Origin: Hydrogenophilus thiooxidans
Lineage (GTDB): Bacteria; Pseudomonadota; Gammaproteobacteria; Burkholderiales; Rhodocyclaceae
Direction: 5' to 3'
DNA: 64,000 nt
NCBI RefSeq assembly: GCF_019049855.1
Contig: NZ_JAHLSY010000002.1
Location: 62,001-126,000, forward strand
The stretch's first letter is position 1. Every line of letters begins with the position of its first letter. The notes beneath the pieces were generated by a model. That model did no database searches. It was not told the DNA's origin and saw nothing but the letters and a program-made list of their open reading frames with translations. Positions 1 through 64,000 of this stretch are shown in pieces. The position numbers and the translations under genes are program-made.

Positions 1-764
1 ACACACTCGAAGAGAGCGCGGCGCTGTTGGCGCTCACCCTCGCCCCGTCAATCCCGGTCGTTCTCACCGGTGCGATGCGTCCCGCCGACGATCCGGAGTC
101 CGATGGTGAAGCCAATTTCCGCGCTGCGCTCGCAATCGCTGCCGATCGGGCAACCCCACCCGGCGTCTGGGTTGCGTTCGCGGGCAAAATTTTCCCTGCG
201 CTCGGCGTGCGCAAAACGCACACCTGCGCGCGCGATGCCTTCGCTGCAGTCGAACCGCTTGAAACCGCCACCACCGAACCCGCGCACACGCCAGCCCCCG
301 CATCGGCCCGCAGCGCCCACCGCATCCCTCCAGATTCCTTGCCGCTACCGCTTCCCGCCGATTGGCCCGCTGTGCCGCTGCTCTCCTGCACCGCATGGGA
401 CGACGCCGTGCTTCTCAACGCGGCCGTGCCGGCGGCGGCTGCGTTCGTCCTGCTCTGCCCGGGTCATGGAAGCGTCCCCACGCGTTGGTACGAATCGATC
501 CGCGCCGCGACCGCCTCCGGTACGCCCATCATCCGCGCGAGCCGCTGCAGTTTCGGCCCCGTGCTTCCCCACCCGATCGACGCCGAACTGGGCACCTGGC
601 CTGCTGGGATCCTCAGCGCCGCACAGGCGCGCGTCGCCGCCGCGTTGGTCACGAACGCAACCCCGCTACCTGAAGCACGCGACGCGCTTTGGCGTGCGAT
701 TGCCGCCGGAACCGTTCCGTACGCGTCCTGCCCTGCGCCTCATCACGCGGCGAACCCACCATGA
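1..764 (+). CDS. L-asparaginase, C-terminal part (5' truncated by window edge)
   Basis: Asparaginase family enzyme hydrolysing L-asparagine to aspartate and ammonia. The reading frame is open from base 3, so the true start lies outside the window; 253 residues are visible. The first visible residues TLEESA match the family's TDTxEE(T/S)A segment, followed by LTGAMRPADDPESDG and later FAGKIFPALGVRKTHT, both typical of bacterial asparaginases. The middle carries an Ala/Pro-rich stretch (visible residues about 85-120) that most family members lack. The stop codon overlaps the glucokinase ATG (ATGA, 761-764), so the two are probably co-translated. Whether it is the type I or type II form cannot be told without the N-terminus. 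Confidence 0.85.
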   Translation, partial: TLEESAALLALTLAPSIPVVLTGAMRPADDPESDGEANFRAALAIAADRATPPGVWVAFAGKIFPALGVRKTHTCARDAFAAVEPLETATTEPAHTPAPASARSAHRIPPDSLPLPLPADWPAVPLLSCTAWDDAVLLNAAVPAAAAFVLLCPGHGSVPTRWYESIRAATASGTPIIRASRCSFGPVLPHPIDAELGTWPAGILSAAQARVAAALVTNATPLPEARDALWRAIAAGTVPYASCPAPHHAANPP

Positions 765-1834
765 GCGAAAACGAAGCGCAAAAAACGCCGCAAGCGACGT
801 TTCTCGTCGCCGACATCGGCGGCACCCACAACCGGTGGCAACGGCTTCGTCTCGACGGCGCACACCTGCACGTAGACACGACCTGGATCGGACGCAACGA
901 CGATGCCGCGACCTTTCACGAAGCGTGGCAACGGGCGCTGACAGCACTCCCCGTCACCGAACCCCTTTCCCAGGTCGTGATCGCAGCCGCGGGGCCCGTA
1001 CACGACGCAACGATCACACTCACGAACCGTCCCACCTGGCGCATCGACGCGGCAACGCTCAGCCGCGTGCTCGGCGCACCCGTTACCCTGCTCAACGACT
1101 TCGCCGCGCAAGCCTACGGGCTGCTCACGGTCACCGATGCCGAATGCGAACGGCTCGGCAACCCGTCTGAGCTTGCAGCAACGGCACCGATCGCACCGGA
1201 AACCAGCGCTGCGTCCGCGCCACGCTCGCCTCAAGCGACGGTTCCCCAACCCGGTGAACGGCCGCTCGCAGTGATCGGCCCGGGAACCGGGCTCGGGATC
1301 GCGTTCTTGTGGCAACCGGCGCGTACACCGGCACCCCTCGTCCTTTCGACAGAAGCGGGCAATCTGCGCCTACCGCTTCTGCCCGAACTGGCGACTCACT
1401 GGCCAGCGATCGCGGCAGACGCGCCGGCGCAACAACCCTATTGGGAATGGCTCCTTTCCGGCCCGGGACTCATGCGACTCCATCAGTTCCTCAACGGCGC
1501 GACGCTCGCGCCCGAAGCGATCGTCGCCGCCGCGCACGAGGACCCGGAAAGTGCCGCCGCCCACACCGTTACCCTCTTTTCCCGCTTACTGGCCCATTTC
1601 GCCGCCGAAGCCACGCTGATGGCGTGGGCGACTCAGGGCGTCGTGCTGGTCGGTAGCCTCGCGAACGCGATCGCGCCGTGGCTGCGGCGGCGAGAATGGC
1701 ATGACGCGTTCCTGAGCGGTCCACGCTACCGCGACGCGCTCGCCGCAACCCCGCTTTGGCTCGTGCATGCGAGCGACTTGGGGCTACGCGGTGCGGCATA
1801 TGTTGCGTTTCGCCAGGCACGCGCGGCGCGCTGA
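761..1834 (+). CDS. glk: Glucokinase
   Basis: ATP-dependent phosphorylation of glucose to glucose-6-phosphate in the cytosol. The 357-residue protein shows the ROK/Glk phosphate motif DIGGTHNRW near residue 18, the catalytic segment LLNDFAAQAYG and the GPGTGLGIAF adenosine-side motif near residue 170. The start at 761 is set by the ATGA overlap with the preceding asparaginase gene. An Ala/Pro/Ser-rich insert of roughly 25 residues (about 137-165) sits just before the GPGTGLG motif; E. coli-type enzymes are about 320 residues without it. The insert is probably a surface loop. The family call is firm. Confidence 0.92.
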   Translation: MSENEAQKTPQATFLVADIGGTHNRWQRLRLDGAHLHVDTTWIGRNDDAATFHEAWQRALTALPVTEPLSQVVIAAAGPVHDATITLTNRPTWRIDAATLSRVLGAPVTLLNDFAAQAYGLLTVTDAECERLGNPSELAATAPIAPETSAASAPRSPQATVPQPGERPLAVIGPGTGLGIAFLWQPARTPAPLVLSTEAGNLRLPLLPELATHWPAIAADAPAQQPYWEWLLSGPGLMRLHQFLNGATLAPEAIVAAAHEDPESAAAHTVTLFSRLLAHFAAEATLMAWATQGVVLVGSLANAIAPWLRRREWHDAFLSGPRYRDALAATPLWLVHASDLGLRGAAYVAFRQARAAR

Positions 1835-1848
1835 CCACCAACCGAGCG

Positions 1849-2781
1849 CTACGCCTCGATCAACGCGCGAATGTGCGCCCCGGCCGAACGGGCGAGCGAA
1901 CTCATCACGTACCCCCCTTCGAGCATCGAGACGATCGGCGCGGCCCCTCCGGTGATCTCGCGCAGCAAGCGCACCAACTCATGGGTGGCCCACGCGTAAT
2001 CGCCTTCGCGCAGTGCCAATGAACCCATGTCGTCTTCCAGATGGGAGTCGAACCCAGCAGAGATCAAAAGCAGCTGTGGCTGATGCGCGCGAATCGCCGG
2101 CAACCAAAGGTCGGTCACCACTTGACGGAATTCGTCACTGCCCGAACGCGCAGGCAGCGGCACATTGACCATGTGCGGTGGCGGGTTCTCGGTTCCCGAA
2201 TAGGGATAAAACGGATGCTGGAAGATGCTCACCATCTGCACGCGCGGGTCGTCGCGAAAGATTTCCTCGGTCCCGTTGCCGTGATGGACGTCCCAATCGA
2301 CGATCGTCACCCGCTCAAGGCCGTGGTGCGCGAGCGCGTGTGCCGCAGCAACCGCAATGTTGTTGAAGAAACAGAACCCCATCGCGCGGGCACGCCCCGC
2401 GTGGTGTCCCGGCGGACGCACCAAACAAAAGGCGTTTCCCACCTCGCCGCCGAGCACGAGGTCCACGGCGAGCACCCCTGCACCGGCGGCGCGTTGCGCG
2501 GCAACCAGCGTATCGGGGTTCATCGCGGTATCGGGGTCAAGGTGCACCAGCCCGGTGAGCGGCGCGCTCGCCCACAGTTCGTCGAGATACGCGGGGTCAT
2601 GGACCCGCTCGAGCGCTTCCCGCGTCACCAGCGGCGCCTCATAGGGCACCAGATAGGGGTCTAGACCCTGCGCGATCAGATGGTCGTGAATCGCACTCAA
2701 ACGCTGCGGGCATTCCGGGTGGTGGCGCCCCATCTCGTGCCGCGCGCAATCCGGATGGGTAATCAGCGCCGTCATCGTCAT
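1849..2781 (-). CDS. Histone deacetylase family protein (acetoin/polyamine deacetylase-like)
   Basis: Zn-dependent amidohydrolase of the HDAC / acetylpolyamine amidohydrolase / AcuC superfamily, 310 residues. The diagnostic segments are all present: RPPGHHAG (tandem active-site His), GFCFFNN, VDWDVHHGNGT (metal-binding Asp and His), SAGFDSHLEDDMG and the C-terminal LEGGY with the active-site Tyr. The start has a strong GGAGGG ribosome site; a second ATG lies six bases inside. It is convergent with glk and shares no obvious pathway with rpoS upstream. The substrate cannot be read from sequence; acetylpolyamines or acetylated lysines are both possible. Confidence 0.85.
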   Translation of the reverse strand: MTMTALITHPDCARHEMGRHHPECPQRLSAIHDHLIAQGLDPYLVPYEAPLVTREALERVHDPAYLDELWASAPLTGLVHLDPDTAMNPDTLVAAQRAAGAGVLAVDLVLGGEVGNAFCLVRPPGHHAGRARAMGFCFFNNIAVAAAHALAHHGLERVTIVDWDVHHGNGTEEIFRDDPRVQMVSIFQHPFYPYSGTENPPPHMVNVPLPARSGSDEFRQVVTDLWLPAIRAHQPQLLLISAGFDSHLEDDMGSLALREGDYAWATHELVRLLREITGGAAPIVSMLEGGYVMSSLARSAGAHIRALIEA

Positions 2782-2830
2782 CCTTCCCTCCCTTTTGCTC
2801 TCTTTTTCGTTATCGGACTGGCAAGCTCTG

Positions 2831-3865
2831 TCAAGAGGTCAACATCTCGTCCGGTCGCACCCCCGATTGCCGCGCGATCCGGCGCAAACGGCGAATCGCC
2901 TCCATCTGGATCTGCCGCACCCGCTCCCGCGTCAAGCCGACCTCTTCCGCGAGCTCCTCCAGCGTAGCCGGATCGCGTCCGTCCAAGCCAAAACGGCGGG
3001 TCACGATGTAGGCGTAACGGGTGGGCAGCGTATCGAGCCAGCGCCGGATCACCTCGGTCACCTCGCGTTGCGCGATCACCGTTTCGGGCTGAGCGTCGGG
3101 TTCGTCGGGCAGATTGTCGACCCATTGCCGTTTGTCGTCGTCGCCCAACGACTCGTCGAGCGAACGCGGCGTCATCCCGACTGCTTGCAGCGAATGGAGA
3201 TCAGCAAGCGCAATCCCAAGCGCTTCGGCCAGTTCGCCATCGCTGCAATCTTCCCCTTGCAAAGTCCGCTCCGCTGCGCGCATCTGTCCCAGCCGGCGGT
3301 GGATGTGGGTCGGCAGCCGAACGGTTCGGCTCTGATTGATCACCGCCCGTTCGATCGCCTGGCGAATCCACCAGGTTGCGTAGGTCGAAAAGCGAAAACC
3401 GCGCTCCGGGTCGTATTTCTCCAGCGCATGAATGAGCCCCAGGTTCCCCTCCTCGATGAGATCCAGGAAGGGCACCCCCCGATGCTGGTAGTGTTTGGCG
3501 ATGCTCACCACGAGCCGCAAATTGCTTTCGATCATCTGCTGCCGCGCCGCTTCGTCCCCGGCTTTGGCGCGGCGGGCAAGCGCCAACTCCTCTTGGGGGG
3601 CAAGGAGACTGATCGCACCGATGGCGTCCAGGTAACGGTAGGCGAGATCGGAAAAGAGTTCGTCATCCAACGCCTCGTCGGCACCGTCGATGAGCGCTTC
3701 GCCCTCCGGCCGCTCGGAACCCCATTCTGGCGTATCCAAGCCGGACCAACGCTTCTCAGCCGCGCTTTCCTGGGTCATTTCGTCCGGTAGGCTTTCAAGT
3801 AGCCCCTCGTCGGCGTATTCTTGCGCCCGCTTGGGTTCGTCTTTTGCGGTTTTCGTACGGGCCAT
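2831..3865 (-). CDS. rpoS: RNA polymerase sigma factor RpoS
   Basis: Group 2 sigma-70 factor for stationary-phase and general stress transcription. The 344-residue protein starts at an ATG preceded by AAGGAGGTG; an upstream in-frame codon would add 14 residues without support. Region 1.2/2 begins near residue 70 ([16 protein letters not shown]), core-binding and -10 recognition region 2 contains [17 protein letters not shown] and [16 protein letters not shown], and region 4 ends with [20 protein letters not shown] for -35 recognition. It lies 38 bp downstream of nlpD, the classic order, in which the main rpoS promoter usually sits inside nlpD. The N-terminal ~65 residues are acidic and divergent, as in other RpoS proteins. 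Confidence 0.95.
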
Positions 3866-3903
3866 CACACCTCCTTCCCACTGGGTGCGCCGCGACCGTT
3901 CGG

Positions 3904-4815
3904 TCACGATTTGGGTAAGACGCTCTCCGGATCGATCGCTTTACCCGCGCGACGGATCTGGAAGTGGAGCTTTGGCCGATCGGTATTGCCGCTTTTTCCC
4001 ATCCGCGCGATCGTCTGTCCCCGCTTGACCGCATCGCCCTCCTTCACCACCACCTTGTCGTTGTGGGCATAAACGGAAACGTAGTCGTCTGCGTGCTGTA
4101 GGATCACGATCAGCCCAAACCCTTCGATCCCTTCGCCCACATAGGAGACCGTCCCGTCCATCGCCGCAACCACCGGTTCCCCCACATTGCCGCCAATGTC
4201 GATCCCTTTGCGGGTTTTGCCGTCGAACGGCGCAAGCACCGGCCCCCGCGCGGGCCACATCCAGCCGCTTGCGCCTGCCGCCAGTGGCGCCGTCACAGGT
4301 TGCCCAGCGGCCGCAGCACCGCTTTCGGACGCACTTGCGGCAGGAGCAGCCGTGAGCGGCGGCGCACTCAAGCGCCCGCCGGTGGCCGCGTTCGACGCGG
4401 CAGGAGCCGAGCTGCCACGCACCTGGGCTTGCGGCGCTTCGGCTGGTGCGCTCGGGGCGACGGGGAAGACCTGAACCCCAGTTGCGCCACCATCGGAAGC
4501 AGTTCCAGGACGCAACCGCAGCTGCTGGCCGACAAAGATGCGGTCCGGGCGACTCAAGCCGTTCAGCTGGACCAACGTCTCGGGCGCGACCCCATAGCGG
4601 CGGGCGATGGCGGTGAGCGTCTCGCCGGGCGCCACTTGATGGAATTCGGGAATCGCGGGAGCCGTCCCTACGTTTCCGCCCCCCATCGTCGGGGCGGTTG
4701 GCGCCCCGCTACTGCGCTCGACCACCGGGGATTTCACCGGTGTTGCACACCCAGCGAGCACGACCATCGCCACCGTCGCCCACAATCCGACTCGCATCGC
4801 AATCCGTTCCCTCAT
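3904..4815 (-). CDS. nlpD: NlpD-type lipoprotein, LysM plus degenerate M23 (amidase activator)
   Basis: Outer-membrane lipoprotein predicted to activate cell-wall amidases during division. The 303-residue product starts at an ATG after AGGAGA. Order of parts: signal peptide with lipobox VVLAGC (residues about 16-21), a LysM domain ([18 protein letters not shown] and GQQLRLRPG), an Ala/Pro-rich linker and a C-terminal LytM/M23 fold. The metal-site residues look degraded: the first motif reads KGIDIGG without the usual His and the last reads KLHFQIR instead of HLHF, so it is likely a non-catalytic activator, as known for NlpD and EnvC. It is followed by rpoS and preceded by pcm. Confidence 0.93.
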
Positions 4816-4825
4816 GTCCGTTCTC

Positions 4826-5509
4826 CTATTCCACGCCGGCAACGAGCGGCACGAACCGCACCGGCTCGACGGTTTCTGCCACCCACTGCCCATTTTTCTG
4901 CTGCCAGACCGTCAACCACTGCGCCGTCTCGTCCCCCATCGGCGCGACGATTCGGCCGTGGGGCGCTAGCTGTTCGAACCACGCCGCAGGAGGCTTCGCG
5001 CACGCTGCCGCAACGAGGATCGCGTCGAACGGCGCCGCTTCCGGCAACCCCGCAGCGCCATCTCCCCACTTCAAGCGCACGTTGGCGAACCGAAACGGTC
5101 GCAAGTTGGCTTTCGCCTGTTCGAAAAGCGCCTGGATCCGCTCCACACCGAACACCTCGGGGACCAAATGGGCGAGCAGGGCCGTTTGATACCCACACCC
5201 CACCCCGATTTCGAGCACCTTGTTCGGCTGCGGCGGGGCGAGGAGCAATTCCAACATCCGTGCGACGATATAGGGTTGTGAGATGGTTTGTCGATGTCCG
5301 ATCGGCAACGCGACATTCGCATACGCTTGATATTGGAGCGCCGCATCGACGAACTGGTGACGCGGTACCCGCCTCATCGCGTCGAGCACGCGCGCGTCAC
5401 GAATCCCTTCGGCTGCCAATTGCTGCACCAGCGCGTCGCGTTGGCGGCGAAACGGCGCGTCACCACGCACCGTTTCGTTCGCTTCCTGCCAACGCAACTG
5501 GTGCGCCAT
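4826..5509 (-). CDS. pcm: Protein-L-isoaspartate O-methyltransferase
   Basis: SAM-dependent repair methyltransferase acting on isoaspartyl residues of damaged proteins. At 227 residues it is near the usual length. It shows the family substrate segment MRRVPRHQFV, the PIGHRQTISQPYIVA motif and the class I SAM site VLEIGVGCGYQTALLA, followed by GDGAAGLPEAAPFDAILV. It sits 10 bp upstream of nlpD and 10 bp downstream of surE, the conserved surE-pcm-nlpD-rpoS order of gammaproteobacteria and betaproteobacteria linked to stationary-phase survival. Confidence 0.95.
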   Translation of the reverse strand: MAHQLRWQEANETVRGDAPFRRQRDALVQQLAAEGIRDARVLDAMRRVPRHQFVDAALQYQAYANVALPIGHRQTISQPYIVARMLELLLAPPQPNKVLEIGVGCGYQTALLAHLVPEVFGVERIQALFEQAKANLRPFRFANVRLKWGDGAAGLPEAAPFDAILVAAACAKPPAAWFEQLAPHGRIVAPMGDETAQWLTVWQQKNGQWVAETVEPVRFVPLVAGVE

Positions 5510-5519
5510 GGGCTGCTCC

Positions 5520-6257
5520 TTACGCCAGCCACGCGCGCAGCGCGTCGATGCCCTCGTAATCGGTGAGGTCGATCTGGAGCGGCGTCACCGAAACGTAGCC
5601 TTGTTCCACCGCATGGAAATCGGTACCCGGTCCGGCGTCGGCCGCTCCGCCTGCTGGGCCAATCCAATAGACGGTCTCCCCCCGCGGATTGGTTCCCTTG
5701 ATGAGCGGCTCCGCCTTGTGGCGCCGCCCCAGCCGCGTCACTTCGATCCCTTTGATCGCCTCGAGCGGCAAGTCGGGAACATTGACGTTCAAAAGCACCC
5801 GACCCAACGGGTTCGTTTGTGCCCGCCCCACCAACTGGGCGGCAATCGCCGCAGCCGCCACGAACGACTGCGGATTCTTACTCACCAGTGAGATCGCCAA
5901 CGAAGGCACCCCGAGCAGATACCCTTCCATCGCAGCGGCGACGGTCCCCGAATAGATGGTATCGTCGCCCATGTTCGCGCCGAGGTTGATGCCCGATACG
6001 ACCATATCGGGGACGACATCGAGCATCCCGGTAACCGCCAGATGGACGCAGTCGCTCGGTGTGCCGTTGACGAACCAGAACCCATTGGGCGCGCGCCGCA
6101 GCATGAGCGGACGGTCGAGGGTGAGGGAGTTGCTTGCGCCACTGCGGTCGCGCTCCGGAGCGACCACCGTCACCTCGCCGTACGCACGCAGTGCTTGTGC
6201 CAATGCTTCGATACCCGGGGAAAAATAGCCGTCGTCGTTACTGATCAGGATCCGCAT
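5520..6257 (-). CDS. surE: 5'/3'-nucleotidase SurE
   Basis: Metal-dependent phosphatase acting on nucleoside monophosphates, linked to stress survival. The 245-residue protein opens with [16 protein letters not shown], the metal-binding Asp-Asp motif of SurE, and continues with [45 protein letters not shown] (with the metal-binding Asn) and a C-terminal [13 protein letters not shown]. It is the first gene of surE-pcm-nlpD-rpoS; tcdA ends 54 bp upstream of it. Confidence 0.96.
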
Positions 6258-6311
6258 CGCGCTCTCGAATCAGGGAAAAGGCCCTTCTTTCGGGAATCTT
6301 ACCATAGGCGC

Positions 6312-7058
6312 TCAGCGCGCAATGAGCCGCTCGAGCATCCATTGGGCCGCAGCAAACCCCATCGCCCCGGTCACGGTGACCACCGAACCGTATCCGGCAC
6401 ACGCCAGTCCCGCAGCCGGGTCACAGGCAGCGCCGCGCACCATCGGTTCGTCGCTGAAAACGACCTTCACGCCCATTTTGCGCGGCGCGCGGGGAAAACC
6501 GTAGAGGCGCCGCAGGCGGCTGCGCACCTTCGCAAGCAACGGATCTTGGATCGCCGACGCGAGATCGGCACAGCGAATCCGCGTCGGGTCGCGTTTGCCG
6601 CCGGCAGCGCCCGCTAGGATCAACGGGGTGCCGCTTTCCCGCGCCCAACAGGCAAGGGCAACCTTCGCCTTGCCGTCGTCGGTCGCATCGATCACGCCAT
6701 CGGGCGCCTCGGCAAGGAGCGTTGCGACGTTTTCCGGGGTCACGAACGCATCGACCGGACGCACGTCAAGCTCAGGCGCAATCTGAGCAAAACGTTCGGC
6801 AAGCGCCGTCACTTTGGCCATCCCGCAGGTGGTGCGCAGCGCCTGTACCTGTCGGTTGAGGTTACTTTCGACGACCACGTCCATGTCGATGAGCGTGAGG
6901 CGTCCCACGCCGCTACGCGCCAACGCCTCGGCAGCCCACGAACCGACACCGCCCAGACCGACCACCACAACGTGCGCCGCGGTGAGTCGCGCCAAGCCGT
7001 CGGTGCCAAAGAGATTTGCGAGCGCCGTCAGACGGCGCGGACGGTCCGATCGCGCCAA
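6312..7058 (-). CDS. tcdA: tRNA threonylcarbamoyladenosine dehydratase (TcdA/CsdL)
   Basis: E1-like ATP-dependent enzyme that cyclises t6A37 to ct6A in tRNA. The ThiF/MoeB fold is clear: VVVGLGGVGSWAAEALARSGVGRLTLIDMD (nucleotide-binding loop, given here as a motif rather than a full domain), NLNRQVQAL, DATDDGKAK and a C-terminal GSVVTVTGAMGFAAAQW. I chose the TTG at 7058, which overlaps the upstream gene by 31 bp and leads straight into the conserved LFGTDGLARL segment. The only in-frame ATG (7133) would overlap by over 100 bp and add a basic tail that family members lack. Start confidence is moderate, function is good. Confidence 0.85.
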   Translation of the reverse strand: MARSDRPRRLTALANLFGTDGLARLTAAHVVVVGLGGVGSWAAEALARSGVGRLTLIDMDVVVESNLNRQVQALRTTCGMAKVTALAERFAQIAPELDVRPVDAFVTPENVATLLAEAPDGVIDATDDGKAKVALACWARESGTPLILAGAAGGKRDPTRIRCADLASAIQDPLLAKVRSRLRRLYGFPRAPRKMGVKVVFSDEPMVRGAACDPAAGLACAGYGSVVTVTGAMGFAAAQWMLERLIAR

Positions 7059-7984
7059 ATGCCCAACCCCTGCGCGTTCAATTCGAGATCCCACGCGAGG
7101 AACTCGAGTAACATCTCGCCGGTAAGCGGCCACCCTTGGCGTTCCCCCTCTTCGAGCATCAACGCCCGCAGCCCCTCCAAGATCTCGAGGTGACGCGTCG
7201 TCCCCTCGCCGCGCGCCGAACGGGCGATCCCGACGTACGCATCGACCAGGCGGTTGTGTTCCGCAACCAGACGCGCCACTTCGGTCACCCCGCCAAAGTG
7301 GGTGAGGTACGCCTTTTCCGGCGCAAGCGCGGCGATGCGGTTCGTCGTCGCCACGAGCGCATCCGGGTCGAACTCGCTTGGCGTCGTGGTCGGGACCACC
7401 GTCGGACGCCCCTCGACGTCGAGCTCCCGGTACGACAACCCCAACGTGTCGCCCGTAAATACGATCCGCACCGTTTCATCCCAATAAAAGAGGTGATGGC
7501 GCGCGTGTCCCGGCGCGTCGAACGCCACGATGGTGTGATCGCCAACGGTGAATCGCTGCCCCTCCGTTGCCGGGATCACCCGCTCTTCGGGCACGGGCAT
7601 CAGGTAACCGTAGAGCGCAAAGGCTTGCGCTTCACCGTAGACGGCACACGTTGCCTGCCACAGGCGCGAAGGGTCGATCAGATGGCGCGCGCCGCGCGGA
7701 TGGACCACCACCTGCGCGTTGGGAAGCGCAGCCAACAACTGCCCCGTCCCCCCCGCATGGTCGAGGTGGATATGGGTGAGAAAAAGATAACGGACCGCTT
7801 CCGGCGCGATTCCGCTTCTGGCCAGAGTTTCCAGGTAACGCGGCAACGCGCTATTGACGCCCGTATCGAAGAACGCCGCTTCGTTTCCCGCTGCCAAGAG
7901 ATAGACTGCAGCGAGATTGGAGCGAAGATAACCGGTATCGATCGTGGCAACGCCACGATCGTCCCACACCACCGTTTCGGACAT
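7028..7984 (-). CDS. Metallo-beta-lactamase fold hydrolase
   Basis: MBL-fold hydrolase of 318 residues. The Zn site is visible as THIHLDHAGG (HxHxDH) near residue 90, with later ligands in GHARHHLFYWD and FTGDTLGLSYRE, and a final LTHFGG. The C-terminal ~100 residues are a helical extension after the MBL core, seen in a broad proteobacterial subgroup without an assigned substrate. It lies 5 bp downstream of ssb and overlaps tcdA. Hydroxyacylglutathione hydrolase or lactonase roles are possible but not supported specifically. Confidence 0.8.
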   Translation of the reverse strand: MSETVVWDDRGVATIDTGYLRSNLAAVYLLAAGNEAAFFDTGVNSALPRYLETLARSGIAPEAVRYLFLTHIHLDHAGGTGQLLAALPNAQVVVHPRGARHLIDPSRLWQATCAVYGEAQAFALYGYLMPVPEERVIPATEGQRFTVGDHTIVAFDAPGHARHHLFYWDETVRIVFTGDTLGLSYRELDVEGRPTVVPTTTPSEFDPDALVATTNRIAALAPEKAYLTHFGGVTEVARLVAEHNRLVDAYVGIARSARGEGTTRHLEILEGLRALMLEEGERQGWPLTGEMLLEFLAWDLELNAQGLGIWRDRTVRAV

Positions 7985-7989
7985 AATCG

Positions 7990-8451
7990 TCAGAACGGGA
8001 TATCGTCGTCGGCAAAGCCATTATCGACGAACGGCGCCGCCGCGGCACTGGGCGCGCCAGACGGTTGCGCAGCCGGAGCTGCCGCCGGTTGCATCGGCAC
8101 ATCGCCTTCGCTGCCCCCGCGCGAACCCAGCATTTTGAAGGTATCGCCACGGATTTCGGTCGTATAACGCTCTTGTCCGTTCTGGTCGGTCCATTTGCGG
8201 GTGCGAATCGACCCTTCGATATAGACGGGGGACCCTTTTTTTAGATACTGCGCGGCGACCTCCGCCTGCCGCCCAAAGAAGACGACGCGGTGCCACTCGG
8301 TCTGTTCGCGCATCTCACCGGTTTGCTTGTCACGCCACCGTTCCGACGTCGCCACGGAGAGATTCACCACCGGCTCACCGCTGGGCAGATACCGCGTTTC
8401 GGGGTCGCGCCCGAGATTGCCGACCAGAATGACTTTATTGACCGATGCCAT
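7990..8451 (-). CDS. ssb: Single-stranded DNA-binding protein
   Basis: Tetrameric SSB that coats single-stranded DNA and recruits repair and replication partners. The 153-residue protein starts [18 protein letters not shown], has the OB-fold segment [13 protein letters not shown] and [18 protein letters not shown], a Gly/Pro/Ala-rich linker from about residue 112, and the conserved acidic partner-binding tail DDDIPF. The start codon follows a GAGGTG ribosome site. The beginning of ssb overlaps the 3' end of the MFS gene by 17 bp; an MFS carrier beside ssb is common in betaproteobacteria. Confidence 0.97.
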
Positions 8452-9670
8452 GCTTCACCTCCTCGATGCCCTCTGCCGGGGGAGAGAGCCGTTGCGCGGA
8501 AGCATACCACAAAACCCCTGCCAGGGCGCAGGCAAGGAAGAGCGCACCACTCCCCCAGTGTTGCGCTACCCAACCGCCGAATGCTCCGCCCGCGAAAAGC
8601 CCCAACGACTGCAGCGTGTTATAGACCCCCAACGCTGCCCCTTTGTATCGCGATGGTGCCACTTTCGAAATCCACGACGGCTGGGTCGCTTCGAGCACGT
8701 TGAACGCGACGAAAAAAAGCGTGAGCGCTACACCCAACGACCACAGGCCGCTGCGGTCCGGGAAAAAGGCCAACAGGGCGAACCCCAGTTGCATCGCGAC
8801 CAGCAACAGCACCGCCCCCCGATAGACCGCAGCGATTTTCCCCCGCTTCTCGGCGAGGATCACCAGCGGCACCATCACGAGCAACGCGACCACCACCGCG
8901 ACCGCATAGACCTGCCAGTGGGCCGATACCGGCAACCCAGCCTGTGCGACCAACAGGGCGGGAACGACTACCCACATCGCCATCTGGACGAAGTGCAGGC
9001 AAAAGACGCCGAAATCGAGACGCAGCAAGCGGGAATCCCGTAACACGACCGCAAACCCGCAGCGTTGCGCTTCCTGGTGCGTCACACCTTGCGTTGGGGT
9101 GAGCGGCGATGGGTTGGGCACCCCCCGCGCAACCATCACGAGCGCCAGCACCCCCATCACCGCGGTGAGGAGAAAGATGCCGCGCATCCCGACCACTCCG
9201 TAGAGCCACGGCGCCACCGCCAGCGACCCCGCAAACGCCAACCCGATCGACGCCCCGATCATCGCCATCGCGCGCGTGCGAAACGTTGGAGCGGTCAAAT
9301 CGGCGACGAGCGCGGTCACTGCGGACGAAATCGCCCCGGCCCCCTGAATGGCGCGCGCCGCAACCAGCCAGTGCACGGTCGGCGCCCACGCGGCCAACAG
9401 CCCACCGAGCACGAACAACACCAACCCGAAGTAGATGACCGGTTTGCGTCCCCAACGGTCCGACGCCCACCCAAGCGGCAACAACAAAAGCGCCTGGGTC
9501 AATCCATACACCCCCAACGCCAAACCGACCATCGACGCCGAATCGCCGCCCGGCAAGTGGCGCGCATAGTCGGCAAGCACCGGGAGTACCAGAAAGAGTC
9601 CGACCATGCGCAGCGCAAAGACCGCCGCCAGGCGCGCCGCAACCTTTCGCTCCTCTCCTCGATTCGTCAT
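8435..9670 (-). CDS. MFS transporter, YajR-like (DHA1 family)
   Basis: Twelve-helix major facilitator carrier of 411 residues in the inner membrane, probably a drug or metabolite proton antiporter. The N-terminal half resembles Yaj[21 protein letters not shown] in helix 1, [22 protein letters not shown] (motif A loop) and [22 protein letters not shown]. The soluble C-terminal YAM domain of E. coli YajR is absent, since the protein ends about 40 residues after the last helix. I started at the ATG at 9670 after GGAGC; the longer reading adds 14 unconvincing residues. The substrate is unknown. Confidence 0.85.
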
Positions 9671-9749
9671 GCCTGCTCCATAAATGGCAAAGGCGCCCCC
9701 GTTTGTAGCCAAGAGGCGCCCCCAAGAGATGCCGTTACCCCGGAAGGAC

Positions 9750-11216
9750 TCAGCGCGGCAGGATCGATGAGCCCATCAGCACCTCGTCGACGGCCCGCGC
9801 GCACTGCCGGCCTTCGCGAATCGCCCAGACCACGAGCGATTGCCCACGGCGGCAGTCCCCTGCGACGAAGACGCCGGGCACGTTCGTCGCGTAGGCGTTG
9901 GGCCCATCGGTGGCCGCAGCCGCGTTACCGCGAGCGTCTTTTTCGATCCCGAACGCATCGAGCAGCTCTTGCGCCGGATGAACAAACCCCATCGCGAGGA
10001 AGACAAGGTCGGCAGGCAGTTCGAATTCGCTATCGGGAATCTCGACTGGCTTGCCGCTCGACCAGTCGAGCCGCGCCAAGCGAATCGCGCGAACGCGCCC
10101 CTGCTCGTCCCCGAGGAACGCTTTGGTCATCACCGCCCATTCGCGGACGACCCGCCCCTCTTCGTGCGAGGTCGAGGTCCGCAGCTTGTGCGGCCAATAG
10201 GGCCAAGTGACGAGCTTGGCTTCCTTTTCCGGCGGTTTGGGGAGCAGCTCGAGTTGGGTGACCGAAAGCGCCCCTTGACGCAGGCTCGTCCCGGTACAGT
10301 CGGCGCCAGTATCCCCGCCGCCGATCACGATCACGTGCTTGCCTTTGGCGTCGATGGGGTTTGGCCGATCCCCCGCGACCGCTTTGTTTTGCGGCGTAAG
10401 GAACTTCATCGCGAAATAAATGCCCGCAAGCTGGCGCCCCGGCACGTCGAGGTCCCGCGGCACTTCCGACCCCACCGCAAGGACCACGGCGTCGAACTGC
10501 GCCCGCAGTGCTTCTGGGGTGATCGACTCGGTGGCGTCGTCGTTCACCGCTTCCGGGAGCGGCGGGCCCACCCGCACACGGGTGCGGAAGACCACCCCTT
10601 CTGCTTCCATCTGCGCGATCCGGCGGTCGATCAGCCACTTTTCGAGCTTGAAGTCGGGAATCCCGTAGCGCAGGAGCCCCCCGATGCGGTCGCTCTTTTC
10701 GAACACGGTAACGCTATGTCCGGCACGCGCCAGCTGCTGGGCACACGCCAGTCCTGCCGGGCCCGAGCCGACCACCGCGATCTGCTTCCCGGACTTGTCG
10801 CGCGCCGGTTCCGGAACGATCCAGCAGTGTTCCCAACCGGTATCGGCGATATACCGCTCGATCGATTTGATACCGACGGGGTCGTCGTCGAGGTTGAGCG
10901 TGCAGGCCGCTTCGCACGGTGCCGGACAGATGCGGCCGGTGAATTCCGGGAAGTTGTTGGTGCTGTGCAACACCGTCACCGCCTCGCGGACGTTACCGCG
11001 ATAGACGAGGTCGTTCCAGTCAGGGATGAGGTTGTTCACCGGACAACCGTTGTTGCAGAACGGGATCCCACAATCCATGCACCGCGCACCTTGAATCTTC
11101 GCCTGTTCGTCGGTGAGGCGATGCACGAACTCTTTGAACGATCGGACCCGCACCTCGGGCGCTTCGTACGCCTCGGAAATGCGCGCAAATTCCAGAAAAC
11201 CGGTTGGTTTACCCAT
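9750..11216 (-). CDS. gltD: Glutamate synthase small (beta) subunit
   Basis: NADPH-dependent electron-input subunit of GOGAT, making glutamate from glutamine and 2-oxoglutarate with GltB. The 488-residue protein begins [12 protein letters not shown], has the N-terminal double 4Fe-4S region ([20 protein letters not shown], then [11 protein letters not shown]), the FAD site [18 protein letters not shown] and the NADPH site [15 protein letters not shown]-terminal [20 protein letters not shown] completes the FAD fold. It starts 19 bp after gltB on the same strand, so it is a two-gene operon. Confidence 0.97.
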
Positions 11217-11235
11217 CGTTGTTTTCCCTTATCGA

Positions 11236-15918
<4,683 letters not shown>

Positions 15919-15984
15919 CGTGCTTCCTTCTGAGTGCGGATCGAGCCAAAAGACGGACAAACCGGTCTATTTTAGCGCAAACGG

Positions 15985-16875
15985 TCAAGCTGGGAAGACC
16001 CCTGTTGACAAATACCGATCCCCCCGGTCACAGACGATGAACACGATCACCGCATCCGATAGGGTTTCGGCAATGCGCAGCGTCACTGCCAACGCGCCGC
16101 CCGATGAGATTCCAGCAAAGATTCCCTCTTCGCGCGCCAATCGCCGCGTCATCGCCTCGGCCTCGGCTTGCGAGACATACTCCAGCCGATCGACGCGATG
16201 GGGCTCGTAGATTTTCGGTAAGTATTCCGGCGGCCACTTGCGGATCCCGGGAATCTGTGACCCCTCGTCCGGCTGACACCCGATGATCTGGATCGCCGGG
16301 TTTTTCTCTTTGAGGAAACGCGACACGCCCATGATCGTTCCCGTAGTTCCCATACTGGAAACAAAATGGGTGATGCGGCCGTGGGTCTGTTCCCAAATCT
16401 CCGGCCCGGTGCCGGTGTAGTGCGCTAGCGGATTGTCTGGATTGGCGAACTGGTTGAGGATGATCCCCTTACCTTCACGCTCCATCTGCTCCGCAACGTC
16501 ACGCGCCAACTCCATGCCGCCATCTTTGGGGGTCAGGACGAGCTCGGCGCCAAACGCGCGCATCGTCTGGCGCCGTTCCACGCTCTGGTTTTCCGGCATC
16601 ACCAGGATCATCCGGTACCCGCGAATCGCCGCCGCCATCGCCAACGCGATTCCGGTGTTGCCGCTGGTTGCCTCGATCAGAGTATCGCCGGGCTTGATCC
16701 GGCCGCGTGCTTCGGCCTGACGGATCATCGAGAGCGCCGGACGATCCTTCACCGATCCGGCGGGATTGTTCCCTTCCAATTTTGCCAAAATGGTATTGTT
16801 CTTCCCCGCCGTGATGCGTTGCAACCGCACGAGCGGCGTATTGCCGACAAACGCTTCGATCGTTGGAAATTCCAT
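15985..16875 (-). CDS. cysM: Cysteine synthase B (O-acetylserine sulfhydrylase)
   Basis: PLP enzyme making cysteine from O-acetylserine and sulfide or thiosulfate. The 296-residue protein starts MEFPTIEAFVGNTPLVRL after an AAGGAG site. PLP lysine lies in NPAGSVKDRPAL, the substrate loop is TSGNTGIALAMAAA, the phosphate-binding loop is GTTGTIMG and the C-terminal SSGGAL closes the cofactor site. It is shorter than CysK (about 310+) and the SVKDRPAL signature fits CysM. It ends the long minus-strand run that begins at gyrA; lapB ends 17 bp upstream of it. Confidence 0.94.
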   Translation of the reverse strand: MEFPTIEAFVGNTPLVRLQRITAGKNNTILAKLEGNNPAGSVKDRPALSMIRQAEARGRIKPGDTLIEATSGNTGIALAMAAAIRGYRMILVMPENQSVERRQTMRAFGAELVLTPKDGGMELARDVAEQMEREGKGIILNQFANPDNPLAHYTGTGPEIWEQTHGRITHFVSSMGTTGTIMGVSRFLKEKNPAIQIIGCQPDEGSQIPGIRKWPPEYLPKIYEPHRVDRLEYVSQAEAEAMTRRLAREEGIFAGISSGGALAVTLRIAETLSDAVIVFIVCDRGDRYLSTGVFPA

Positions 16876-16892
16876 CCTTGACTCCTTTTCCG

Positions 16893-18077
16893 TCATTGCG
16901 CGCGACGCCCCTCGAAAGCGACCGTTCGCCGTGGTGGGAACGTGCCCCATTCGCCGCAGGCGGGGCAACGCCAATGATACTGCTTGGCTTTGAACCCGCA
17001 CTTTTGGCAATGATAGCGCGCCAGCCGCTCCACATACCCATGCACCAGCGAACGGACCCGATCGACCTCGACCCGCCACCCTTCCGGCACCATCCAGACG
17101 ACAAGGCGCAAATAGGCGTCCAGCACCATCAAGTCGGGCGATACCCGCATCGCTTCCTGTAAACGGCGAAACGCCTCATCGGCCGACCCACACTGCAGCT
17201 CCACATCGACGTACCGCGCCCAGGCGTCGATCTGCGGAAAACGCTGAAACCATCGACGAACGACCGGCAAGACCGTCGGCCACTGCTCGACGGGCAGCGC
17301 ACTGAGCCATTTGTCCAGCACCAACGCCAAACCGTCGGGGTGCAGGCGTTCGATCCGTTCCCAGACCGACCGCACTTTCGCGTCGTCCCGTGTCGCAAGA
17401 CGCCACTGCCCTTCGACCAGCAACGTCCGCAGCGTTTGACTGCCCCCCGCTGCACACGCGGCTCGCCAATGGTGCGCCACCGTCGCCCAGTCTTCGCGGG
17501 AAATCGCTTCCTGGGCCAGTTCACAGTGCAAATGCATCTGCAAAAGTTGCGCGTGGGGCAACGCTTCCGGTGCCGCTTGGAGCAGCGCGAGACACTGGTT
17601 CCAATCGCGTTCGGTTTGCAGGATCGCAACGAGCGCCGCGCGCGCCCAGCCATCGCGCGGACCGCCCAGCATCTGTCGGTACGCCGCTTCGGCGCGATCC
17701 AAAAAACCCGCCCGATGGTAGTCGAGCGCCAGCTCCGCGATCACCTCGTCACGCTGCTGCGCCGTCAGGTCGGATCGCGCCGCCAGCGCCCGATGAATCG
17801 CGAGTGCCCGCTCGTACTCACCGCGTTCGCGCATCAGCGCCGCCAACGCAAGTTGCAGTTCGACCGGTCCCGGGTGGAGTTCGGCCGCAGCAAGTAAGGC
17901 CTCGAGCGCTTGATCCCGCCGCCCGTGCAACAGGTGGTTGAGCCCCGTCAGGTAGGCGCGTGGGAGTTGACTCGCCGCTCGTGTCACCGCACGGAGATCG
18001 ATCCGTCCGGCGATCCAACCCAAGGCAAAAAAAAGCGCCCCAATGAGGAGCGCGTACCACCATTGATCCCAGATCAT
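16893..18077 (-). CDS. lapB: Lipopolysaccharide assembly protein LapB (YciM)
   Basis: Membrane-anchored TPR protein that couples LPS assembly to FtsH-dependent control of LpxC. At 394 residues it matches the family. The N-terminus is a single transmembrane helix (YALLIGALFFALGWIAG), followed by a chain of TPR helices (for example HRALAARSDLTAQQRDEVI and LDYHRAGFLDRAEAAYRQM) and a C-terminal rubredoxin-like zinc knuckle with CQKCGF and CPACGEWGTF. Both cysteine pairs needed for the metal site are intact. lapA lies 3 bp upstream, the usual lapA-lapB pair, with ihfB and rpsA before it. Confidence 0.95.
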   Translation of the reverse strand: MIWDQWWYALLIGALFFALGWIAGRIDLRAVTRAASQLPRAYLTGLNHLLHGRRDQALEALLAAAELHPGPVELQLALAALMRERGEYERALAIHRALAARSDLTAQQRDEVIAELALDYHRAGFLDRAEAAYRQMLGGPRDGWARAALVAILQTERDWNQCLALLQAAPEALPHAQLLQMHLHCELAQEAISREDWATVAHHWRAACAAGGSQTLRTLLVEGQWRLATRDDAKVRSVWERIERLHPDGLALVLDKWLSALPVEQWPTVLPVVRRWFQRFPQIDAWARYVDVELQCGSADEAFRRLQEAMRVSPDLMVLDAYLRLVVWMVPEGWRVEVDRVRSLVHGYVERLARYHCQKCGFKAKQYHWRCPACGEWGTFPPRRTVAFEGRRAQ

Positions 18078-18080
18078 GCG

Positions 18081-18359
18081 TCAGTGCGTCTCAGGAGTCA
18101 TAAGCTGCTGCCGAGACAAGCGGGCCACTTCCCGCCGGGCGCGCCAGAGCTGCCACCGCTGACGCAACGCCGCAGGGAAAAAGAGCAAAAGCGTGAGAAC
18201 CACCCCCAACGCAAATGCCCCCACGAGCAACCAAACGAGCGGCACCTCGCCCTGCCAGATCAACGCGTGAAAAAAGACGTTGTGGTGGTTGCGAAACGCA
18301 AGCGCGCCCACGACCGCGAACACCACCACGAAGAGGACGAGGATTATCAGCCGCTTCAT
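18081..18359 (-). CDS. lapA: LapA family protein (DUF1049)
   Basis: Small inner-membrane partner of LapB in LPS assembly, 92 residues. Two hydrophobic helices are visible: residues about 4-22 (IILVLFVVVFAVVGALAF) and about 40-62 (PLVWLLVGAFALGVVLTLLL), followed by a basic, helical C-terminus typical of YciS/LapA. The ATG at 18359 has the better spacing from AAGGAG than the GTG three bases earlier. It sits between ihfB (9 bp upstream) and lapB. Confidence 0.9.
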   Translation of the reverse strand: MKRLIILVLFVVVFAVVGALAFRNHHNVFFHALIWQGEVPLVWLLVGAFALGVVLTLLLFFPAALRQRWQLWRARREVARLSRQQLMTPETH

Positions 18360-18368
18360 CACTGCTCC

Positions 18369-18665
18369 TTAATTATTTCCCGATTTTGCCGCATCGACCC
18401 GCTCGCGCAGCGTCTTGCCGGGCTTGAAATGGGGCGCCCATTTCGCAGGCACCGCAACCACTTCGCCCGTCTTCGGGTTACGCCCCATCCGCGGCGGCCG
18501 ACGATGGAGCGTGAAGCTGCCGAAGCCGCGAATTTCGATCCGGCCGCCTTGGGCGAGGGTGTCGCGCATCGTGCGCAACAGCACGCGCACCGCGGCGTCG
18601 ACATCCTGCCGAGGCAAATGGGAAAACCGAGCAGCCAATGCCGCGATCAGCTCGGATCGTGTCAT
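18369..18665 (-). CDS. ihfB: Integration host factor subunit beta
   Basis: DNA-bending nucleoid protein that works as a heterodimer with IhfA. The 98-residue protein opens [26 protein letters not shown] and carries the beta-arm signature [27 protein letters not shown], cited here as the family's DNA-minor-groove arm with the intercalating Pro in NPKTG. It ends with [12 protein letters not shown]. Location directly after rpsA is the conserved place for ihfB, which separates it from HU genes. Confidence 0.96.
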
Positions 18666-18677
18666 CGCTGCGCCAAT

Positions 18678-20384
18678 TTACCGTTTCTGCTCGTTCAGCT
18701 TGGCTTTGATCAGGTCGCCAAGCGTCGCCGGCGCCGCAGGCTGTTCGGCAGCGATCCGGTTCATCGCTTCGTCTTGCTCCGCCTGCTCTTTCGCTTTCAC
18801 CGACAACTGAATCGAGCGGTTCTTCCGGTCGACGTTGGTGATCACCGCTTCGATCTCGTCGCCCTCTTTCAACTCTTGGGTGAGGTCGTCGACCCGATGG
18901 ATCGCGAACTCGGAAGCGCGCAGGTAGCCTTCGACTTCGTCGTCGAGCTGGATTACCGCCCCCTTCGGCTCGACCGACTTCACCTTCCCTTTGACGACGG
19001 TCCCTTTCGGATTCATCGCAATGTAGTTGGTGAAGGGGTCACCCTCAAGCTGCTTGATCCCAAGCGAAATCCGCTCCCGTTCGACGTCGATCCCCAACAC
19101 GACCGCTTCGACCTCGTCGCCCTTCTTGTAGCGGCGCACCGCCACTTCGCCAGGTTCGGTCCAAGAAAGGTCGGAAAGGTGCACCAGCCCATCGATCCCC
19201 CCTTCGAGACCGACGAAAACCCCGAAATCGGTGATCGATTTGATCTGACCGCGCACTTTGTCGCCTTTTTGATGATTGTGCGCGAACTCTTCCCACGGGT
19301 TCGGCTTGCACTGCTTGATCCCGAGCGAAATCCGACGGCGTTCTTCGTCGATTTCGAGCACCATGACCTCGACTTCGTCGCCCACTTGGACCACTTTGGT
19401 CGGATGGATATTCTTGTTGGTCCAATCCATCTCGGAGACGTGCACCAACCCTTCGATCCCCGGTTCGATCTCGACGAATGCACCGTAGTCGGTGAGGTTC
19501 GTCACCTTACCGAAGAGGCGGGTCCCCGCTGGATAACGGCGCGCGATCCCAACCCATGGGTCGTCACCGAGCTGCTTCATGCCAAGCGAAACGCGCATCT
19601 TGTCGCGGTCGAACTTGAGCACCTTCACGGTGACCTCTTCGCCCACCGCGATCACTTCGGACGGATGGCGAACCCGACGCCACGCCAGGTCGGTGATATG
19701 CAGCAGCCCATCGATCCCACCCAGATCGACGAACGCCCCATAATCGGTGATGTTCTTCACCACCCCCTGGACCACTGCGCCTTCTTCCAGCGCATCGAGG
19801 ATCCGCTCCCGTTCGCTGCCCATCTGCTCTTCGAGCACGGCGCGGCGCGAAACGACGATGTTGTTGCGCTTGCGGTCGACTTTGATGATCTTGAATTCGA
19901 GCGCTTGCCCTTCGAACGGCGTGGTGTCACGCACCGGACGAATATCGACGAGGGAGCCCGGCAAGAAGGCGCGCAGCCCCATCACATTCACAGTCAAACC
20001 GCCTTTGACGCGCCCGGTGACCCGTCCGGTTACGGTCCGCCCTTCTTCGAAGATGCGCTCGATCTCGTCCCACGCTTCCAGCATCTTCGCGCGGCGACGC
20101 GACAAGCGGGTTTCCCCATAGCCGTCTTCCAACGCTTCGATCGCGACCTTGACGAAGTCGCCAACCTTCACCTCGAGTTCGCCGTTCGCGTCGAGGAACT
20201 CTTCTTTTGGAATGAAGCTCTCCGACTTGAGCCCAGCGTTCACGACGACGAAGTTGTCGTCGATATCGACCACTTCGGCCGTGATCACTTGCCCAGGACG
20301 TAACTCCTGCATCAGGCTCTCTTCAAAGAGCTGAGCGAAACTTTCGTTGGTGGTCGGTTGAGCGACTGCGGTAACAGAATCCAT
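18678..20384 (-). CDS. rpsA: 30S ribosomal protein S1
   Basis: mRNA-binding ribosomal protein needed for translation of structured or weakly Shine-Dalgarno-led messages. The 568 residues contain six S1 domains: the first two are divergent ([18 protein letters not shown] and [16 protein letters not shown]), three to five are canonical ([51 protein letters not shown]) and the sixth is [17 protein letters not shown]. Translation starts at MDSVTAVAQ. No strong Shine-Dalgarno sequence precedes the ATG, only GGAT in a U-rich leader, in keeping with the unusual initiation known for rpsA. aroA/cmk ends 34 bp upstream. Confidence 0.97.
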
Positions 20385-20418
20385 GTTGCGTTTATCCAAA
20401 AAGTGAAAAAAGTTTGGT

Positions 20419-22422
20419 TTACCCCACACGTTCGGCACCGCACACGGCGCATGCCGCACGCACCCACTCGAGCACCGTTGCGACCGCCTCGTCGATGGTC
20501 ATCGCCGTGGTATCGAGGTGCCGCGCATCCGGTGCCGCTTGCAACGGAGCCACGGCGCGCGCCCGATCTTGGGCGTCGCGCGCCGCCAGTTCCCGACGCA
20601 ATTGATCAATGTTAGCATCGAATCCTTTTGCGATCAACTGCTTATAACGCCGCTCGGCGCGCACCTCGGGCGACGCGTTGAGAAAGACCTTGACGCACGC
20701 GTCCGGGAAGACGACACTGCCCATATCGCGCCCGTCGGCGACCAGCCCCGGACGGTGCCGATGGGCGCGCTGCAACGCCAGCAACGCGTCGCGCACGGCT
20801 GGTAGCGTCGCGATGCGCGACGCCGCTTGCGAAACCGCTTCGGTACGGATCGCATCCCCGACCGCGACCCCATTCACCGCCACCCCACCCTCGCGACATT
20901 CGAGCCGTACGGTGCCTGCCAGCGCAACGAGCCCCGCCGGGTCGTCGAGCGCCACCCCGTTTTCCAGCGCCAGCCATGCAAGCGCCCGGTAGACGGCCCC
21001 GCTGTCGAGGGTGTGCCAACCCAACGCCGCGGCAACCCGCGCCGCGACCGTTCCTTTCCCCGACGCACTGGGGCCATCGATCGCCACCACCGGCACCGGA
21101 CGAACGATCGCGCGATAACACGCCCAATAGGTGGGAAAGGTTTTGTTCACGCACGCTGGGTCGAGAATCCGCTGGTAGCAGTCGCCAAACGCGGCGAGCG
21201 ACAACGCCATCGCCATTCGGTGGTCGTCGTAGGTGGCAATCGTTGCAGCGCGCCAAGACGTAGGCGGCGTCACCTCGAGCCAATCGTCGCCACATGCGAC
21301 CGTTGCGCCCACTTTGGTGAGCTCGGCAGCCATCGCCGCGATCCGATCGGTCTCCTTCACCCGCCAACTGCCGATTCCCGTCAAGCGGCTGGTCCCGTCA
21401 CCGAAAAGCGCAAGCGCCGCCAAGGTCATCGCCGCATCGGGGATCGCGGTCGCATCATAGGTCAATGCCCGCAGCCGTGGCGCAGAACCGCCCCTTGGAT
21501 CGAACCCTTCGGGTGCTTCTGCCTCGATCCAATTTTCCCCTTTGCGCACCCGCGCGCCCATTTGCGCGAGCGCGTCGGCAAACGCGACGTCGCCTTGCAC
21601 ACTCTTTTCCCCGACGCCGACGACGCGCACCGGCCCGCCGCCCAACGCTCCAAGCGCCAGAAAGTAGGAGGCTGACGACGCGTCTCCTTCGACGTGCCAG
21701 GTTCCGGGAGAACGGTAGCGACTGCCCGCGGGAACGACGAAGCGCTGCCACCCTTTGCGATCTACCGTCACCCCGAAGTGCGCCATCAGCGCGATCGTCA
21801 TCGCCACGTAGGGTTGGGAGATGAGCGTCCCTTCCACCTCGATCACCGCCTCGTCTCCCAAGAGCGGCGCGGCGATCAGCAAAGCGGTCAGGAACTGGCT
21901 CGAGACGCTGCCCCGAACCCGGGTGACGGCAGGCGCCGCGACCCTCTTGCGTTCGCCAATCTGCAGCGGCGGATAGCCCGGTGTCCCCAGATAATCGATC
22001 TGGCACCCCCACCGCGCCAGGGCATCGACCAAATCGCCGATCGGGCGTTCGCGCATCCGCGCAACGCCGTCGAGGCGATAGTTCCCCCCCAGCACCGCAA
22101 GCGCCGCGGTCAGAGGCCGAAACGCGGTCCCTGCGTTGCCCAGAAAGAGCGACGCTTCGCGGTTGGGAAAGCGGCCGCCACAGCCGAGAACGTCGAGCGC
22201 GCCGTCCGGTTGCGGCGCCAGCGTAACCCCGAGCATCGTGAGCGCGTCGCGCATGCGTGCGGTATCGTCCGCGTCAAGAAGGTCATAAAGACGGGTTGTG
22301 CCCTGCGCAAGTGCCGCCAACAACAACACCCGGTTCGAAATGCTTTTGCTGCCCGGCAACGTGACCGTGCCTGCCGCCGCGCACGCGGGCGGTAGATCGA
22401 GATGCGGAATGCGTTCGTTCAC
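20419..22422 (-). CDS. aroA-cmk: Fusion of EPSP synthase (AroA) and cytidylate kinase (Cmk)
   Basis: Bifunctional 667-residue protein. Residues about 1-435 are 3-phosphoshikimate 1-carboxyvinyltransferase ([36 protein letters not shown], the [13 protein letters not shown] segment and [14 protein letters not shown]), the sixth step of chorismate synthesis. Residues about 440-667 are CMP kinase ([21 protein letters not shown]-loop, [44 protein letters not shown]). There is no stop between the halves. The GTG start overlaps the tyrA stop as GTGA (22419-22422). Such fusions are known in several betaproteobacteria; separate aroA and cmk genes at this same place are the more common form. Confidence 0.95.
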
Positions 22423-23336
22423 TCTGGCCCCTCCGTTGCCCGTTCGCGCGCCGCCGCCCAACGGTTACGCGCTGTACTTGCTGCGGCAAACAGACGATAG
22501 AGCCCGTCGCCGTTGCCGCTTAGCAAGAGCGCTCGAATCCACGCCAGTTCCGAAAGGTATTCGTCGAGCTCCGCCAGGATCGTCTGTCGGTTGGCCAAGC
22601 AAATGTCGCGCCACATCTCCGGGTGGGAACCGGCGATGCGCGTAAAGTCGCGAAACCCCCCTGCGGCATAATCAAAGAGCGTCTCGGCGTTCGCGCGCCC
22701 CGCCAATTGATGAACGAGCGCGTACGAGAGCACATGGGGCAAGTGGCTCACCGCGGCAAAGACTCGGTCGTGCTCCTGCGGTGTCATCGTCCGAACCTCG
22801 GCACCACATGCCGCCCAGAGCGCGGCTACGCGCGCCACTGCTTCAAGGTCGTTTTCCGGAAGCGGCGTCAGCACCACCTTGCGGTCCACAAAGAGCGCCG
22901 CATCGGCCGCTTCGGGGCCACTCAACTCCTTTCCCGCAATCGGATGACCCGGTACGGCACGCGCCAGATGATCCGGCAAATCGCGGTAGAACGCTTCGAC
23001 GACGTTTTGTTTGGTGCTTCCCGCGTCGGTGACGATCGTCTCCGGCGCCAGATGCGGCGCAATCGCCTGCACAATCGAGTGCGTCTGCCCCACAGGCATC
23101 GCCAGGAAGACCAAATCGGCACCCGCCACGGCCGCTTTCAGTTCGGTCGTTCCCCAGTCGATCACACCGAGGCGCTGCGCGCGCTCGAGCGTCGCTTCGC
23201 TTCGCCCCAGACCCACTACCTCGGCAACGAGCCCTGCACGCTTGACCGCCAACGCAAACGACCCGCCGATGAGGCCAACCCCAACCACCGTGAGCCGCTT
23301 GAGTGGCGCCGTGACTCCAGCTTCCGGATTGCTCAC
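22419..23336 (-). CDS. tyrA: Prephenate dehydrogenase
   Basis: NAD-dependent oxidative decarboxylation of prephenate to 4-hydroxyphenylpyruvate for tyrosine synthesis. The 305-residue protein has the Rossmann motif [20 protein letters not shown] near residue 17, the [11 protein letters not shown] loop, [14 protein letters not shown] and the catalytic-domain segment [15 protein letters not shown], with later [16 protein letters not shown]. There is no chorismate mutase domain, because that is fused to pheA upstream. GTG start at 23336 overlaps the hisC stop (GTGA), and its own stop overlaps the aroA/cmk start in the same way. Confidence 0.94.
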
Positions 23337-24481
23337 GACTGCTCCTTTAGGATCGCAGCAAGCGCTGCCAAGAACTGCGCATTCTCTTCCGGCAATCCAA
23401 CCGAAACCCGAAGCCACTCGGGCATCCCATAACCGGCTATCGGCCGCACGATGATGCCGCGGTCCAACAGCGCGTCGTTTACCCGCGCCGCATCGCCAAC
23501 CCGAACCGCAACGAAGTTGCCTTTCGACGGCAGGTAGGAGAGACCGAGCGCTTCGAACCCTTCGGTGAGCTGCCGCAACCCCTCGCGATTCACCGCAACG
23601 CTCTCCGCCAAGAAGCAGGTGTCCGCTAGCGCCGCGGTCGCCGCCGCGAGCGCAAAGCTATTGACGTTGAAGGGCTGGCGGATACGGTTCATCGCGTCGG
23701 CCACCGCGGGGTCTGCCACCGCGTACCCGACGCGCAAACTGGCCAAACCGTACGCTTTCGAGAAGGTGCGCGTCACCACCAGATTGGGAAAGCGCGCAAG
23801 CCACGCGAAACTGTCGTAGCGGTCGGCTGGATCGAGGTATTCGGTATAGGCTTCGTCGAGCACGACGAGCACGTGGCCAGGGACGCGCTGCAAAAACCGC
23901 TCGATCGCCTCCCCGGGCACGAAGGTGCCTGTGGGGTTGTTCGGGTTGGCGACGAAAACGATGCGGGTGTCATCGGCGATCGCTTCAGCGATCGCTTCCA
24001 AATCGTGACCATAATCGCGCGCAGGCACGACGATCGCCCGCGCACCCAACGCCTGGGTCACCAAGGGGTAGACCGCAAACGCGTATTGGGAAAAAACCGC
24101 GCTCGTTCCAGGTTGCAGGACCAGCCGTGCCACCAGCTCCAGCACATCGTTGGAGCCATTCCCCAAAACGATCTGTTCCGGTGCCAGAGCAAAACGTTCC
24201 GCAAGCGCCGCTTTCAACACAAAGCCATTGCCGTCGGGATAGCGTGCCCCGTCGGCCAGTGCTGCGCCAACCGCCGCCATCGCTTTCGGGCTCATCCCCA
24301 GCGGATTTTCGTTCGACGCCAATTTGATGATCCGATCGGGATCCAGCCCCCGTTCCCGCGCCAACTCTGCGATCGGTTTTCCAGGCTGATAAGGGGCCAG
24401 CGCGCGGATCGCTGCGGGGAGATGCGTCAGTACCGATCGCTGCGCCCCGTTCGTCTGTTCCAGGTGTGGTTGATGGGTCAC
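23333..24481 (-). CDS. hisC: Histidinol-phosphate / aromatic aminotransferase
   Basis: PLP aminotransferase of the HisC family, 382 residues. Visible are KLASNENPLGMSPKA, NGSNDVLELVARLVL, NPNNPTGTFVPGEAIE, LDEAYTEY and the PLP lysine in RTFSKAYGLASLRVGYA. It probably starts at GTG 24481 after GAGGTG. Its place between pheA and tyrA suggests it mainly transaminates phenylpyruvate and hydroxyphenylpyruvate, though HisC enzymes often serve histidine as well. Whether a second hisC exists in a his operon is outside this window. Confidence 0.9.
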   Translation of the reverse strand: MTHQPHLEQTNGAQRSVLTHLPAAIRALAPYQPGKPIAELARERGLDPDRIIKLASNENPLGMSPKAMAAVGAALADGARYPDGNGFVLKAALAERFALAPEQIVLGNGSNDVLELVARLVLQPGTSAVFSQYAFAVYPLVTQALGARAIVVPARDYGHDLEAIAEAIADDTRIVFVANPNNPTGTFVPGEAIERFLQRVPGHVLVVLDEAYTEYLDPADRYDSFAWLARFPNLVVTRTFSKAYGLASLRVGYAVADPAVADAMNRIRQPFNVNSFALAAATAALADTCFLAESVAVNREGLRQLTEGFEALGLSYLPSKGNFVAVRVGDAARVNDALLDRGIIVRPIAGYGMPEWLRVSVGLPEENAQFLAALAAILKEQS

Positions 24482-24533
24482 GTGTCACCTCACGGAGTTT
24501 GTCGTCGTATAAAGGGAGCTGCCGTGCAGACGC

Positions 24534-25640
24534 TCATGCGATTGCGGCGGGATAGGAACCGAGCCGTTTGACGAATGCAGCACGCTCCTCGAGCTCCGCC
24601 AACGCCTGCGAAACCGGTGGGTCACTTTGATGCCCTTCGATATCGATGAAGAAGACATACTCCCACAGCCCTCCTTTGGCCGGACGCGATTGAAGTTTCG
24701 TCATCGATACGCCATGCTTGGCCAAGGGCTCCAACAAACGGTGCATCGCTCCGGGGCGATTCGGCGCGGAACAGACGAGCGACGTCTTGTCTTTGCCCGA
24801 AGGCCCGGCGTCGTGCTTCGCAATCACCAGAAAGCGCGTCGTGTTGTTGGGGTCATCTTCGATGTTGTGCGCCAGGATCGGCAACCCGTACCGCTCCGCT
24901 GCCGCTGCGCCAGCAATCGCTGCGCTGTCGGGGTCTTCGGCCGCCATCCGTGCCGCCTCGGCGTTGCTCCCCACCGGAATCCGTGCCGCGTCGGGAAGAT
25001 GAAGGTTGAGCCACTCATGACATTGCGCCAAGCTTTGCGCATGCGAATAGACCCGCTTCACCGCGCGCAGCGACGGAACCTGTCCCATCAAATGTTGGTG
25101 GACGCGCAGCAACGCCTCGCCGCAGATCTTGAGGGGGTGCAGAAGCAGCAGATCGTGGGTCACCCCCACCGCCCCTTCGGCCGAATTTTCGATCGGGACG
25201 ACCCCATAGTCGAGGTTACCCGCTTCGACCTCTCGAAACACTTCGTCGATCGTGGTCATCGGGTGAAAGTGGGGCGCCGAACCGAAGTGCTTGCGTGCTG
25301 CCATCTCGGAAAAGGTCCCCCAAGGACCGAGGAACCCGACTTGCAACGGTTGTTCGAGCGCCAGACACGCCGACATCACCTCGCGAAAGATCACCCGAAC
25401 CGCTTCGTTCGGCAAAGGTCCGGGATTTGCGGCGATCAGTCGGCGCAACACGTCGGCCTCACGCTCAGGGCGGTAGATCACCCCGCCGCCTTTGAGCACA
25501 CCGATGCGCCGGGCGCATTCGCCTCGTTCCGACAACAGCCGCAAAATTTCGGCATCGATCGCGTCGATCCGCTGCCGAACCGCTATGAGTTCCCGCTCCC
25601 GCCACGCCGGGTCTTCGGTGGCCTTGTCCGACGTTTCCAT
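24534..25640 (-). CDS. pheA: Bifunctional chorismate mutase / prephenate dehydratase (P-protein)
   Basis: Converts chorismate to prephenate and then phenylpyruvate. The 368-residue protein holds an AroQ chorismate mutase domain (residues about 15-100; IDAIDAEILRLLSERGECARRIG), the prephenate dehydratase domain (GFLGPWGTFSEMAARKHFG, VPIENSAEGAVGVTHDLL, NTTRFLVIAK) and a C-terminal ACT domain (DKTSLVCSAPNRPGAMHRLL, then EYVFFIDIEGH) that normally binds phenylalanine for feedback inhibition. serC ends 30 bp upstream and hisC starts 52 bp downstream. Confidence 0.96.
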   Translation of the reverse strand: METSDKATEDPAWRERELIAVRQRIDAIDAEILRLLSERGECARRIGVLKGGGVIYRPEREADVLRRLIAANPGPLPNEAVRVIFREVMSACLALEQPLQVGFLGPWGTFSEMAARKHFGSAPHFHPMTTIDEVFREVEAGNLDYGVVPIENSAEGAVGVTHDLLLLHPLKICGEALLRVHQHLMGQVPSLRAVKRVYSHAQSLAQCHEWLNLHLPDAARIPVGSNAEAARMAAEDPDSAAIAGAAAAERYGLPILAHNIEDDPNNTTRFLVIAKHDAGPSGKDKTSLVCSAPNRPGAMHRLLEPLAKHGVSMTKLQSRPAKGGLWEYVFFIDIEGHQSDPPVSQALAELEERAAFVKRLGSYPAAIA

Positions 25641-25670
25641 GATCCCCCGCTCCCTACTTTTTCCGACGCG

Positions 25671-26771
25671 TCACGAGGCGTTGCGTGCGGCGAAATCGTG
25701 TAGGAACGCCACCAACGCATCGACCCCCTCTTCAGGCATCGCGTTGTAGATCGACGCCCGCATCCCGCCGACCATTTTGTGCCCTTTGAGGTATTTGAGC
25801 CCCGCTGCGTCGCTCTCGTACAAAAACCGTTCGTTCAGCGATTCGTCCCGCAACCGGAAAGGCACGTTCATTCGACTGCGCCACGGGGGCTCGATTCGAT
25901 TCTCATAGAGCGGCAGCGCGTCGATTGCGGCGTAGAGTTTTTCCGCTTTTCGGCGGTTCACCGCCTCGATCGCCGCAACGCCGCCTTGCGCCTCGAGCCA
26001 GGCAAAAACGAGGTTCGCGACGTAGATCGCAAAGGTGGGCGGGGTGTTCAACATCGACTGGTTGGCGTCCTGCGCTGCATACTGCATCACCGACGGCGTG
26101 CCGACCCAGGGGTCGTTGATGAGGTCACGGCGCACGATCACGATCGTCACCCCAGCGGGGCCGACGTTCTTCTGCGCCCCTGCGTAGATCAAACCGAATT
26201 GGCGCACATCGATCGGCCGCGACAAAAGGTGCGAACTCATATCGGCGACGATCGGCACACCCGTAGCGGCGATCGCGTCGAGGTCGAGCCATTCGACACC
26301 ATGAATCGTTTCGTTGGTGCAGACATGCACGTAGCTTGCGTTGGGATCGATGTCGAGCTCATCGGCACGCGGTGCCCGAGTAAAGCCGCTCTCTTCGGTG
26401 GAACCCGCAAGCCGCACCTTTCCGCCCAGCACTGGCGCCAACCGCAACGCTTCGCGGTACGCCTTTTGCGACCACGCGCCCGTGACGATGTAATCGGCAG
26501 AGCCTCCGCGCAAAAGGTTCATCGCCACTTGCGCAAATTGCAACGTCGCGCCACCTTGCAAAAACAGCACCGCGTAATCGTCCGGAATCGCCAAAAGCGC
26601 CCGCAACCGAACCTCCGCTTCGTCCCGCACCGCAGAAAAGTGCGGCCCGCGGTGGCTCACTTCGATCAGACTCGACCCGATGCCGTGCCAATCCAAAAGC
26701 TCGCGCTGCACCTGTTCAAGCACGGGTTGCGGCAAAATCGCCGGCCCGGCACTGAAATTGAATACCCGCAT
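25671..26771 (-). CDS. serC: Phosphoserine aminotransferase
   Basis: PLP enzyme of serine and pyridoxine synthesis, 366 residues, starting MRVFNFSAGPAILPQPVL. Other signatures are GIGSSLIEVSHRGPHF, LFLQGGATLQFAQVAMNLL, and the PLP lysine in YAGAQKNVGPAGVTIVIV, with a C-terminal GGMRASIYNAMPEEGVDALV. The start at 26771 follows GAGGGGTGG; the in-frame codon 15 bases upstream adds nothing conserved. gyrA ends 51 bp upstream, and gyrA-serC-pheA is a conserved order in betaproteobacteria. Confidence 0.97.
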   Translation of the reverse strand: MRVFNFSAGPAILPQPVLEQVQRELLDWHGIGSSLIEVSHRGPHFSAVRDEAEVRLRALLAIPDDYAVLFLQGGATLQFAQVAMNLLRGGSADYIVTGAWSQKAYREALRLAPVLGGKVRLAGSTEESGFTRAPRADELDIDPNASYVHVCTNETIHGVEWLDLDAIAATGVPIVADMSSHLLSRPIDVRQFGLIYAGAQKNVGPAGVTIVIVRRDLINDPWVGTPSVMQYAAQDANQSMLNTPPTFAIYVANLVFAWLEAQGGVAAIEAVNRRKAEKLYAAIDALPLYENRIEPPWRSRMNVPFRLRDESLNERFLYESDAAGLKYLKGHKMVGGMRASIYNAMPEEGVDALVAFLHDFAARNAS

Positions 26772-26822
26772 CGCACCACCCCTCACCGTGTTTCTCGCTA
26801 TCCTGCCACGCCCGTCCCCGGG

Positions 26823-29402
26823 TCAGCCGTTGCTTTCATCCGCTTCACCGTTCGGTCCTTTCGCAACTTTCACCACCGCAGCCAAACGGTCGTTGGCATC
26901 GAGCGCCATCAACGTCACCCCTTGCGTGACGCGCCCCAATTCGCGGATATCGTCCACACGTGTCCGGATCACGACCCCGTTTTGCGACATCAGCATCACC
27001 TCATCCCCCGGCCGCACCAGACACGCGCCGACCAATTTGCCGTTGCGCGCGCTCGTCTGAATCGCGATCATCCCTTTGGTGCCGCGGCTGTGGCGGGTGA
27101 ATTCGGTAACCGCGGTCCGCTTTCCAAAGCCGTTTTCGGTTGCCAAAAGCAGACTCGCATCCTCGTCTGGCTGCGCCACCGCGACCATCGCCACGACCCG
27201 CTGCCCCTCTTCCAACTGCATCCCGCGCACCCCCCGCGCTTCCCGACCCATCGGACGCACGTCGTCCTCCGAAAAGCGCACCGCCTTACCGGCGTCGGAA
27301 AGCAGCATCACATCGGCTTGGCCATCGGTGATCGCAACACCGATGAGGCGGTCGCCGTCGTCGAGCGCCAACGCGATGATGCCCGCTTTACGCGGATTGG
27401 CAAACGCATCGAGTGCGGTTTTCTTCACGACCCCTTGCGCGGTCGCGAACAAGACGAACGCATCGCAGCGAAACGCTTTTACCGACAATACCGCCTGGAT
27501 CTGTTCGCCAGGCTGGATCGGCAACAAATTGACGATCGGTTTGCCGCGGCCGGTCCGCCCCCCTTCGGGCAGGTCGAAAACGCGCAGCCAATAGACCCGA
27601 CCACGGCTGGAGAAACAGAGCAGCCAGTCGTGGGAGTTCGCGACAAAGAGCTGTTCGGCAAAATCGTCCTCTTTGGTGCTCGCTGCCAATTTTCCGCGCC
27701 CGCCGCGCCGCTGCGCGCGATAGTCGTCGAGCGGCTGCCGCTTGACATACCCCGAATGGGTGAGCGTCACCACGGTTTCGTGGGGGGCAATCAAATCCTC
27801 CAATCGGATTTCGTCCGCTTCGGTCACGATCTCGCTGCGCCGCGGGTCACCGAAACGCGCTTTCACGTCACGCAACTCGTCGGCGATGATCGCGGTCACC
27901 CGCTCGCGGCGCGCCAAAATATCGAGCAGATCGGTGATGCGGTCGATCACCTCGCGGTATTCGTTGAGGATTCTCTCCTGCTCGAGACCGGTGAGCCGCT
28001 GCAAGCGCAGCGCCAGAATCGCATCGGCTTGCGCTTCGCTCAACCGGTACCCCTCATCTGCCAAACCAAACTCGGCCGGTAACCCTTCCGGCCGGTACGC
28101 ACGCGCATCGGCAACGGCGCGGGCCAACATCGCTTCAACGAGCGGCGAGCGCCAACGGCGTGCCAACAACGCCGCTTTCGCCGCAGCGGGCGTAGCGGAC
28201 GCTTTGATGAGCGCGATGATCTCATCGACGTTCGCAAGCGCCACCGCTAACCCTTCGAGGATATGCGCGCGCTCCCGCGCTTGGCGCAACTCGAAGACCG
28301 TGCGCCGCGTCACCACCTCACGCCGATGGTCGAGGAAGCATTCGACCAACTCCCTGAGATTGAGGGTGCGCGGCCGCCCGTCGACGAGCGCAACCAGATT
28401 CATCCCGAAGGTCTCTTGCAACTGCGTCAATTTGAAAAGGTGGTTCAAGACCACCTCGGGATGTTCGCCGCGCTTGAGTTCGATCACCACCCGCATGCCC
28501 GATTTGTCGGACTCGTCACGGATCTCACTAATCCCTTCGATGCGTTTCTCATTGACGAGCTCGGCGATGCGCTCCAACAGGGCGCGCTTGTTCACCTGAT
28601 ACGGTAACTCGTCGATGATGATCGCTTCGCGTTCGGATGCCCCCTTGCCCAGGGTTTCGAAATGGGTACGTGCGCGCATCACCACGCGGCCACGACCGGT
28701 GCGATACCCTTCCCGCACCCCCTCCAAGCCGACGATCAAGCCGGCGGTGGGAAAATCGGGCGCAGGAATGTAACGCATCAAGTCGTCGACGGTCAGTTCC
28801 GGGTTTTCGAGTAGCGCCAGACAGCCGTCGACCACTTCGCCCAAATTGTGCGGTGGAATATTGGTCGCCATCCCGACTGCGATACCGCTTGCGCCGTTGA
28901 TCAGCAGATTGGGCACCCGCGTCGGCAACACCAGCGGTTCACGCTCGGAGTTGTCGTAGTTGGGCCCGAAATCGACGGTCTCTTTGTCGATATCGGCCAG
29001 CAACTCGTGACCGATGCGCGCCATACGGATCTCGGTATAGCGCATCGCCGCGGCGGCATCACCATCTACGGAACCGAAGTTTCCTTGTCCATCGATCAAC
29101 GGATAACGCAGGCTGAAATCCTGCGCCATACGCACGATGGTGTCATAGACTGCAGAGTCACCGTGCGGGTGGTACTTACCGATCACATCCCCGACGATGC
29201 GCGCCGATTTCTTGTACGGCTTGTTCCAGTCGTTCCCCAGCTCATACATCGCGTAGAGCACGCGCCGGTGGACCGGCTTCAAACCATCCCGCGCATCGGG
29301 AAGCGCCCGGCCCACGATGACGCTCATCGCGTAATCGAGATAGCTGCGGCGCATCTCTTCCTCGAGACTCACCGCCAGGGTTTCACGCGCAATCGACTCC
29401 AT
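26823..29402 (-). CDS. gyrA: DNA gyrase subunit A
   Basis: Breakage-reunion subunit of gyrase, 859 residues. The catalytic tyrosine is in [12 protein letters not shown] and the quinolone region reads [17 protein letters not shown] with the wild-type Ser and Asp. The N-terminal winged-helix domain starts [21 protein letters not shown]. The C-terminal beta-pinwheel contains the GyrA box in [15 protein letters not shown] and repeated blades such as [18 protein letters not shown] and [19 protein letters not shown]. The ATG at 29402 is preferred to the GTG nine bases upstream, though the ribosome site is weak for both. It is the first gene of the long minus-strand supra-operon. Confidence 0.97.
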
Positions 29403-29460
29403 ACGGTACACTCATGCGATTCGTTGCGCCAATTTTACCACCCCGAGCAAGGAACACCGG

Positions 29461-30834
29461 ATGATGGCCACGCAAGATCGCCAAAATGGGCCTGCGACGA
29501 CGCCCCAACCACCCATACAGGAACGCTTCGTTTTGGCCGCTGCTTGGGTGATCCCGATGGATCCTCCAGGCACGGTCCTCACCGACCACGCCGTTGTCGT
29601 CGCCGAGGGGCGCATCGCTGCGTTGCTTCCCACCTCTGAAGCCCAAATGCGCTATCCGCAACCGCAATGGCCATGGCTCATTCGCCCCAACCACGTGGCG
29701 CTTCCTGGGTTCGTCAATGCCCATACCCACGCCGCAATGACGCTCTTGCGCGGCGTTGCCGACGATCTGCCGCTCGAACGCTGGCTCCATGAGGCGATCT
29801 GGCCACGGGAGCAGGCGCTCGTTTCACCCGAATTCGTCTATGAAGGAAGCTGGATCGCCGCTGCGGAAATGATCGCCGGCGGCATCACCACGGCGCTCGA
29901 CATGTACTTCTTCCCCGACGCCGCCGCGCAAGCGTTTCACGAAGCAGGGCTGCGCGCGATGGTTGGGCTCGTCGCGCTGGAATTCCCCACCCCGTACGCC
30001 AACGACGCCGACGCCTACCTCGAAAAGGGGCTGGCCGCTTGGGAAAAATGGCGCGACACGCCGCTCCTCTCCTTTGCGCTGGCGCCCCATGCCCCCTACA
30101 CCGTCAGTGACGCCACATTTGCCCGAATCGCGGCGCTCGCCAACGAACTGGAACTCCCAGTTCACCTGCACCTCAACGAAACGGCCAACGAAACGCCGCA
30201 GTCGCTTGCGCAGTTCGGTGTCTCGCCGCTTGAACGGCTCGCGCGCACGGGCATCCTGGAAACGCCGCAAGTGATCGCCGCGCACGGCGTCCATCTCGAT
30301 CGCGACGAATTGGTGACGTTGGGCAAATACGGAGCCGCGCTCGTCCATTGCCCCACCTCCAATATGAAACTCGCCAGCGGCGCCGCCGATGTCACCGCAT
30401 GGCACGCGCACGGCATCATCGCGGCGCTTGGCAGCGACGGCGCCGCGAGCAACAATCGGCTCGACCTGTTTTGGGAGATGCGTCACGCGGCGCTTCTTGC
30501 CAAGCTCACCCAGCGAGACGCTGCCGCGCTCCCTGCGGCGACCCTACTCGAAATGGCGACACTCGGCGGCGCCAAAGCGCTCGGGCTTGCCGACGAAATC
30601 GGCTCCCTCACCCCAGGGAAAAGCGCAGACCTCATCACCGTCTCGTTCGAATCGTTCCTGACGCGGCCTTTGTTCGACCCCATTTCCCATCTCGTTTGGG
30701 TTGCCGACCGCGAACAGGTCTGTGACGTGTGGATCGCCGGGGTCCCCAAAAAGCGCGACCACACCCTGCTGTTGCAAAAAAGCAACACACAACTTGCCGT
30801 TTTCGCCGAAAAATGGCGCCAAAACCACAAATGA
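29461..30834 (+). CDS. TRZ/ATZ amidohydrolase, probable 5-methylthioadenosine/SAH deaminase
   Basis: Zn-dependent amidohydrolase of 457 residues related to MtaD and chlorohydrolases. Metal and substrate motifs: NAHTHAAMTLLRGVADDLPL (HxH), LAPHAPYTVSDATF, HLHLNETANET, AHGVHLDRDEL and LGSDGAASNNRLDLF (catalytic Asp). A C-terminal GSLTPGKSADLITV is the beta-sandwich part common to these enzymes. It is divergent from gyrA and upstream of ompA and ubiG, a frequent betaproteobacterial arrangement. Deamination of SAH or methylthioadenosine would fit with the methyl-cycle genes further along, but the substrate is inferred from family only. Confidence 0.82.
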   Translation: MMATQDRQNGPATTPQPPIQERFVLAAAWVIPMDPPGTVLTDHAVVVAEGRIAALLPTSEAQMRYPQPQWPWLIRPNHVALPGFVNAHTHAAMTLLRGVADDLPLERWLHEAIWPREQALVSPEFVYEGSWIAAAEMIAGGITTALDMYFFPDAAAQAFHEAGLRAMVGLVALEFPTPYANDADAYLEKGLAAWEKWRDTPLLSFALAPHAPYTVSDATFARIAALANELELPVHLHLNETANETPQSLAQFGVSPLERLARTGILETPQVIAAHGVHLDRDELVTLGKYGAALVHCPTSNMKLASGAADVTAWHAHGIIAALGSDGAASNNRLDLFWEMRHAALLAKLTQRDAAALPAATLLEMATLGGAKALGLADEIGSLTPGKSADLITVSFESFLTRPLFDPISHLVWVADREQVCDVWIAGVPKKRDHTLLLQKSNTQLAVFAEKWRQNHK

Positions 30835-30847
30835 CCTGGCGCCATGC

Positions 30848-30876
30848 TTGTCATGAAGTGGCGCAACCATTATAAT
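30848..30876 (+). promoter_or_regulatory. Sigma-70 promoter for ompA-like gene
   Basis: TTGTCA at 30848-30853, a 17-base spacer and a perfect TATAAT at 30871-30876 lie in the gap between the deaminase and the OmpA-like gene. The start codon is about 38 bases past the -10 box, so the leader would be about 30 nt with an AAAGGAAGG ribosome site. It is one of the two strongest promoter matches in the window. Confidence 0.75.
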
Positions 30877-30913
30877 GGTCCCATCAGTGACCCAGAAAAG
30901 AAAGGAAGGCACC

Positions 30914-31603
30914 ATGAACCCAATTCGTCATTTCGTTGCCGCCGCGCTCGTTACGGGCGCTTCGATGGCTGCATTTGCGCAAGATGTTGTCGTCGATACC
31001 AAACAAGGGGAGATTCCCTATGTAATCGACAGCCGGGGCGTCGTGGCGCGTAGCGGCACCGGGCTTTGCTGGCGTACGGGCTATTGGACGCCGGCGCTTG
31101 CCGAGCAAGTCAAAGACACCAACGGCAAGCCGCTCGCCTGCTCGTGTGACCCCGAGGTGATCGCCAAAGAGAAGTGCGAAGCGCCCAAACCGGCTCCTGC
31201 TGCGAAAGCGGCGCCGCAACCGGTCTCCAACAAGGTGAAGCTCTCTGCCGACACCCTCTTTGATTTCGACAAAGCAACCCTCCGGCCCGAAGGGAAGCGC
31301 AAGCTCGATGAGCTCGCTGCGCAAATCAAGAATATCAACGTCGAGGTCATTTTGGCGGTTGGTCACGCCGACCGGATCGGTTCCGACGCCTACAACCAGA
31401 AACTCTCTGAGCGTCGTGCAGAAGCCGTGAAGAAATACCTGGTGAGCAAGGGCGTTCCGATGAACCGCATCTACACCGAAGGAAAAGGTGAGAAGATGCC
31501 GGTCACCGGTAACAAGTGCGACAAGATCAAAGAGCGTAAAGCCCTGATCGCCTGCTTGCAGCCGGACCGCCGCGTCGAAGTGGAAGTGATCGGCACCAAG
31601 TAA
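30914..31603 (+). CDS. ompA: OmpA family outer-membrane protein
   Basis: Cell-envelope protein of 229 residues with a signal peptide (residues about 1-22, ending AAFAQ) and a C-terminal OmpA peptidoglycan-binding domain. The domain begins near residue 110 with LSADTLFDFDKATLRPEGKRKL, continues to VGHADRIGSDAYNQKLSERRAEAV and ends VEVEVIG. A pair of cysteines between residues about 200 and 215 (NKCDKIKER, ALIACLQP) is typical of betaproteobacterial OmpA. The region between signal and OmpA domain is short, about 85 residues with a GLCWRTGYW segment, too short for an eight-strand barrel. It has its own promoter and terminator. Confidence 0.9.
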   Translation: MNPIRHFVAAALVTGASMAAFAQDVVVDTKQGEIPYVIDSRGVVARSGTGLCWRTGYWTPALAEQVKDTNGKPLACSCDPEVIAKEKCEAPKPAPAAKAAPQPVSNKVKLSADTLFDFDKATLRPEGKRKLDELAAQIKNINVEVILAVGHADRIGSDAYNQKLSERRAEAVKKYLVSKGVPMNRIYTEGKGEKMPVTGNKCDKIKERKALIACLQPDRRVEVEVIGTK

Positions 31604-31624
31604 TCACCAATAACTGCTCACCCC

Positions 31625-31652
31625 AAAACGCCCTGCCCAAGCAGGGCGTTTT
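31625..31652 (+). terminator. Rho-independent terminator after ompA
   Basis: A perfect 12-bp stem (AAAACGCCCTGC / GCAGGGCGTTTT) with the 4-base loop CCAA ends in TTTTGTT. It follows the ompA stop by 21 bp and ends 15 bases before the ubiG start, so it separates the two transcripts; the A/T flanks would also allow bidirectional function. Confidence 0.9.
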
Positions 31653-31667
31653 GTTATGGGCCCCGCC

Positions 31668-32375
31668 ATGAACGAAACCGCAAACGTCGATCCCAACGAA
31701 ATCGCCAAATTTAGTGAATTGGCGCACCGCTGGTGGGACCCCACCAGTGAATTCCGACCGCTGCACGAAATCAACCCTCTTCGTCTCGACTGGATCGCTG
31801 CGCAGTGCGGGGGGCTTGCGGACAAACGCGTGGTCGACGTCGGATGCGGCGGCGGCCTCCTCACCGAGGCGATGGCGCACGCAGGCGCTGAGGTTACCGG
31901 CATCGACCTTTCGGAAAAAGCGCTCACCGTGGCCAAGCTTCATGCACTCGAAAGCGGCGCGCCGGTGCACTACGAAATGATCGCTGCTGAAGCATTAGCC
32001 GAAATGCACCCAGAAACGTTCGACGTCGTCACCTGCATGGAGATGCTCGAACACGTACCCGACCCCGCAAGCACCATTCGCGCCTGCGCCAAGCTGGCAA
32101 AACCGGGCGGTTCCGTCTGTTTCGCCACCCTCAACCGAACCGTGAAATCCTACCTCTTTGCGATCATCGGCGCGGAGTATCTCTTACAGCTTCTCCCCAA
32201 AGGCACCCACGACTGGCGAAAATTCCTCAAACCCGCCGAAATCACCGCGTGGGCAGAAACCGCCACACTCACCCCGAAAGCGATCATCGGCATGGGCTAC
32301 AACCCGCTCACAAAACGCTACTTCCTCACCGAAGACGTTGCCGTGAACTACCTCATCGCTTTCACCAAATGGTAA
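31668..32375 (+). CDS. ubiG: Ubiquinone biosynthesis O-methyltransferase
   Basis: SAM-dependent methyltransferase performing both O-methylations of ubiquinone synthesis. The 235-residue protein has ETANVDPNEIAKFSELAHRWWDP, a UbiG hallmark, then the SAM motif VVDVGCGGGLLTEAMAHAGA, GIDLSEKAL, CMEMLEHVPDP and GTHDWRKFLKPAEI. I start at the ATG at 31668; the in-frame ATG 12 bases earlier abuts the ompA terminator. It is followed by the tmRNA promoter region and no other gene. Confidence 0.96.
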   Translation: MNETANVDPNEIAKFSELAHRWWDPTSEFRPLHEINPLRLDWIAAQCGGLADKRVVDVGCGGGLLTEAMAHAGAEVTGIDLSEKALTVAKLHALESGAPVHYEMIAAEALAEMHPETFDVVTCMEMLEHVPDPASTIRACAKLAKPGGSVCFATLNRTVKSYLFAIIGAEYLLQLLPKGTHDWRKFLKPAEITAWAETATLTPKAIIGMGYNPLTKRYFLTEDVAVNYLIAFTKW

Positions 32376-32459
32376 TGCCGATCGCACGCGCTGAGGAAAG
32401 CGCCATTTGCGACGGGAATTATTTCCCAGCCGCCGGAACTTTGAACCCCATTTCTCGTC

Positions 32460-32465
32460 TATAAT
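32460..32465 (+). promoter_or_regulatory. -10 box of the tmRNA gene
   Basis: A perfect TATAAT ends 12 bases before the predicted tmRNA 5' end. A good -35 at canonical spacing is not evident: TTGAAC at 32441-32446 is only 13 bases away. The promoter is therefore supported mainly by position and -10 match. Confidence 0.5.
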
Positions 32466-32477
32466 GACGTTCTCGCT

Positions 32478-32851
32478 GGGGCCGTACTTGGCTTCGACGG
32501 GGGCTGCAAAGCAGTCGAGGGCATGCCGAGGTCCAGTCACCTCGTAAATCCACTGGCAAAAAACAAACGCCAACGACGAGCGTTTCGCCGTCGCCGCTTA
32601 ATCCCGGCGACGCGCTGCACCGGCTGAGCCTCACGGCCGGATGGTGACTTCGGTCACCTGTGCAGCGTCACCCTTGAGGCTAGCCAAAGTTGCCTGGCCG
32701 TTTGGCGGCTTTGTGCGAAACCCAAAACGGCTCGCATCGACGTGGCGCGCGTCTTGGCCGGCGTCGATGCCAAACGCAACAAGGCGCTAAGCATGTAGTC
32801 CTCGCTGTGGAGGGCTTCCGGACGGGGGTTCGACTCCCCCCGGCTCCACCA
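32478..32851 (+). ncRNA. ssrA: Transfer-messenger RNA (tmRNA)
   Basis: 374-nt tmRNA that rescues stalled ribosomes. The 5' end GGGGCCG pairs with CGGCTCC just before the encoded terminal ACCA, forming the tRNA-like acceptor. The 5' part has the conserved GTACTTGGCTTCGACGGGGG and the 3' T-arm reads GGGGGTTCGACTCCCCC. The internal reading frame starts with GCC at 32569 and ends with TAA at 32599-32601, encoding the degradation tag ANDERFAVAA. The tag is the betaproteobacterial type, with Val at the position where ANDERFALAA-type tags carry Leu. Confidence 0.97.
32569..32601 (+). other. tmRNA tag-peptide reading frame
   Basis: Eleven codons including TAA that encode A-N-D-E-R-F-A-V-A-A. The terminal Ala-Ala is the ClpXP degron feature. 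The upstream bases AAAACAAAC give the A-rich sequence that usually precedes the resume codon. Confidence 0.92.
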
Positions 32852-32870
32852 AAATGGTTTCCGAAACCCA

Positions 32871-32899
32871 TTGACCCAAACCTCGGATTCCCGTATCAT
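32871..32899 (+). promoter_or_regulatory. Promoter of tRNA-Phe
   Basis: TTGACC at 32871-32876, a 17-base spacer and TATCAT at 32894-32899 precede the mature tRNA by 11 bases. The region directly after is GGGTCTCCC, so transcription should start a few bases before the mature 5' end. Confidence 0.7.
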
Positions 32900-32910
32900 T
32901 CGGGTCTCCC

Positions 32911-32986
<76 letters not shown>

Positions 32987-32995
32987 CCTTTATCC

Positions 32996-33742
32996 TCACC
33001 ACTGCCAACGAATCGCGTTGGCGCGCGTCAGATCCATCTCCTCGTTCAGAAAAGATACGGGCAACGCGAACACCGTCGAACGCGCTGCTTCTTGGGTCGC
33101 AAAGGGTCCTAACACCAGCAACCACACGTGCCGGTTATTGCCGCGAGAAGTGGGTACGAGTAGCAGCTCCAAACCAGAGGGCACCATCGGCTGCAACCGG
33201 GACCGTTCTTTTTCGAGCGACGCTTTCGATACGCCTCGACGAACGATCAAAACCCAGCGATTCGCCTGTTGCCACGCATACCATTGGTGTCGCACCACCT
33301 CGAGCGAAGCGTCCTCGTCAACAGGCGCCGCAGATTGCGACAGCCGTCGAACGGAAGTTTTCTCGCTCTTGGTACTGGAAACGACAGACAACGTCTGTTC
33401 CTGCGTTGCGTCGGCGGAATTCGGAGCGGACGATTCCGGACGCGTCGCGGGCAGCTGCAGCAGATCCCCTGGGTTCGGAACGGACGACGACGATACCGTT
33501 GGCGCAGTATCGACTCCGGCTCCGACTTCCTGCTCTGGAACCTGCATGTGGGGAAGAGACTGCGAAACGGAAGTCGCTTGCGTTTCAGCAACCGGTTTCG
33601 CGGCGAAGACGCGCTTCGGATCGTCGGGTTGTTGCTGCCCGTGCCACCACGCGACCACCCCAAAAAAACCGAGCCAAAATGCCAAAACGACCCCAACTCC
33701 AGTCAGTAACCAACCCGGCATGTAACGCAAATGATTTCCCAC
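32996..33742 (-). CDS. Membrane-anchored SPOR-like protein
   Basis: Not recognised as a named protein. The 248 residues comprise a short cytoplasmic start, one transmembrane helix (residues about 10-31, WLLTGVGVVLAFWLGFFGVVAW), a long Ser/Thr/Pro/Gln-rich periplasmic linker (about 35-160) and a C-terminal domain of about 75 residues. That domain has the pattern of SPOR: WVLIVRRGVSKASLEKERSRL, then WLLVLGPFATQEAARSTVFAL. SPOR domains bind glycan strands without stem peptides at division sites, so a septal role is plausible. The start is GTG at 33742. It is divergent, by 62 bp, from a peptidoglycan-binding lipoprotein, which strengthens a cell-wall link. Confidence 0.65.
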   Translation of the reverse strand: MGNHLRYMPGWLLTGVGVVLAFWLGFFGVVAWWHGQQQPDDPKRVFAAKPVAETQATSVSQSLPHMQVPEQEVGAGVDTAPTVSSSSVPNPGDLLQLPATRPESSAPNSADATQEQTLSVVSSTKSEKTSVRRLSQSAAPVDEDASLEVVRHQWYAWQQANRWVLIVRRGVSKASLEKERSRLQPMVPSGLELLLVPTSRGNNRHVWLLVLGPFATQEAARSTVFALPVSFLNEEMDLTRANAIRWQW

Positions 33743-33804
33743 CCTTCACCCCTTGGAAATTCCGTTACAATTCTATCTGTAACCGCCAGCCGGAGCAGCA
33801 AAAA

Positions 33805-34956
33805 ATGACCACGTCCCGTTTAAGCTTGTGGCTTGCTTTGTCCGCGATCCTCCCTGCGTGTTCGCAACTGCCTTATGCATCGACATCCACACCATCGCGC
33901 ACCGAACAACAAGACACCGCTTCGCGCCCCAGCGAGCCACCACAAACGCCCATGCCCGCACCGAATCCGCAAGCCCATTCGTTGCCCAATCGGATCGCCT
34001 GGGAACCCAGCCCCGCCCATCATACCGAAACGGCCGACCAGACCGCCACCCCATCGCCATCACCCTCCCAGCAACCCCTCCAACCGTTGCTGACTACCCG
34101 CGTCACCCCGGGGCAATGCTGGGTACAGGCGGTGATCTATCCCCTCCCGAAAAAAGAGCCGCTTCCGATCGTCGTTCAGGATGGCGCGACAACGTTCGAA
34201 GTCTCCCCGGCACAGCTGGCAAAGACGCAGAAAGAGGTCATCATCCGCGAAGGAGGAACGACCTATCGTATCGAACCGCCTGTCTATAAAGCGGTCACCG
34301 AGAAAGTTTTGGTCAAACCCGAAATCCGCCGAACGATCACGATCCCGCCGGTCTATGAGACCCGAACCGAGACGGTGGTGATCGAAGCCGAACGCACGAT
34401 ACTCGAACGGTGCCGCATACCTGGTGTCAACCGTTTGCTCGAAGGCGCAGTGCAACCCCTTTGCGCGCGCACCCTCCCAGCCAAGACCAAAAATGTCGAG
34501 CGGCGCGTGCTGGTGAAACCCCCAACGACCAAAGTCGAAGTCATTCCTGCCGAATACAAAGAGGTCACCCGCTGGGTGCTCGACAAACCCGCGCGCGCGG
34601 TACCGGTGGAGATCCAACCCACCATTCAGAAAATTCCTGCGCTAACCCTCGCCCAACCGGAACGGGTCGAAGAGAGAGCGATGCCGCCCAAAGTGATCGA
34701 ACTGATCAAGACGCTCTACGAAGGCGAGCCACAAGTAGCGCTTCGCCAAGCGTTGTGCAACAGTGACATCACACCGGAATTGGTCCGGGCGCTCCAGGCG
34801 AAGCTCCAAGCGTCGGGTTACGATCCAGGCCCGATCGATGGCAAGCTCGGCATCGCAACGAGTCGCGCGATGATCGCGTACCAACGCGACCACGGGCTCG
34901 CAGCAGGCGCGCTCACGGTGGAAACGCTCGAGCATTTCCAAATCCCGCTTCCCTAA
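33805..34956 (+). CDS. Peptidoglycan-binding lipoprotein with VxKP repeats
   Basis: 383-residue predicted lipoprotein. The start ATG follows GGAGCAGC. The signal peptide ends in a lipobox-like LPAC (residues about 16-19). A Pro/Thr-rich linker runs to about residue 95. The middle (about 100-280) consists of related beta-like units: PVYKAVTEKVLVKPEI, PVYETRTETVVIEAERT, VERRVLVKPPTTKVEVI and AEYKEVTRWVLDKPAR. The C-terminus (about 320-383) is a PG_binding_1 fold (LVRALQAKLQASGYDPGPIDGKLG, TSRAMIAYQRDHGL). Similar repeat-plus-PG-binding proteins occur in other proteobacteria without known function. It probably tethers the outer membrane or a repeat domain to peptidoglycan. Confidence 0.72.
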   Translation: MTTSRLSLWLALSAILPACSQLPYASTSTPSRTEQQDTASRPSEPPQTPMPAPNPQAHSLPNRIAWEPSPAHHTETADQTATPSPSPSQQPLQPLLTTRVTPGQCWVQAVIYPLPKKEPLPIVVQDGATTFEVSPAQLAKTQKEVIIREGGTTYRIEPPVYKAVTEKVLVKPEIRRTITIPPVYETRTETVVIEAERTILERCRIPGVNRLLEGAVQPLCARTLPAKTKNVERRVLVKPPTTKVEVIPAEYKEVTRWVLDKPARAVPVEIQPTIQKIPALTLAQPERVEERAMPPKVIELIKTLYEGEPQVALRQALCNSDITPELVRALQAKLQASGYDPGPIDGKLGIATSRAMIAYQRDHGLAAGALTVETLEHFQIPLP

Positions 34957-34967
34957 ACGCAACCGTG

Positions 34968-35411
34968 ATGATTGTTTTCGATCTTGCGTGTGACAACGCC
35001 CACCGCTTCGAATTATGGGTACCTTCCGCGGAAGCGCTGGACCAGCAAATCACGAAGGGGTGGGTAACTTGTCCGCATTGCGGCACGCAAGCAGTGCGCC
35101 GCTTGCCTCCCGCACCCGCAGTGCATACCGCTTCGAAGCTGCCACCCCCAGCGGAGTCACAGAGAACGCCAACCACTGAACCGGATTCGTCAGCACAAAC
35201 CCAGGCGCGCCTCTGGAAGCTTCTGCAAAAACTCAAACAAGATGCGCACGACGTAGGCGATCGATTTCCTGAAGAGGCGCGCCGAATCCACGCCGGTGAG
35301 GCGCCCGCTCGCCCGATCAAGGGTCAAGCAAGCCGCAAAGAGGTGGCTTCTCTGTTGGACGAAGGAATTCTGGTCGTCCCGCTACCGCCAGATCCCGAAC
35401 AGATGCACTGA
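34968..35411 (+). CDS. DUF1178 family protein
   Basis: 147-residue protein of unknown function. The N-terminus MIVFDLACDNAHRFELWVPS and the zinc-knuckle CPHCGTQAVRRLPPAP identify DUF1178. A second short Cys-containing segment lies in FDLACDN. The C-terminal part is helical with RRIHAGEAPARPIKGQAS, where family members have the conserved R-x-I-x-G-E motif. I used the ATG at 34968 rather than the GTG three bases earlier. It is 11 bp after the lipoprotein gene and may share its transcript. Confidence 0.82.
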   Translation: MIVFDLACDNAHRFELWVPSAEALDQQITKGWVTCPHCGTQAVRRLPPAPAVHTASKLPPPAESQRTPTTEPDSSAQTQARLWKLLQKLKQDAHDVGDRFPEEARRIHAGEAPARPIKGQASRKEVASLLDEGILVVPLPPDPEQMH

Positions 35412-35431
35412 GCAAACGAAGAAAAGCAAGA

Positions 35432-35507
35432 TGGAGCGGGAAACGGGACTCGAACCCGCGACCCCAACCTTGGCAAGGTTGTGCTCTACCAACTGAGCTA
35501 TTCCCGC
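35432..35507 (-). tRNA. tRNA-Gly (GCC), copy 2 of the operon
   Basis: 76 nt with encoded CCA on the minus strand. The acceptor GCGGGAA pairs with TTCCCGC, the anticodon stem-loop is AACCTTGCCAAGGTT with GCC, and the T-arm is GGGTTCGAGTCCC. Its sequence is identical over all 76 bases to the copy at 35605-35680. Confidence 0.96.
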
Positions 35508-35528
35508 GTTGCTAGACTTTCGCACACC

Positions 35529-35602
35529 TGGAGGCGCGGGCCGGAATCGAACCGACGTCCAAGGATTTGCAGTCCTCTGCATAACCACTCTGCCACCGCG
35601 CC
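35529..35602 (-). tRNA. tRNA-Cys (GCA)
   Basis: 74 nt with encoded CCA on the minus strand. The acceptor GGCGCGG closes with CCGCGCC, the anticodon loop is ACTGCAAATC with GCA, and the T-arm is CGGTTCGATTCCG. It lies between the two tRNA-Gly copies, 2 bp after the first and 21 bp before the second. Confidence 0.96.
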
Positions 35603-35604
35603 AC

Positions 35605-35680
35605 TGGAGCGGGAAACGGGACTCGAACCCGCGACCCCAACCTTGGCAAGGTTGTGCTCTACCAACTGAGCTATTCCCGC
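35605..35680 (-). tRNA. tRNA-Gly (GCC), copy 1 of the operon
   Basis: First gene of the Gly-Cys-Gly tRNA operon in transcription order, 76 nt with encoded CCA, identical to the copy at 35432-35507. A near-consensus promoter lies just upstream at 35696-35723. Confidence 0.96.
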
Positions 35681-35695
35681 TCGGCGAGGCTTGCA

Positions 35696-35723
35696 ATTAT
35701 AGTCGAGCGCACACCAAAGTCAA
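35696..35723 (-). promoter_or_regulatory. Promoter of the Gly-Cys-Gly tRNA operon
   Basis: On the minus strand TTGACT (35718-35723), a 16-base spacer and a perfect TATAAT (35696-35701) precede the first tRNA-Gly by 15 bases. It is the only promoter candidate between the acyltransferase gene and the tRNAs. Confidence 0.8.
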
Positions 35724-35753
35724 CAATTCAACAATTCTAGGCACGGTATCCGC

Positions 35754-36695
35754 TCATCGGTACCACGCCCCCTTCCCGTCTGGCTGCGTTTTGAAGCGGC
35801 GATGGACCCAGAAATATTGCGCGGGCAAACGACGGACCGCAGCCTCGATCTCGCGGTTCATCCGCGCCACATCGGCACGCTCATCCCCCGTTGGATAATC
35901 GCGCCATGGCGGTGAAAAACGCGCACGATAGCCCCGCCCAGCGGGATCGATTTCGGCAATACACAACACCACCGCAGCGTTTGCCAAACGCGCTAAGCGC
36001 GGCAGCGCCGTGATCGTTGCCGCCGGCACTCCGAAAAAGGGGACGAAAATCGCATCTTTATCTCCGTAATCGAGGTCTGGCAGATAATAAAACGGCCGCC
36101 CCGCTTTGAGCGCGCGCACCACCGATCGAATGCCATCTTGCCGCGCGACCAAGAGTTGCCGCCCAAACCGCGACCGACCGTGGCGCAACCAATGGTCAGC
36201 GACCGGGCGGCGGCGCTGTCGGGAATAGACGCTGACGAAATCCCCTTCAAGCGTCAACCGGGTCCCGACCAGATCCAAACCCAGAAAATGGGGTGTGACC
36301 AGAATCACCGGTTTCCCCGCCGCGATCAACGGCGCGACATGTTCTGCCCAGCCTTCCAAACGGACCAGCCGACGGATCCGTTCCGGTGGCGCAAACCACG
36401 CGATGCCCCGCTCCAGGAGACTCCGTCCCAGGAATCGAAAATGTTCGCGCAGCAGACGCGCGCGCGCTTCCTCCGTCCATTCCGGAAAACAGCGCGCAAG
36501 ATTCACTTCGGCGATCCGTCGCCGCCGTTTGGCCAAAAGCCGCAACAGCGTACCAAAGCGCGCGCCCACTTTGGCCAACACCGGTAGCGGCAGCCAATGC
36601 AGCGCCCAAATGAGCGCTACCACCGCGCGATCCGCCTGACGCAACACCCAAAGCCGCAGCGGCGAATCTTTGTGCCAACGCCACCACTTACCCAT
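35754..36695 (-). CDS. LpxL-family lipid A acyltransferase (HxxxxD type)
   Basis: Inner-membrane acyltransferase of 313 residues that probably adds a secondary acyl chain to lipid A or transfers acyl groups to a lysophospholipid. The active-site motif is TPHFLGLDLVG (H-x4-D), followed by SVYSRQRRR, the PFYYLPDLDYGDKDAIFVPFFG segment and a C-terminal QYFWVHRRFKTQP typical of LpxL/LpxM. The N-terminal helix (LIWALHWLPLPVLAKVG) anchors it. Its start overlaps the 3' end of the paralogue upstream by 8 bp, so the two are co-translated. Confidence 0.85.
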   Translation of the reverse strand: MGKWWRWHKDSPLRLWVLRQADRAVVALIWALHWLPLPVLAKVGARFGTLLRLLAKRRRRIAEVNLARCFPEWTEEARARLLREHFRFLGRSLLERGIAWFAPPERIRRLVRLEGWAEHVAPLIAAGKPVILVTPHFLGLDLVGTRLTLEGDFVSVYSRQRRRPVADHWLRHGRSRFGRQLLVARQDGIRSVVRALKAGRPFYYLPDLDYGDKDAIFVPFFGVPAATITALPRLARLANAAVVLCIAEIDPAGRGYRARFSPPWRDYPTGDERADVARMNREIEAAVRRLPAQYFWVHRRFKTQPDGKGAWYR

Positions 36696-37617
36696 GCAAG
36701 GTTTCCACCGGCGGGGCTACTCCAGCGGGCACCTTGAAGCGTGGGTAGCCCCACAGGTACTGCTCAGGAGCGCGCCGGATCCACTCCTCCAAAACGCGAT
36801 TGATCTGCGCGGCGCGTGTTGCCACCGCCTCATCACCCGACCACGCCACCGGCGCGAAATGCAATCGAAATCCGGCACCCCCTGGCAACCGTTCGCCCCA
36901 CACCACCACCGTGACGACATCCCGCATCAGACTCAAGCGCGCCGCCAAAGTCATCGTCCAGGCAGGGCGACCGAAAAAGGGCGCCCATACCCCTTCCCCC
37001 GCCTTGGGGGTCTGGTCGGGCAACAACCCTACTGCCTCACCACGGCGCAGCGCCGCCACCAACTGGCGTACCCCGCTGCGATCGGCTGGCGCAAGCTGCA
37101 CCCCACCGCGCGCTCGCCCCGCGCGCAACCAGGGCGTGAGTTCGGGGTGGCGTGGCGGGCGGTAGAGCACCGTGAGCGGCATCGTTTGCGCGGCCCACAG
37201 CGACGTAATCTCGAAAGAGCCCAAGTGCGGTGTCAAAAAAAGGATTCCTTTCCCGCCCGTTCGTGCAGCGCGTACCGCTTCCCAACCTTCAACCGACCGA
37301 ACGAGTGACACCACCCGCGCATAGGGCTGCAGCCAAAGCCATAAGGCTTCGACGATTTGAACGCCCGTCTCGCCGATCACGCGACGCCGCAACGCACGGT
37401 CCGGAAATCCGGCGTACGCGAGCGTTTCCGCGAGATCGCGGCGATAGCGGGCGGAAGCGAGCCACCACACCCAGCCCATCATCCGGCCCAAGCGTTGCGC
37501 CCCCGCGAGCGACAGCCGCGCCAACACCCAACGCAGACTCCGCAACAAAACCGTCCGCACCCGTTTCGTCAACCGCGGTTCCTTTTGTCCCAAAATTTTG
37601 TTATGATACCTGGCCAT
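36688..37617 (-). CDS. LpxL-family acyltransferase, second paralogue (HxxxxE type)
   Basis: 309-residue paralogue of the downstream gene. The active site is [11 protein letters not shown] (H-x4-E), followed by [11 protein letters not shown] and [20 protein letters not shown] with the acceptor-site PFFG motif, and a C-terminal [12 protein letters not shown]. Start choice ATG at 37617 has no strong ribosome site; a start further in, after the basic [14 protein letters not shown], is possible. It is divergent from metK, whose 123-bp leader separates them. Tandem LpxL genes beside metK are common in betaproteobacteria. Which of the two makes which acylation cannot be told. Confidence 0.82.
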
Positions 37618-37630
37618 CCGCCGAGTTAAT

Positions 37631-37739
37631 CCGACAACTTGCGGGGCGGACAGCAAATACCGCTAAAGCGTCGGCAGCTCTGCCCACGATCCCCTCAGAG
37701 CCGCCTACGCAGGGCAGCAAGGGGATCGGAGGCAATACC
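37631..37739 (+). promoter_or_regulatory. Structured leader upstream of metK (candidate regulatory RNA)
   Basis: The leader contains a 5-bp closing helix CCGAC (37631-37635) / GTCGG (37670-37674) with an inner GCGG (37641-37644) / CCGC (37660-37663). Further on CTGCCC (37680-37685) is complementary to GGGCAG (37712-37717) and CGATCCCC (37687-37694) to GGGGATCG (37721-37728). These last two helices are interlaced, so they form either a pseudoknot or mutually exclusive folds. The last arm abuts the GGAGG ribosome site at 37728-37732. A GCTAAAG string at 37662-37668 recalls the 3' element of SAM-II/SAM-V riboswitches, but I could not match the rest. Function is inferred. Confidence 0.4.
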
Positions 37740-38906
37740 ATGGGCAAACACTACCTCTTCACGTCGGAATCGGTTTCCGAAGGGCATCCGGACAAAGTCG
37801 CCGACCAAATCTCCGACGGCGTGCTCGACGCCGTTCTCAGCGAAGACCCGAACGGGCGCGTTGCCTGTGAAACGTTGGTCTCCACAGGCCTCGTCGTCAT
37901 TTCGGGCGAAATCACGACCAGTGCCCACATCAATTACCGCGAAATCGCGCAAGAGGTGGTCAAGCGCATCGGCTACGACGACTCCGAGATCGGCTTCGAC
38001 TACAAATCGTGCGCGGTGCTGGTTGCGATCAACCGCCAATCGCCCGATATCGCGCAAGGGGTAAATCAGGCGCACGACGATCCCCTCGATCAAGGTGCGG
38101 GCGATCAAGGGTTGATGTTTGGCTTTGCCTGCAACGAAACGCCGACCCTGATGCCGCTACCCATCTACTACGCGCACCGGATCATGGAGCGGCAGGCGCA
38201 ACTGCGCAAAGACGGGCGCCTGCCGTGGCTGCGACCCGATGCGAAAGCCCAGTTGACCGTGCGCTACGAAGACGGAAAGCCCACTGCGATCGACACCGTC
38301 GTCGTCTCGACCCAACACCACCCCGACATCACCTATGACCAGATTCGGGAAGCGGTGATCGAAGAGATCGTCAAACCGGTGCTCCCGTCCGAGCTGATTC
38401 GGGGGGAGATCCGCTATCTCATCAACCCAACCGGCCGTTTCGTAATCGGCGGCCCGCACGGCGACTGCGGACTCACCGGGCGCAAAATCATCGTCGATAC
38501 CTACGGTGGCGCCGCACACCATGGCGGGGGCGCATTCAGCGGCAAAGACCCCTCGAAAGTCGACCGCTCCGCTGCGTACGCCGGACGTTACGTTGCGAAA
38601 AACATCGTCGCTGCGGGTCTTGCCGAGCGGTGTGAAGTGCAGGTCGCCTACGCGATCGGCGTTGCGCGCCCCGTGAGCCTGATGGTCAATACCTTTGGCA
38701 CCGGCAAGATTCCCGACGAGCAGATCGAAGCGTTGGTGTCTCGCCACTTCGACCTGCGCCCGCGGGCGATCATCGAAACGCTCGATCTGCGCCGCCCCAT
38801 CTACAGTAAGACCGCCGCGTACGGGCACTTCGGTCGTGAAGAGCCGGAGTTCACCTGGGAGCGGACCGACAAAGCCTCCGCGCTGCGGGCCGATGCGGGT
38901 CTCTGA
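37740..38906 (+). CDS. metK: S-adenosylmethionine synthetase
   Basis: Makes SAM from methionine and ATP. The 388-residue protein starts [30 protein letters not shown], the classic first motif, here trimmed in quotation to [11 protein letters not shown]. Further signatures are [13 protein letters not shown], the P-loop-like [22 protein letters not shown] (GGGAFSGKD), and [20 protein letters not shown]. The start follows GGAGG seven bases upstream. It opens a plus-strand block of the activated methyl cycle with ahcY and metF, and has a structured leader of about 120 nt. Confidence 0.97.
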
Positions 38907-38923
38907 GCGTTTGGGAAGCACCG

Positions 38924-40015
38924 ATGAACGCTACCTCCTGGATGCTTCTCATTGCTGGCCTTGTGATCCTTTCGGTCGGCGCAGACCTTTTGGTGCGCGG
39001 TGGCGCCAAACTCGCCGTGCGCTTTGGCATTTCGCCGCTTGTTGTCGGACTGACCATCATCGCCTACGGTACGAGCGCGCCGGAGTTGGCCGTTTCGGTG
39101 GGCGCCGCGCTCAAAGAAAGCGGGGCGATGGCGGTGGGCAACATCGTTGGCTCCAACATCGTCAACATTCTGATCGCACTCGGTCTTTCCGCGCTCATCG
39201 CTCCCGTGACCGTCCACCTTCAGGTGATCCGACAGGAGCTTCCGGTCCTTCTCGGCACATCGGTGCTTTTTGCCGTCACCGCGTTGGACGGAACACTCTC
39301 GCCCTTGGACGGGGCGCTACTTACCGCACTCATCATCGGCTATACGATCTTTCTCGTCCGCCAGTCGCGCCTGGCCGACAAAGCGGCCGAAGCCGAATTC
39401 GCCGAAGAGATCCCGAAAAGCCACTGGGACGACCCGCTGCCGGTGCAAATCGCGCTCATCGTCGGCGGGTTGGCGTTGCTCGTCTGGGGATCCGACCTTG
39501 CAGTAAGCGGCGCTGTCGCCATCGCCAAAGCGCTTGGAGTGAGTGAAGTGGTCATCGGTTTGACGATTGTTGCGGTGGGCACGTCGCTTCCAGAAATCGC
39601 GACTTCGCTCATGGCCGTTTATAAGGGCGAACGCGACATGGCAGTGGGCAACGTGATCGGCTCCAACGTCTTCAATCTGCTCGCGGTAGGGGGCGCGTCG
39701 GCGCTCGCGGCAACGCCGCACGGTGGCCTGGCGGTGCCAGTTTCGGTGACGACAACTGACCTCTGGGTGATGCTGGGGGCCACCTTGCTGCTGCTGCCGG
39801 TGGTGCTTTCCGGCTACTCCGTAAACCGCCGAGAGGGGGCGCTCTTGGTGGCGCTCTATATCGCCTACCTTACCCATCTGGTGCTCGACGCCCTGCACCA
39901 CCCCGCTCTTGCGCCATTCCGCACGTTTGCGTTGGGTCTGGCGCTCCCCCTGATCGTTGCCGGCGTGCTGCTGCGTTATCTCATCCATGCCTCGCGCGAA
40001 ACGCCACCATCCTAG
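38924..40015 (+). CDS. Calcium/sodium antiporter of the CaCA family (YrbG-like)
   Basis: Inner-membrane cation:cation antiporter of 363 residues with about ten helices. Two inverted repeats carry the alpha motifs: GTSAPELAVSVGAAL...GNIVGSNIVNI near residue 48 and GTSLPEIATSL...GNVIGSNVFNLL near residue 225, each with the ion-binding Glu. It is 17 bp downstream of metK and upstream of the ahcY leader, so it may share the metK transcript although no metabolic link is evident. Ca2+/Na+ specificity is inferred from the family; K+ or H+ coupling is possible. Confidence 0.87.
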   Translation: MNATSWMLLIAGLVILSVGADLLVRGGAKLAVRFGISPLVVGLTIIAYGTSAPELAVSVGAALKESGAMAVGNIVGSNIVNILIALGLSALIAPVTVHLQVIRQELPVLLGTSVLFAVTALDGTLSPLDGALLTALIIGYTIFLVRQSRLADKAAEAEFAEEIPKSHWDDPLPVQIALIVGGLALLVWGSDLAVSGAVAIAKALGVSEVVIGLTIVAVGTSLPEIATSLMAVYKGERDMAVGNVIGSNVFNLLAVGGASALAATPHGGLAVPVSVTTTDLWVMLGATLLLLPVVLSGYSVNRREGALLVALYIAYLTHLVLDALHHPALAPFRTFALGLALPLIVAGVLLRYLIHASRETPPS

Positions 40016-40043
40016 CGCGAGCGCAGTGTGTTATCATTATCGT

Positions 40044-40103
40044 GCCGAGGAGCGCTGCAAGCGGTCATCCGCCCAGGCTCGGCTTACCCAAACGGCGCTC
40101 ACC
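40044..40103 (+). promoter_or_regulatory. SAH riboswitch aptamer upstream of ahcY
   Basis: The sequence reads CCGAGGAGCGCTGCAAGCGG, then CCGCCCAGGCTCGG, then AAACGGCGCTCACC, which matches the conserved core of the S-adenosylhomocysteine riboswitch. P1 pairs GAGCGC (40049-40054) with GGCGCTC (40094-40100), the short P2 pairs GCGG with CCGC (40061-40074), and GGCTCGG (40076-40082) can form the pseudoknot with CCGAG at the 5' end (40045-40049). Known members activate SAH-recycling genes when SAH is high. A TATCAT-like box at 40033 may be the promoter -10. Confidence 0.9.
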
Positions 40104-40138
40104 AATTCCCAACCCGCCGGGTTGGGGGAGTGGTGAGC
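40097..40138 (+). promoter_or_regulatory. Expression platform of the SAH riboswitch (anti-P1 hairpin)
   Basis: GCTCACCA (40097-40104) overlaps the 3' strand of aptamer P1 and is perfectly complementary to TGGTGAGC (40131-40138). Between them is a perfect 8-bp hairpin CCCAACCC / GGGTTGGG (40108-40126) with loop GCC. Forming the outer helix would break P1, so the two are mutually exclusive. There is no U-run after it, but a C-rich stretch, and the AAGGAG ribosome site (40165-40170) is outside it, so the mode (Rho, pausing or translation) is open. Confidence 0.65.
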
Positions 40139-40177
40139 CCCCCGCCCGGCCACCGTTCAACGTCAAGGAGTGGTTCG

Positions 40178-41608
40178 ATGAACGCTGTGGCTGATCTTCC
40201 TCTCGTCGGCAAGCCCTTTGCCGACTGTGCGATTGCCGACCCCACCCTCGCGCCATGGGGTCGGCGCGAAATTGCGATCGCCGAAACCGAAATGCCCGCC
40301 CTCATGGCGATCCGTCGCGAATACGCGGCGCAGAAACCCCTTGCCGGCGCCCGAATCGCCGGTAGCCTGCACATGACGATCCAAACCGCGGTCCTGATCG
40401 AGACCTTGGTCGAACTCGGTGCGGAGGTACGGTGGGCGAGCTGCAACATCTACTCCACCCAAGACCACGCCGCAGCGGCGATCGCCGCACGCGGCATTCC
40501 CGTCTTTGCCCGCAAAGGCGAGTCGCTCGAGGAGTACTGGGACTACACCCACCGCATCTTCGACTGGGGCGAAGGGCGCTATGCGAACATGATCCTCGAC
40601 GACGGTGGCGACGCCACGCTGCTCCTTCACCTTGGGGTCAAAGCGGAACGTGACCCTTCGGTGCTCGAAGCCCCCAAAAGCGACGAAGAGCGCGTCCTCT
40701 TTGCTCGGATTCGGGAACAGCTGCGCCGCGACCCCAACTGGTATTCGCAGCGAATCCAGGAAATCCGCGGCGTCACCGAAGAGACCACCACCGGCGTGCA
40801 TCGCCTCTACCAAATGCACGAACGGGGCGAATTGCGTTTCCCCGCGATCAACGTAAACGACTCGGTGACCAAATCGAAATTCGACAACCTCTACGGCTGC
40901 CGCGAGTCGTTGCTCGACGGCATCAAACGGGCTACCGACGTGATGATCGCGGGGAAAATCGCAGTGGTCTGCGGCTACGGCGACGTGGGTAAGGGTTCGG
41001 CGCAAGCGCTGCGCGCGCTGTGCGCACAAGTCTGGGTCACCGAAATCGACCCGATCTGTGCGCTGCAAGCGGCGATGGAAGGGTACCGCGTGGTGACGAT
41101 GGATTACGCGTGCGACAAAGCCGACATCTTCGTCACCGCAACCGGCAACTACCACGTGATTACCCACGACCACATGGTCCGGATGAAAGACCAGGCGATC
41201 GTCTGCAACATCGGCCACTTCGATAACGAAATCGACGTCGCCAGCCTGCGCCAGTATCGCTGGGAGAACATCAAACCGCAGGTCGATCACGTGATCTTCC
41301 CCGATGGGAAACGGATCATCCTCCTCGCCGAAGGACGGCTCGTCAATCTCGGGTGCGCCACCGGCCACCCAAGCTACGTGATGAGTTCGTCGTTCGCGAA
41401 CCAGACCCTGGCGCAAATCGAACTCTTCAACCACCCGGAGCGCTATCCGGTGGGGGTCTATCGGTTGCCGAAGGTGCTCGACGAAAAGGTCGCGCGGCTG
41501 CAACTGACCCGCTTCGATGCGCAACTCACGACACTGACGCCGGAGCAAGCGGCCTACATCGGCGTTCCCGTGGAAGGCCCCTACAAACCGGAGCACTACC
41601 GCTACTAG
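40178..41608 (+). CDS. ahcY: Adenosylhomocysteinase (SAH hydrolase)
   Basis: Hydrolyses S-adenosylhomocysteine to adenosine and homocysteine, relieving product inhibition of methyltransferases. The 476-residue protein starts at the ATG after AAGGAG. Motifs: [44 protein letters not shown], the NAD site [16 protein letters not shown] and the C-terminal [10 protein letters not shown] with the essential Lys and Tyr. It carries the ~40-residue insertion ([13 protein letters not shown] and onward, near residue 163) found in the bacterial and plant class. Expression is probably controlled by the SAH riboswitch just upstream. Confidence 0.97.
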
Positions 41609-41623
41609 TGCGGACCGCGCGCG

Positions 41624-42589
41624 ATGGCGATGAACCACTTTCACGCGCGCAGCAAACGCCCCCGCACGGCGTCGCAACGGCGTGGGCATGCGGCATCCGC
41701 TGACGTGCCCACCGCACTACAGGCGAATCGTTCGCGTTTTGACGCCAGCACGACGCCGACGGGCCTCAGTCGCCTCGACCTGGAGCTGGTCGCGCGGGGT
41801 CTAGCGCCGTCGCGCACCGCGGCGCAGCGGTTGATTGCCGCTGGCGCGGTGGCGGTTGATGGCACAATCTGCCGTAAAGCGGCCCATCTGGTGCCCTACG
41901 ACGCCACTCTCACCGTCGCGGAAACCGAACGCCCGCGCTATGTTTCTCGTGCGGGTGACAAACTCGACGCGGCACTCACCGCGCTAGGCTGGTCGATCGC
42001 TGGTTGCGTGGCGCTTGACGTCGGGCAATCGACGGGCGGTTTCACCGACTGCCTGCTGCGCCATGGCGTGCGGCGCGTTGTCGGCTTGGAGGTCGGACAC
42101 GATCAGTTGGCGGCTCCGCTCCGCACCCAAGCGCTTGTGGTTCCCGCTGGCACGAAGCCGGATGCCGCTGCCGTTCGTGAGGTACCGATCGTCACATTCG
42201 AAGGGGTGAATGCCCGTACGGTCACCGCAGCGCAGCTCGGCGCAGCGTTTCCCCCTTCTGGGTTCGATCTGATCGTTGGCGATCTCTCGTTTATTTCCGC
42301 GCAAACGGTGTGGCCAGCGGTCCTGCCCCTTGCGCGCAGCGTGGCGCGGCTCATCTGGCTCATCAAACCGCAATTCGAGCTGGGTCCAGAGGCATTGGGC
42401 AAAAACGGCATCGTTCGTGACTGGGCGCAACACGAACCCGCGCTGCAACGGCAGATGGTTGCAGCGCTCACCGCACTCGGTTGGCACACCGTCGCGTGGT
42501 TCCCCAGCCCGATTCGGGGCGGCGGCGTCGGCAACCAGCCGGGAAATCAGGAGTTCCTGATCGCAGCGGTTCGAGGTGCGCCCACATAG
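41624..42589 (+). CDS. tlyA: TlyA-family rRNA 2'-O-methyltransferase
   Basis: SAM-dependent rRNA methyltransferase of 321 residues. An S4 RNA-binding domain (LSRLDLELVARGLAPSRTAAQRLIAAG, near residue 48) is followed by YVSRAGDKLDAALTALG and an FtsJ-like fold with ALDVGQSTGGFTDCLLRHG, GDLSFIS and WLIKPQFELGPEALGKNGIV. The N-terminal ~45 residues are basic and not conserved, and no ribosome site is evident at 41624, so the true start may be further in. It is 15 bp after ahcY and metF follows, a common betaproteobacterial trio. The target nucleotide is inferred from TlyA. Confidence 0.87.
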   Translation: MAMNHFHARSKRPRTASQRRGHAASADVPTALQANRSRFDASTTPTGLSRLDLELVARGLAPSRTAAQRLIAAGAVAVDGTICRKAAHLVPYDATLTVAETERPRYVSRAGDKLDAALTALGWSIAGCVALDVGQSTGGFTDCLLRHGVRRVVGLEVGHDQLAAPLRTQALVVPAGTKPDAAAVREVPIVTFEGVNARTVTAAQLGAAFPPSGFDLIVGDLSFISAQTVWPAVLPLARSVARLIWLIKPQFELGPEALGKNGIVRDWAQHEPALQRQMVAALTALGWHTVAWFPSPIRGGGVGNQPGNQEFLIAAVRGAPT

Positions 42590-42689
42590 CCGGTCGATCC
42601 GAGTTCCCATGAGAGCGCTCTCCGCTGCCCAACGCCGCTTTCGATCGCGTATGTCGCTGCACTACCCACCCGAAACAGGAAACCCGAAG

Positions 42690-43499
42690 ATGGAGTACTC
42701 AGTCGAATTCTTTCCCCCGCAAACCCCTGAAGGCATGGCAAAACTGTGCGCCACTGCCCAAAAGCTCCAAACCACGGGACGCTTTGCCTACGCCTCGGTC
42801 ACCTACGGCGCGGGTGGCAGCACCCGTGATCGGACCTTTGCCGCAGTCGACGCGCTGCAAGCTGCCGGCTGGGAGGTCGCGCCGCACCTCTCTGGAATCG
42901 GCGCCACCGAAGCGTCGATCGTTGCGATTCTCGACCGCTATCGGGCCGCAGGGATCCGCCGCTTGGTGCTGTTGCGTGGCGATCTCCCCTCTGGTGTCGT
43001 CGATCCCGGGCCGTTTCGCTACGCGCGCGATCTCGTTACGTTCGTGCGCGCCCGTTACGATGACACCTTCTGGATTGCGGTAGCGGCGTACCCGGAATAC
43101 CACCCCCAAGCAAAACACGCGATCGCCGACCTCGATGCGTTCGCCGCAAAAATGGCCGCTGGCGCCGACTGCGCAATCACCCAATTTTTCTACAACCCGG
43201 ACGCGTACGCCCACTTCCGTGACGAAGCGGCACGCCGTGGTGTGACGCAACCGATCATCCCGGGGATCATGCCGATCACCCAGTTTTTCCGCTTGGCCCG
43301 TTTCGCGGATAGCTGCGGCGCGGAAATCCCGCGCTGGATCCGGCGTAAGATGGAAGGGTTTGGCGACGACATCGCAAGCATCCGCGCCTTCGGTCACGAG
43401 GTAGTTGCACACCTCCTTGAACGGTTGCGTGCTTTGGGCGCGCCGGGATTCCACTTTTACACGATGAACCAAGCCGAGCCGACGTTGGCGCTCCTATAA
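42690..43499 (+). CDS. metF: 5,10-methylenetetrahydrofolate reductase
   Basis: FAD enzyme making 5-methyl-THF for methionine synthesis. The 269-residue protein begins MEYSVEFFPPQTPEGMAKL with the catalytic Glu, then YASVTYGAGGSTRDRT, PHLSGIGATEASI, RLVLLRGDLPSG, CAITQFFYNPDAY and PGIMPITQF. It ends FYTMNQAEPTLALL, typical of MetF. The start ATG follows AGGAAACCC; the in-frame ATGs further upstream lack homology. With metK and ahcY it covers three enzymes of the methyl cycle; methionine synthase is outside this window. Confidence 0.96.
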   Translation: MEYSVEFFPPQTPEGMAKLCATAQKLQTTGRFAYASVTYGAGGSTRDRTFAAVDALQAAGWEVAPHLSGIGATEASIVAILDRYRAAGIRRLVLLRGDLPSGVVDPGPFRYARDLVTFVRARYDDTFWIAVAAYPEYHPQAKHAIADLDAFAAKMAAGADCAITQFFYNPDAYAHFRDEAARRGVTQPIIPGIMPITQFFRLARFADSCGAEIPRWIRRKMEGFGDDIASIRAFGHEVVAHLLERLRALGAPGFHFYTMNQAEPTLALL

Positions 43500-43538
43500 C
43501 CAGTTGCCAAAATTCCATTTTTTCGGCATCATCGCGCA

Positions 43539-44684
43539 ATGACCGCGATCCGTCCTCTTGCGCTCTTGGCGCTCCTCGGTGCGCTCTTTACCCTATCGGC
43601 TTGTAGCACGGTAGGCAATAACCGCTCATGGCTGAGCGCAGAGCCCTACACCGTTGCCTCCGAAAACGCTTCCGAGGAGGCTGAGGAAAATGGTGAGGAG
43701 GCGGAAGAAAACGACGCGCTCGACGGGTGGCTTCAGGCGCTTGCCTATCGTTCGCCGAATTATGGATTCGAGCTGCCGCAACGGGAAAACCGTCTGCGCG
43801 AAGCGCTCAAGACCGCTTTCGATCTGCAAGGCACCCCGTACCGCTCAGGGGGCACGAGCGCGCAGGGGCTCGATTGCAGCGGCCTGGTGTGGGTGGCGTT
43901 TGCAAGCGCTGGCATCAAACTGCCCCGCTCGTCACAGGAGCAGTTTCATGCGACCGAACGAATCACGCGCGAAGCGTTGCGTCCCGGTGATTTGGTTTTC
44001 TTCAAAACCGGGCGAAACAAAAAGCGCGCGGTCGATCATGTGGGCATCTATATCGGCAACGACCAGTTTCTCCACGCGCCGCGCCGTGGCAAAGAGGTCA
44101 CCGTCGCCTCGATGAACGAAGCATACTGGACCGCTCGATTTGTCGGCGCAGGGCGGGTTCCCGGTGCCACTGCCGAGAACATCCCGTCCGAGGTCGTTGC
44201 GCCCCCCCTGAGCACCGAGCGCACCGTGGGCAAAACCGAAGTGGCAGAGGTAGCTACCCTTCCTTCAACCCACCCACATCAACCGCCGGCCACGAACCAA
44301 CCGAAAGAGCTTGCCTCGAACCAAATTCGACGCGCCGCGGCGACGCAACACCCCGCTGCCCGCCAAAACGCTACCGGCACCGCGAGCCGAGTCACTGCAC
44401 AGCTTGCGCATAACGTAACCGCGCAAAAGGAAGCGAGCAAAAAGGTCAAAGAGCCACAACGAACCCTACCGGCTAAAGCGCTGGCTACAGCAGCAAAGCA
44501 GAAAGAACGTACTGGGAAATCGGTAACCGCTACGGCAAAAACCCCAGAGGGCGCGCGCAACATAAAGCGCGTACTGAGCGAAACGGCATCGAACAAACCC
44601 GCTACGCGCAGCGAAACCGTCAAGCGGACTCAGACGAGCAACAAAAAAGAAGCGGCGCTCACGCCGACCACCGCTTCCCGCTGA
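43539..44684 (+). CDS. NlpC/P60 lipoprotein endopeptidase with long basic tail
   Basis: Predicted outer-membrane lipoprotein of 381 residues that cleaves peptidoglycan stem peptides. The signal peptide has the lipobox LSAC (residues about 19-22). An acidic linker rich in Glu (about 40-65) leads to the NlpC/P60 domain: LDCSGLVWVAF (catalytic Cys near residue 109), GDLVFFKT, VDHVGIYIGNDQFLHAP (catalytic His). From about residue 205 to the end is a low-complexity Thr/Ala/Lys/Gln/Arg tail of about 175 residues with no cysteine. E. coli Spr/MepS is half this size and lacks such a tail. Convergent with gcdH. Confidence 0.85.
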   Translation: MTAIRPLALLALLGALFTLSACSTVGNNRSWLSAEPYTVASENASEEAEENGEEAEENDALDGWLQALAYRSPNYGFELPQRENRLREALKTAFDLQGTPYRSGGTSAQGLDCSGLVWVAFASAGIKLPRSSQEQFHATERITREALRPGDLVFFKTGRNKKRAVDHVGIYIGNDQFLHAPRRGKEVTVASMNEAYWTARFVGAGRVPGATAENIPSEVVAPPLSTERTVGKTEVAEVATLPSTHPHQPPATNQPKELASNQIRRAAATQHPAARQNATGTASRVTAQLAHNVTAQKEASKKVKEPQRTLPAKALATAAKQKERTGKSVTATAKTPEGARNIKRVLSETASNKPATRSETVKRTQTSNKKEAALTPTTASR

Positions 44685-44711
44685 TTTTCCCCTCCGGCGC
44701 AACCGCTTGGG

Positions 44712-45887
44712 TCAAAACGCGGCGATCCCCGTTTGCGCCCGCCCCAGAATGAGCGCGTGGATATCGTGCGTCCCTTCGTAGGTATTGACCACCTCGAGAT
44801 TGACCAGATGGCGAATCACGCCGAACTCATCCGAAATTCCGTTGCCGCCCAGCATGTCACGCGCCATTCGGGCAATTTCGAGCGCTTTGCCGCAGGAGTT
44901 GCGTTTGAGCATCGAGGTGACCTCCGGCGCCGCGATCCCTTCGTCTTTCATCCGCCCCAACCGCAAGCACGCCTGTAACCCGATTGCGATTTCGGTTTGC
45001 ATATCGGCCAACTTCTTCTGGATGAGTTGGTTCGCGGCAAGCGGCTTTCCGAACTGCTTGCGATCGAGCACATACTGCCGCGCGGTATGCCAGCAAAATT
45101 CCGCTGCGCCCAGAGCGCCCCAAGCGATGCCGTAGCGCGCCGAATCGAGGCACGTAAAAGGGCCACGCAACCCGCGAATCTCCGGAAAAACGTTCTCTTC
45201 GGGGACGAACACCTCATCCATCACGATCTCACCGGTGATCGAGGTTCGCAACCCCACTTTGCCGTGAATCGCCGGCGCGCTCAACCCTTTCAAGCCCTTT
45301 TCGAGCACGAAACCGCGAATGGTGCCGGCGTCATCTTTCGCCCAAACGACGAAGACGTCGGCGATCGGACTGTTGGTGATCCACATCTTGCGGCCCGTCA
45401 AGCGATACCCCCCCGGGACCGCGCGCGCCCGGCTCTCCATACTGCCGGGGTCGGATCCGTGGTTGGGTTCGGTAAGGCCGAAACAGCCAACCCACTCGCC
45501 TGTGGCTAACTTCGGGAGGAATTTCTGCCGCTGCGCTTCGGTGCCAAAGAGATAGATGGGTAACATCACGAGCGAACTTTGTACGCTCAACATCGAGCGA
45601 AAGCCGGAATCGATGCGCTCGATCTCCCGCGCGATCAGACCGTAGCTCACCGCATTCATCGCGGCGCACCCATACTCGGTAGGCAGCGTGCATCCCAAAA
45701 GCCCCAGTTCCCCCATCTCGCGGAAAATCGCACGATCGCACTTCTCTTCGCGAAACGCTTCACGCACCCGCGGCTGCAAGCGCTCCCGCGCGTAGCGCGC
45801 TGCGGTATCGCGCGCGGCGCGCTCCTCATCAGACAACTGGTTTTCCAATAAAAATGGATCTTCCCAACAAAAAGGGCGATAGCTCAT
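44712..45887 (-). CDS. gcdH: Glutaryl-CoA dehydrogenase
   Basis: FAD acyl-CoA dehydrogenase that oxidises and decarboxylates glutaryl-CoA to crotonyl-CoA. The 391-residue protein has the GcdH-like start [56 protein letters not shown], the subfamily segment [15 protein letters not shown], and the catalytic Glu in [20 protein letters not shown]. It lies 13 bp downstream of a DUF1850 gene in a five-gene set with a TAXI transporter and a CoA-transferase, which supports glutarate degradation. Confidence 0.94.
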
Positions 45888-45900
45888 CGATCGGCTCCCA

Positions 45901-46380
45901 TTAGGTGCTTTTTTGTTCCCCGCGACACGGCGCGATCTCCATACGCCAAGCAGATACCGACGTCATCGGAGCCTGCTCGGCATCCAAACGGCTTGCCGGT
46001 GGCAACAACGCACGACAGCCGCTTCCTTCGCCACACCATTCATAGGGCGCGGCAAAGGAAGAGTGGGTCAAAACCACTTTCGGCAACAGCCGGTTGGGGC
46101 GATAGACCCAAACACCGTGCTCAAAATGGGCCTCCGGTGGCGGTTCCATGCCCGCACCGCTACCCCGCACGCGTGCCGCAAGCAGACGCACGCCACCGGG
46201 TTCGGCCGTGTACGCCTCTTCCCACCAGCTCTTTTCGATGGAATGGCGCCAACGCAACGTCCCCGCTGCTCCCAATACCTCCAGAATCGGCGCCGAAGGG
46301 GCGTGCGGCGACGCGTCACGCGCCCCCGAGGCACCGAATGCCGCCCAGGAGAGGCAAAGCAGCCAAGCCATGTTATCCAT
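45901..46380 (-). CDS. DUF1850 family protein
   Basis: 159-residue exported protein. The first 16 residues form a hydrophobic signal ([16 protein letters not shown]). A DUF1850-like pattern follows: [17 protein letters not shown] (the conserved HSIEKS-like segment), [17 protein letters not shown] and [22 protein letters not shown] with two cysteines. Family members almost always sit beside fused TRAP permeases of the TAXI type, as here, and their role is unknown. The ATG at 46380 overlaps the end of the permease gene by 8 bp; a second ATG lies at 46371. Confidence 0.8.
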
Positions 46381-48496
46381 TCAACCCGATCTCGCGAACG
46401 ATGAGCAGCCCGGCCGCAAAAATTCCTGCGAGATCGGCAACCCACCACGGTACCGCCAGAAGAAGCGCCGCCGCTACGGCCAAAAGCCGCTCCCACCAAG
46501 CAAGGGAACCACCACCCTTACGGGTACCGATGATCGCGTACCCCCAACACCCTACCGCGAACAGGGCGCGCACGATCGCCCACAAAACGGCCCACCAGGC
46601 TGGGTCGCCTTGCAACATCAACGCAGGATCATAAACGGCAAGATACGGAACGACAAAACCAGCGGCCCCCAGCTGAAACGCTTTGAGACTGGTAGGTAAC
46701 GGCGGGGATTTCGCGATGCTCGACGCGGCATACGCCGCGAGCGCCACAGGAGGGGTGAGATCGGCCATCAGGCCGAAATAAAAGACATACATATGGCTGA
46801 CGATGAGCGGCACCCCCAACTCGAGGAGCGCTGGCGCCGCGATCGCACTCACGATGATGTAATTGGGGATCGTCGGGATCCCCATCCCTAAGACGAGACA
46901 AATCAGCATCGTCAAGACGAGCGCCAGGAACAGATGCTGCTTCCCGACAGAGAGGATATAACCCGCTAGCGACGTAGCAGCACCCGTCAGCGTCAGTACG
47001 CCAATGATCACCCCGACGATCGCACAAGCCACCCCAACGGGTAACGCCTGCATCGCTCCGACGATGAGACTCTCACGCACCCGATGCAACGTGTTTCGTC
47101 CCTCACGACGCCAAAAGAGCACCACTCCCAACGCGGCCAGGAGCAGCAACACCGGCAAGACGCCCCAGCGCACGACCAGCGCTCCCCAAACGCCAACGGC
47201 AATCCAGAAGAGGTATCGAAACGCTTGCCGCGAGACCATCGCCGCCACAGCGGTTCCCAAGACGAGCACCGCGGTGAGGGCCAACCCTGCCATCCCCGCA
47301 TACATCGGGGTATACCCCGCGAACAATAACCAAACAAGCCCAACGAGCGGCAACACCAAATACCACCGGGCGCGCAACGCTTGCCACGCGTTGGGGCACT
47401 CCTTGGGCGCAAGCCCCGCTAAGCCGCGTCGCTTCGCTTCCAGGTGCACCATCCAGAATACCGTAGCGAAATAGAGCAGCGCCGGCACGATCGCCGCACG
47501 GACGATTTCAGCGTAGGGTACGCCGATGTTTTCCGCCATGATGAACGCGACCGCCCCCATCACGGGTGGCATCACTTGCCCACCCATCGACGCGGTTGCT
47601 TCTACCGCTGCGGCAAAAGTCGGAGAAAAACCGCCGCGTTTCATCAATGGGATCGTGAATTGTCCGGTCGTCAAAACGTTTGCCACCGCTGAACCGGAAA
47701 TCGTCCCCATCAACGCCGACGAAAGCACCGAAACTTTCGCGGGGCCGCCCGCTGCGCGACCCACCAACCCCAACGCCACCTCGTTGAAGAGTTGCACCAT
47801 CCCGGCCCGTTCCAAGAATGCGCCGAAGAGGATGAAGAGAAAGATATAGGTCGCGGAAACGTAGATCGGAATTCCGAAGATCCCCTCAGCGCCGAAACTG
47901 AGCTGCTCGACCACCTGCTGCCATGCATAACCGCGATGGGCCAGCGCCCCAGGCGCCCACTGACCAAAGAGCGCGTACGCCAAGAAGAGCGCGCAGAGCA
48001 GGGGCAGAGGCCAACCCAACACCCTTCGCGCGGCCTCGAATACCAAGATCAAGAGCGCGACGCCAACGGCAAGATCGGCTTGGGTCGGATCTCCGGCGCG
48101 CAGAATCAGATCGTGTTCGAAAACCCCATAATAGAGAGCCAGAGACGCTGCAACGAGCGCCAGAAACAGTCCACCGATCCCACCGCCCCGTACCGGCGCT
48201 GCCGCCTCGACAACACGGCGGCGCGCCGGATAGAGCAGAAAAGTAAGGACGAGCAAAAACGCAACGTGCCACTCCCGAACGAGTTGCGACGACCAGGGAT
48301 GGAACGCCGCGACCAGCAGTTGATAACACGAAAACGCAAGCGCGACTCCACCCACCAACCAGCGCCAGCCGCGGGCAAGTGCCGCAAGGCGCGCCACCGC
48401 TTCCGACTCTTCGGCGTGGGGCACATGAGGGGGTGCGGCACTCGGCTCAACCGCCCCACCCTCAACCGCCTTACCCGTATCGCTCGTTTGACGCAT
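46373..48496 (-). CDS. TRAP transporter fused permease (4TM/12TM, TAXI type)
   Basis: Inner-membrane permease of 707 residues in which the small and large TRAP membrane subunits are fused. The large-subunit signatures are clear: GTISGSAVANVLTTGQFTIPLMKRGGFSP, TASMGGQVMPPVMGAVAFIMAE (shown as family motifs, split here), GMGIPTIPNYIIVSAIAAPAL and FGLMADLTPPVALAAYAASSIAKS. About 17-18 hydrophobic segments are visible. A Na+-dependent uptake mechanism is known for the family. I chose the ATG at 48496 after GGGGGA; a GTG 12 bases earlier is also possible. It follows the solute receptor gene by 32 bp. Confidence 0.92.
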   Translation of the reverse strand: MRQTSDTGKAVEGGAVEPSAAPPHVPHAEESEAVARLAALARGWRWLVGGVALAFSCYQLLVAAFHPWSSQLVREWHVAFLLVLTFLLYPARRRVVEAAAPVRGGGIGGLFLALVAASLALYYGVFEHDLILRAGDPTQADLAVGVALLILVFEAARRVLGWPLPLLCALFLAYALFGQWAPGALAHRGYAWQQVVEQLSFGAEGIFGIPIYVSATYIFLFILFGAFLERAGMVQLFNEVALGLVGRAAGGPAKVSVLSSALMGTISGSAVANVLTTGQFTIPLMKRGGFSPTFAAAVEATASMGGQVMPPVMGAVAFIMAENIGVPYAEIVRAAIVPALLYFATVFWMVHLEAKRRGLAGLAPKECPNAWQALRARWYLVLPLVGLVWLLFAGYTPMYAGMAGLALTAVLVLGTAVAAMVSRQAFRYLFWIAVGVWGALVVRWGVLPVLLLLAALGVVLFWRREGRNTLHRVRESLIVGAMQALPVGVACAIVGVIIGVLTLTGAATSLAGYILSVGKQHLFLALVLTMLICLVLGMGIPTIPNYIIVSAIAAPALLELGVPLIVSHMYVFYFGLMADLTPPVALAAYAASSIAKSPPLPTSLKAFQLGAAGFVVPYLAVYDPALMLQGDPAWWAVLWAIVRALFAVGCWGYAIIGTRKGGGSLAWWERLLAVAAALLLAVPWWVADLAGIFAAGLLIVREIGLNG

Positions 48497-48528
48497 CGCG
48501 TCCCCCACGCTCTGTCACACGGAGGGGA

Positions 48529-49488
48529 TCAGCGCAGCACACCCCGTTCGCGGTAGTAACGGGCCGCTCCCGGATGGAGCGGAGCGGGGGGATTTTCTGC
48601 CGCCCGTTCGAGCTGAACCCCTTTTGCGGCACTGTGCGCTGCGACCAACGCCTCGAGATGCTCGAAGAGCGCTTTGGTGATTGCATAGACCAGATCTTCT
48701 GCCACGCCGTCATGGGTGGCAAGATAGTTGCGGATGGCTACCGTCGATACCGGCTCACTCTGCCCTTCATAGGTTCCCGCTGGAATGGTCTCCGGTTGGA
48801 AGACTGGGTTGCCGATTTTCGCCACCACCGCTTCGGGAACGGGCACGAGCACGATCGGTAGCGCCGCGCCCAAGTCGCGCACCGCGGCCACACCCAAACC
48901 GGCGGAGATCAGAGTCGCGTCGAGTTGACGATTCTTCATCAACTCCACCGATTCGCCGAACGAGACATATTCGACTTTCCCCAACTCCGCGTAGGAGAAC
49001 CCTGCTGCCTGAAAGATCGTTCGGGCGTTGATTTCGGTGCCGCTGCGGGGCGCACCCACCGCAACCCGTTTCCCTTTGAGATCGGTCAGAGAGCGAATCC
49101 CCGAATCTTTACTGGCGACGATCTGAATGTAGTTGGGGTAGATCGCCGCCAGGGTGCGCAACTGTTTGAGCGGCGTTGGGAAACCGGCCTCAGCATCACC
49201 ACTCCATGCGTAAGCGAACGTGTCCCCCAACGTAAACGCCACCTCTCCCCGCCCTTTCGCAAGCAGGTTGAGGTTCTCGGCAGAGGCCTTGGTGGCTTGG
49301 ACATTCACCTTGGCATTGGGCAGTACTTGGCCAACGACCTGAGACAGCGCAACACCAAGCGGATAATAGACACCGCTCGTTCCCCCCGTGAGGATCGTCA
49401 CGAAGGTTTGACCCTGCGCTTGAGCGTGCCACGCAACCGGCAACAACAGGGTTGCGAGCGAACTTTGCAAGAATTCCCGTCTTTTCAT
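48529..49488 (-). CDS. TAXI-family TRAP solute-binding protein
   Basis: Periplasmic receptor of 319 residues for the fused TRAP permease. A signal peptide occupies residues about 1-25 (ending AWHAQAQG). The mature part has TILTGGTSGVYYPLGVALSQVV, the TAXI start motif, QATKASAENLNLLAKGRGEVAFTLGD (ATxASAENL), and later GKRVAVGAPRSGTEINARTI and VSFGESVELMKNRQLDATLISAG. The family binds dicarboxylates such as glutamate, 2-oxoglutarate or similar acids; the neighbouring GcdH and CoA-transferase favour glutarate. CoA-transferase ends 52 bp upstream. Confidence 0.92.
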   Translation of the reverse strand: MKRREFLQSSLATLLLPVAWHAQAQGQTFVTILTGGTSGVYYPLGVALSQVVGQVLPNAKVNVQATKASAENLNLLAKGRGEVAFTLGDTFAYAWSGDAEAGFPTPLKQLRTLAAIYPNYIQIVASKDSGIRSLTDLKGKRVAVGAPRSGTEINARTIFQAAGFSYAELGKVEYVSFGESVELMKNRQLDATLISAGLGVAAVRDLGAALPIVLVPVPEAVVAKIGNPVFQPETIPAGTYEGQSEPVSTVAIRNYLATHDGVAEDLVYAITKALFEHLEALVAAHSAAKGVQLERAAENPPAPLHPGAARYYRERGVLR

Positions 49489-49539
49489 CGCTGTCTCCTT
49501 TGGTTGTGGTAAATTTTTTTGATTGCTAATTAGGATAAC

Positions 49540-50796
49540 TCAAATCACCCCTTTTTGGCGCAACGCGGCGATTTCAGACGCGTCATACCCCAGCGAACGG
49601 AGCACGTCATCGGTGTCGGCGCCAAGAAGCGGCGGCGCGTTCCGATAAGTAACAGGGGTTTCGGAAAAGCGAATGGGATTGGCCACCTGTGGAACTTCAC
49701 CCGCAAGCGGATGGGGCAACATGCGCTTCATTTCACGATGAACCACTTGGGAATCGGAAAAGACCGCAGCAAGATCGTTGATCGGCCCACAAGGCACGCC
49801 GACCGCTTCCAACGCCCGGATCCAGTACGCGGTTGGTCGTCTGCGCGTCTCCTGCGCGATGAGCGGAATCAAGAGGTCACGATGGGCAACCCGCGCCGCG
49901 TTGGTGGCAAAACGGGGTTCCGTTGCCCACTCGGGGTGCCCCAGTTGCTCGGCAAGCCGCGCAAATTGCGCGTCGTTCCCCACCGCGAGGATCATGTGGC
50001 CGTCGGCGCTCGGAAAATCCTGGTACGGGACAATATTCGGATGGGCGTTGCCCAGCCGCTGCGGTACGCTACCGGAAACGAGATAATTGAGCGCCTGATT
50101 CGCCAGACACGCCACCTGAACATCCAAGAGCGCGAGGTCGATATGCTGACCCCGTCCCGTCTGCGCACGCGCGGCAAGCGCCGCAAGAATCGCGACCGTT
50201 GCGTACAACCCGGTGAGAATATCGGTCAGCGCAACGCCAACCTTCATCGGGCCGCCGCCAGGCTCGGAATCGGGGCGACCGGTGAGGCTCATCAACCCAC
50301 CGAGCCCCTGGATGAGAAAATCGTACCCAGCGCGGCCCGCATACGGCCCGGTTTGACCAAAGCCGGTGATCGAACAGTAGATGAGGCGCGGATTGCACGC
50401 GGCCAGTGTCGGGTAGTCGAGGCGATACGGCGCAAGCCCGCCTACCTTGAAATTCTCGACCACCACGTCCGCGCGTTGTGCCAGCCGATGAAGCACCGCT
50501 TGCCCTTCGGGCTGCGTAAAATCGACCGTCACTGAGCGCTTGTTGCGGTTTGCGCAGAGGTAATAGGCCGATTCCCCTGTTGCTCGACCCTCCCGATCGC
50601 GCAACCACGGCGGCCCCCAGTGGCGGGTATCGTCACCACGCCCAGGACGCTCGACCTTGATCACCTCCGCCCCCAGGTCGGCCAACAGTTGGGTCGCCCA
50701 CGGTCCGGCCAGAATACGGGAGAGGTCGAGCACGACCAATCCCGTCAAAGGCCCGCTGCGACACGCGTCGGGATCGGTCACAGAACCGTTCGCCAT
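49540..50796 (-). CDS. CaiB/BaiF family CoA-transferase (probable glutarate CoA-transferase)
   Basis: Class III CoA-transferase of 418 residues. The N-terminal half reads LTGLVVLDLSRILAGPWATQLLADLGAEVIKVERP (key parts LSRILAGPW and EVIKVE), YYLCANRNKRSVTVDF, and has the active-site Asp region in YDFLIQGLGGLMSLTGRPD. The C-terminal half contains GNDAQFARLAEQLGHPEWA and GVPCGPINDLAAVFSD. Starts at ATG 50796, three bases after the upstream gene. Its neighbours, a dicarboxylate-type TRAP system and GcdH, make succinyl-CoA:glutarate CoA transfer the most economical role. Confidence 0.86.
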   Translation of the reverse strand: MANGSVTDPDACRSGPLTGLVVLDLSRILAGPWATQLLADLGAEVIKVERPGRGDDTRHWGPPWLRDREGRATGESAYYLCANRNKRSVTVDFTQPEGQAVLHRLAQRADVVVENFKVGGLAPYRLDYPTLAACNPRLIYCSITGFGQTGPYAGRAGYDFLIQGLGGLMSLTGRPDSEPGGGPMKVGVALTDILTGLYATVAILAALAARAQTGRGQHIDLALLDVQVACLANQALNYLVSGSVPQRLGNAHPNIVPYQDFPSADGHMILAVGNDAQFARLAEQLGHPEWATEPRFATNAARVAHRDLLIPLIAQETRRRPTAYWIRALEAVGVPCGPINDLAAVFSDSQVVHREMKRMLPHPLAGEVPQVANPIRFSETPVTYRNAPPLLGADTDDVLRSLGYDASEIAALRQKGVI

Positions 50797-50798
50797 GG

Positions 50799-51611
50799 TC
50801 ACCAGATCCCTGCCGCTTCGAGTTGCGCGATGGCCTGCGCCGCCCAACCCCGGTTCGCCGCCGAGCTGGCCGGGCTGGGATGCAGCATCGTGACGACCTT
50901 GGGCATAGGCATCGCCTGCGCCAGCGGATCGGGTTGTTCACCGCTTCCTGTCGGCAAGGCGGCCGTTTCACCCCCCTCGGTGCGCACAAGCGCCTGTGCC
51001 GCCCGTTTCGCCGCCCATTGCCCAATCCCAACCACCCATTCGGGTTGCAACAACGAGACCACCGCGCGCAGATAGGCGTCACACTGCGTCAAGAGCGGCT
51101 CCCGCACCGCAGCGGGCAGTCTGTCCGGTGTGACGTTGCGCCCGTTCGCCAAGAACGCCAACGGACAGTAGTTGAGGACGAAATGGTCGGCGAAAAAGCG
51201 CTGCGGCGTGCCGAACCGTTCGGCGAACAACCCCCAAAGGCGCTGCCCAGAAACTTCGCGACGCGGACAGGCAAACCCGAGCACCGGTTTTTTCGGATCT
51301 TGGTTGGGCGGCGCATCCACCGGCGCGACGATACCCAACCAGTCGCGAACACTCGGAACGTCCCCAAACGGAATCCCGGTCTGGACCATCCCGAACGGTC
51401 CCGGATTCATGCCGACGAAGAGCACCCGTTTCCGACCGCTGCCATAGCGACTTAGGTACGCTTCGTGCGGCGCCCACGCATAGGTGAGCGGCGCATAGAC
51501 ATGGGTGATCGTCGGTGCGTGGGCGGCAATCGCTGCCGCATCCGACCACGGCAGCGTCATGTTCCGAAAACAGTGGGTGAGCGCAACGAGCGATGGTTCC
51601 TCAGGCGTCAC
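50799..51611 (-). CDS. SMUG1-like uracil-DNA glycosylase (family 3)
   Basis: Base-excision repair glycosylase removing uracil and related lesions. The 270-residue protein has the SMUG1 active-site motif GMNPGPFGMVQTG (residues 67-79) with GIPFGDV following, and the C-terminal HPSP (near residue 244), matching the NPGP...HPSP pattern of the family rather than the GQDPYH of Ung. LNYCPLAFL lies between them. The GTG start at 51611 overlaps the stop of the hydrolase gene upstream (GTGA). Family 3 enzymes are mostly animal, with scattered bacterial members. The downstream gene starts three bases after its stop. Confidence 0.85.
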   Translation of the reverse strand: MTPEEPSLVALTHCFRNMTLPWSDAAAIAAHAPTITHVYAPLTYAWAPHEAYLSRYGSGRKRVLFVGMNPGPFGMVQTGIPFGDVPSVRDWLGIVAPVDAPPNQDPKKPVLGFACPRREVSGQRLWGLFAERFGTPQRFFADHFVLNYCPLAFLANGRNVTPDRLPAAVREPLLTQCDAYLRAVVSLLQPEWVVGIGQWAAKRAAQALVRTEGGETAALPTGSGEQPDPLAQAMPMPKVVTMLHPSPASSAANRGWAAQAIAQLEAAGIW

Positions 51612-52327
51612 GCAAAAAGCTCCGCCAAAAAGTTCTGCATCGCTTGCCACGACCGGGCATCGGCTTTGGCGTCATAGACTGTGCCAAAACCTGGGTCGTT
51701 TGCCTCCGGATTGGTAAAGGCATGCATCGTGTGGCCGTAGGCGTGGAGCTGCCAGTCGGCCCCCGCGTCGGTCATCTCTTTGGCAAAAGCGAGAACGGCC
51801 TCCGGTTTTACCATCGGATCGTCCCAGCCGTGCAACGCGAGTACCTTTGCCGAAATTTTGTTGCCCGCGGTATTCCCGGGCGGGGTAAAGAGTCCATGAA
51901 AACTCACCACCCCTTTGACCGGCGCACCGACCCGCGCAAGATCGAGCACCGAAAGCCCACCGAAACAGAAGCCGATCGCTGCGATTTTCTCCGGATCGAC
52001 TTCGGGCTGCACCGCCAACGCATGAATCGCCGCTTGCAACCGTTTTTGCAGCAGCGCGCGATCCTGCACCAGGGGGGTCATCAGCGCTGCATTCTCCTCG
52101 CGCGATCGCCCCAACACCCCTTTGCCATAAACGTCCATCGCAAACCCGACGTACCCCAATTCGGCAAGGCGCTTGGCCTTGTCGATTTCGAACGCGCTGC
52201 GGCCTGCCCACGCGTGCGCCACCGCAACCGCCGGGCGCTTGCCGTGCGCGCGATCATCCCACGCCAGGATCCCTTCGAACGTTTTGCCATCGACCACGTA
52301 TTCGATCGCGCGTGTCTGAATGCCCAT
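51608..52327 (-). CDS. Dienelactone hydrolase family protein
   Basis: Cytosolic alpha/beta-hydrolase of 239 residues. The nucleophile elbow is GFCFGGLSVL (Cys instead of Ser, as in true dienelactone hydrolases), the Asp lies in ALHGWDDPMV and the His in YGHTMHAFTNP. The N-terminus GIQTRAIEYVVDGKTFEGILAW and VAHAWAGRSAFEIDKA are typical of the DUF/DLH subgroup with general esterase-like folds. Start follows GGAGGGAAAG. Natural substrate unknown; chlorocatechol degradation genes are absent from the window. Confidence 0.85.
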   Translation of the reverse strand: MGIQTRAIEYVVDGKTFEGILAWDDRAHGKRPAVAVAHAWAGRSAFEIDKAKRLAELGYVGFAMDVYGKGVLGRSREENAALMTPLVQDRALLQKRLQAAIHALAVQPEVDPEKIAAIGFCFGGLSVLDLARVGAPVKGVVSFHGLFTPPGNTAGNKISAKVLALHGWDDPMVKPEAVLAFAKEMTDAGADWQLHAYGHTMHAFTNPEANDPGFGTVYDAKADARSWQAMQNFLAELFA

Positions 52328-52382
52328 CTTTCCCTCCTTCCAGTGTCATGAAAAACCCGAAACGGACCGCGACACCCACCCC

Positions 52383-52793
52383 TCAACCGGGCCACGCGTG
52401 GGCTACGAGCAGATCGTACGGCACAGAGTCGAGCACCGATTGGTCGGTTGCTTCGAGCACCACCGGCGGCGCGACCCCAGCCTCGAGCGCCTCGATCCAG
52501 CGCCAAAGACAGACACACCAGCGGTCGCCTGCTTTGAGACCCGGAAAACGCCATTCGGGGCGCGGGGTGATGAGGTCGTTACCCCGCTGTAAAGAAAATT
52601 GGAGAAACGCGTCGGTGACGCGCACACAGATGGTGTGCGCCCCGGGATCTTCGGGGTGCGCACAGCAGTGGCCGTTGCGCGTAAAACCGGTGAGCGGCGC
52701 AAACGAACAGGGCGCCAATGGCTTGCCGAGCACATTGACACCCAGGACCACGGGGGGTTCGGTTTCGGGGTATTCCGCCATGAGCGGAATCAT
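52383..52793 (-). CDS. DUF2237 family protein
   Basis: 136-residue protein of unknown function. DUF2237 is evident in NVLGKPLAPCSFAPLTGF, the Cys-rich GHCCAHPEDPGAHTICVRVT, FSLQRGNDLITPRPEW, FPGLKAGDRWCVC and APPVVLEATDQSVL. Cysteines near residues 29, 43, 44, 55, 93 and 95 are spaced as in homologues and might bind metal. Starts at 52793 or at 52781; neither has a clear ribosome site. Upstream dsrE-like gene ends 6 bp away. Confidence 0.8.
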   Translation of the reverse strand: MIPLMAEYPETEPPVVLGVNVLGKPLAPCSFAPLTGFTRNGHCCAHPEDPGAHTICVRVTDAFLQFSLQRGNDLITPRPEWRFPGLKAGDRWCVCLWRWIEALEAGVAPPVVLEATDQSVLDSVPYDLLVAHAWPG

Positions 52794-52799
52794 ACCCGA

Positions 52800-53237
52800 T
52801 CACGGCCGAATGTAGGCGTACCCCTCTTTTGCCTGTAACCGCGCCACTTCGGCAACGCCACTGGGAACGATCTTCGCTTCCATCGCGACCTTCTCTTTGG
52901 GGATTTTGAATGCCGTCAGCGTGTTGTTGCAGACGCGAAACTCAACGCCACGGCTTGCCAACGCGCCGATCCGCTCCGCGAACGGTTTCCCGTTTGGGTC
53001 GACCGCATCCTCCAAAAGGAATTGGACCCCCGCTTTACCGTTTGCGACGACGACGATCTTGGCCGAGGGATCGGCGTCGAGGTGGTTACTGATGTTGTTG
53101 AGCCCACGCGCGGCCTCTTCCACCCCTTGGGTGAAATGGTATACCGCTTTCACCGGTTCGTCGGCGCGTGCTGTTGGGGCCAACGCACCCAGCGCGACGG
53201 TAGCAAGCAACGCCTGCACAAAGGTTCTTTTGTTCAT
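52800..53237 (-). CDS. Periplasmic DsrE-family protein
   Basis: 145-residue exported protein with a signal peptide (residues about 1-25, TFVQALLATVALGALAPTARA). The mature part has the DsrE/DsrF-like sulfur-relay fold: AVYHFTQGVEEAARGLNNISNHL, AKIVVVANGKAGVQFLLED, LASRGVEFRVCNNTLTA with a single Cys at the position of the reactive cysteine, and GVAEVARLQAKEGYAYIRP. The start ATG follows AAGGAGAG. It begins 23 bp after mobB and may be the end of the formate dehydrogenase transcript. Exported DsrE proteins have no established role here. Confidence 0.83.
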   Translation of the reverse strand: MNKRTFVQALLATVALGALAPTARADEPVKAVYHFTQGVEEAARGLNNISNHLDADPSAKIVVVANGKAGVQFLLEDAVDPNGKPFAERIGALASRGVEFRVCNNTLTAFKIPKEKVAMEAKIVPSGVAEVARLQAKEGYAYIRP

Positions 53238-53260
53238 GGGTTCTCTCCTTCGGGATCGAT

Positions 53261-53908
53261 TCAACGCGTGAAAGGCGCTTTCATTTTCACCGTAACGGTG
53301 CTACGCCTGATGAGATCGACTACAGCCATGGCTATCGCATCAGGGTTTTCCAATGGTAGCATCAATCGATTGCAGGATAGTTTTGCGCGCAGATCGGGTG
53401 TCGTGGCCACAGCGAAAACCCAAGTGTCTTCTGGCCAGAGGGCAGGGCCAAAGGTCTCACCGCGCCAGACTTCTACTTTCGGAATCGCCGCTCGTTTATA
53501 GCCTTCGACCAGTACGAGATCACAAGGGCGCAAAGCAGCCAACAATTCGGACAGCATCGGCGCTTCGGTCTGATTTTGATTTTCATAAATCACCGCCCAG
53601 CGGCGCGGCGATGCAACCACGACCTGCCGCGCGCCCGCATGGCGATGGCGCCAGGAATCTTTTCCGGGATGATCGATATCGCTCATGTGATGGGCGTGTT
53701 TCACGACAGCGACGTTCCACCCTTTTGCTGTCAGTGCCGCAACCACCTGAGTGACCAATGTCGTTTTACCGCTACCCGACCATCCCGCAAAGCCGATCAC
53801 AGGCGCCCCGTTTGGCGCACGCACTAGGGGAACGGTGTGGTGACCGCCGTCTGGTTTTTCCTCCGATGCAAAAACCCCAGCGGCAGCCATCCACTCGGTC
53901 GCTCTCAT
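53261..53908 (-). CDS. mobB: Molybdopterin-guanine dinucleotide biosynthesis protein MobB
   Basis: GTP-binding accessory protein for the guanylylation of molybdopterin, supplying bis-MGD for formate dehydrogenase. Residues about 35-44 hold the P-loop GWSGSGKTTL, followed by GWNVAVVKHAHHMSDIDHPGKDSWRHR, the conserved MobB His/Asp stretch, and DLVLVEGYKRAAIPKVEVWR. The ATG start at 53908 overlaps the stop of the cytochrome b subunit as ATGA. The protein is 215 residues, with an N-terminal extension of about 30 residues over E. coli MobB. MobA is not in the window. Confidence 0.93.
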   Translation of the reverse strand: MRATEWMAAAGVFASEEKPDGGHHTVPLVRAPNGAPVIGFAGWSGSGKTTLVTQVVAALTAKGWNVAVVKHAHHMSDIDHPGKDSWRHRHAGARQVVVASPRRWAVIYENQNQTEAPMLSELLAALRPCDLVLVEGYKRAAIPKVEVWRGETFGPALWPEDTWVFAVATTPDLRAKLSCNRLMLPLENPDAIAMAVVDLIRRSTVTVKMKAPFTR

Positions 53909-54930
53909 TGCCGCCGTCCCGTGATCTCTTGATACCAGACCGCGTGGTGTTGTTTGGCCCACGCTTCGTCCACGTAGCCGGTCTTCATCCCCTCAAGCGA
54001 CCCTTCCGACCCGATCGTTCCGATATAGATGTGGCCAAACGCCATCGCGATCATGAAAAGCGCTGCCGAGGCATGGAAGATATGCGCCAGTTGCATATCT
54101 TGGCGGGTCTGACCAAAGAGCGGGAAATCGAGGATCAGGCCGGTCACCGTGATCGTAAGCCCCAGCACGGTCACGCCCACCCAGAACCAAAATTTCTCAC
54201 CAAAATTGAAGCGTCCAGACGGGATCTCTTCACCGGAGAGTAAGCCGCCGAACTTCTTCGCCCAAAGCCAATCGACGCTGGTGAAAAGATTGTCTTTTGC
54301 CCAGCGCACGATCATCAACACCAAAAAGAACCCAAAGAGAGGGCCTGTATAGTTATGGACATTCTTGGCTACCCACAAAAGCGCGGCATTGACCGAAGTA
54401 CCGAAGATCGGCTCGATGAGATGCTTACCAAAGAGTAGGCTCAATCCGGTGAGTGCAAGCAGCACAAAGCTGATCGCCACGACCCAATGAACCAAGCGCT
54501 CGTAGACCGTAAAGCGAAGCAGCTTCCTTCCCGTCGTAGGCTCATGGAGCTTGATCGTCCCCTTTACCAAATAGAAAAGGGTGATCGCCACCATCACGGC
54601 GAGAATCAACCATCCGCCCCACACGGTAATCGGGCCATTACGGATCTGCCGCCAGGTGTTTCCCTCGGACTGGATGAGGACGTTTGCTTCCGGCGTCTGA
54701 ATCGAAGTCACCCCCGGCGCATAGAGCGAACGCCGAACGCCGTCATAAAAGGCAGCCGCGTTGTGGCCTTGCGGAACAACCATTACCGCTGGCGCTTGCG
54801 GATCGATCCGTCCGCCGCGGTAGCTCCCAACCTCTGCTCCATACGCAGCAGTCACCATGAGGAGCGGCACGAGAAGGGCCGCGGTGCAACGCCCCACCCT
54901 CCGCATCCAGCACGCAATCAACCGGCTCAT
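53905..54930 (-). CDS. fdoI: Formate dehydrogenase cytochrome b (gamma) subunit
   Basis: Membrane subunit of the respiratory formate dehydrogenase, passing electrons from FdhB to quinone. The 341-residue protein has a signal-like N-terminal helix (LVPLLMVTAAYG), a periplasmic segment of about 80 residues (including the SEGNTWRQIRNGPI region, conserved in these subunits), and then four transmembrane helices of the Ni-hydrogenase/FDH cytochrome b fold, with haem-ligand histidines in ERLVHWVVAISF, VHNYTGPLFG and HIFHASAALFMIAMAFGHIY. It sits after the small lipoprotein and overlaps mobB. Confidence 0.92.
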   Translation of the reverse strand: MSRLIACWMRRVGRCTAALLVPLLMVTAAYGAEVGSYRGGRIDPQAPAVMVVPQGHNAAAFYDGVRRSLYAPGVTSIQTPEANVLIQSEGNTWRQIRNGPITVWGGWLILAVMVAITLFYLVKGTIKLHEPTTGRKLLRFTVYERLVHWVVAISFVLLALTGLSLLFGKHLIEPIFGTSVNAALLWVAKNVHNYTGPLFGFFLVLMIVRWAKDNLFTSVDWLWAKKFGGLLSGEEIPSGRFNFGEKFWFWVGVTVLGLTITVTGLILDFPLFGQTRQDMQLAHIFHASAALFMIAMAFGHIYIGTIGSEGSLEGMKTGYVDEAWAKQHHAVWYQEITGRRQ

Positions 54931-54943
54931 CGTACGTCCTCCT

Positions 54944-55162
54944 TCACTGGACGCGAACGTATTCGTTCTGCCCCTTCATCCGGGTGCTTACTGCCGCTTC
55001 CCAAGCCGAACGGTTCCCCGCAAAGGGCGGGGTCGCGTAGGGTGGCGGATCGCTTGCCGCGGTGCTCACCCCGGGGGTGTAGGTTTGCGGTTTTTCAGTA
55101 CAAGCGGTAAGCAGCAACCCAGTCAGCCCGCAAAACAGAGCGACGATCTTTCGATTGCACAT
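54944..55162 (-). CDS. Small lipoprotein of the formate dehydrogenase operon
   Basis: 72-residue protein, not named. The signal peptide (residues about 1-20) ends in a lipobox LLTAC with the lipidated Cys near residue 21. The short mature part contains TPPFAGNRSAWEAAVSTRMKGQNEYVRV (core AWEAAVSTRMKGQNEY), a pattern I recall in comparably placed tiny proteins of betaproteobacterial formate dehydrogenase loci. The start follows GAAAGGAGAAGG. It lies between fdhB and the cytochrome b gene, 15 bp after the former. Likely a stabilising or assembly peptide on the periplasmic face; function unproven. Confidence 0.75.
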   Translation of the reverse strand: MCNRKIVALFCGLTGLLLTACTEKPQTYTPGVSTAASDPPPYATPPFAGNRSAWEAAVSTRMKGQNEYVRVQ

Positions 55163-55177
55163 GACCTTCTCCTTTCT

Positions 55178-55813
55178 TCACGGCTTTTCAGGCGCATGGA
55201 CGCGCTGTCCGCGCTGTGCTTGTTTTCCGTCGCCATACGCAACCCGCCACCCCCACAGTTCAGCGCCATAACCGCGGCGCAACACCCGCTCCCGCATGAT
55301 GTCGGAGAGCACTTCGGCATCTCCCGCGATCAATGCTTTGGTCGAGCACATTTCCGCGCAAAGCGGCAATTTGCCTTCCGCCAGACGGTTGCGACCATAC
55401 TTTTTCAACTCCTCCTCGGAACCGTTCTCGCCAGGCCCGCCGGCGCAGAACGTGCATTTGTCCATCTTGCCGCGCGCAGCAAAAGCGCTCGCTCCATTGG
55501 GGAATTGCGGCGCACCGAAGGGACAGGCGTAGAAGCAGTAGCCACACCCGATGCATTTGTCTTTGTCATGCAATACCAACCCCTCTTCGGTTCGGTAAAA
55601 GCAATTGGTGGGGCAGACCGCCATACAAGGGGCATCCGAACAGTGCATGCACGCCACCGAGATCGATTTCTCGCCCGGCTGGCCTTCGTTGAGCGTCACC
55701 ACGCGACGCCGTTGGATTCCCCACGGCACCTCATGTTCGTTTTTACATGCCGTAACGCACCCATTGCAGTTGATGCACCGTTCGGCGTCGCAGACGAATT
55801 TCATTCGCGCCAT
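55178..55813 (-). CDS. fdhB: Formate dehydrogenase iron-sulfur (beta) subunit
   Basis: Electron-transfer subunit of 211 residues with four 4Fe-4S sites: C13-x2-C16-x2-C19-x3-C23 (CINCNGCVTACKN), CMHCSDAPCMAVCP, CIGCGYCFYACPFGAPQFP and the isolated CTFCAGGPG. No C-terminal membrane anchor like that of FdnH is present; the chain ends in a charged KQAQRGQRVHAPEKP. The start ATG follows AAGGAG. It lies 15 bp downstream of fdhA. Confidence 0.94.
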   Translation of the reverse strand: MARMKFVCDAERCINCNGCVTACKNEHEVPWGIQRRRVVTLNEGQPGEKSISVACMHCSDAPCMAVCPTNCFYRTEEGLVLHDKDKCIGCGYCFYACPFGAPQFPNGASAFAARGKMDKCTFCAGGPGENGSEEELKKYGRNRLAEGKLPLCAEMCSTKALIAGDAEVLSDIMRERVLRRGYGAELWGWRVAYGDGKQAQRGQRVHAPEKP

Positions 55814-55828
55814 CGTTGAACTCCTTCG

Positions 55829-58717
55829 TTATGCCTTTTTGAGGCGGCAAAGCGTCGTTTTCGTTTCCTGCATCATCGTCACGACGTCATAGCCGTAAGT
55901 GGTCGCGGTATTGACCGCTTCGCCGCGAACGATTGGATGGGCCCCTTCGGGGTAGAACGGCAACATGTCCTGCCCCATCCAATGGCCGGAGAAGTGGAAC
56001 GGCAGGAAGACCGTGCCAGGAGGAACGCGGTGGGTCACTCGTGCCTTGACTTTGATCCGCGCACCCGTCGGGGTTTCCACCCACACCCATTCGCCGTGTC
56101 GCACGTTGGCGTTGTTGGCGTCGCGCGGGTTCACCTCGACATACATCTCCTGCTGCAATTCAGCAAGCCACGGGTTGGAGCGGGTCTCTTCGCCCCCACC
56201 TTCGTACTCGACCATCCGCCCCGAGGTCATGATGATTGGATACTCTTTGCTGATCTCCTTCACCTGCTGTTGCAAGGTCTTGAAGAGCGTTGGCAACCGC
56301 CAGAATTTCTTATCCTCATGGGTCGGATATTTGTCGACCAGATCGGGACGCGGCGAATAGATCGGCTCGCGATGTTTGGGCACCGGATCGGGGAAATTCC
56401 AGACCACGGCGCGTGCCCGGGCGTTGCCAAAGGGAAGGCATCCATGGTTCTTCATCACTACCCGGATGATCCCGCCGGAGAGATCGGTCTTCCAGTTCTT
56501 GCCTTCAGCCGCCTGTTTCTCCGCGTCGGTCAATTCGTCCCACCAACCGAGCTGCTTGAGGAGTTTGTCGTCGAACTCAGGGTGCCCGCCTTGGATGCTC
56601 GCCCCCTTGGGATGGGAACCCTGGGCAGCCAGCAGCGAAACCCCGTTGCGCTCAACCCCAAAGTTGGCCCGGAAACAGCCGCCGCCTTCCATCACCGGCT
56701 TCGACGTATCGTAAAGGTTCGGAGTACCGGGGTGTTTCATTTCGGGCGTTCCCCAGCACGGCCAGGGCAGACCGAAATATTCGCCGTCGCACGGCCCCCC
56801 GTTGGCACGCAACGTCTTGACGTCGAAGGTGTGCATGTACTTCATGTGCAGCTTGATCCGTTCCGGCGAGATGCCCGAATAGCCGATCGTCCAGGTGCCG
56901 CGGTTGATCTCGCGCAGGATGTCCTCGACGTTGGGCTCGTCCCACCCGCGGGCGTTTTGCGTCACCTTGATGTTTTTGCACAGTTCGTTCGCAAAGCCAA
57001 ATTTTTTTGCGAACGCGTACATGATCACGTGGTCAGGCTGGGATTCGAAGAGCGGTTCGATCACCTTTTCCCGCCACTGCACGGAACGGTTCGACGCGGT
57101 GCAGGAGCCTTCGGTCTCGAATTGCGTCGCGGCCGGTAGGAGATAGACGCCCTCTTTACGCACCATCGCTGCCATCGCTGCGGTAGCCGAAGGGTAGGGG
57201 TCGATCACGACCAAGGTATCGAGCCGCTTCATCGCTTCGATCATCTCTTTGCCGCGCGATTGACTGTTGGGCGCATGCCCCCAAAAGACGACCGCTTTGA
57301 GGTTGGTGGGCTGGTCCATCTTGGCCGGATCTTCCATAACGCCGTCAATCCAGCGCGAGACGGTGATTCCCGGCCGCTCCATCAGCTCTTTGGAAGCGAA
57401 TCGCCCTTTCATCCACTCGTAGTCGACGCCCCAAACACGGCACCAATGCTTCCACGACCCTTCCGCGATGCCGTAGTACCCTGGCAGCGAATCGGGATTC
57501 GGCCCCACGTCGGTTGCCCCCTGGACGTTGTCGTGGCCGCGGAAAATGTTGGTGCCGCCGCCTGATACCCCGACATTGCCCAGCGCCAGCTGGAGGATGC
57601 ACATCGTGCGCACGATCGCGTTTCCCGTCGTATGCTGCGTCTGCCCCATGCACCAGACGACCGTTGAGGGGCGGTTTTCCGCCATCACTTTTGCGATCAT
57701 ATGGACTTGGTCATCGGAAACCCCGGTGACCTCTTCGACCCGCTCAGGGGTCCAATATTCGACCTCCTTGAGCACTTCGTCCATGCCATAGACGCGTTCG
57801 GCGATGAACTTTTTGTCTTCCCAGCCGTTCGCAAAAATATGGCGCAAAACCCCATAGATCAACGGGATGTCGCTTCCCGAGCGGATCCGGACGTAGTAAT
57901 CGGCTTTGGCGGCGGTCCGGGTAAAGCGCGGATCGACGACGATGATCTTTGCGCCATTCTCTTTCGCATGGAGTACGTGCAACAACGAGACCGGATGTGC
58001 TTCCGCAGCATTGGAGCCGATAAAGAGGATCGCCTTCGAGAATTGCATGTCGTTGTAGGAGTTGGTCATCGCCCCGTAGCCCCAGGTGTTCGCAACCCCA
58101 GCTACCGTGGTCGAATGGCAAATCCGCGCCTGATGGTCACAGTTGTTGGTGCCCCACATCGAAACGAATTTGCGCAACAGGTACGCTTGTTCGTTGTTGT
58201 GCTTGGACGACCCAACCCAATAGACGCTGTCGGGACCAAACTGCTCGCGCAGCTTCAAAAGGCGGGCGCTGACTTCGTCGAGCGCTTCTTGCCAGCTGAT
58301 CCGCTTCCATTTACCGTCCACGAGCTTCATCGGATATTTCAAGCGATGTTCGCCGTGGCCATGCTCGCGAACACTGGCCCCTTTGGCACAGTGGGCGCCG
58401 AGGTTGATCGGCGAATCGAAGACCGGCTCTTGACGGATCCAGACGCCATTTTTCACCACCGCATCGATCGCGCACCCCACGGAGCAGTGGGTACAAACGG
58501 AGCGCCGTACCACTTCCCCGCTTGCCGGGTTGACTGCCTGGGTGGTCTGCGCTTCGGCTGGCGCAACCCACCGACCAGACCGGGCACCGAGAAAAGTCAC
58601 ACCAGCAGCTGAGGCCAATCCCGCTCGTTTCAAGAACTCGCGCCGCGACACCATCGGCGTGGCGAGGCTGCGCGCAGACCCAACCGTGGCATTGCTTACC
58701 CTTTTCTTGGTCAACAT
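55829..58717 (-). CDS. fdhA: Formate dehydrogenase major (alpha) subunit, Cys-containing, Tat-exported
   Basis: Catalytic Mo(W)-bisMGD subunit that oxidises formate to CO2 in the periplasm. The 962-residue protein has a Tat signal (SRREFLKRAGLASAAG, residues 24-39), a proximal 4Fe-4S site (C75, C78, C82, C110), the active-site Cys200 in HQARICHSTTVAG where E. coli FdnG has selenocysteine, and the neighbouring conserved His. Cofactor-domain segments include GSNAAEAHPVSLLHV, WCMGQTQHTTGNAIVR and the C-terminal VNPRDANNANVRHGEWV. No TGA read-through is needed. The start has an excellent AAGGAGAAC site. Confidence 0.96.
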   Translation of the reverse strand: MLTKKRVSNATVGSARSLATPMVSRREFLKRAGLASAAGVTFLGARSGRWVAPAEAQTTQAVNPASGEVVRRSVCTHCSVGCAIDAVVKNGVWIRQEPVFDSPINLGAHCAKGASVREHGHGEHRLKYPMKLVDGKWKRISWQEALDEVSARLLKLREQFGPDSVYWVGSSKHNNEQAYLLRKFVSMWGTNNCDHQARICHSTTVAGVANTWGYGAMTNSYNDMQFSKAILFIGSNAAEAHPVSLLHVLHAKENGAKIIVVDPRFTRTAAKADYYVRIRSGSDIPLIYGVLRHIFANGWEDKKFIAERVYGMDEVLKEVEYWTPERVEEVTGVSDDQVHMIAKVMAENRPSTVVWCMGQTQHTTGNAIVRTMCILQLALGNVGVSGGGTNIFRGHDNVQGATDVGPNPDSLPGYYGIAEGSWKHWCRVWGVDYEWMKGRFASKELMERPGITVSRWIDGVMEDPAKMDQPTNLKAVVFWGHAPNSQSRGKEMIEAMKRLDTLVVIDPYPSATAAMAAMVRKEGVYLLPAATQFETEGSCTASNRSVQWREKVIEPLFESQPDHVIMYAFAKKFGFANELCKNIKVTQNARGWDEPNVEDILREINRGTWTIGYSGISPERIKLHMKYMHTFDVKTLRANGGPCDGEYFGLPWPCWGTPEMKHPGTPNLYDTSKPVMEGGGCFRANFGVERNGVSLLAAQGSHPKGASIQGGHPEFDDKLLKQLGWWDELTDAEKQAAEGKNWKTDLSGGIIRVVMKNHGCLPFGNARARAVVWNFPDPVPKHREPIYSPRPDLVDKYPTHEDKKFWRLPTLFKTLQQQVKEISKEYPIIMTSGRMVEYEGGGEETRSNPWLAELQQEMYVEVNPRDANNANVRHGEWVWVETPTGARIKVKARVTHRVPPGTVFLPFHFSGHWMGQDMLPFYPEGAHPIVRGEAVNTATTYGYDVVTMMQETKTTLCRLKKA

Positions 58718-58763
58718 CCTAGTTCTCCTTGTTCACTCTCGCTGTGCGCCTGATCCCGTCCCA

Positions 58764-58985
58764 TCACATGCGTGCGGTTCGAAAATATTTTTTCTGATGC
58801 TCCGAAAGCGACGCTTTGCGCGCGGCAGGGGGCAACGCTTCATTGCCCACTTGTGCGGCTTCGGCAGATAGCGCTGCGACGAACGTTCCACCGCCAATCG
58901 CCGACGCACCGAGTGCTCGGAAAAAGCGGCGGCGATCCGCGTCGATCAATGGGTGTGTTTCGCGGTTGGTTTTCATCGTGCCCAT
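58764..58985 (-). CDS. Small Tat-signal protein of the formate dehydrogenase region
   Basis: 73-residue protein. The N-terminal half is a twin-arginine signal: DADRRRFFRALGASAIGGGTFVAALSAEAA. The remainder, KASLSEHQKKYFRTARM, is the short motif (SLSEHxxKYFxTAR-type) characteristic of the formate dehydrogenase region TAT target family. The start at 58985 follows AAGGAG. It directly precedes fdhA (46 bp). Its role is unknown; with such a short mature part it may help Tat export or FDH maturation. Confidence 0.85.
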   Translation of the reverse strand: MGTMKTNRETHPLIDADRRRFFRALGASAIGGGTFVAALSAEAAQVGNEALPPAARKASLSEHQKKYFRTARM

Positions 58986-59004
58986 GGGTAACTCCTTTTC
59001 TTCC

Positions 59005-59613
59005 TCACACGTCCAGTTCCCAGTAAAAAGCTTCCAACGTCAAAAAGGCATCGAGCAGCTCTGCGAGTGCACGGTACCCGCCAGCATTGGGGGCTTCGGC
59101 AAGGGCAGTAGCAAATCGCCCCGCCCATGGCCAGACGAACCGAACGAAAAAGTCACGTTGTGCCGTTTCGTCCCGCTGCGCGATCAAGTGGGTCATCACT
59201 TCGAGCACCGCCGCGATGTGATCCTCGGGCTCACTGATTTCCGCACGTCGGCGCAACCCTTTTTCAGCCCACCAGGAGCGGAGTTCTGCAAGCGGCTCTT
59301 CCATCATGAACCCCGTCAGATAAAACGAACCGTACGGGATCACTTCGGGGCGAGAAACACCGTAGAATAGCCGTTCGTATTCCTCTGCCCAGACTGCCGG
59401 CGGTTGGGTCTCCAAGGCTTGCGCGAACTGGCGCCAAGCCGTCACGAGGCGTGTCGTTTCGTCACCACTCCCCCCGTAATGAGCGGCCAACCGTTTTGCT
59501 GCTTCCATCAACTCAGGGCTGGGTGGTTCAGCCAGCAAAGCGCTGAACATCGCATAGTGTTCGACCCGCGCCTGCACGACTTCATCGACGACGAAAGCGT
59601 CCTTTGCCGTCAT
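59005..59613 (-). CDS. TorD/DmsD-like molecular chaperone for formate dehydrogenase
   Basis: All-helical cytosolic chaperone of 202 residues that probably binds the FdhA Tat signal or assists cofactor insertion. TorD-family features are the ARVEHYAMFSALLAEPP start, WAEEYERLFYGVSRPEVIPYGSFYLTG (with the conserved E-Y-x-x-L-F and P-Y-x-S) and PEDHIAAVLEVMTHLIA (the E/P-D-H motif). The ATG at 59613, after GGGAG, nearly abuts the stop of the polyferredoxin gene. It is the second gene of the fdh operon. Confidence 0.88.
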   Translation of the reverse strand: MTAKDAFVVDEVVQARVEHYAMFSALLAEPPSPELMEAAKRLAAHYGGSGDETTRLVTAWRQFAQALETQPPAVWAEEYERLFYGVSRPEVIPYGSFYLTGFMMEEPLAELRSWWAEKGLRRRAEISEPEDHIAAVLEVMTHLIAQRDETAQRDFFVRFVWPWAGRFATALAEAPNAGGYRALAELLDAFLTLEAFYWELDV

Positions 59614-59614
59614 C

Positions 59615-61237
59615 TCAAAGCTCCCAAATGCGAACGGGGTCGGTTTCGCGGAACTGGGCTTTGACGCGGCAATCGGCACAGAGCCGCAAAAGAAGCTGAC
59701 GATCCGATTGGCCGAAAAGGGGATGCGATTGGAGCGTGGCCACCATTTTGTCGAGCACCGATCGAGGACCTAGAACCGCGCCACACTCGGCACAATAGGC
59801 TGGCTCCGACTGCTGCAGGATCACCGCTTGGTTCGCTTCCTGGGTGGGATTCCAGCGCGGAGTCAGTTCGATTGCCTGCTCCGGACAGGTGTTGGCGCAC
59901 AGCCCGCATTGCACACAACGCGCCTCCGTGAATTGAAGCCTTGGGGTATCCCCCCCCGCCTGCAACGCTTGTGTGGGACAAACCCCAGTACAGGCGAAAC
60001 AGAGCGTGCACCGATCCGAAACGGCCACAGCGCCCCATGGAGCGCCTGACGGTAATGGCACGGGCCCATCGACCTGACGCTCGGCTGCAAGCTCGGCAAG
60101 CGCATCGCGAATCAGACGCATCGAATCGCTTTTTTCCGTTTGCAAGCGAAAACGGAACCGCCCCGGCAAGACATAGGGAGTGAGGGGTGCCGCAAAACGC
60201 TTCGCGAGCGCTTCCGGTGTGGTTTCGCCAACGATCGCTACCCGCTCCGCTGCAGCCGGATCACCGAGCGCCTCGAACACTGTTTGCACCATCGCGGCGG
60301 CACATAAAAGTGCCGGTTTTTCCCTCTCGGTAGCGCTCACCAGCACAACCCGCGCAACGCCGCGCAAAAGGGCATAGAGCAACCACTCTTCGTTGAAAAT
60401 CGTGGTTCGCCAAATCGGCAGGGGCAAAAAGTGGTCGGGTAACTCCCCACCTTCGGCCTGCCATTGCGCCAAGGCGCCACGCCATCGTTCGTCGTAACAA
60501 AGGAGTGTACACGGAGACGCATCGGCCCACGCGTCGAGCGCGGCTGAGAGCGCGGCCGACCAATCGGCTGGGCGTGGGTATTGAAAACGCACGGCACCGG
60601 TGGGACAAACCCCGACACAATCCCCGCACCCTTGACACCAGTAAGGGTCAATGGCGACATGATCCCCTGACGGTCGGATCGCTTGCGTGTCACAGACCGC
60701 AAGGCAACGAGAACACCCCTCGATCCGATTCCGTGCATGCGCACAGAGCGCCGAGGAGAAGCGCACGTAACGGGGCTTTTCCCACTCCCCGATGAGCTGC
60801 ACGAGTGCCAGTGCTGCAAGAGCCTGATCGAGCGGATCGCTGCCTGGAGCAAAATAGCCCACCGGCAATTCAAAACCGGACCAGTGCGGCGTTGCCTGCA
60901 GATCGAGAATCAAGTCACAGGCAATCTCACCTTGTTCATCACCGCATTCCCACAGAACGCGGTAGGCGCCTGCATGCCCTTCGATCGCCACGCGATCCAC
61001 GGGAAGCACCAAGGCGTCGGGGTGGGCCGCGCGCAACGCGGCAAGGCGATGATGGGTGGTTGCCAGAACAATGAGGGCACACGATTGCTGAACGCGCTCC
61101 CCCCAACCGAACGCAACTTCAGGATCCCCAATGATCGCCAGACGATTGCCTACTGTAAATTCGAGTGCGGGAACCGGTGCGAACGAGGGAAGCGCCGCAA
61201 TCGCCGCCAAAGCGCGTTCGCGAGGCAAATTGCTCAT
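59615..61237 (-). CDS. Large 4Fe-4S protein of the formate dehydrogenase locus
   Basis: 540-residue cytosolic iron-sulfur protein, first gene of the main fdh operon. Cysteine motifs: CAHARNRIEGCSRCLAVC (about residue 166-183), CQGCGDCVGVCP, CTLCFACTGVCP (about 414), CVQCGLCANTCP, and a C-terminal zinc- or iron-type pair set CAECGAVLG...CADCRVK. Four 2[4Fe-4S]-like groups are thus predicted. The N-terminal 160 residues have no clear motif. Homologues occur in the same place in other betaproteobacterial fdh clusters, suggesting a role in maturation or electron supply rather than in the enzyme itself. Precise function unknown. Confidence 0.85.
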   Translation of the reverse strand: MSNLPRERALAAIAALPSFAPVPALEFTVGNRLAIIGDPEVAFGWGERVQQSCALIVLATTHHRLAALRAAHPDALVLPVDRVAIEGHAGAYRVLWECGDEQGEIACDLILDLQATPHWSGFELPVGYFAPGSDPLDQALAALALVQLIGEWEKPRYVRFSSALCAHARNRIEGCSRCLAVCDTQAIRPSGDHVAIDPYWCQGCGDCVGVCPTGAVRFQYPRPADWSAALSAALDAWADASPCTLLCYDERWRGALAQWQAEGGELPDHFLPLPIWRTTIFNEEWLLYALLRGVARVVLVSATEREKPALLCAAAMVQTVFEALGDPAAAERVAIVGETTPEALAKRFAAPLTPYVLPGRFRFRLQTEKSDSMRLIRDALAELAAERQVDGPVPLPSGAPWGAVAVSDRCTLCFACTGVCPTQALQAGGDTPRLQFTEARCVQCGLCANTCPEQAIELTPRWNPTQEANQAVILQQSEPAYCAECGAVLGPRSVLDKMVATLQSHPLFGQSDRQLLLRLCADCRVKAQFRETDPVRIWEL

Positions 61238-61364
61238 TCTCCGCTCTTCCCCTCCCTAAGCACAAAAATAGCGACAACTGGAACGCCTCTGAGAGAGGAA
61301 GGCAACGGATGCGGTGCACATGGGTGGTCTCTCCGTTGTGATCGATGATTATCGTTTGCTTGGT

Positions 61365-61393
61365 ACTATAGACAAGGAAAAATTGAACTTCAA
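61365..61393 (-). promoter_or_regulatory. Promoter of the formate dehydrogenase operon
   Basis: On the minus strand TTGAAG (61388-61393), a 17-base spacer and TATAGT (61365-61370) lie in the only long gap of the locus, 128 bases before the polyferredoxin start. The leader would be about 120 nt. The region is far richer in A/T than its surroundings. Its -35 is embedded in an inverted repeat. Confidence 0.7.
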
Positions 61394-61397
61394 TTTT
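61379..61397. promoter_or_regulatory. Inverted repeat over the fdh -35 (candidate operator)
   Basis: AAAATTGAA-C-TTCAATTTT is a perfect 9-bp-arm inverted repeat with a single central base, overlapping the -35 hexamer of the fdh promoter. A one-base loop excludes a stable RNA hairpin of full length, so a protein-binding site is more likely. It does not match the FNR consensus TTGAT-N4-ATCAA. Confidence 0.5.
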
Positions 61398-61408
61398 GAA
61401 ATTTTGAA

Positions 61409-61903
61409 TCAAGAAGCTTTTGTGTTCACAAAAAGATAAGGAGAAACGAACCGAGCTGTCTCTTCAATAGGCTGTGATCGGTCTTTCGCTTCGTCACCAT
61501 TGAGTTTCTGCGCTTCCGTTTCCACGGGGAGCGGTGCCATTTCTTCGTCGTCTGGTGAAGCAGAGCGCGTATCCCCCCCATCGTGGCTCTGCTCTTCTTC
61601 GCGATGCAGACCAGAAGTGACGTTTTGCCATTGGACGAGCGCTCTGGCCTCGTCTTCGCTCAGCAGTGGATCTTTCGTGACATCGATGAAATCGCTGTCA
61701 AGCCCGTCCGGCTGGCCAAATGCCCCCGTGGCCCAGAGGCGCTGCAATGCTTCCTGGCGAACCGCTTCTGGCACCTCCGATGCCAAGAACGGCGTCAAAT
61801 CACCGTCCGGCGGTAGCGCGGCAAGCGTTGCACGCCAGCGGGCGACCGCTTCACTTTCGTGCGTTAAGCGTTTGCGTTGTGCCCAACCCCGCCAATCGAT
61901 CAT
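61409..61903 (-). CDS. DUF3306 family protein
   Basis: 164-residue protein of unknown function found in formate dehydrogenase loci. Recognised from the N-terminal WRGWAQRKRLTHESEAVA, LTPFLASEVPEAVRQEALQRLWATGAFGQPDGL and DYT-like DSDFIDVTKDPLLSEDEAR (LDSDFIDVTKDP). The C-terminal third is acidic and low-complexity. The ATG start overlaps the stop of the DUF3305 gene (ATGA, 61900-61903). The fdh promoter lies just beyond its stop codon. Confidence 0.85.
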   Translation of the reverse strand: MIDWRGWAQRKRLTHESEAVARWRATLAALPPDGDLTPFLASEVPEAVRQEALQRLWATGAFGQPDGLDSDFIDVTKDPLLSEDEARALVQWQNVTSGLHREEEQSHDGGDTRSASPDDEEMAPLPVETEAQKLNGDEAKDRSQPIEETARFVSPYLFVNTKAS

Positions 61904-62442
61904 TCGTCGCCATCCTTCTCCTCGTCTGTCGACCGCTTGAGTATTCCCAGTGGGTCGTTGCGCCTCACCCTACGCTTGCGCTCCGGTCGATAGTGCGCCA
62001 ATGCAAACCCCCGCAGCGGATCCCATAACGGTGAAGGCAATGGGCACGATTCCACCCATTCACCACCGTCCATCCAGCGCGCGGCTTCGTTTTGACTCAC
62101 TGTCAAATGGCGCGGCGTCGGCCAGCTTTCGCCCTCGTCGCAGCGCAGCAACACAAAGAGCATCGGTTGCGGCGCCGTGACGTTGAGATAGATCCCTTCG
62201 GCTTCCGCTGGAAAGATTCGCAGTGGCAACGGCCCCATCGCAAAACATTTGCGCCTGGCATCGTCATAGAGCACCGCAACCGTTCGCCCCCCCACTTCCG
62301 AGCGCGACGTCCATGAAAGACCTTCTGGCATAGCAACGTGAAACGCGGTCACCTGCCAGCTCCCGTCACTCCACGGTGTCTGACTGGAAACCCATTCGAG
62401 CACTACGTAACCCGATAATTCGATCGCTTCCATATTACCCAT
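61900..62442 (-). CDS. DUF3305 family protein
   Basis: 180-residue protein of unknown function, translationally coupled to the DUF3306 gene. The DUF3305 pattern is present: GYVVLEWVSSQTPWSDGSWQVTAFHV (V-x-E-x-x-x-S-x-T-x-W-x-D-x-x-W), LPLRIFPAEAEGIYLNV, PMLFVLLRCDEGE and TVSQNEAARWMDGGEWVESCPLP. ATG at 62442 and 62433 are both possible starts with weak ribosome sites. It is divergent from fdhD with about 54 bp between starts. Confidence 0.83.
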   Translation of the reverse strand: MGNMEAIELSGYVVLEWVSSQTPWSDGSWQVTAFHVAMPEGLSWTSRSEVGGRTVAVLYDDARRKCFAMGPLPLRIFPAEAEGIYLNVTAPQPMLFVLLRCDEGESWPTPRHLTVSQNEAARWMDGGEWVESCPLPSPLWDPLRGFALAHYRPERKRRVRRNDPLGILKRSTDEEKDGDE

Positions 62443-62496
62443 CGTAATCTGAGGCACGTTAGAATGCAAGACCGTCGATTGCGCAAGGAACCAACG

Positions 62497-63318
62497 ATGC
62501 GGAAACCCAAACCCCTTCTGAGCAACGCCCAGATCCCCCTCACCCAGACGATCACCGCCTGGGATGAATCGGGTACGCAACGGGAAATCGCCATCGCCGC
62601 GGAGCGCCCCTTGACCGTGTACGTGAACAAACGAGAGCTCGTCACCTTGATGACGCTTGGCGCTGCTCCGGAGGCATTGGTGATCGGCTACTTACGCAAT
62701 CAACGGTTGGTCGGTTCGCTCTCCGAGATCACGTCGGTCCAGGTCGACTGGGAGGTCGAAGCGGCAGCGGTCTGGCTTGCGGAGTCTGTCGCACTCGAAT
62801 CTGGTCGTCTGCAGCAACGAACCGTCACCACCGGCTGCGGCCAGGGAACCGTTTTCGGGTCGATCATGGAAGCGGTTGACGCCGTGTCCTTACCGAAAAC
62901 CGCTCCGATTCACCACGAAACCATCGGCGCGCTCCTTGAAGCAGTGCGTCTGCACCCCACGCTCTACAAGATCGCAGGGGCGATCCACGGTTGCGCCCTC
63001 GTTGCCGTGAACGGAACAGAGGTAGCGATTCGGTATTACGTGGAAGATGTCGGCCGTCACAATGCCGTCGACACGATTGCCGGTTGGATGTGGCTCGACG
63101 ACATTCCAGCGGCAGGTCATGTCTTCTACACCACCGGCCGGTTGACCTCGGAGATGGTGCTCAAAGCGGCGCTCATGGGCATCCCGATCGTCGTCTCACG
63201 ATCTGGGATATCGGCAATGGGATACCACGTTGCCCAACGTCTGGGTATGACGCTGATTGGGCGTGCCACCGGGCAACACTACCTGATCTATACCCACCCC
63301 GAACGAGTGGCGCGATGA
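62497..63318 (+). CDS. fdhD: Formate dehydrogenase accessory sulfurtransferase
   Basis: Sulfurtransferase that receives sulfur from IscS and sulfurates the Mo-bisMGD cofactor of FdhA. The 273-residue protein has ITAWDESGTQREIAIAAERPLTVYVN, the Cys-containing loop TTGCGQGTVFG (near residue 108), GAIHGCALVA, VEDVGRHNAVDTIAGW (the FdhD nucleotide-binding signature) and TTGRLTSEMVLKAALMGIPIVVSRS. The ATG at 62497 has AAGGA at good spacing; an in-frame ATG at 62464 is possible. It is placed divergently beside the fdh locus. Confidence 0.95.
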   Translation: MRKPKPLLSNAQIPLTQTITAWDESGTQREIAIAAERPLTVYVNKRELVTLMTLGAAPEALVIGYLRNQRLVGSLSEITSVQVDWEVEAAAVWLAESVALESGRLQQRTVTTGCGQGTVFGSIMEAVDAVSLPKTAPIHHETIGALLEAVRLHPTLYKIAGAIHGCALVAVNGTEVAIRYYVEDVGRHNAVDTIAGWMWLDDIPAAGHVFYTTGRLTSEMVLKAALMGIPIVVSRSGISAMGYHVAQRLGMTLIGRATGQHYLIYTHPERVAR

Positions 63319-63361
63319 CCCGGTTAGACCGTCACCGCACCTACTGAGAACAGGCGCTTTC

Positions 63362-63622
63362 TCAACTCCCTTCGCGCTCGACATCGCCCAGTTTGGCTTC
63401 GAGCTGCGCAACCCGCTCATGCAGCCGCGCCGTCTCTTGCCGCAAATGGTGGAGACTCTCGCGCAGCGCCTCGAACTCTTCCCGCGTAACCAGCTCCATG
63501 CGCTCAAAGAGCGACGCCATCAAGAGCTTTGCGTTCTTTTCGAAATCGCGCAGCGGACTCGTCTCCGCAAGCTCACGCAATTTTTGCGCCACTTCGTCGA
63601 AAGCCGGGGGTTTCAGGACCAT
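63362..63622 (-). CDS. ubiK: Ubiquinone biosynthesis accessory factor UbiK
   Basis: 86-residue UbiK/BMFP (YqiC) protein, a coiled-coil trimer that stimulates aerobic ubiquinone assembly. The family pattern FDEVAQKLRELAET, FEKNAKLLMASLFERMELVTREEFEALRE (key ELVTREEF) and a C-terminal heptad coiled coil (LRQETARLHERVAQLEAKL) is complete. I used the ATG at 63622 after GAGG; a longer form from 63655 would overlap the upstream transporter gene. Convergent with fdhD by about 43 bp. Confidence 0.9.
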   Translation of the reverse strand: MVLKPPAFDEVAQKLRELAETSPLRDFEKNAKLLMASLFERMELVTREEFEALRESLHHLRQETARLHERVAQLEAKLGDVEREGS

Positions 63623-63632
63623 CGCTTCATCC

Positions 63633-64000
63633 TCATGGTGTATTTCGATCGCCATTTACTATAGCACGTCGCCACAACAACCCCACCAGCGCCATACCCG
63701 GCAACGCCAGGAGAAAGCAGAGCACGAAAAAATGGGGCCACCCCAGCGCCTCGACGAGCATGCCGGAAAAGGCATTGACGATGCTACGCGGCGCGGCGGC
63801 AAGCGAGGTGAGGAGCGCCAGTTGCGTCGCGGCATACGCGGGGTGGGTCTGCTGCGCGACGAACGCAACGAGCGCCGTGGTCCCCAAACCGGCAGCGAAA
63901 TATTCGGCTGCGATCACCGCCGCCAACGCCGCAAGCCGCACCGCATCGCTTGGCCCGGCATCCAACAACGCCAGTGCCCAATAGCCGAAAATCGTCACCG
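63633..64000 (-). CDS. AmpG-like MFS transporter, C-terminal part
   Basis: Only the last 122 residues are visible; the gene runs past the right end of the window. The segment contains three to four transmembrane helices including LAALAAVIAAEYFAAGLGTTALVAFVAQQ (with the AmpG-like EYFAAGLGT motif), the QLALLTSLAAAPRSIVNAFSGML segment with the conserved helix-10 pattern, and the final LGWPHFFVLCFLLALPGMALV. AmpG imports muropeptides for peptidoglycan recycling. The GTG at 63998 is an internal codon, not a start. Confidence 0.78.
   Translation of the reverse strand, partial: VTIFGYWALALLDAGPSDAVRLAALAAVIAAEYFAAGLGTTALVAFVAQQTHPAYAATQLALLTSLAAAPRSIVNAFSGMLVEALGWPHFFVLCFLLALPGMALVGLLWRRAIVNGDRNTP

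Follow-up and report, generated by a model that had tools for sequence, protein, structure and literature searches.

A candidate operon for glutarate uptake and breakdown in Hydrogenophilus thiooxidans

KgtP of E. coli is a single-protein carrier of another family than the transporters considered here and has no binding protein, and Psest_0084/85 of P. stutzeri is reportedly a TAXI system for 2-oxoglutarate. KgtP is described as importing glutarate, the substrate proposed below for a system of Hydrogenophilus thiooxidans, with 2-oxoglutarate as a competitor; according to the same 2025 paper, microbial transporters for glutarate uptake had been unreported before that work (PMC12622518). In Pseudomonas putida KT2440, the gcdR-gcdH-gcoT cluster contains adjacent, cotranscribed genes for a glutaryl-CoA dehydrogenase (GcdH) and a CoA-transferase acting on glutarate, which are induced by glutarate through GcdR; no transporter is named in that cluster (PMC6667623). 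Among TAXI-type TRAP systems, VcGluPQM of Vibrio cholerae and TtGluBP of Thermus are described as systems for L-glutamate, and PMI1055 of Proteus mirabilis is cited as a proton-driven system for 2-oxoglutarate (PMC11574862). The same source mentions single reports of 2-oxoglutarate and o-phthalate as other cargo, and knockout hints at butyrate, glutamate, fumarate, and acetate; L-glutamate is the ligand of the receptors tested (PMC11574862). The premise of the preliminary description of the present locus, that TAXI systems take up dicarboxylates, was therefore too strong. A literature search found no ligand data on any member of the receptor clade discussed here; SMb20036, considered as a Sinorhizobium receptor of this clade, was rejected, as it is described as a different protein, a quinate receptor modelled on SiaP.

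The window, that is, the whole 64 kb (64,000-nucleotide) stretch of H. thiooxidans DNA analysed here, contains five co-directional genes on the minus strand, all found where they had previously been placed. They encode a class III CoA-transferase (49540..50796), a TAXI-type TRAP solute receptor (48529..49488), a fused TRAP permease (46373..48496), a DUF1850 protein (45901..46380), and GcdH (44712..45887), and probably represent a candidate operon for glutarate uptake and breakdown. Of the intervals formerly given as 52, 32, -8, and 13 bp, the last three are correct, including the 8 bp overlap of the DUF1850 and permease genes, and the first is 51 bp. ATG was taken as the start codon of the CoA-transferase and permease genes, whose longest open reading frames begin at TTG (50847) and GTG (48508), respectively. 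The run in this direction extends beyond these five genes, since a gene of the uracil-DNA-glycosylase superfamily (50799..51650, minus strand; PF03167, 45 bits) stops 2 bp ahead of the CoA-transferase ATG and is overlapped on the same strand by a dienelactone-hydrolase-family gene (51608..52327; PF01738, 155 bits), which shares 96% identity with its counterpart in the sister genome. No obvious functional tie between the uracil-DNA-glycosylase-superfamily gene and the other members of the run is apparent. Scans for promoters (2 versus 1.5 expected from shuffling) and terminators (15 versus 11.0) both gave numbers near expectation.

Like the P. putida cluster, the window combines GcdH with a glutarate-type CoA-transferase; it differs in containing a transporter and in placing gcdH last. 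The CoA-transferase gene adjoins gcdH in relatives, whereas in the window the two flank the transporter genes. The identification of GcdH as an enzyme converting glutaryl-CoA to crotonyl-CoA, made in the preliminary description, is borne out by close, full-length matches to solved glutaryl-CoA dehydrogenases (702 bits to 3d6b and 571 to human 1sir), and similarity points to the decarboxylating type. Family profiles detect acyl-CoA dehydrogenase domains in the protein, which is the sole match in its own genome at E 1e-100, and the YEGTHDIH stretch is conserved, as is the catalytic Glu, E370 in the human enzyme. Against NF045552, which we take to be the model for the non-decarboxylating type, it scores only 202 bits (cut-off 470). 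The CoA-transferase is GcoT/SUGCT-like, and its proposed role, judged from sequence, would be the activation of glutarate. It matches CoA_transf_3 (PF02515) with 439.7 bits, and its best NCBIfam model is NF052585, succinate--glutarate CoA-transferase, with 508 bits, below the cut-off of 750; six homologues adjoining a gcdH reach 538-551 bits, likewise under that cut-off. Aligned with 4ed9 and 9br7, the solved proteins nearest to it, the enzyme keeps the GVALTD...TG motif and its Asp, which we take to be catalytic. ETF-quinone oxidoreductase (ETF-QO) and 3-hydroxyacyl-CoA dehydrogenase (3HCDH) domains are also encoded in the genome.

The receptor and the fused permease lie side by side, as in TAXI-type TRAP transporters. 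The receptor matches TRAP_TAXI (TIGR02122; 375 bits, cut-off 84) and NMT1_3 (321 bits), and the permease matches TRAP_fused (TIGR02123; 699 bits, cut-off 321), being the only match above cut-off in the genome. An AF2 model of the receptor (pLDDT 89.7) matches the solved TAXI folds 9ibp, 8u79, 1us4, and 8s4j at Z 33-36 (9ibp, Z 36.1, rmsd 2.0 over 290; 8u79, Z 35.0, rmsd 3.5 over 293), those of the Vibrio and Thermus glutamate systems (8s4j, 1us4, and 8u79) at Z 33-35. By sequence, it is closest among solved proteins to 8u79 and 1us4 of Thermus, both with L-glutamate bound. Its N-terminus is twin-arginine-like, a pattern seen in 25 of 91 receptor N-termini (the window, 88 clade ORFs, and two outgroups), most of which end in an A-x-A-like site as judged by eye; lipoprotein tethering was rejected, a lipobox-like pattern occurring in only six of the 91. 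The permease can be aligned with one of the DUF3394 kind (L123) as far as the C-terminal helices; unlike in VcGluPQM and TtGluBP, the DUF3394 claw domain is absent, and a DUF1850 gene follows. By its description, the TAXI-type PMI1055 system is alike, with a claw-less, three-helix-extension permease and an amine-free dicarboxylate as substrate (PMC11574862).

The binding pocket (K67, L87, N119, R148, and S195) departs from that of the glutamate receptors. Tyr41 and Ser69 are common to both, whereas Gln93 and Glu125 of VcGluP, which hold the amino group of glutamate, are replaced by Leu87 and Asn119, and Gly73 and Gly154 by K67 and R148 (Lys and Lys/Arg in the clade); the receptor thus lacks the Gln93 and Glu125 (VcGluP numbering) by which glutamate-type TAXI receptors are recognised. 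All four replacements occur nearly throughout the clade, and Leu87 and Asn119 were present in 105/105 clade sequences compared. According to PMC11574862, neither 2-oxoglutarate nor adipate produces a thermal shift in VcGluP itself. The altered pocket makes glutamate less likely and a dicarboxylate more likely, and it is this observation, not a premise about the TAXI family, that carries the case for such a ligand here. In the sister genome (G002), a second receptor with a glutamate-type pocket is encoded, as is a DUF3394 permease.

The pairing of a TRAP importer with GcdH and a class III CoA-transferase of the glutarate type, the core of the preliminary description, recurs in many genomes, and the synteny survey that it called for found the cluster conserved in several gene orders. 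Among 150 genomes of the same family as the window (GcdH threshold E 1e-160), 56 contained the receptor, 89 contained GcdH, and 47 contained both, against 33 expected (Fisher p 2.3e-6, with relatedness ignored). The two genes lay within 5 kb of each other in 14 of these 47 genomes (8 genera) and within 10 kb in 16 (9 genera). Thirteen distinct loci have the order gcdH-CoA-transferase-TAXI-QM-DUF1850, the window and the sister genome have CoAT-TAXI-QM-DUF1850-gcdH, and L073 has TAXI-QM-DUF1850-gcdH; gcdH stands immediately ahead of TAXI at L042, and CoAT after DUF1850 at L076. Among 80 named loci picked by receptor similarity, gcdH lay within 5 kb in only six and a CoA-transferase gene within 6 kb in 15. 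A set of 96 loci is enriched for gcdH linkage, L180-L191 having been fetched for it, a bias that weighs less on the 80 loci and on the 150-genome survey; exact duplicates (L080, L120, L187, and L191), outgroups (L122 and L123), and L192, which has no receptor, were left out of the counts. As with the LysR-type gcdR of the P. putida cluster, LysR genes adjoin gcdH at L074, L186, and L190 (71-74% to the gcdH-adjacent LysR of L154) and are present in this form in 3/96 receptor loci; in the 64 kb window, no relative of the L154 LysR was found at E 1e-3, a further difference from the P. putida cluster. Taken together, the cluster is best read, for the organism of the window, as a unit for the uptake and catabolism of glutarate, a C5-dicarboxylate; we infer this ligand with moderate confidence.

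Unlikely, but a serious contender, is a general importer of C4/C5-dicarboxylates (2-oxoglutarate, succinate, malate, and perhaps glutarate) that lies near glutarate enzymes by chance in some lineages. The pocket is the same in gcdH-linked (n=18, window included) and unlinked (n=87) receptors, and 9 of the 56 receptor-bearing genomes lack GcdH at E 1e-160; a broader carrier is therefore conceivable, and the ligand of the clade may not be glutarate alone or may be put to another use elsewhere. The clade also extends to Alphaproteobacteria and Sulfurospirillum. A histidine kinase and a sigma-54 response regulator, arranged as in DctB/DctD, were recognised beside 7/96 loci through resemblance to the L040 pair, and annotations place such genes in the same position at 4 of 8 plasmid loci inspected; all four kinases scanned (L040, L099, L074, and L190) have a dCache domain, and no relatives of the probes for this pair occur anywhere in the 64 kb window. 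A precedent for broad specificity is KgtP, whose import of glutarate is described as inhibited by 2-oxoglutarate, succinate, malate, and fumarate (PMC12622518). However, repeated and variously ordered clustering with gcdH and a CoA-transferase gene would not be expected for such a carrier.

It is improbable that the cargo is another acid ending in glutaryl-CoA, such as pimelate or a longer odd-chain diacid, or o-phthalate or another aromatic acid. Beta-proteobacterial gcdH mutants are reported to show odd-chain diacid phenotypes, but the same source models C7 and longer diacids as ABC substrates (PMC12543098), and the five genes include no additional enzyme for the beta-oxidation of longer diacids. 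An Azoarcus TAXI system is cited as importing o-phthalate (PMC11574862), but the HGD-D family (benzoyl-CoA-reductase-type) occurs in 0/16 cluster genomes, and anaerobic aromatic degradation, as judged by this family, was rejected. An importer of L-glutamate (or glutamine) like the characterised TAXI systems is very improbable: it would agree with the glutamate-bound Thermus relatives and with the Cereibacter TAXI genes described as required for Na+-dependent growth on glutamate (PMC12632250), but neither the CoA-transferase nor GcdH uses glutamate, and the Q93A exchange is reported to lower the affinity of VcGluP 990-fold, an argument weakened in that Gln78, its counterpart in the Thermus protein, may be less important and that E125A cost only 1.3-fold, so that the Asn119 change by itself says little (PMC11574862).

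For the favoured glutarate unit, a feasible model may be that, in the periplasm, the exported receptor binds the diacid and that the permease, as its family suggests, imports it on an ion gradient, with the DUF1850 protein assisting in some manner. From its family and gene neighbourhood, the CoA-transferase would then transfer CoA from succinyl-CoA to glutarate, and GcdH, by the established chemistry of its closely matched family, would oxidise and decarboxylate glutaryl-CoA to crotonyl-CoA for beta-oxidation.

The DUF1850 protein (PF08905, 65 bits, cut-off 27) is probably a transporter accessory. Its gene lies beside a TAXI receptor gene in all nine genomes having DUF1850 among 41 searched, and mostly accompanies the transporter clade without gcdH nearby, which ties it to the transporter and not to glutarate; the earlier proposal of the glutarate cluster as a context for DUF1850 is thus not upheld. 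The model is all-beta (pLDDT 85), with the N-terminal hydrophobic stretch as a strand rather than a helix, and no solved structure is clearly related to it (best E 0.044 in Foldseek; in a VIA search, best Z 5.9 to an NAD kinase, rmsd 3.9 over 102). Four Cys (9, 116, 122, and 152) are invariant in 54 sequences and could form disulfides or bind a metal. The idea that DUF1850 is a detached DUF3394 claw acting in trans was examined by comparing the two profiles, which, with just four DUF3394 sequences, gave an hhalign probability of 0.1%. The term DUF1850 was absent from all 5.39 million open-licence papers searched.

It is tempting to speculate, tentatively and with more doubt than confidence, that this large clade (Alpha-, Beta-, and Gammaproteobacteria and Sulfurospirillum) is a separate type of TAXI transporter, in which the glutamate pocket has given way to one with two basic residues that accepts an amine-free dicarboxylate, DUF1850 is a near-obligate small subunit doing the job that the DUF3394 claw has in the glutamate type, and the branch linked to gcdH is the first glutarate importer to depend on a binding protein. 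Known ligands are rare among TAXI receptors, and the cluster provides a named candidate with residue-level predictions. DUF1850 likewise becomes a concrete question of how TAXI permeases cooperate with their receptors.

The CoA-transferase (49540-50796), TAXI receptor (48529-49488), fused TRAP permease (46373-48496), DUF1850 (45901-46380) and GcdH (44712-45887) genes are all present on the minus strand, as open reading frames and family matches confirm for the run given in the preliminary description, and are separated by 51, 32, -8 and 13 bp when the CoA-transferase begins at the ATG at 50796 and the permease at the ATG at 48496. The genome (2.31 Mb, 71 contigs) yields a single match to the receptor (E 1e-3), to GcdH (E 1e-100) and to the CoA-transferase (E 1e-90), and many Rhodocyclaceae and other beta-proteobacteria are among the receptor's nearest named relatives. 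The upstream region (50799-53962) continues on this strand with genes of the uracil-DNA-glycosylase superfamily and the dienelactone-hydrolase family, which overlap each other and lead straight into the CoA-transferase, and with DUF2237, DsrE-family and mobB genes before those two; because all of these precede the CoA-transferase on one strand, a transcript covering the five genes may begin far upstream of it. An NlpC/P60 gene and metF follow downstream on the opposite strand.

These five genes had been proposed to form a module for glutarate import, activation and oxidation, and a synteny survey of gcdH with TAXI genes shows that the grouping recurs. In an even draw of 150 genomes of the family (completeness at least 90), the receptor was found in 56 (E 1e-80) and GcdH in 89 (E 1e-160); both occur in 47 genomes against 33 expected (Fisher p 2.3e-6, relatedness ignored), and nine receptor-containing genomes lack a GcdH match at E 1e-160. 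Receptor and gcdH are no more than 5 kb apart in 14 of the 47 genomes (8 genera) and no more than 10 kb apart in 16 (9 genera). A set of 96 distinct receptor loci was enriched for gcdH linkage by deliberate fetching of linked loci; in it, gcdH is within 5 kb in 17 and a CoA-transferase within 6 kb in 29; the corresponding numbers are 6 and 15 for 80 named loci picked by receptor similarity alone. In 13 distinct loci the five genes run on one strand as gcdH, CoA-transferase, receptor, permease and DUF1850; in two of these (L074 and L182) the CoA-transferase is spaced 1.1-1.6 kb from the receptor. The gcdH gene comes last in the window, in the sister genome (G002) and in L073, where no CoA-transferase is in reach, while the receptor directly follows gcdH in L042 and DUF1850 is followed by the CoA-transferase in L076. 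Thus, the gene order of the window is an unusual one, and the association of gcdH with the transporter appears to have more than one origin or to have been rearranged repeatedly. A lack of conservation, which the preliminary description named as counting against the module, is not what the survey shows.

The window GcdH aligns end to end with the Burkholderia-type enzyme 3d6b (702 bits) and the human enzyme 1sir (571 bits), and it retains the YEGTHDIH stretch that contains the catalytic Glu; against the Desulfococcus-type model it scores 202 bits, far under the 470-bit cut-off. The top curated model for the CoA-transferase is succinate-glutarate CoA-transferase, at 508 bits with a cut-off of 750. 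We read this cut-off as probably too narrow for the branch, because six homologues that adjoin a gcdH also fall below it (538-551 bits). The enzyme further aligns with 4ed9 (419 bits) and SUGCT 9br7 (350 bits). The genome also encodes an ETF-quinone oxidoreductase (electron partner) and, in three open frames, 3-hydroxyacyl-CoA dehydrogenase domains (beta-oxidation partner). The gcdH and gcoT genes of Pseudomonas putida are transcribed together, and the activator GcdR has glutarate as its effector (PMC6667623).

For VcGluP, the L-glutamate TAXI receptor of Vibrio cholerae, Davies et al. (PMC11574862) describe contacts to the ligand amino group from the Tyr45, Gln93 and Glu125 side chains and from the Met201 main chain, with affinity losses of 990-fold in Q93A, 213-fold in Y45A and only 1.3-fold in E125A, and no thermal shift with 2-oxoglutarate or adipate. 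Pocket residues were matched to VcGluP by alignment and then checked in a multiple alignment. The window receptor shares Tyr41 (Tyr45) and Ser69 (Ser75) with VcGluP but has Leu87 for Gln93, Asn119 for Glu125, Ile194 for Tyr200 and Ser195 for Met201, and Lys67 and Arg148 replace Gly73 and Gly154 of the glutamate binders. Across 105 sequences of its clade (18 gcdH-linked, including the window, and 87 unlinked), the 15 pocket positions are uniform, with Lys and Arg pooled at 148, save for position 194, Gly for Ala at 68 (three sequences) and Ala at 148 (one). Because the amino-group contacts are lost and two basic residues are gained, the pocket of this clade points to an amine-free dicarboxylate as the predicted ligand. 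Position 194 (window numbering) is Ile in 44 sequences, Gln in 57 and Leu in four, in linked and unlinked loci alike, and may mark two ligand preferences. Of two outgroup controls, the second receptor of G002 (L123) keeps the Gln, Glu and Gly residues of the glutamate type and is paired with a DUF3394-bearing permease, and L122 has an intermediate pocket that combines Leu and Asn with Gly at 67 and 148. The best fold match of the receptor, VCA0144 (9ibp), has Asn at 119 and Gln at 87; no ligand for it was found in the literature searched. The glutamate-type system of G002 (L123:8331-12692) is followed by an enoyl-CoA-hydratase-family gene, and the 16 matches to TAXI-like receptors in one genome of the same order (G034) amount to a large expansion.

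DUF1850 belongs with the transporter. It occurs in 9 of 41 genomes, each time with a TAXI receptor within about 3.5 kb, and in 83 of the 96 distinct receptor loci; nine of the other 13 reach a contig end and four have no nearby copy. Receptor, permease and DUF1850 are consecutive in all eight plasmid loci opened, which come from a total of 233 matching plasmid records. DUF3394, the "claw" domain of glutamate-type permeases, aligns in the G002 glutamate-type permease to the C-terminal helix region, which the window permease and eight other aligned permeases keep without the insertion. A DUF3394 search of 29 genomes gave matches in six (five over the cut-off), and G002 and G011, the two that have both DUF3394 and DUF1850, carry them at separate receptor loci. 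The absence of DUF3394 from the aligned permeases and this separation suggest that DUF1850 may stand in for the claw, but a profile comparison of the two did not support a common origin. Davies et al. limit the claw to TAXI permeases near VcGluP in their tree and give its function as unknown, and DUF1850 was named in none of the open-licence literature searched. Its predicted fold is all-beta (pLDDT 85), with no clear solved relative in a structure comparison of the model. Cys 9, 116, 122 and 152, Trp44, His46 and Ser47 are invariant in 54 sequences; the four cysteines suggest disulfides or a metal site, and the protein shows no evident signal peptide.

Since linked and unlinked receptors have the same pocket, a single ligand class is probable for the whole clade, and the strongest rival reading is a C4/C5-dicarboxylate carrier for which glutarate is one cargo among others. 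Relatives of the histidine kinase and sigma-54 response regulator of L040 adjoin 7 of the 96 loci, in a layout that resembles DctB/DctD; a dCache domain is found in all four kinases scanned, and the annotation of 4 of the 8 plasmid loci puts an "ATP-binding protein" and a "sigma-54 dependent transcriptional regulator" at this position. The pair is possibly ligand-sensing for the clade. It follows receptor, permease and DUF1850 at L040:13480-16827, at L074:13350-16588 and at five other loci, as well as in plasmid loci L195, L198, L199 and L200. Overlapping dicarboxylate cargo has a precedent in KgtP of Escherichia coli, which takes up glutarate and for which 2-oxoglutarate, succinate, malate and fumarate act as inhibitors (PMC12622518). 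Feeding of the pathway from aromatics is disfavoured, because none of the 16 cluster genomes searched contained HGD-D.

The transporter clade is wider than glutarate. For H. thiooxidans, a glutarate module is nonetheless the best reading, held with moderate confidence and glutarate as a putative ligand, and it is firmer than in the preliminary description because of the genome survey and the pocket argument, neither of which was available there. The locus renders the questions of a glutarate importer and of DUF1850 directly testable.
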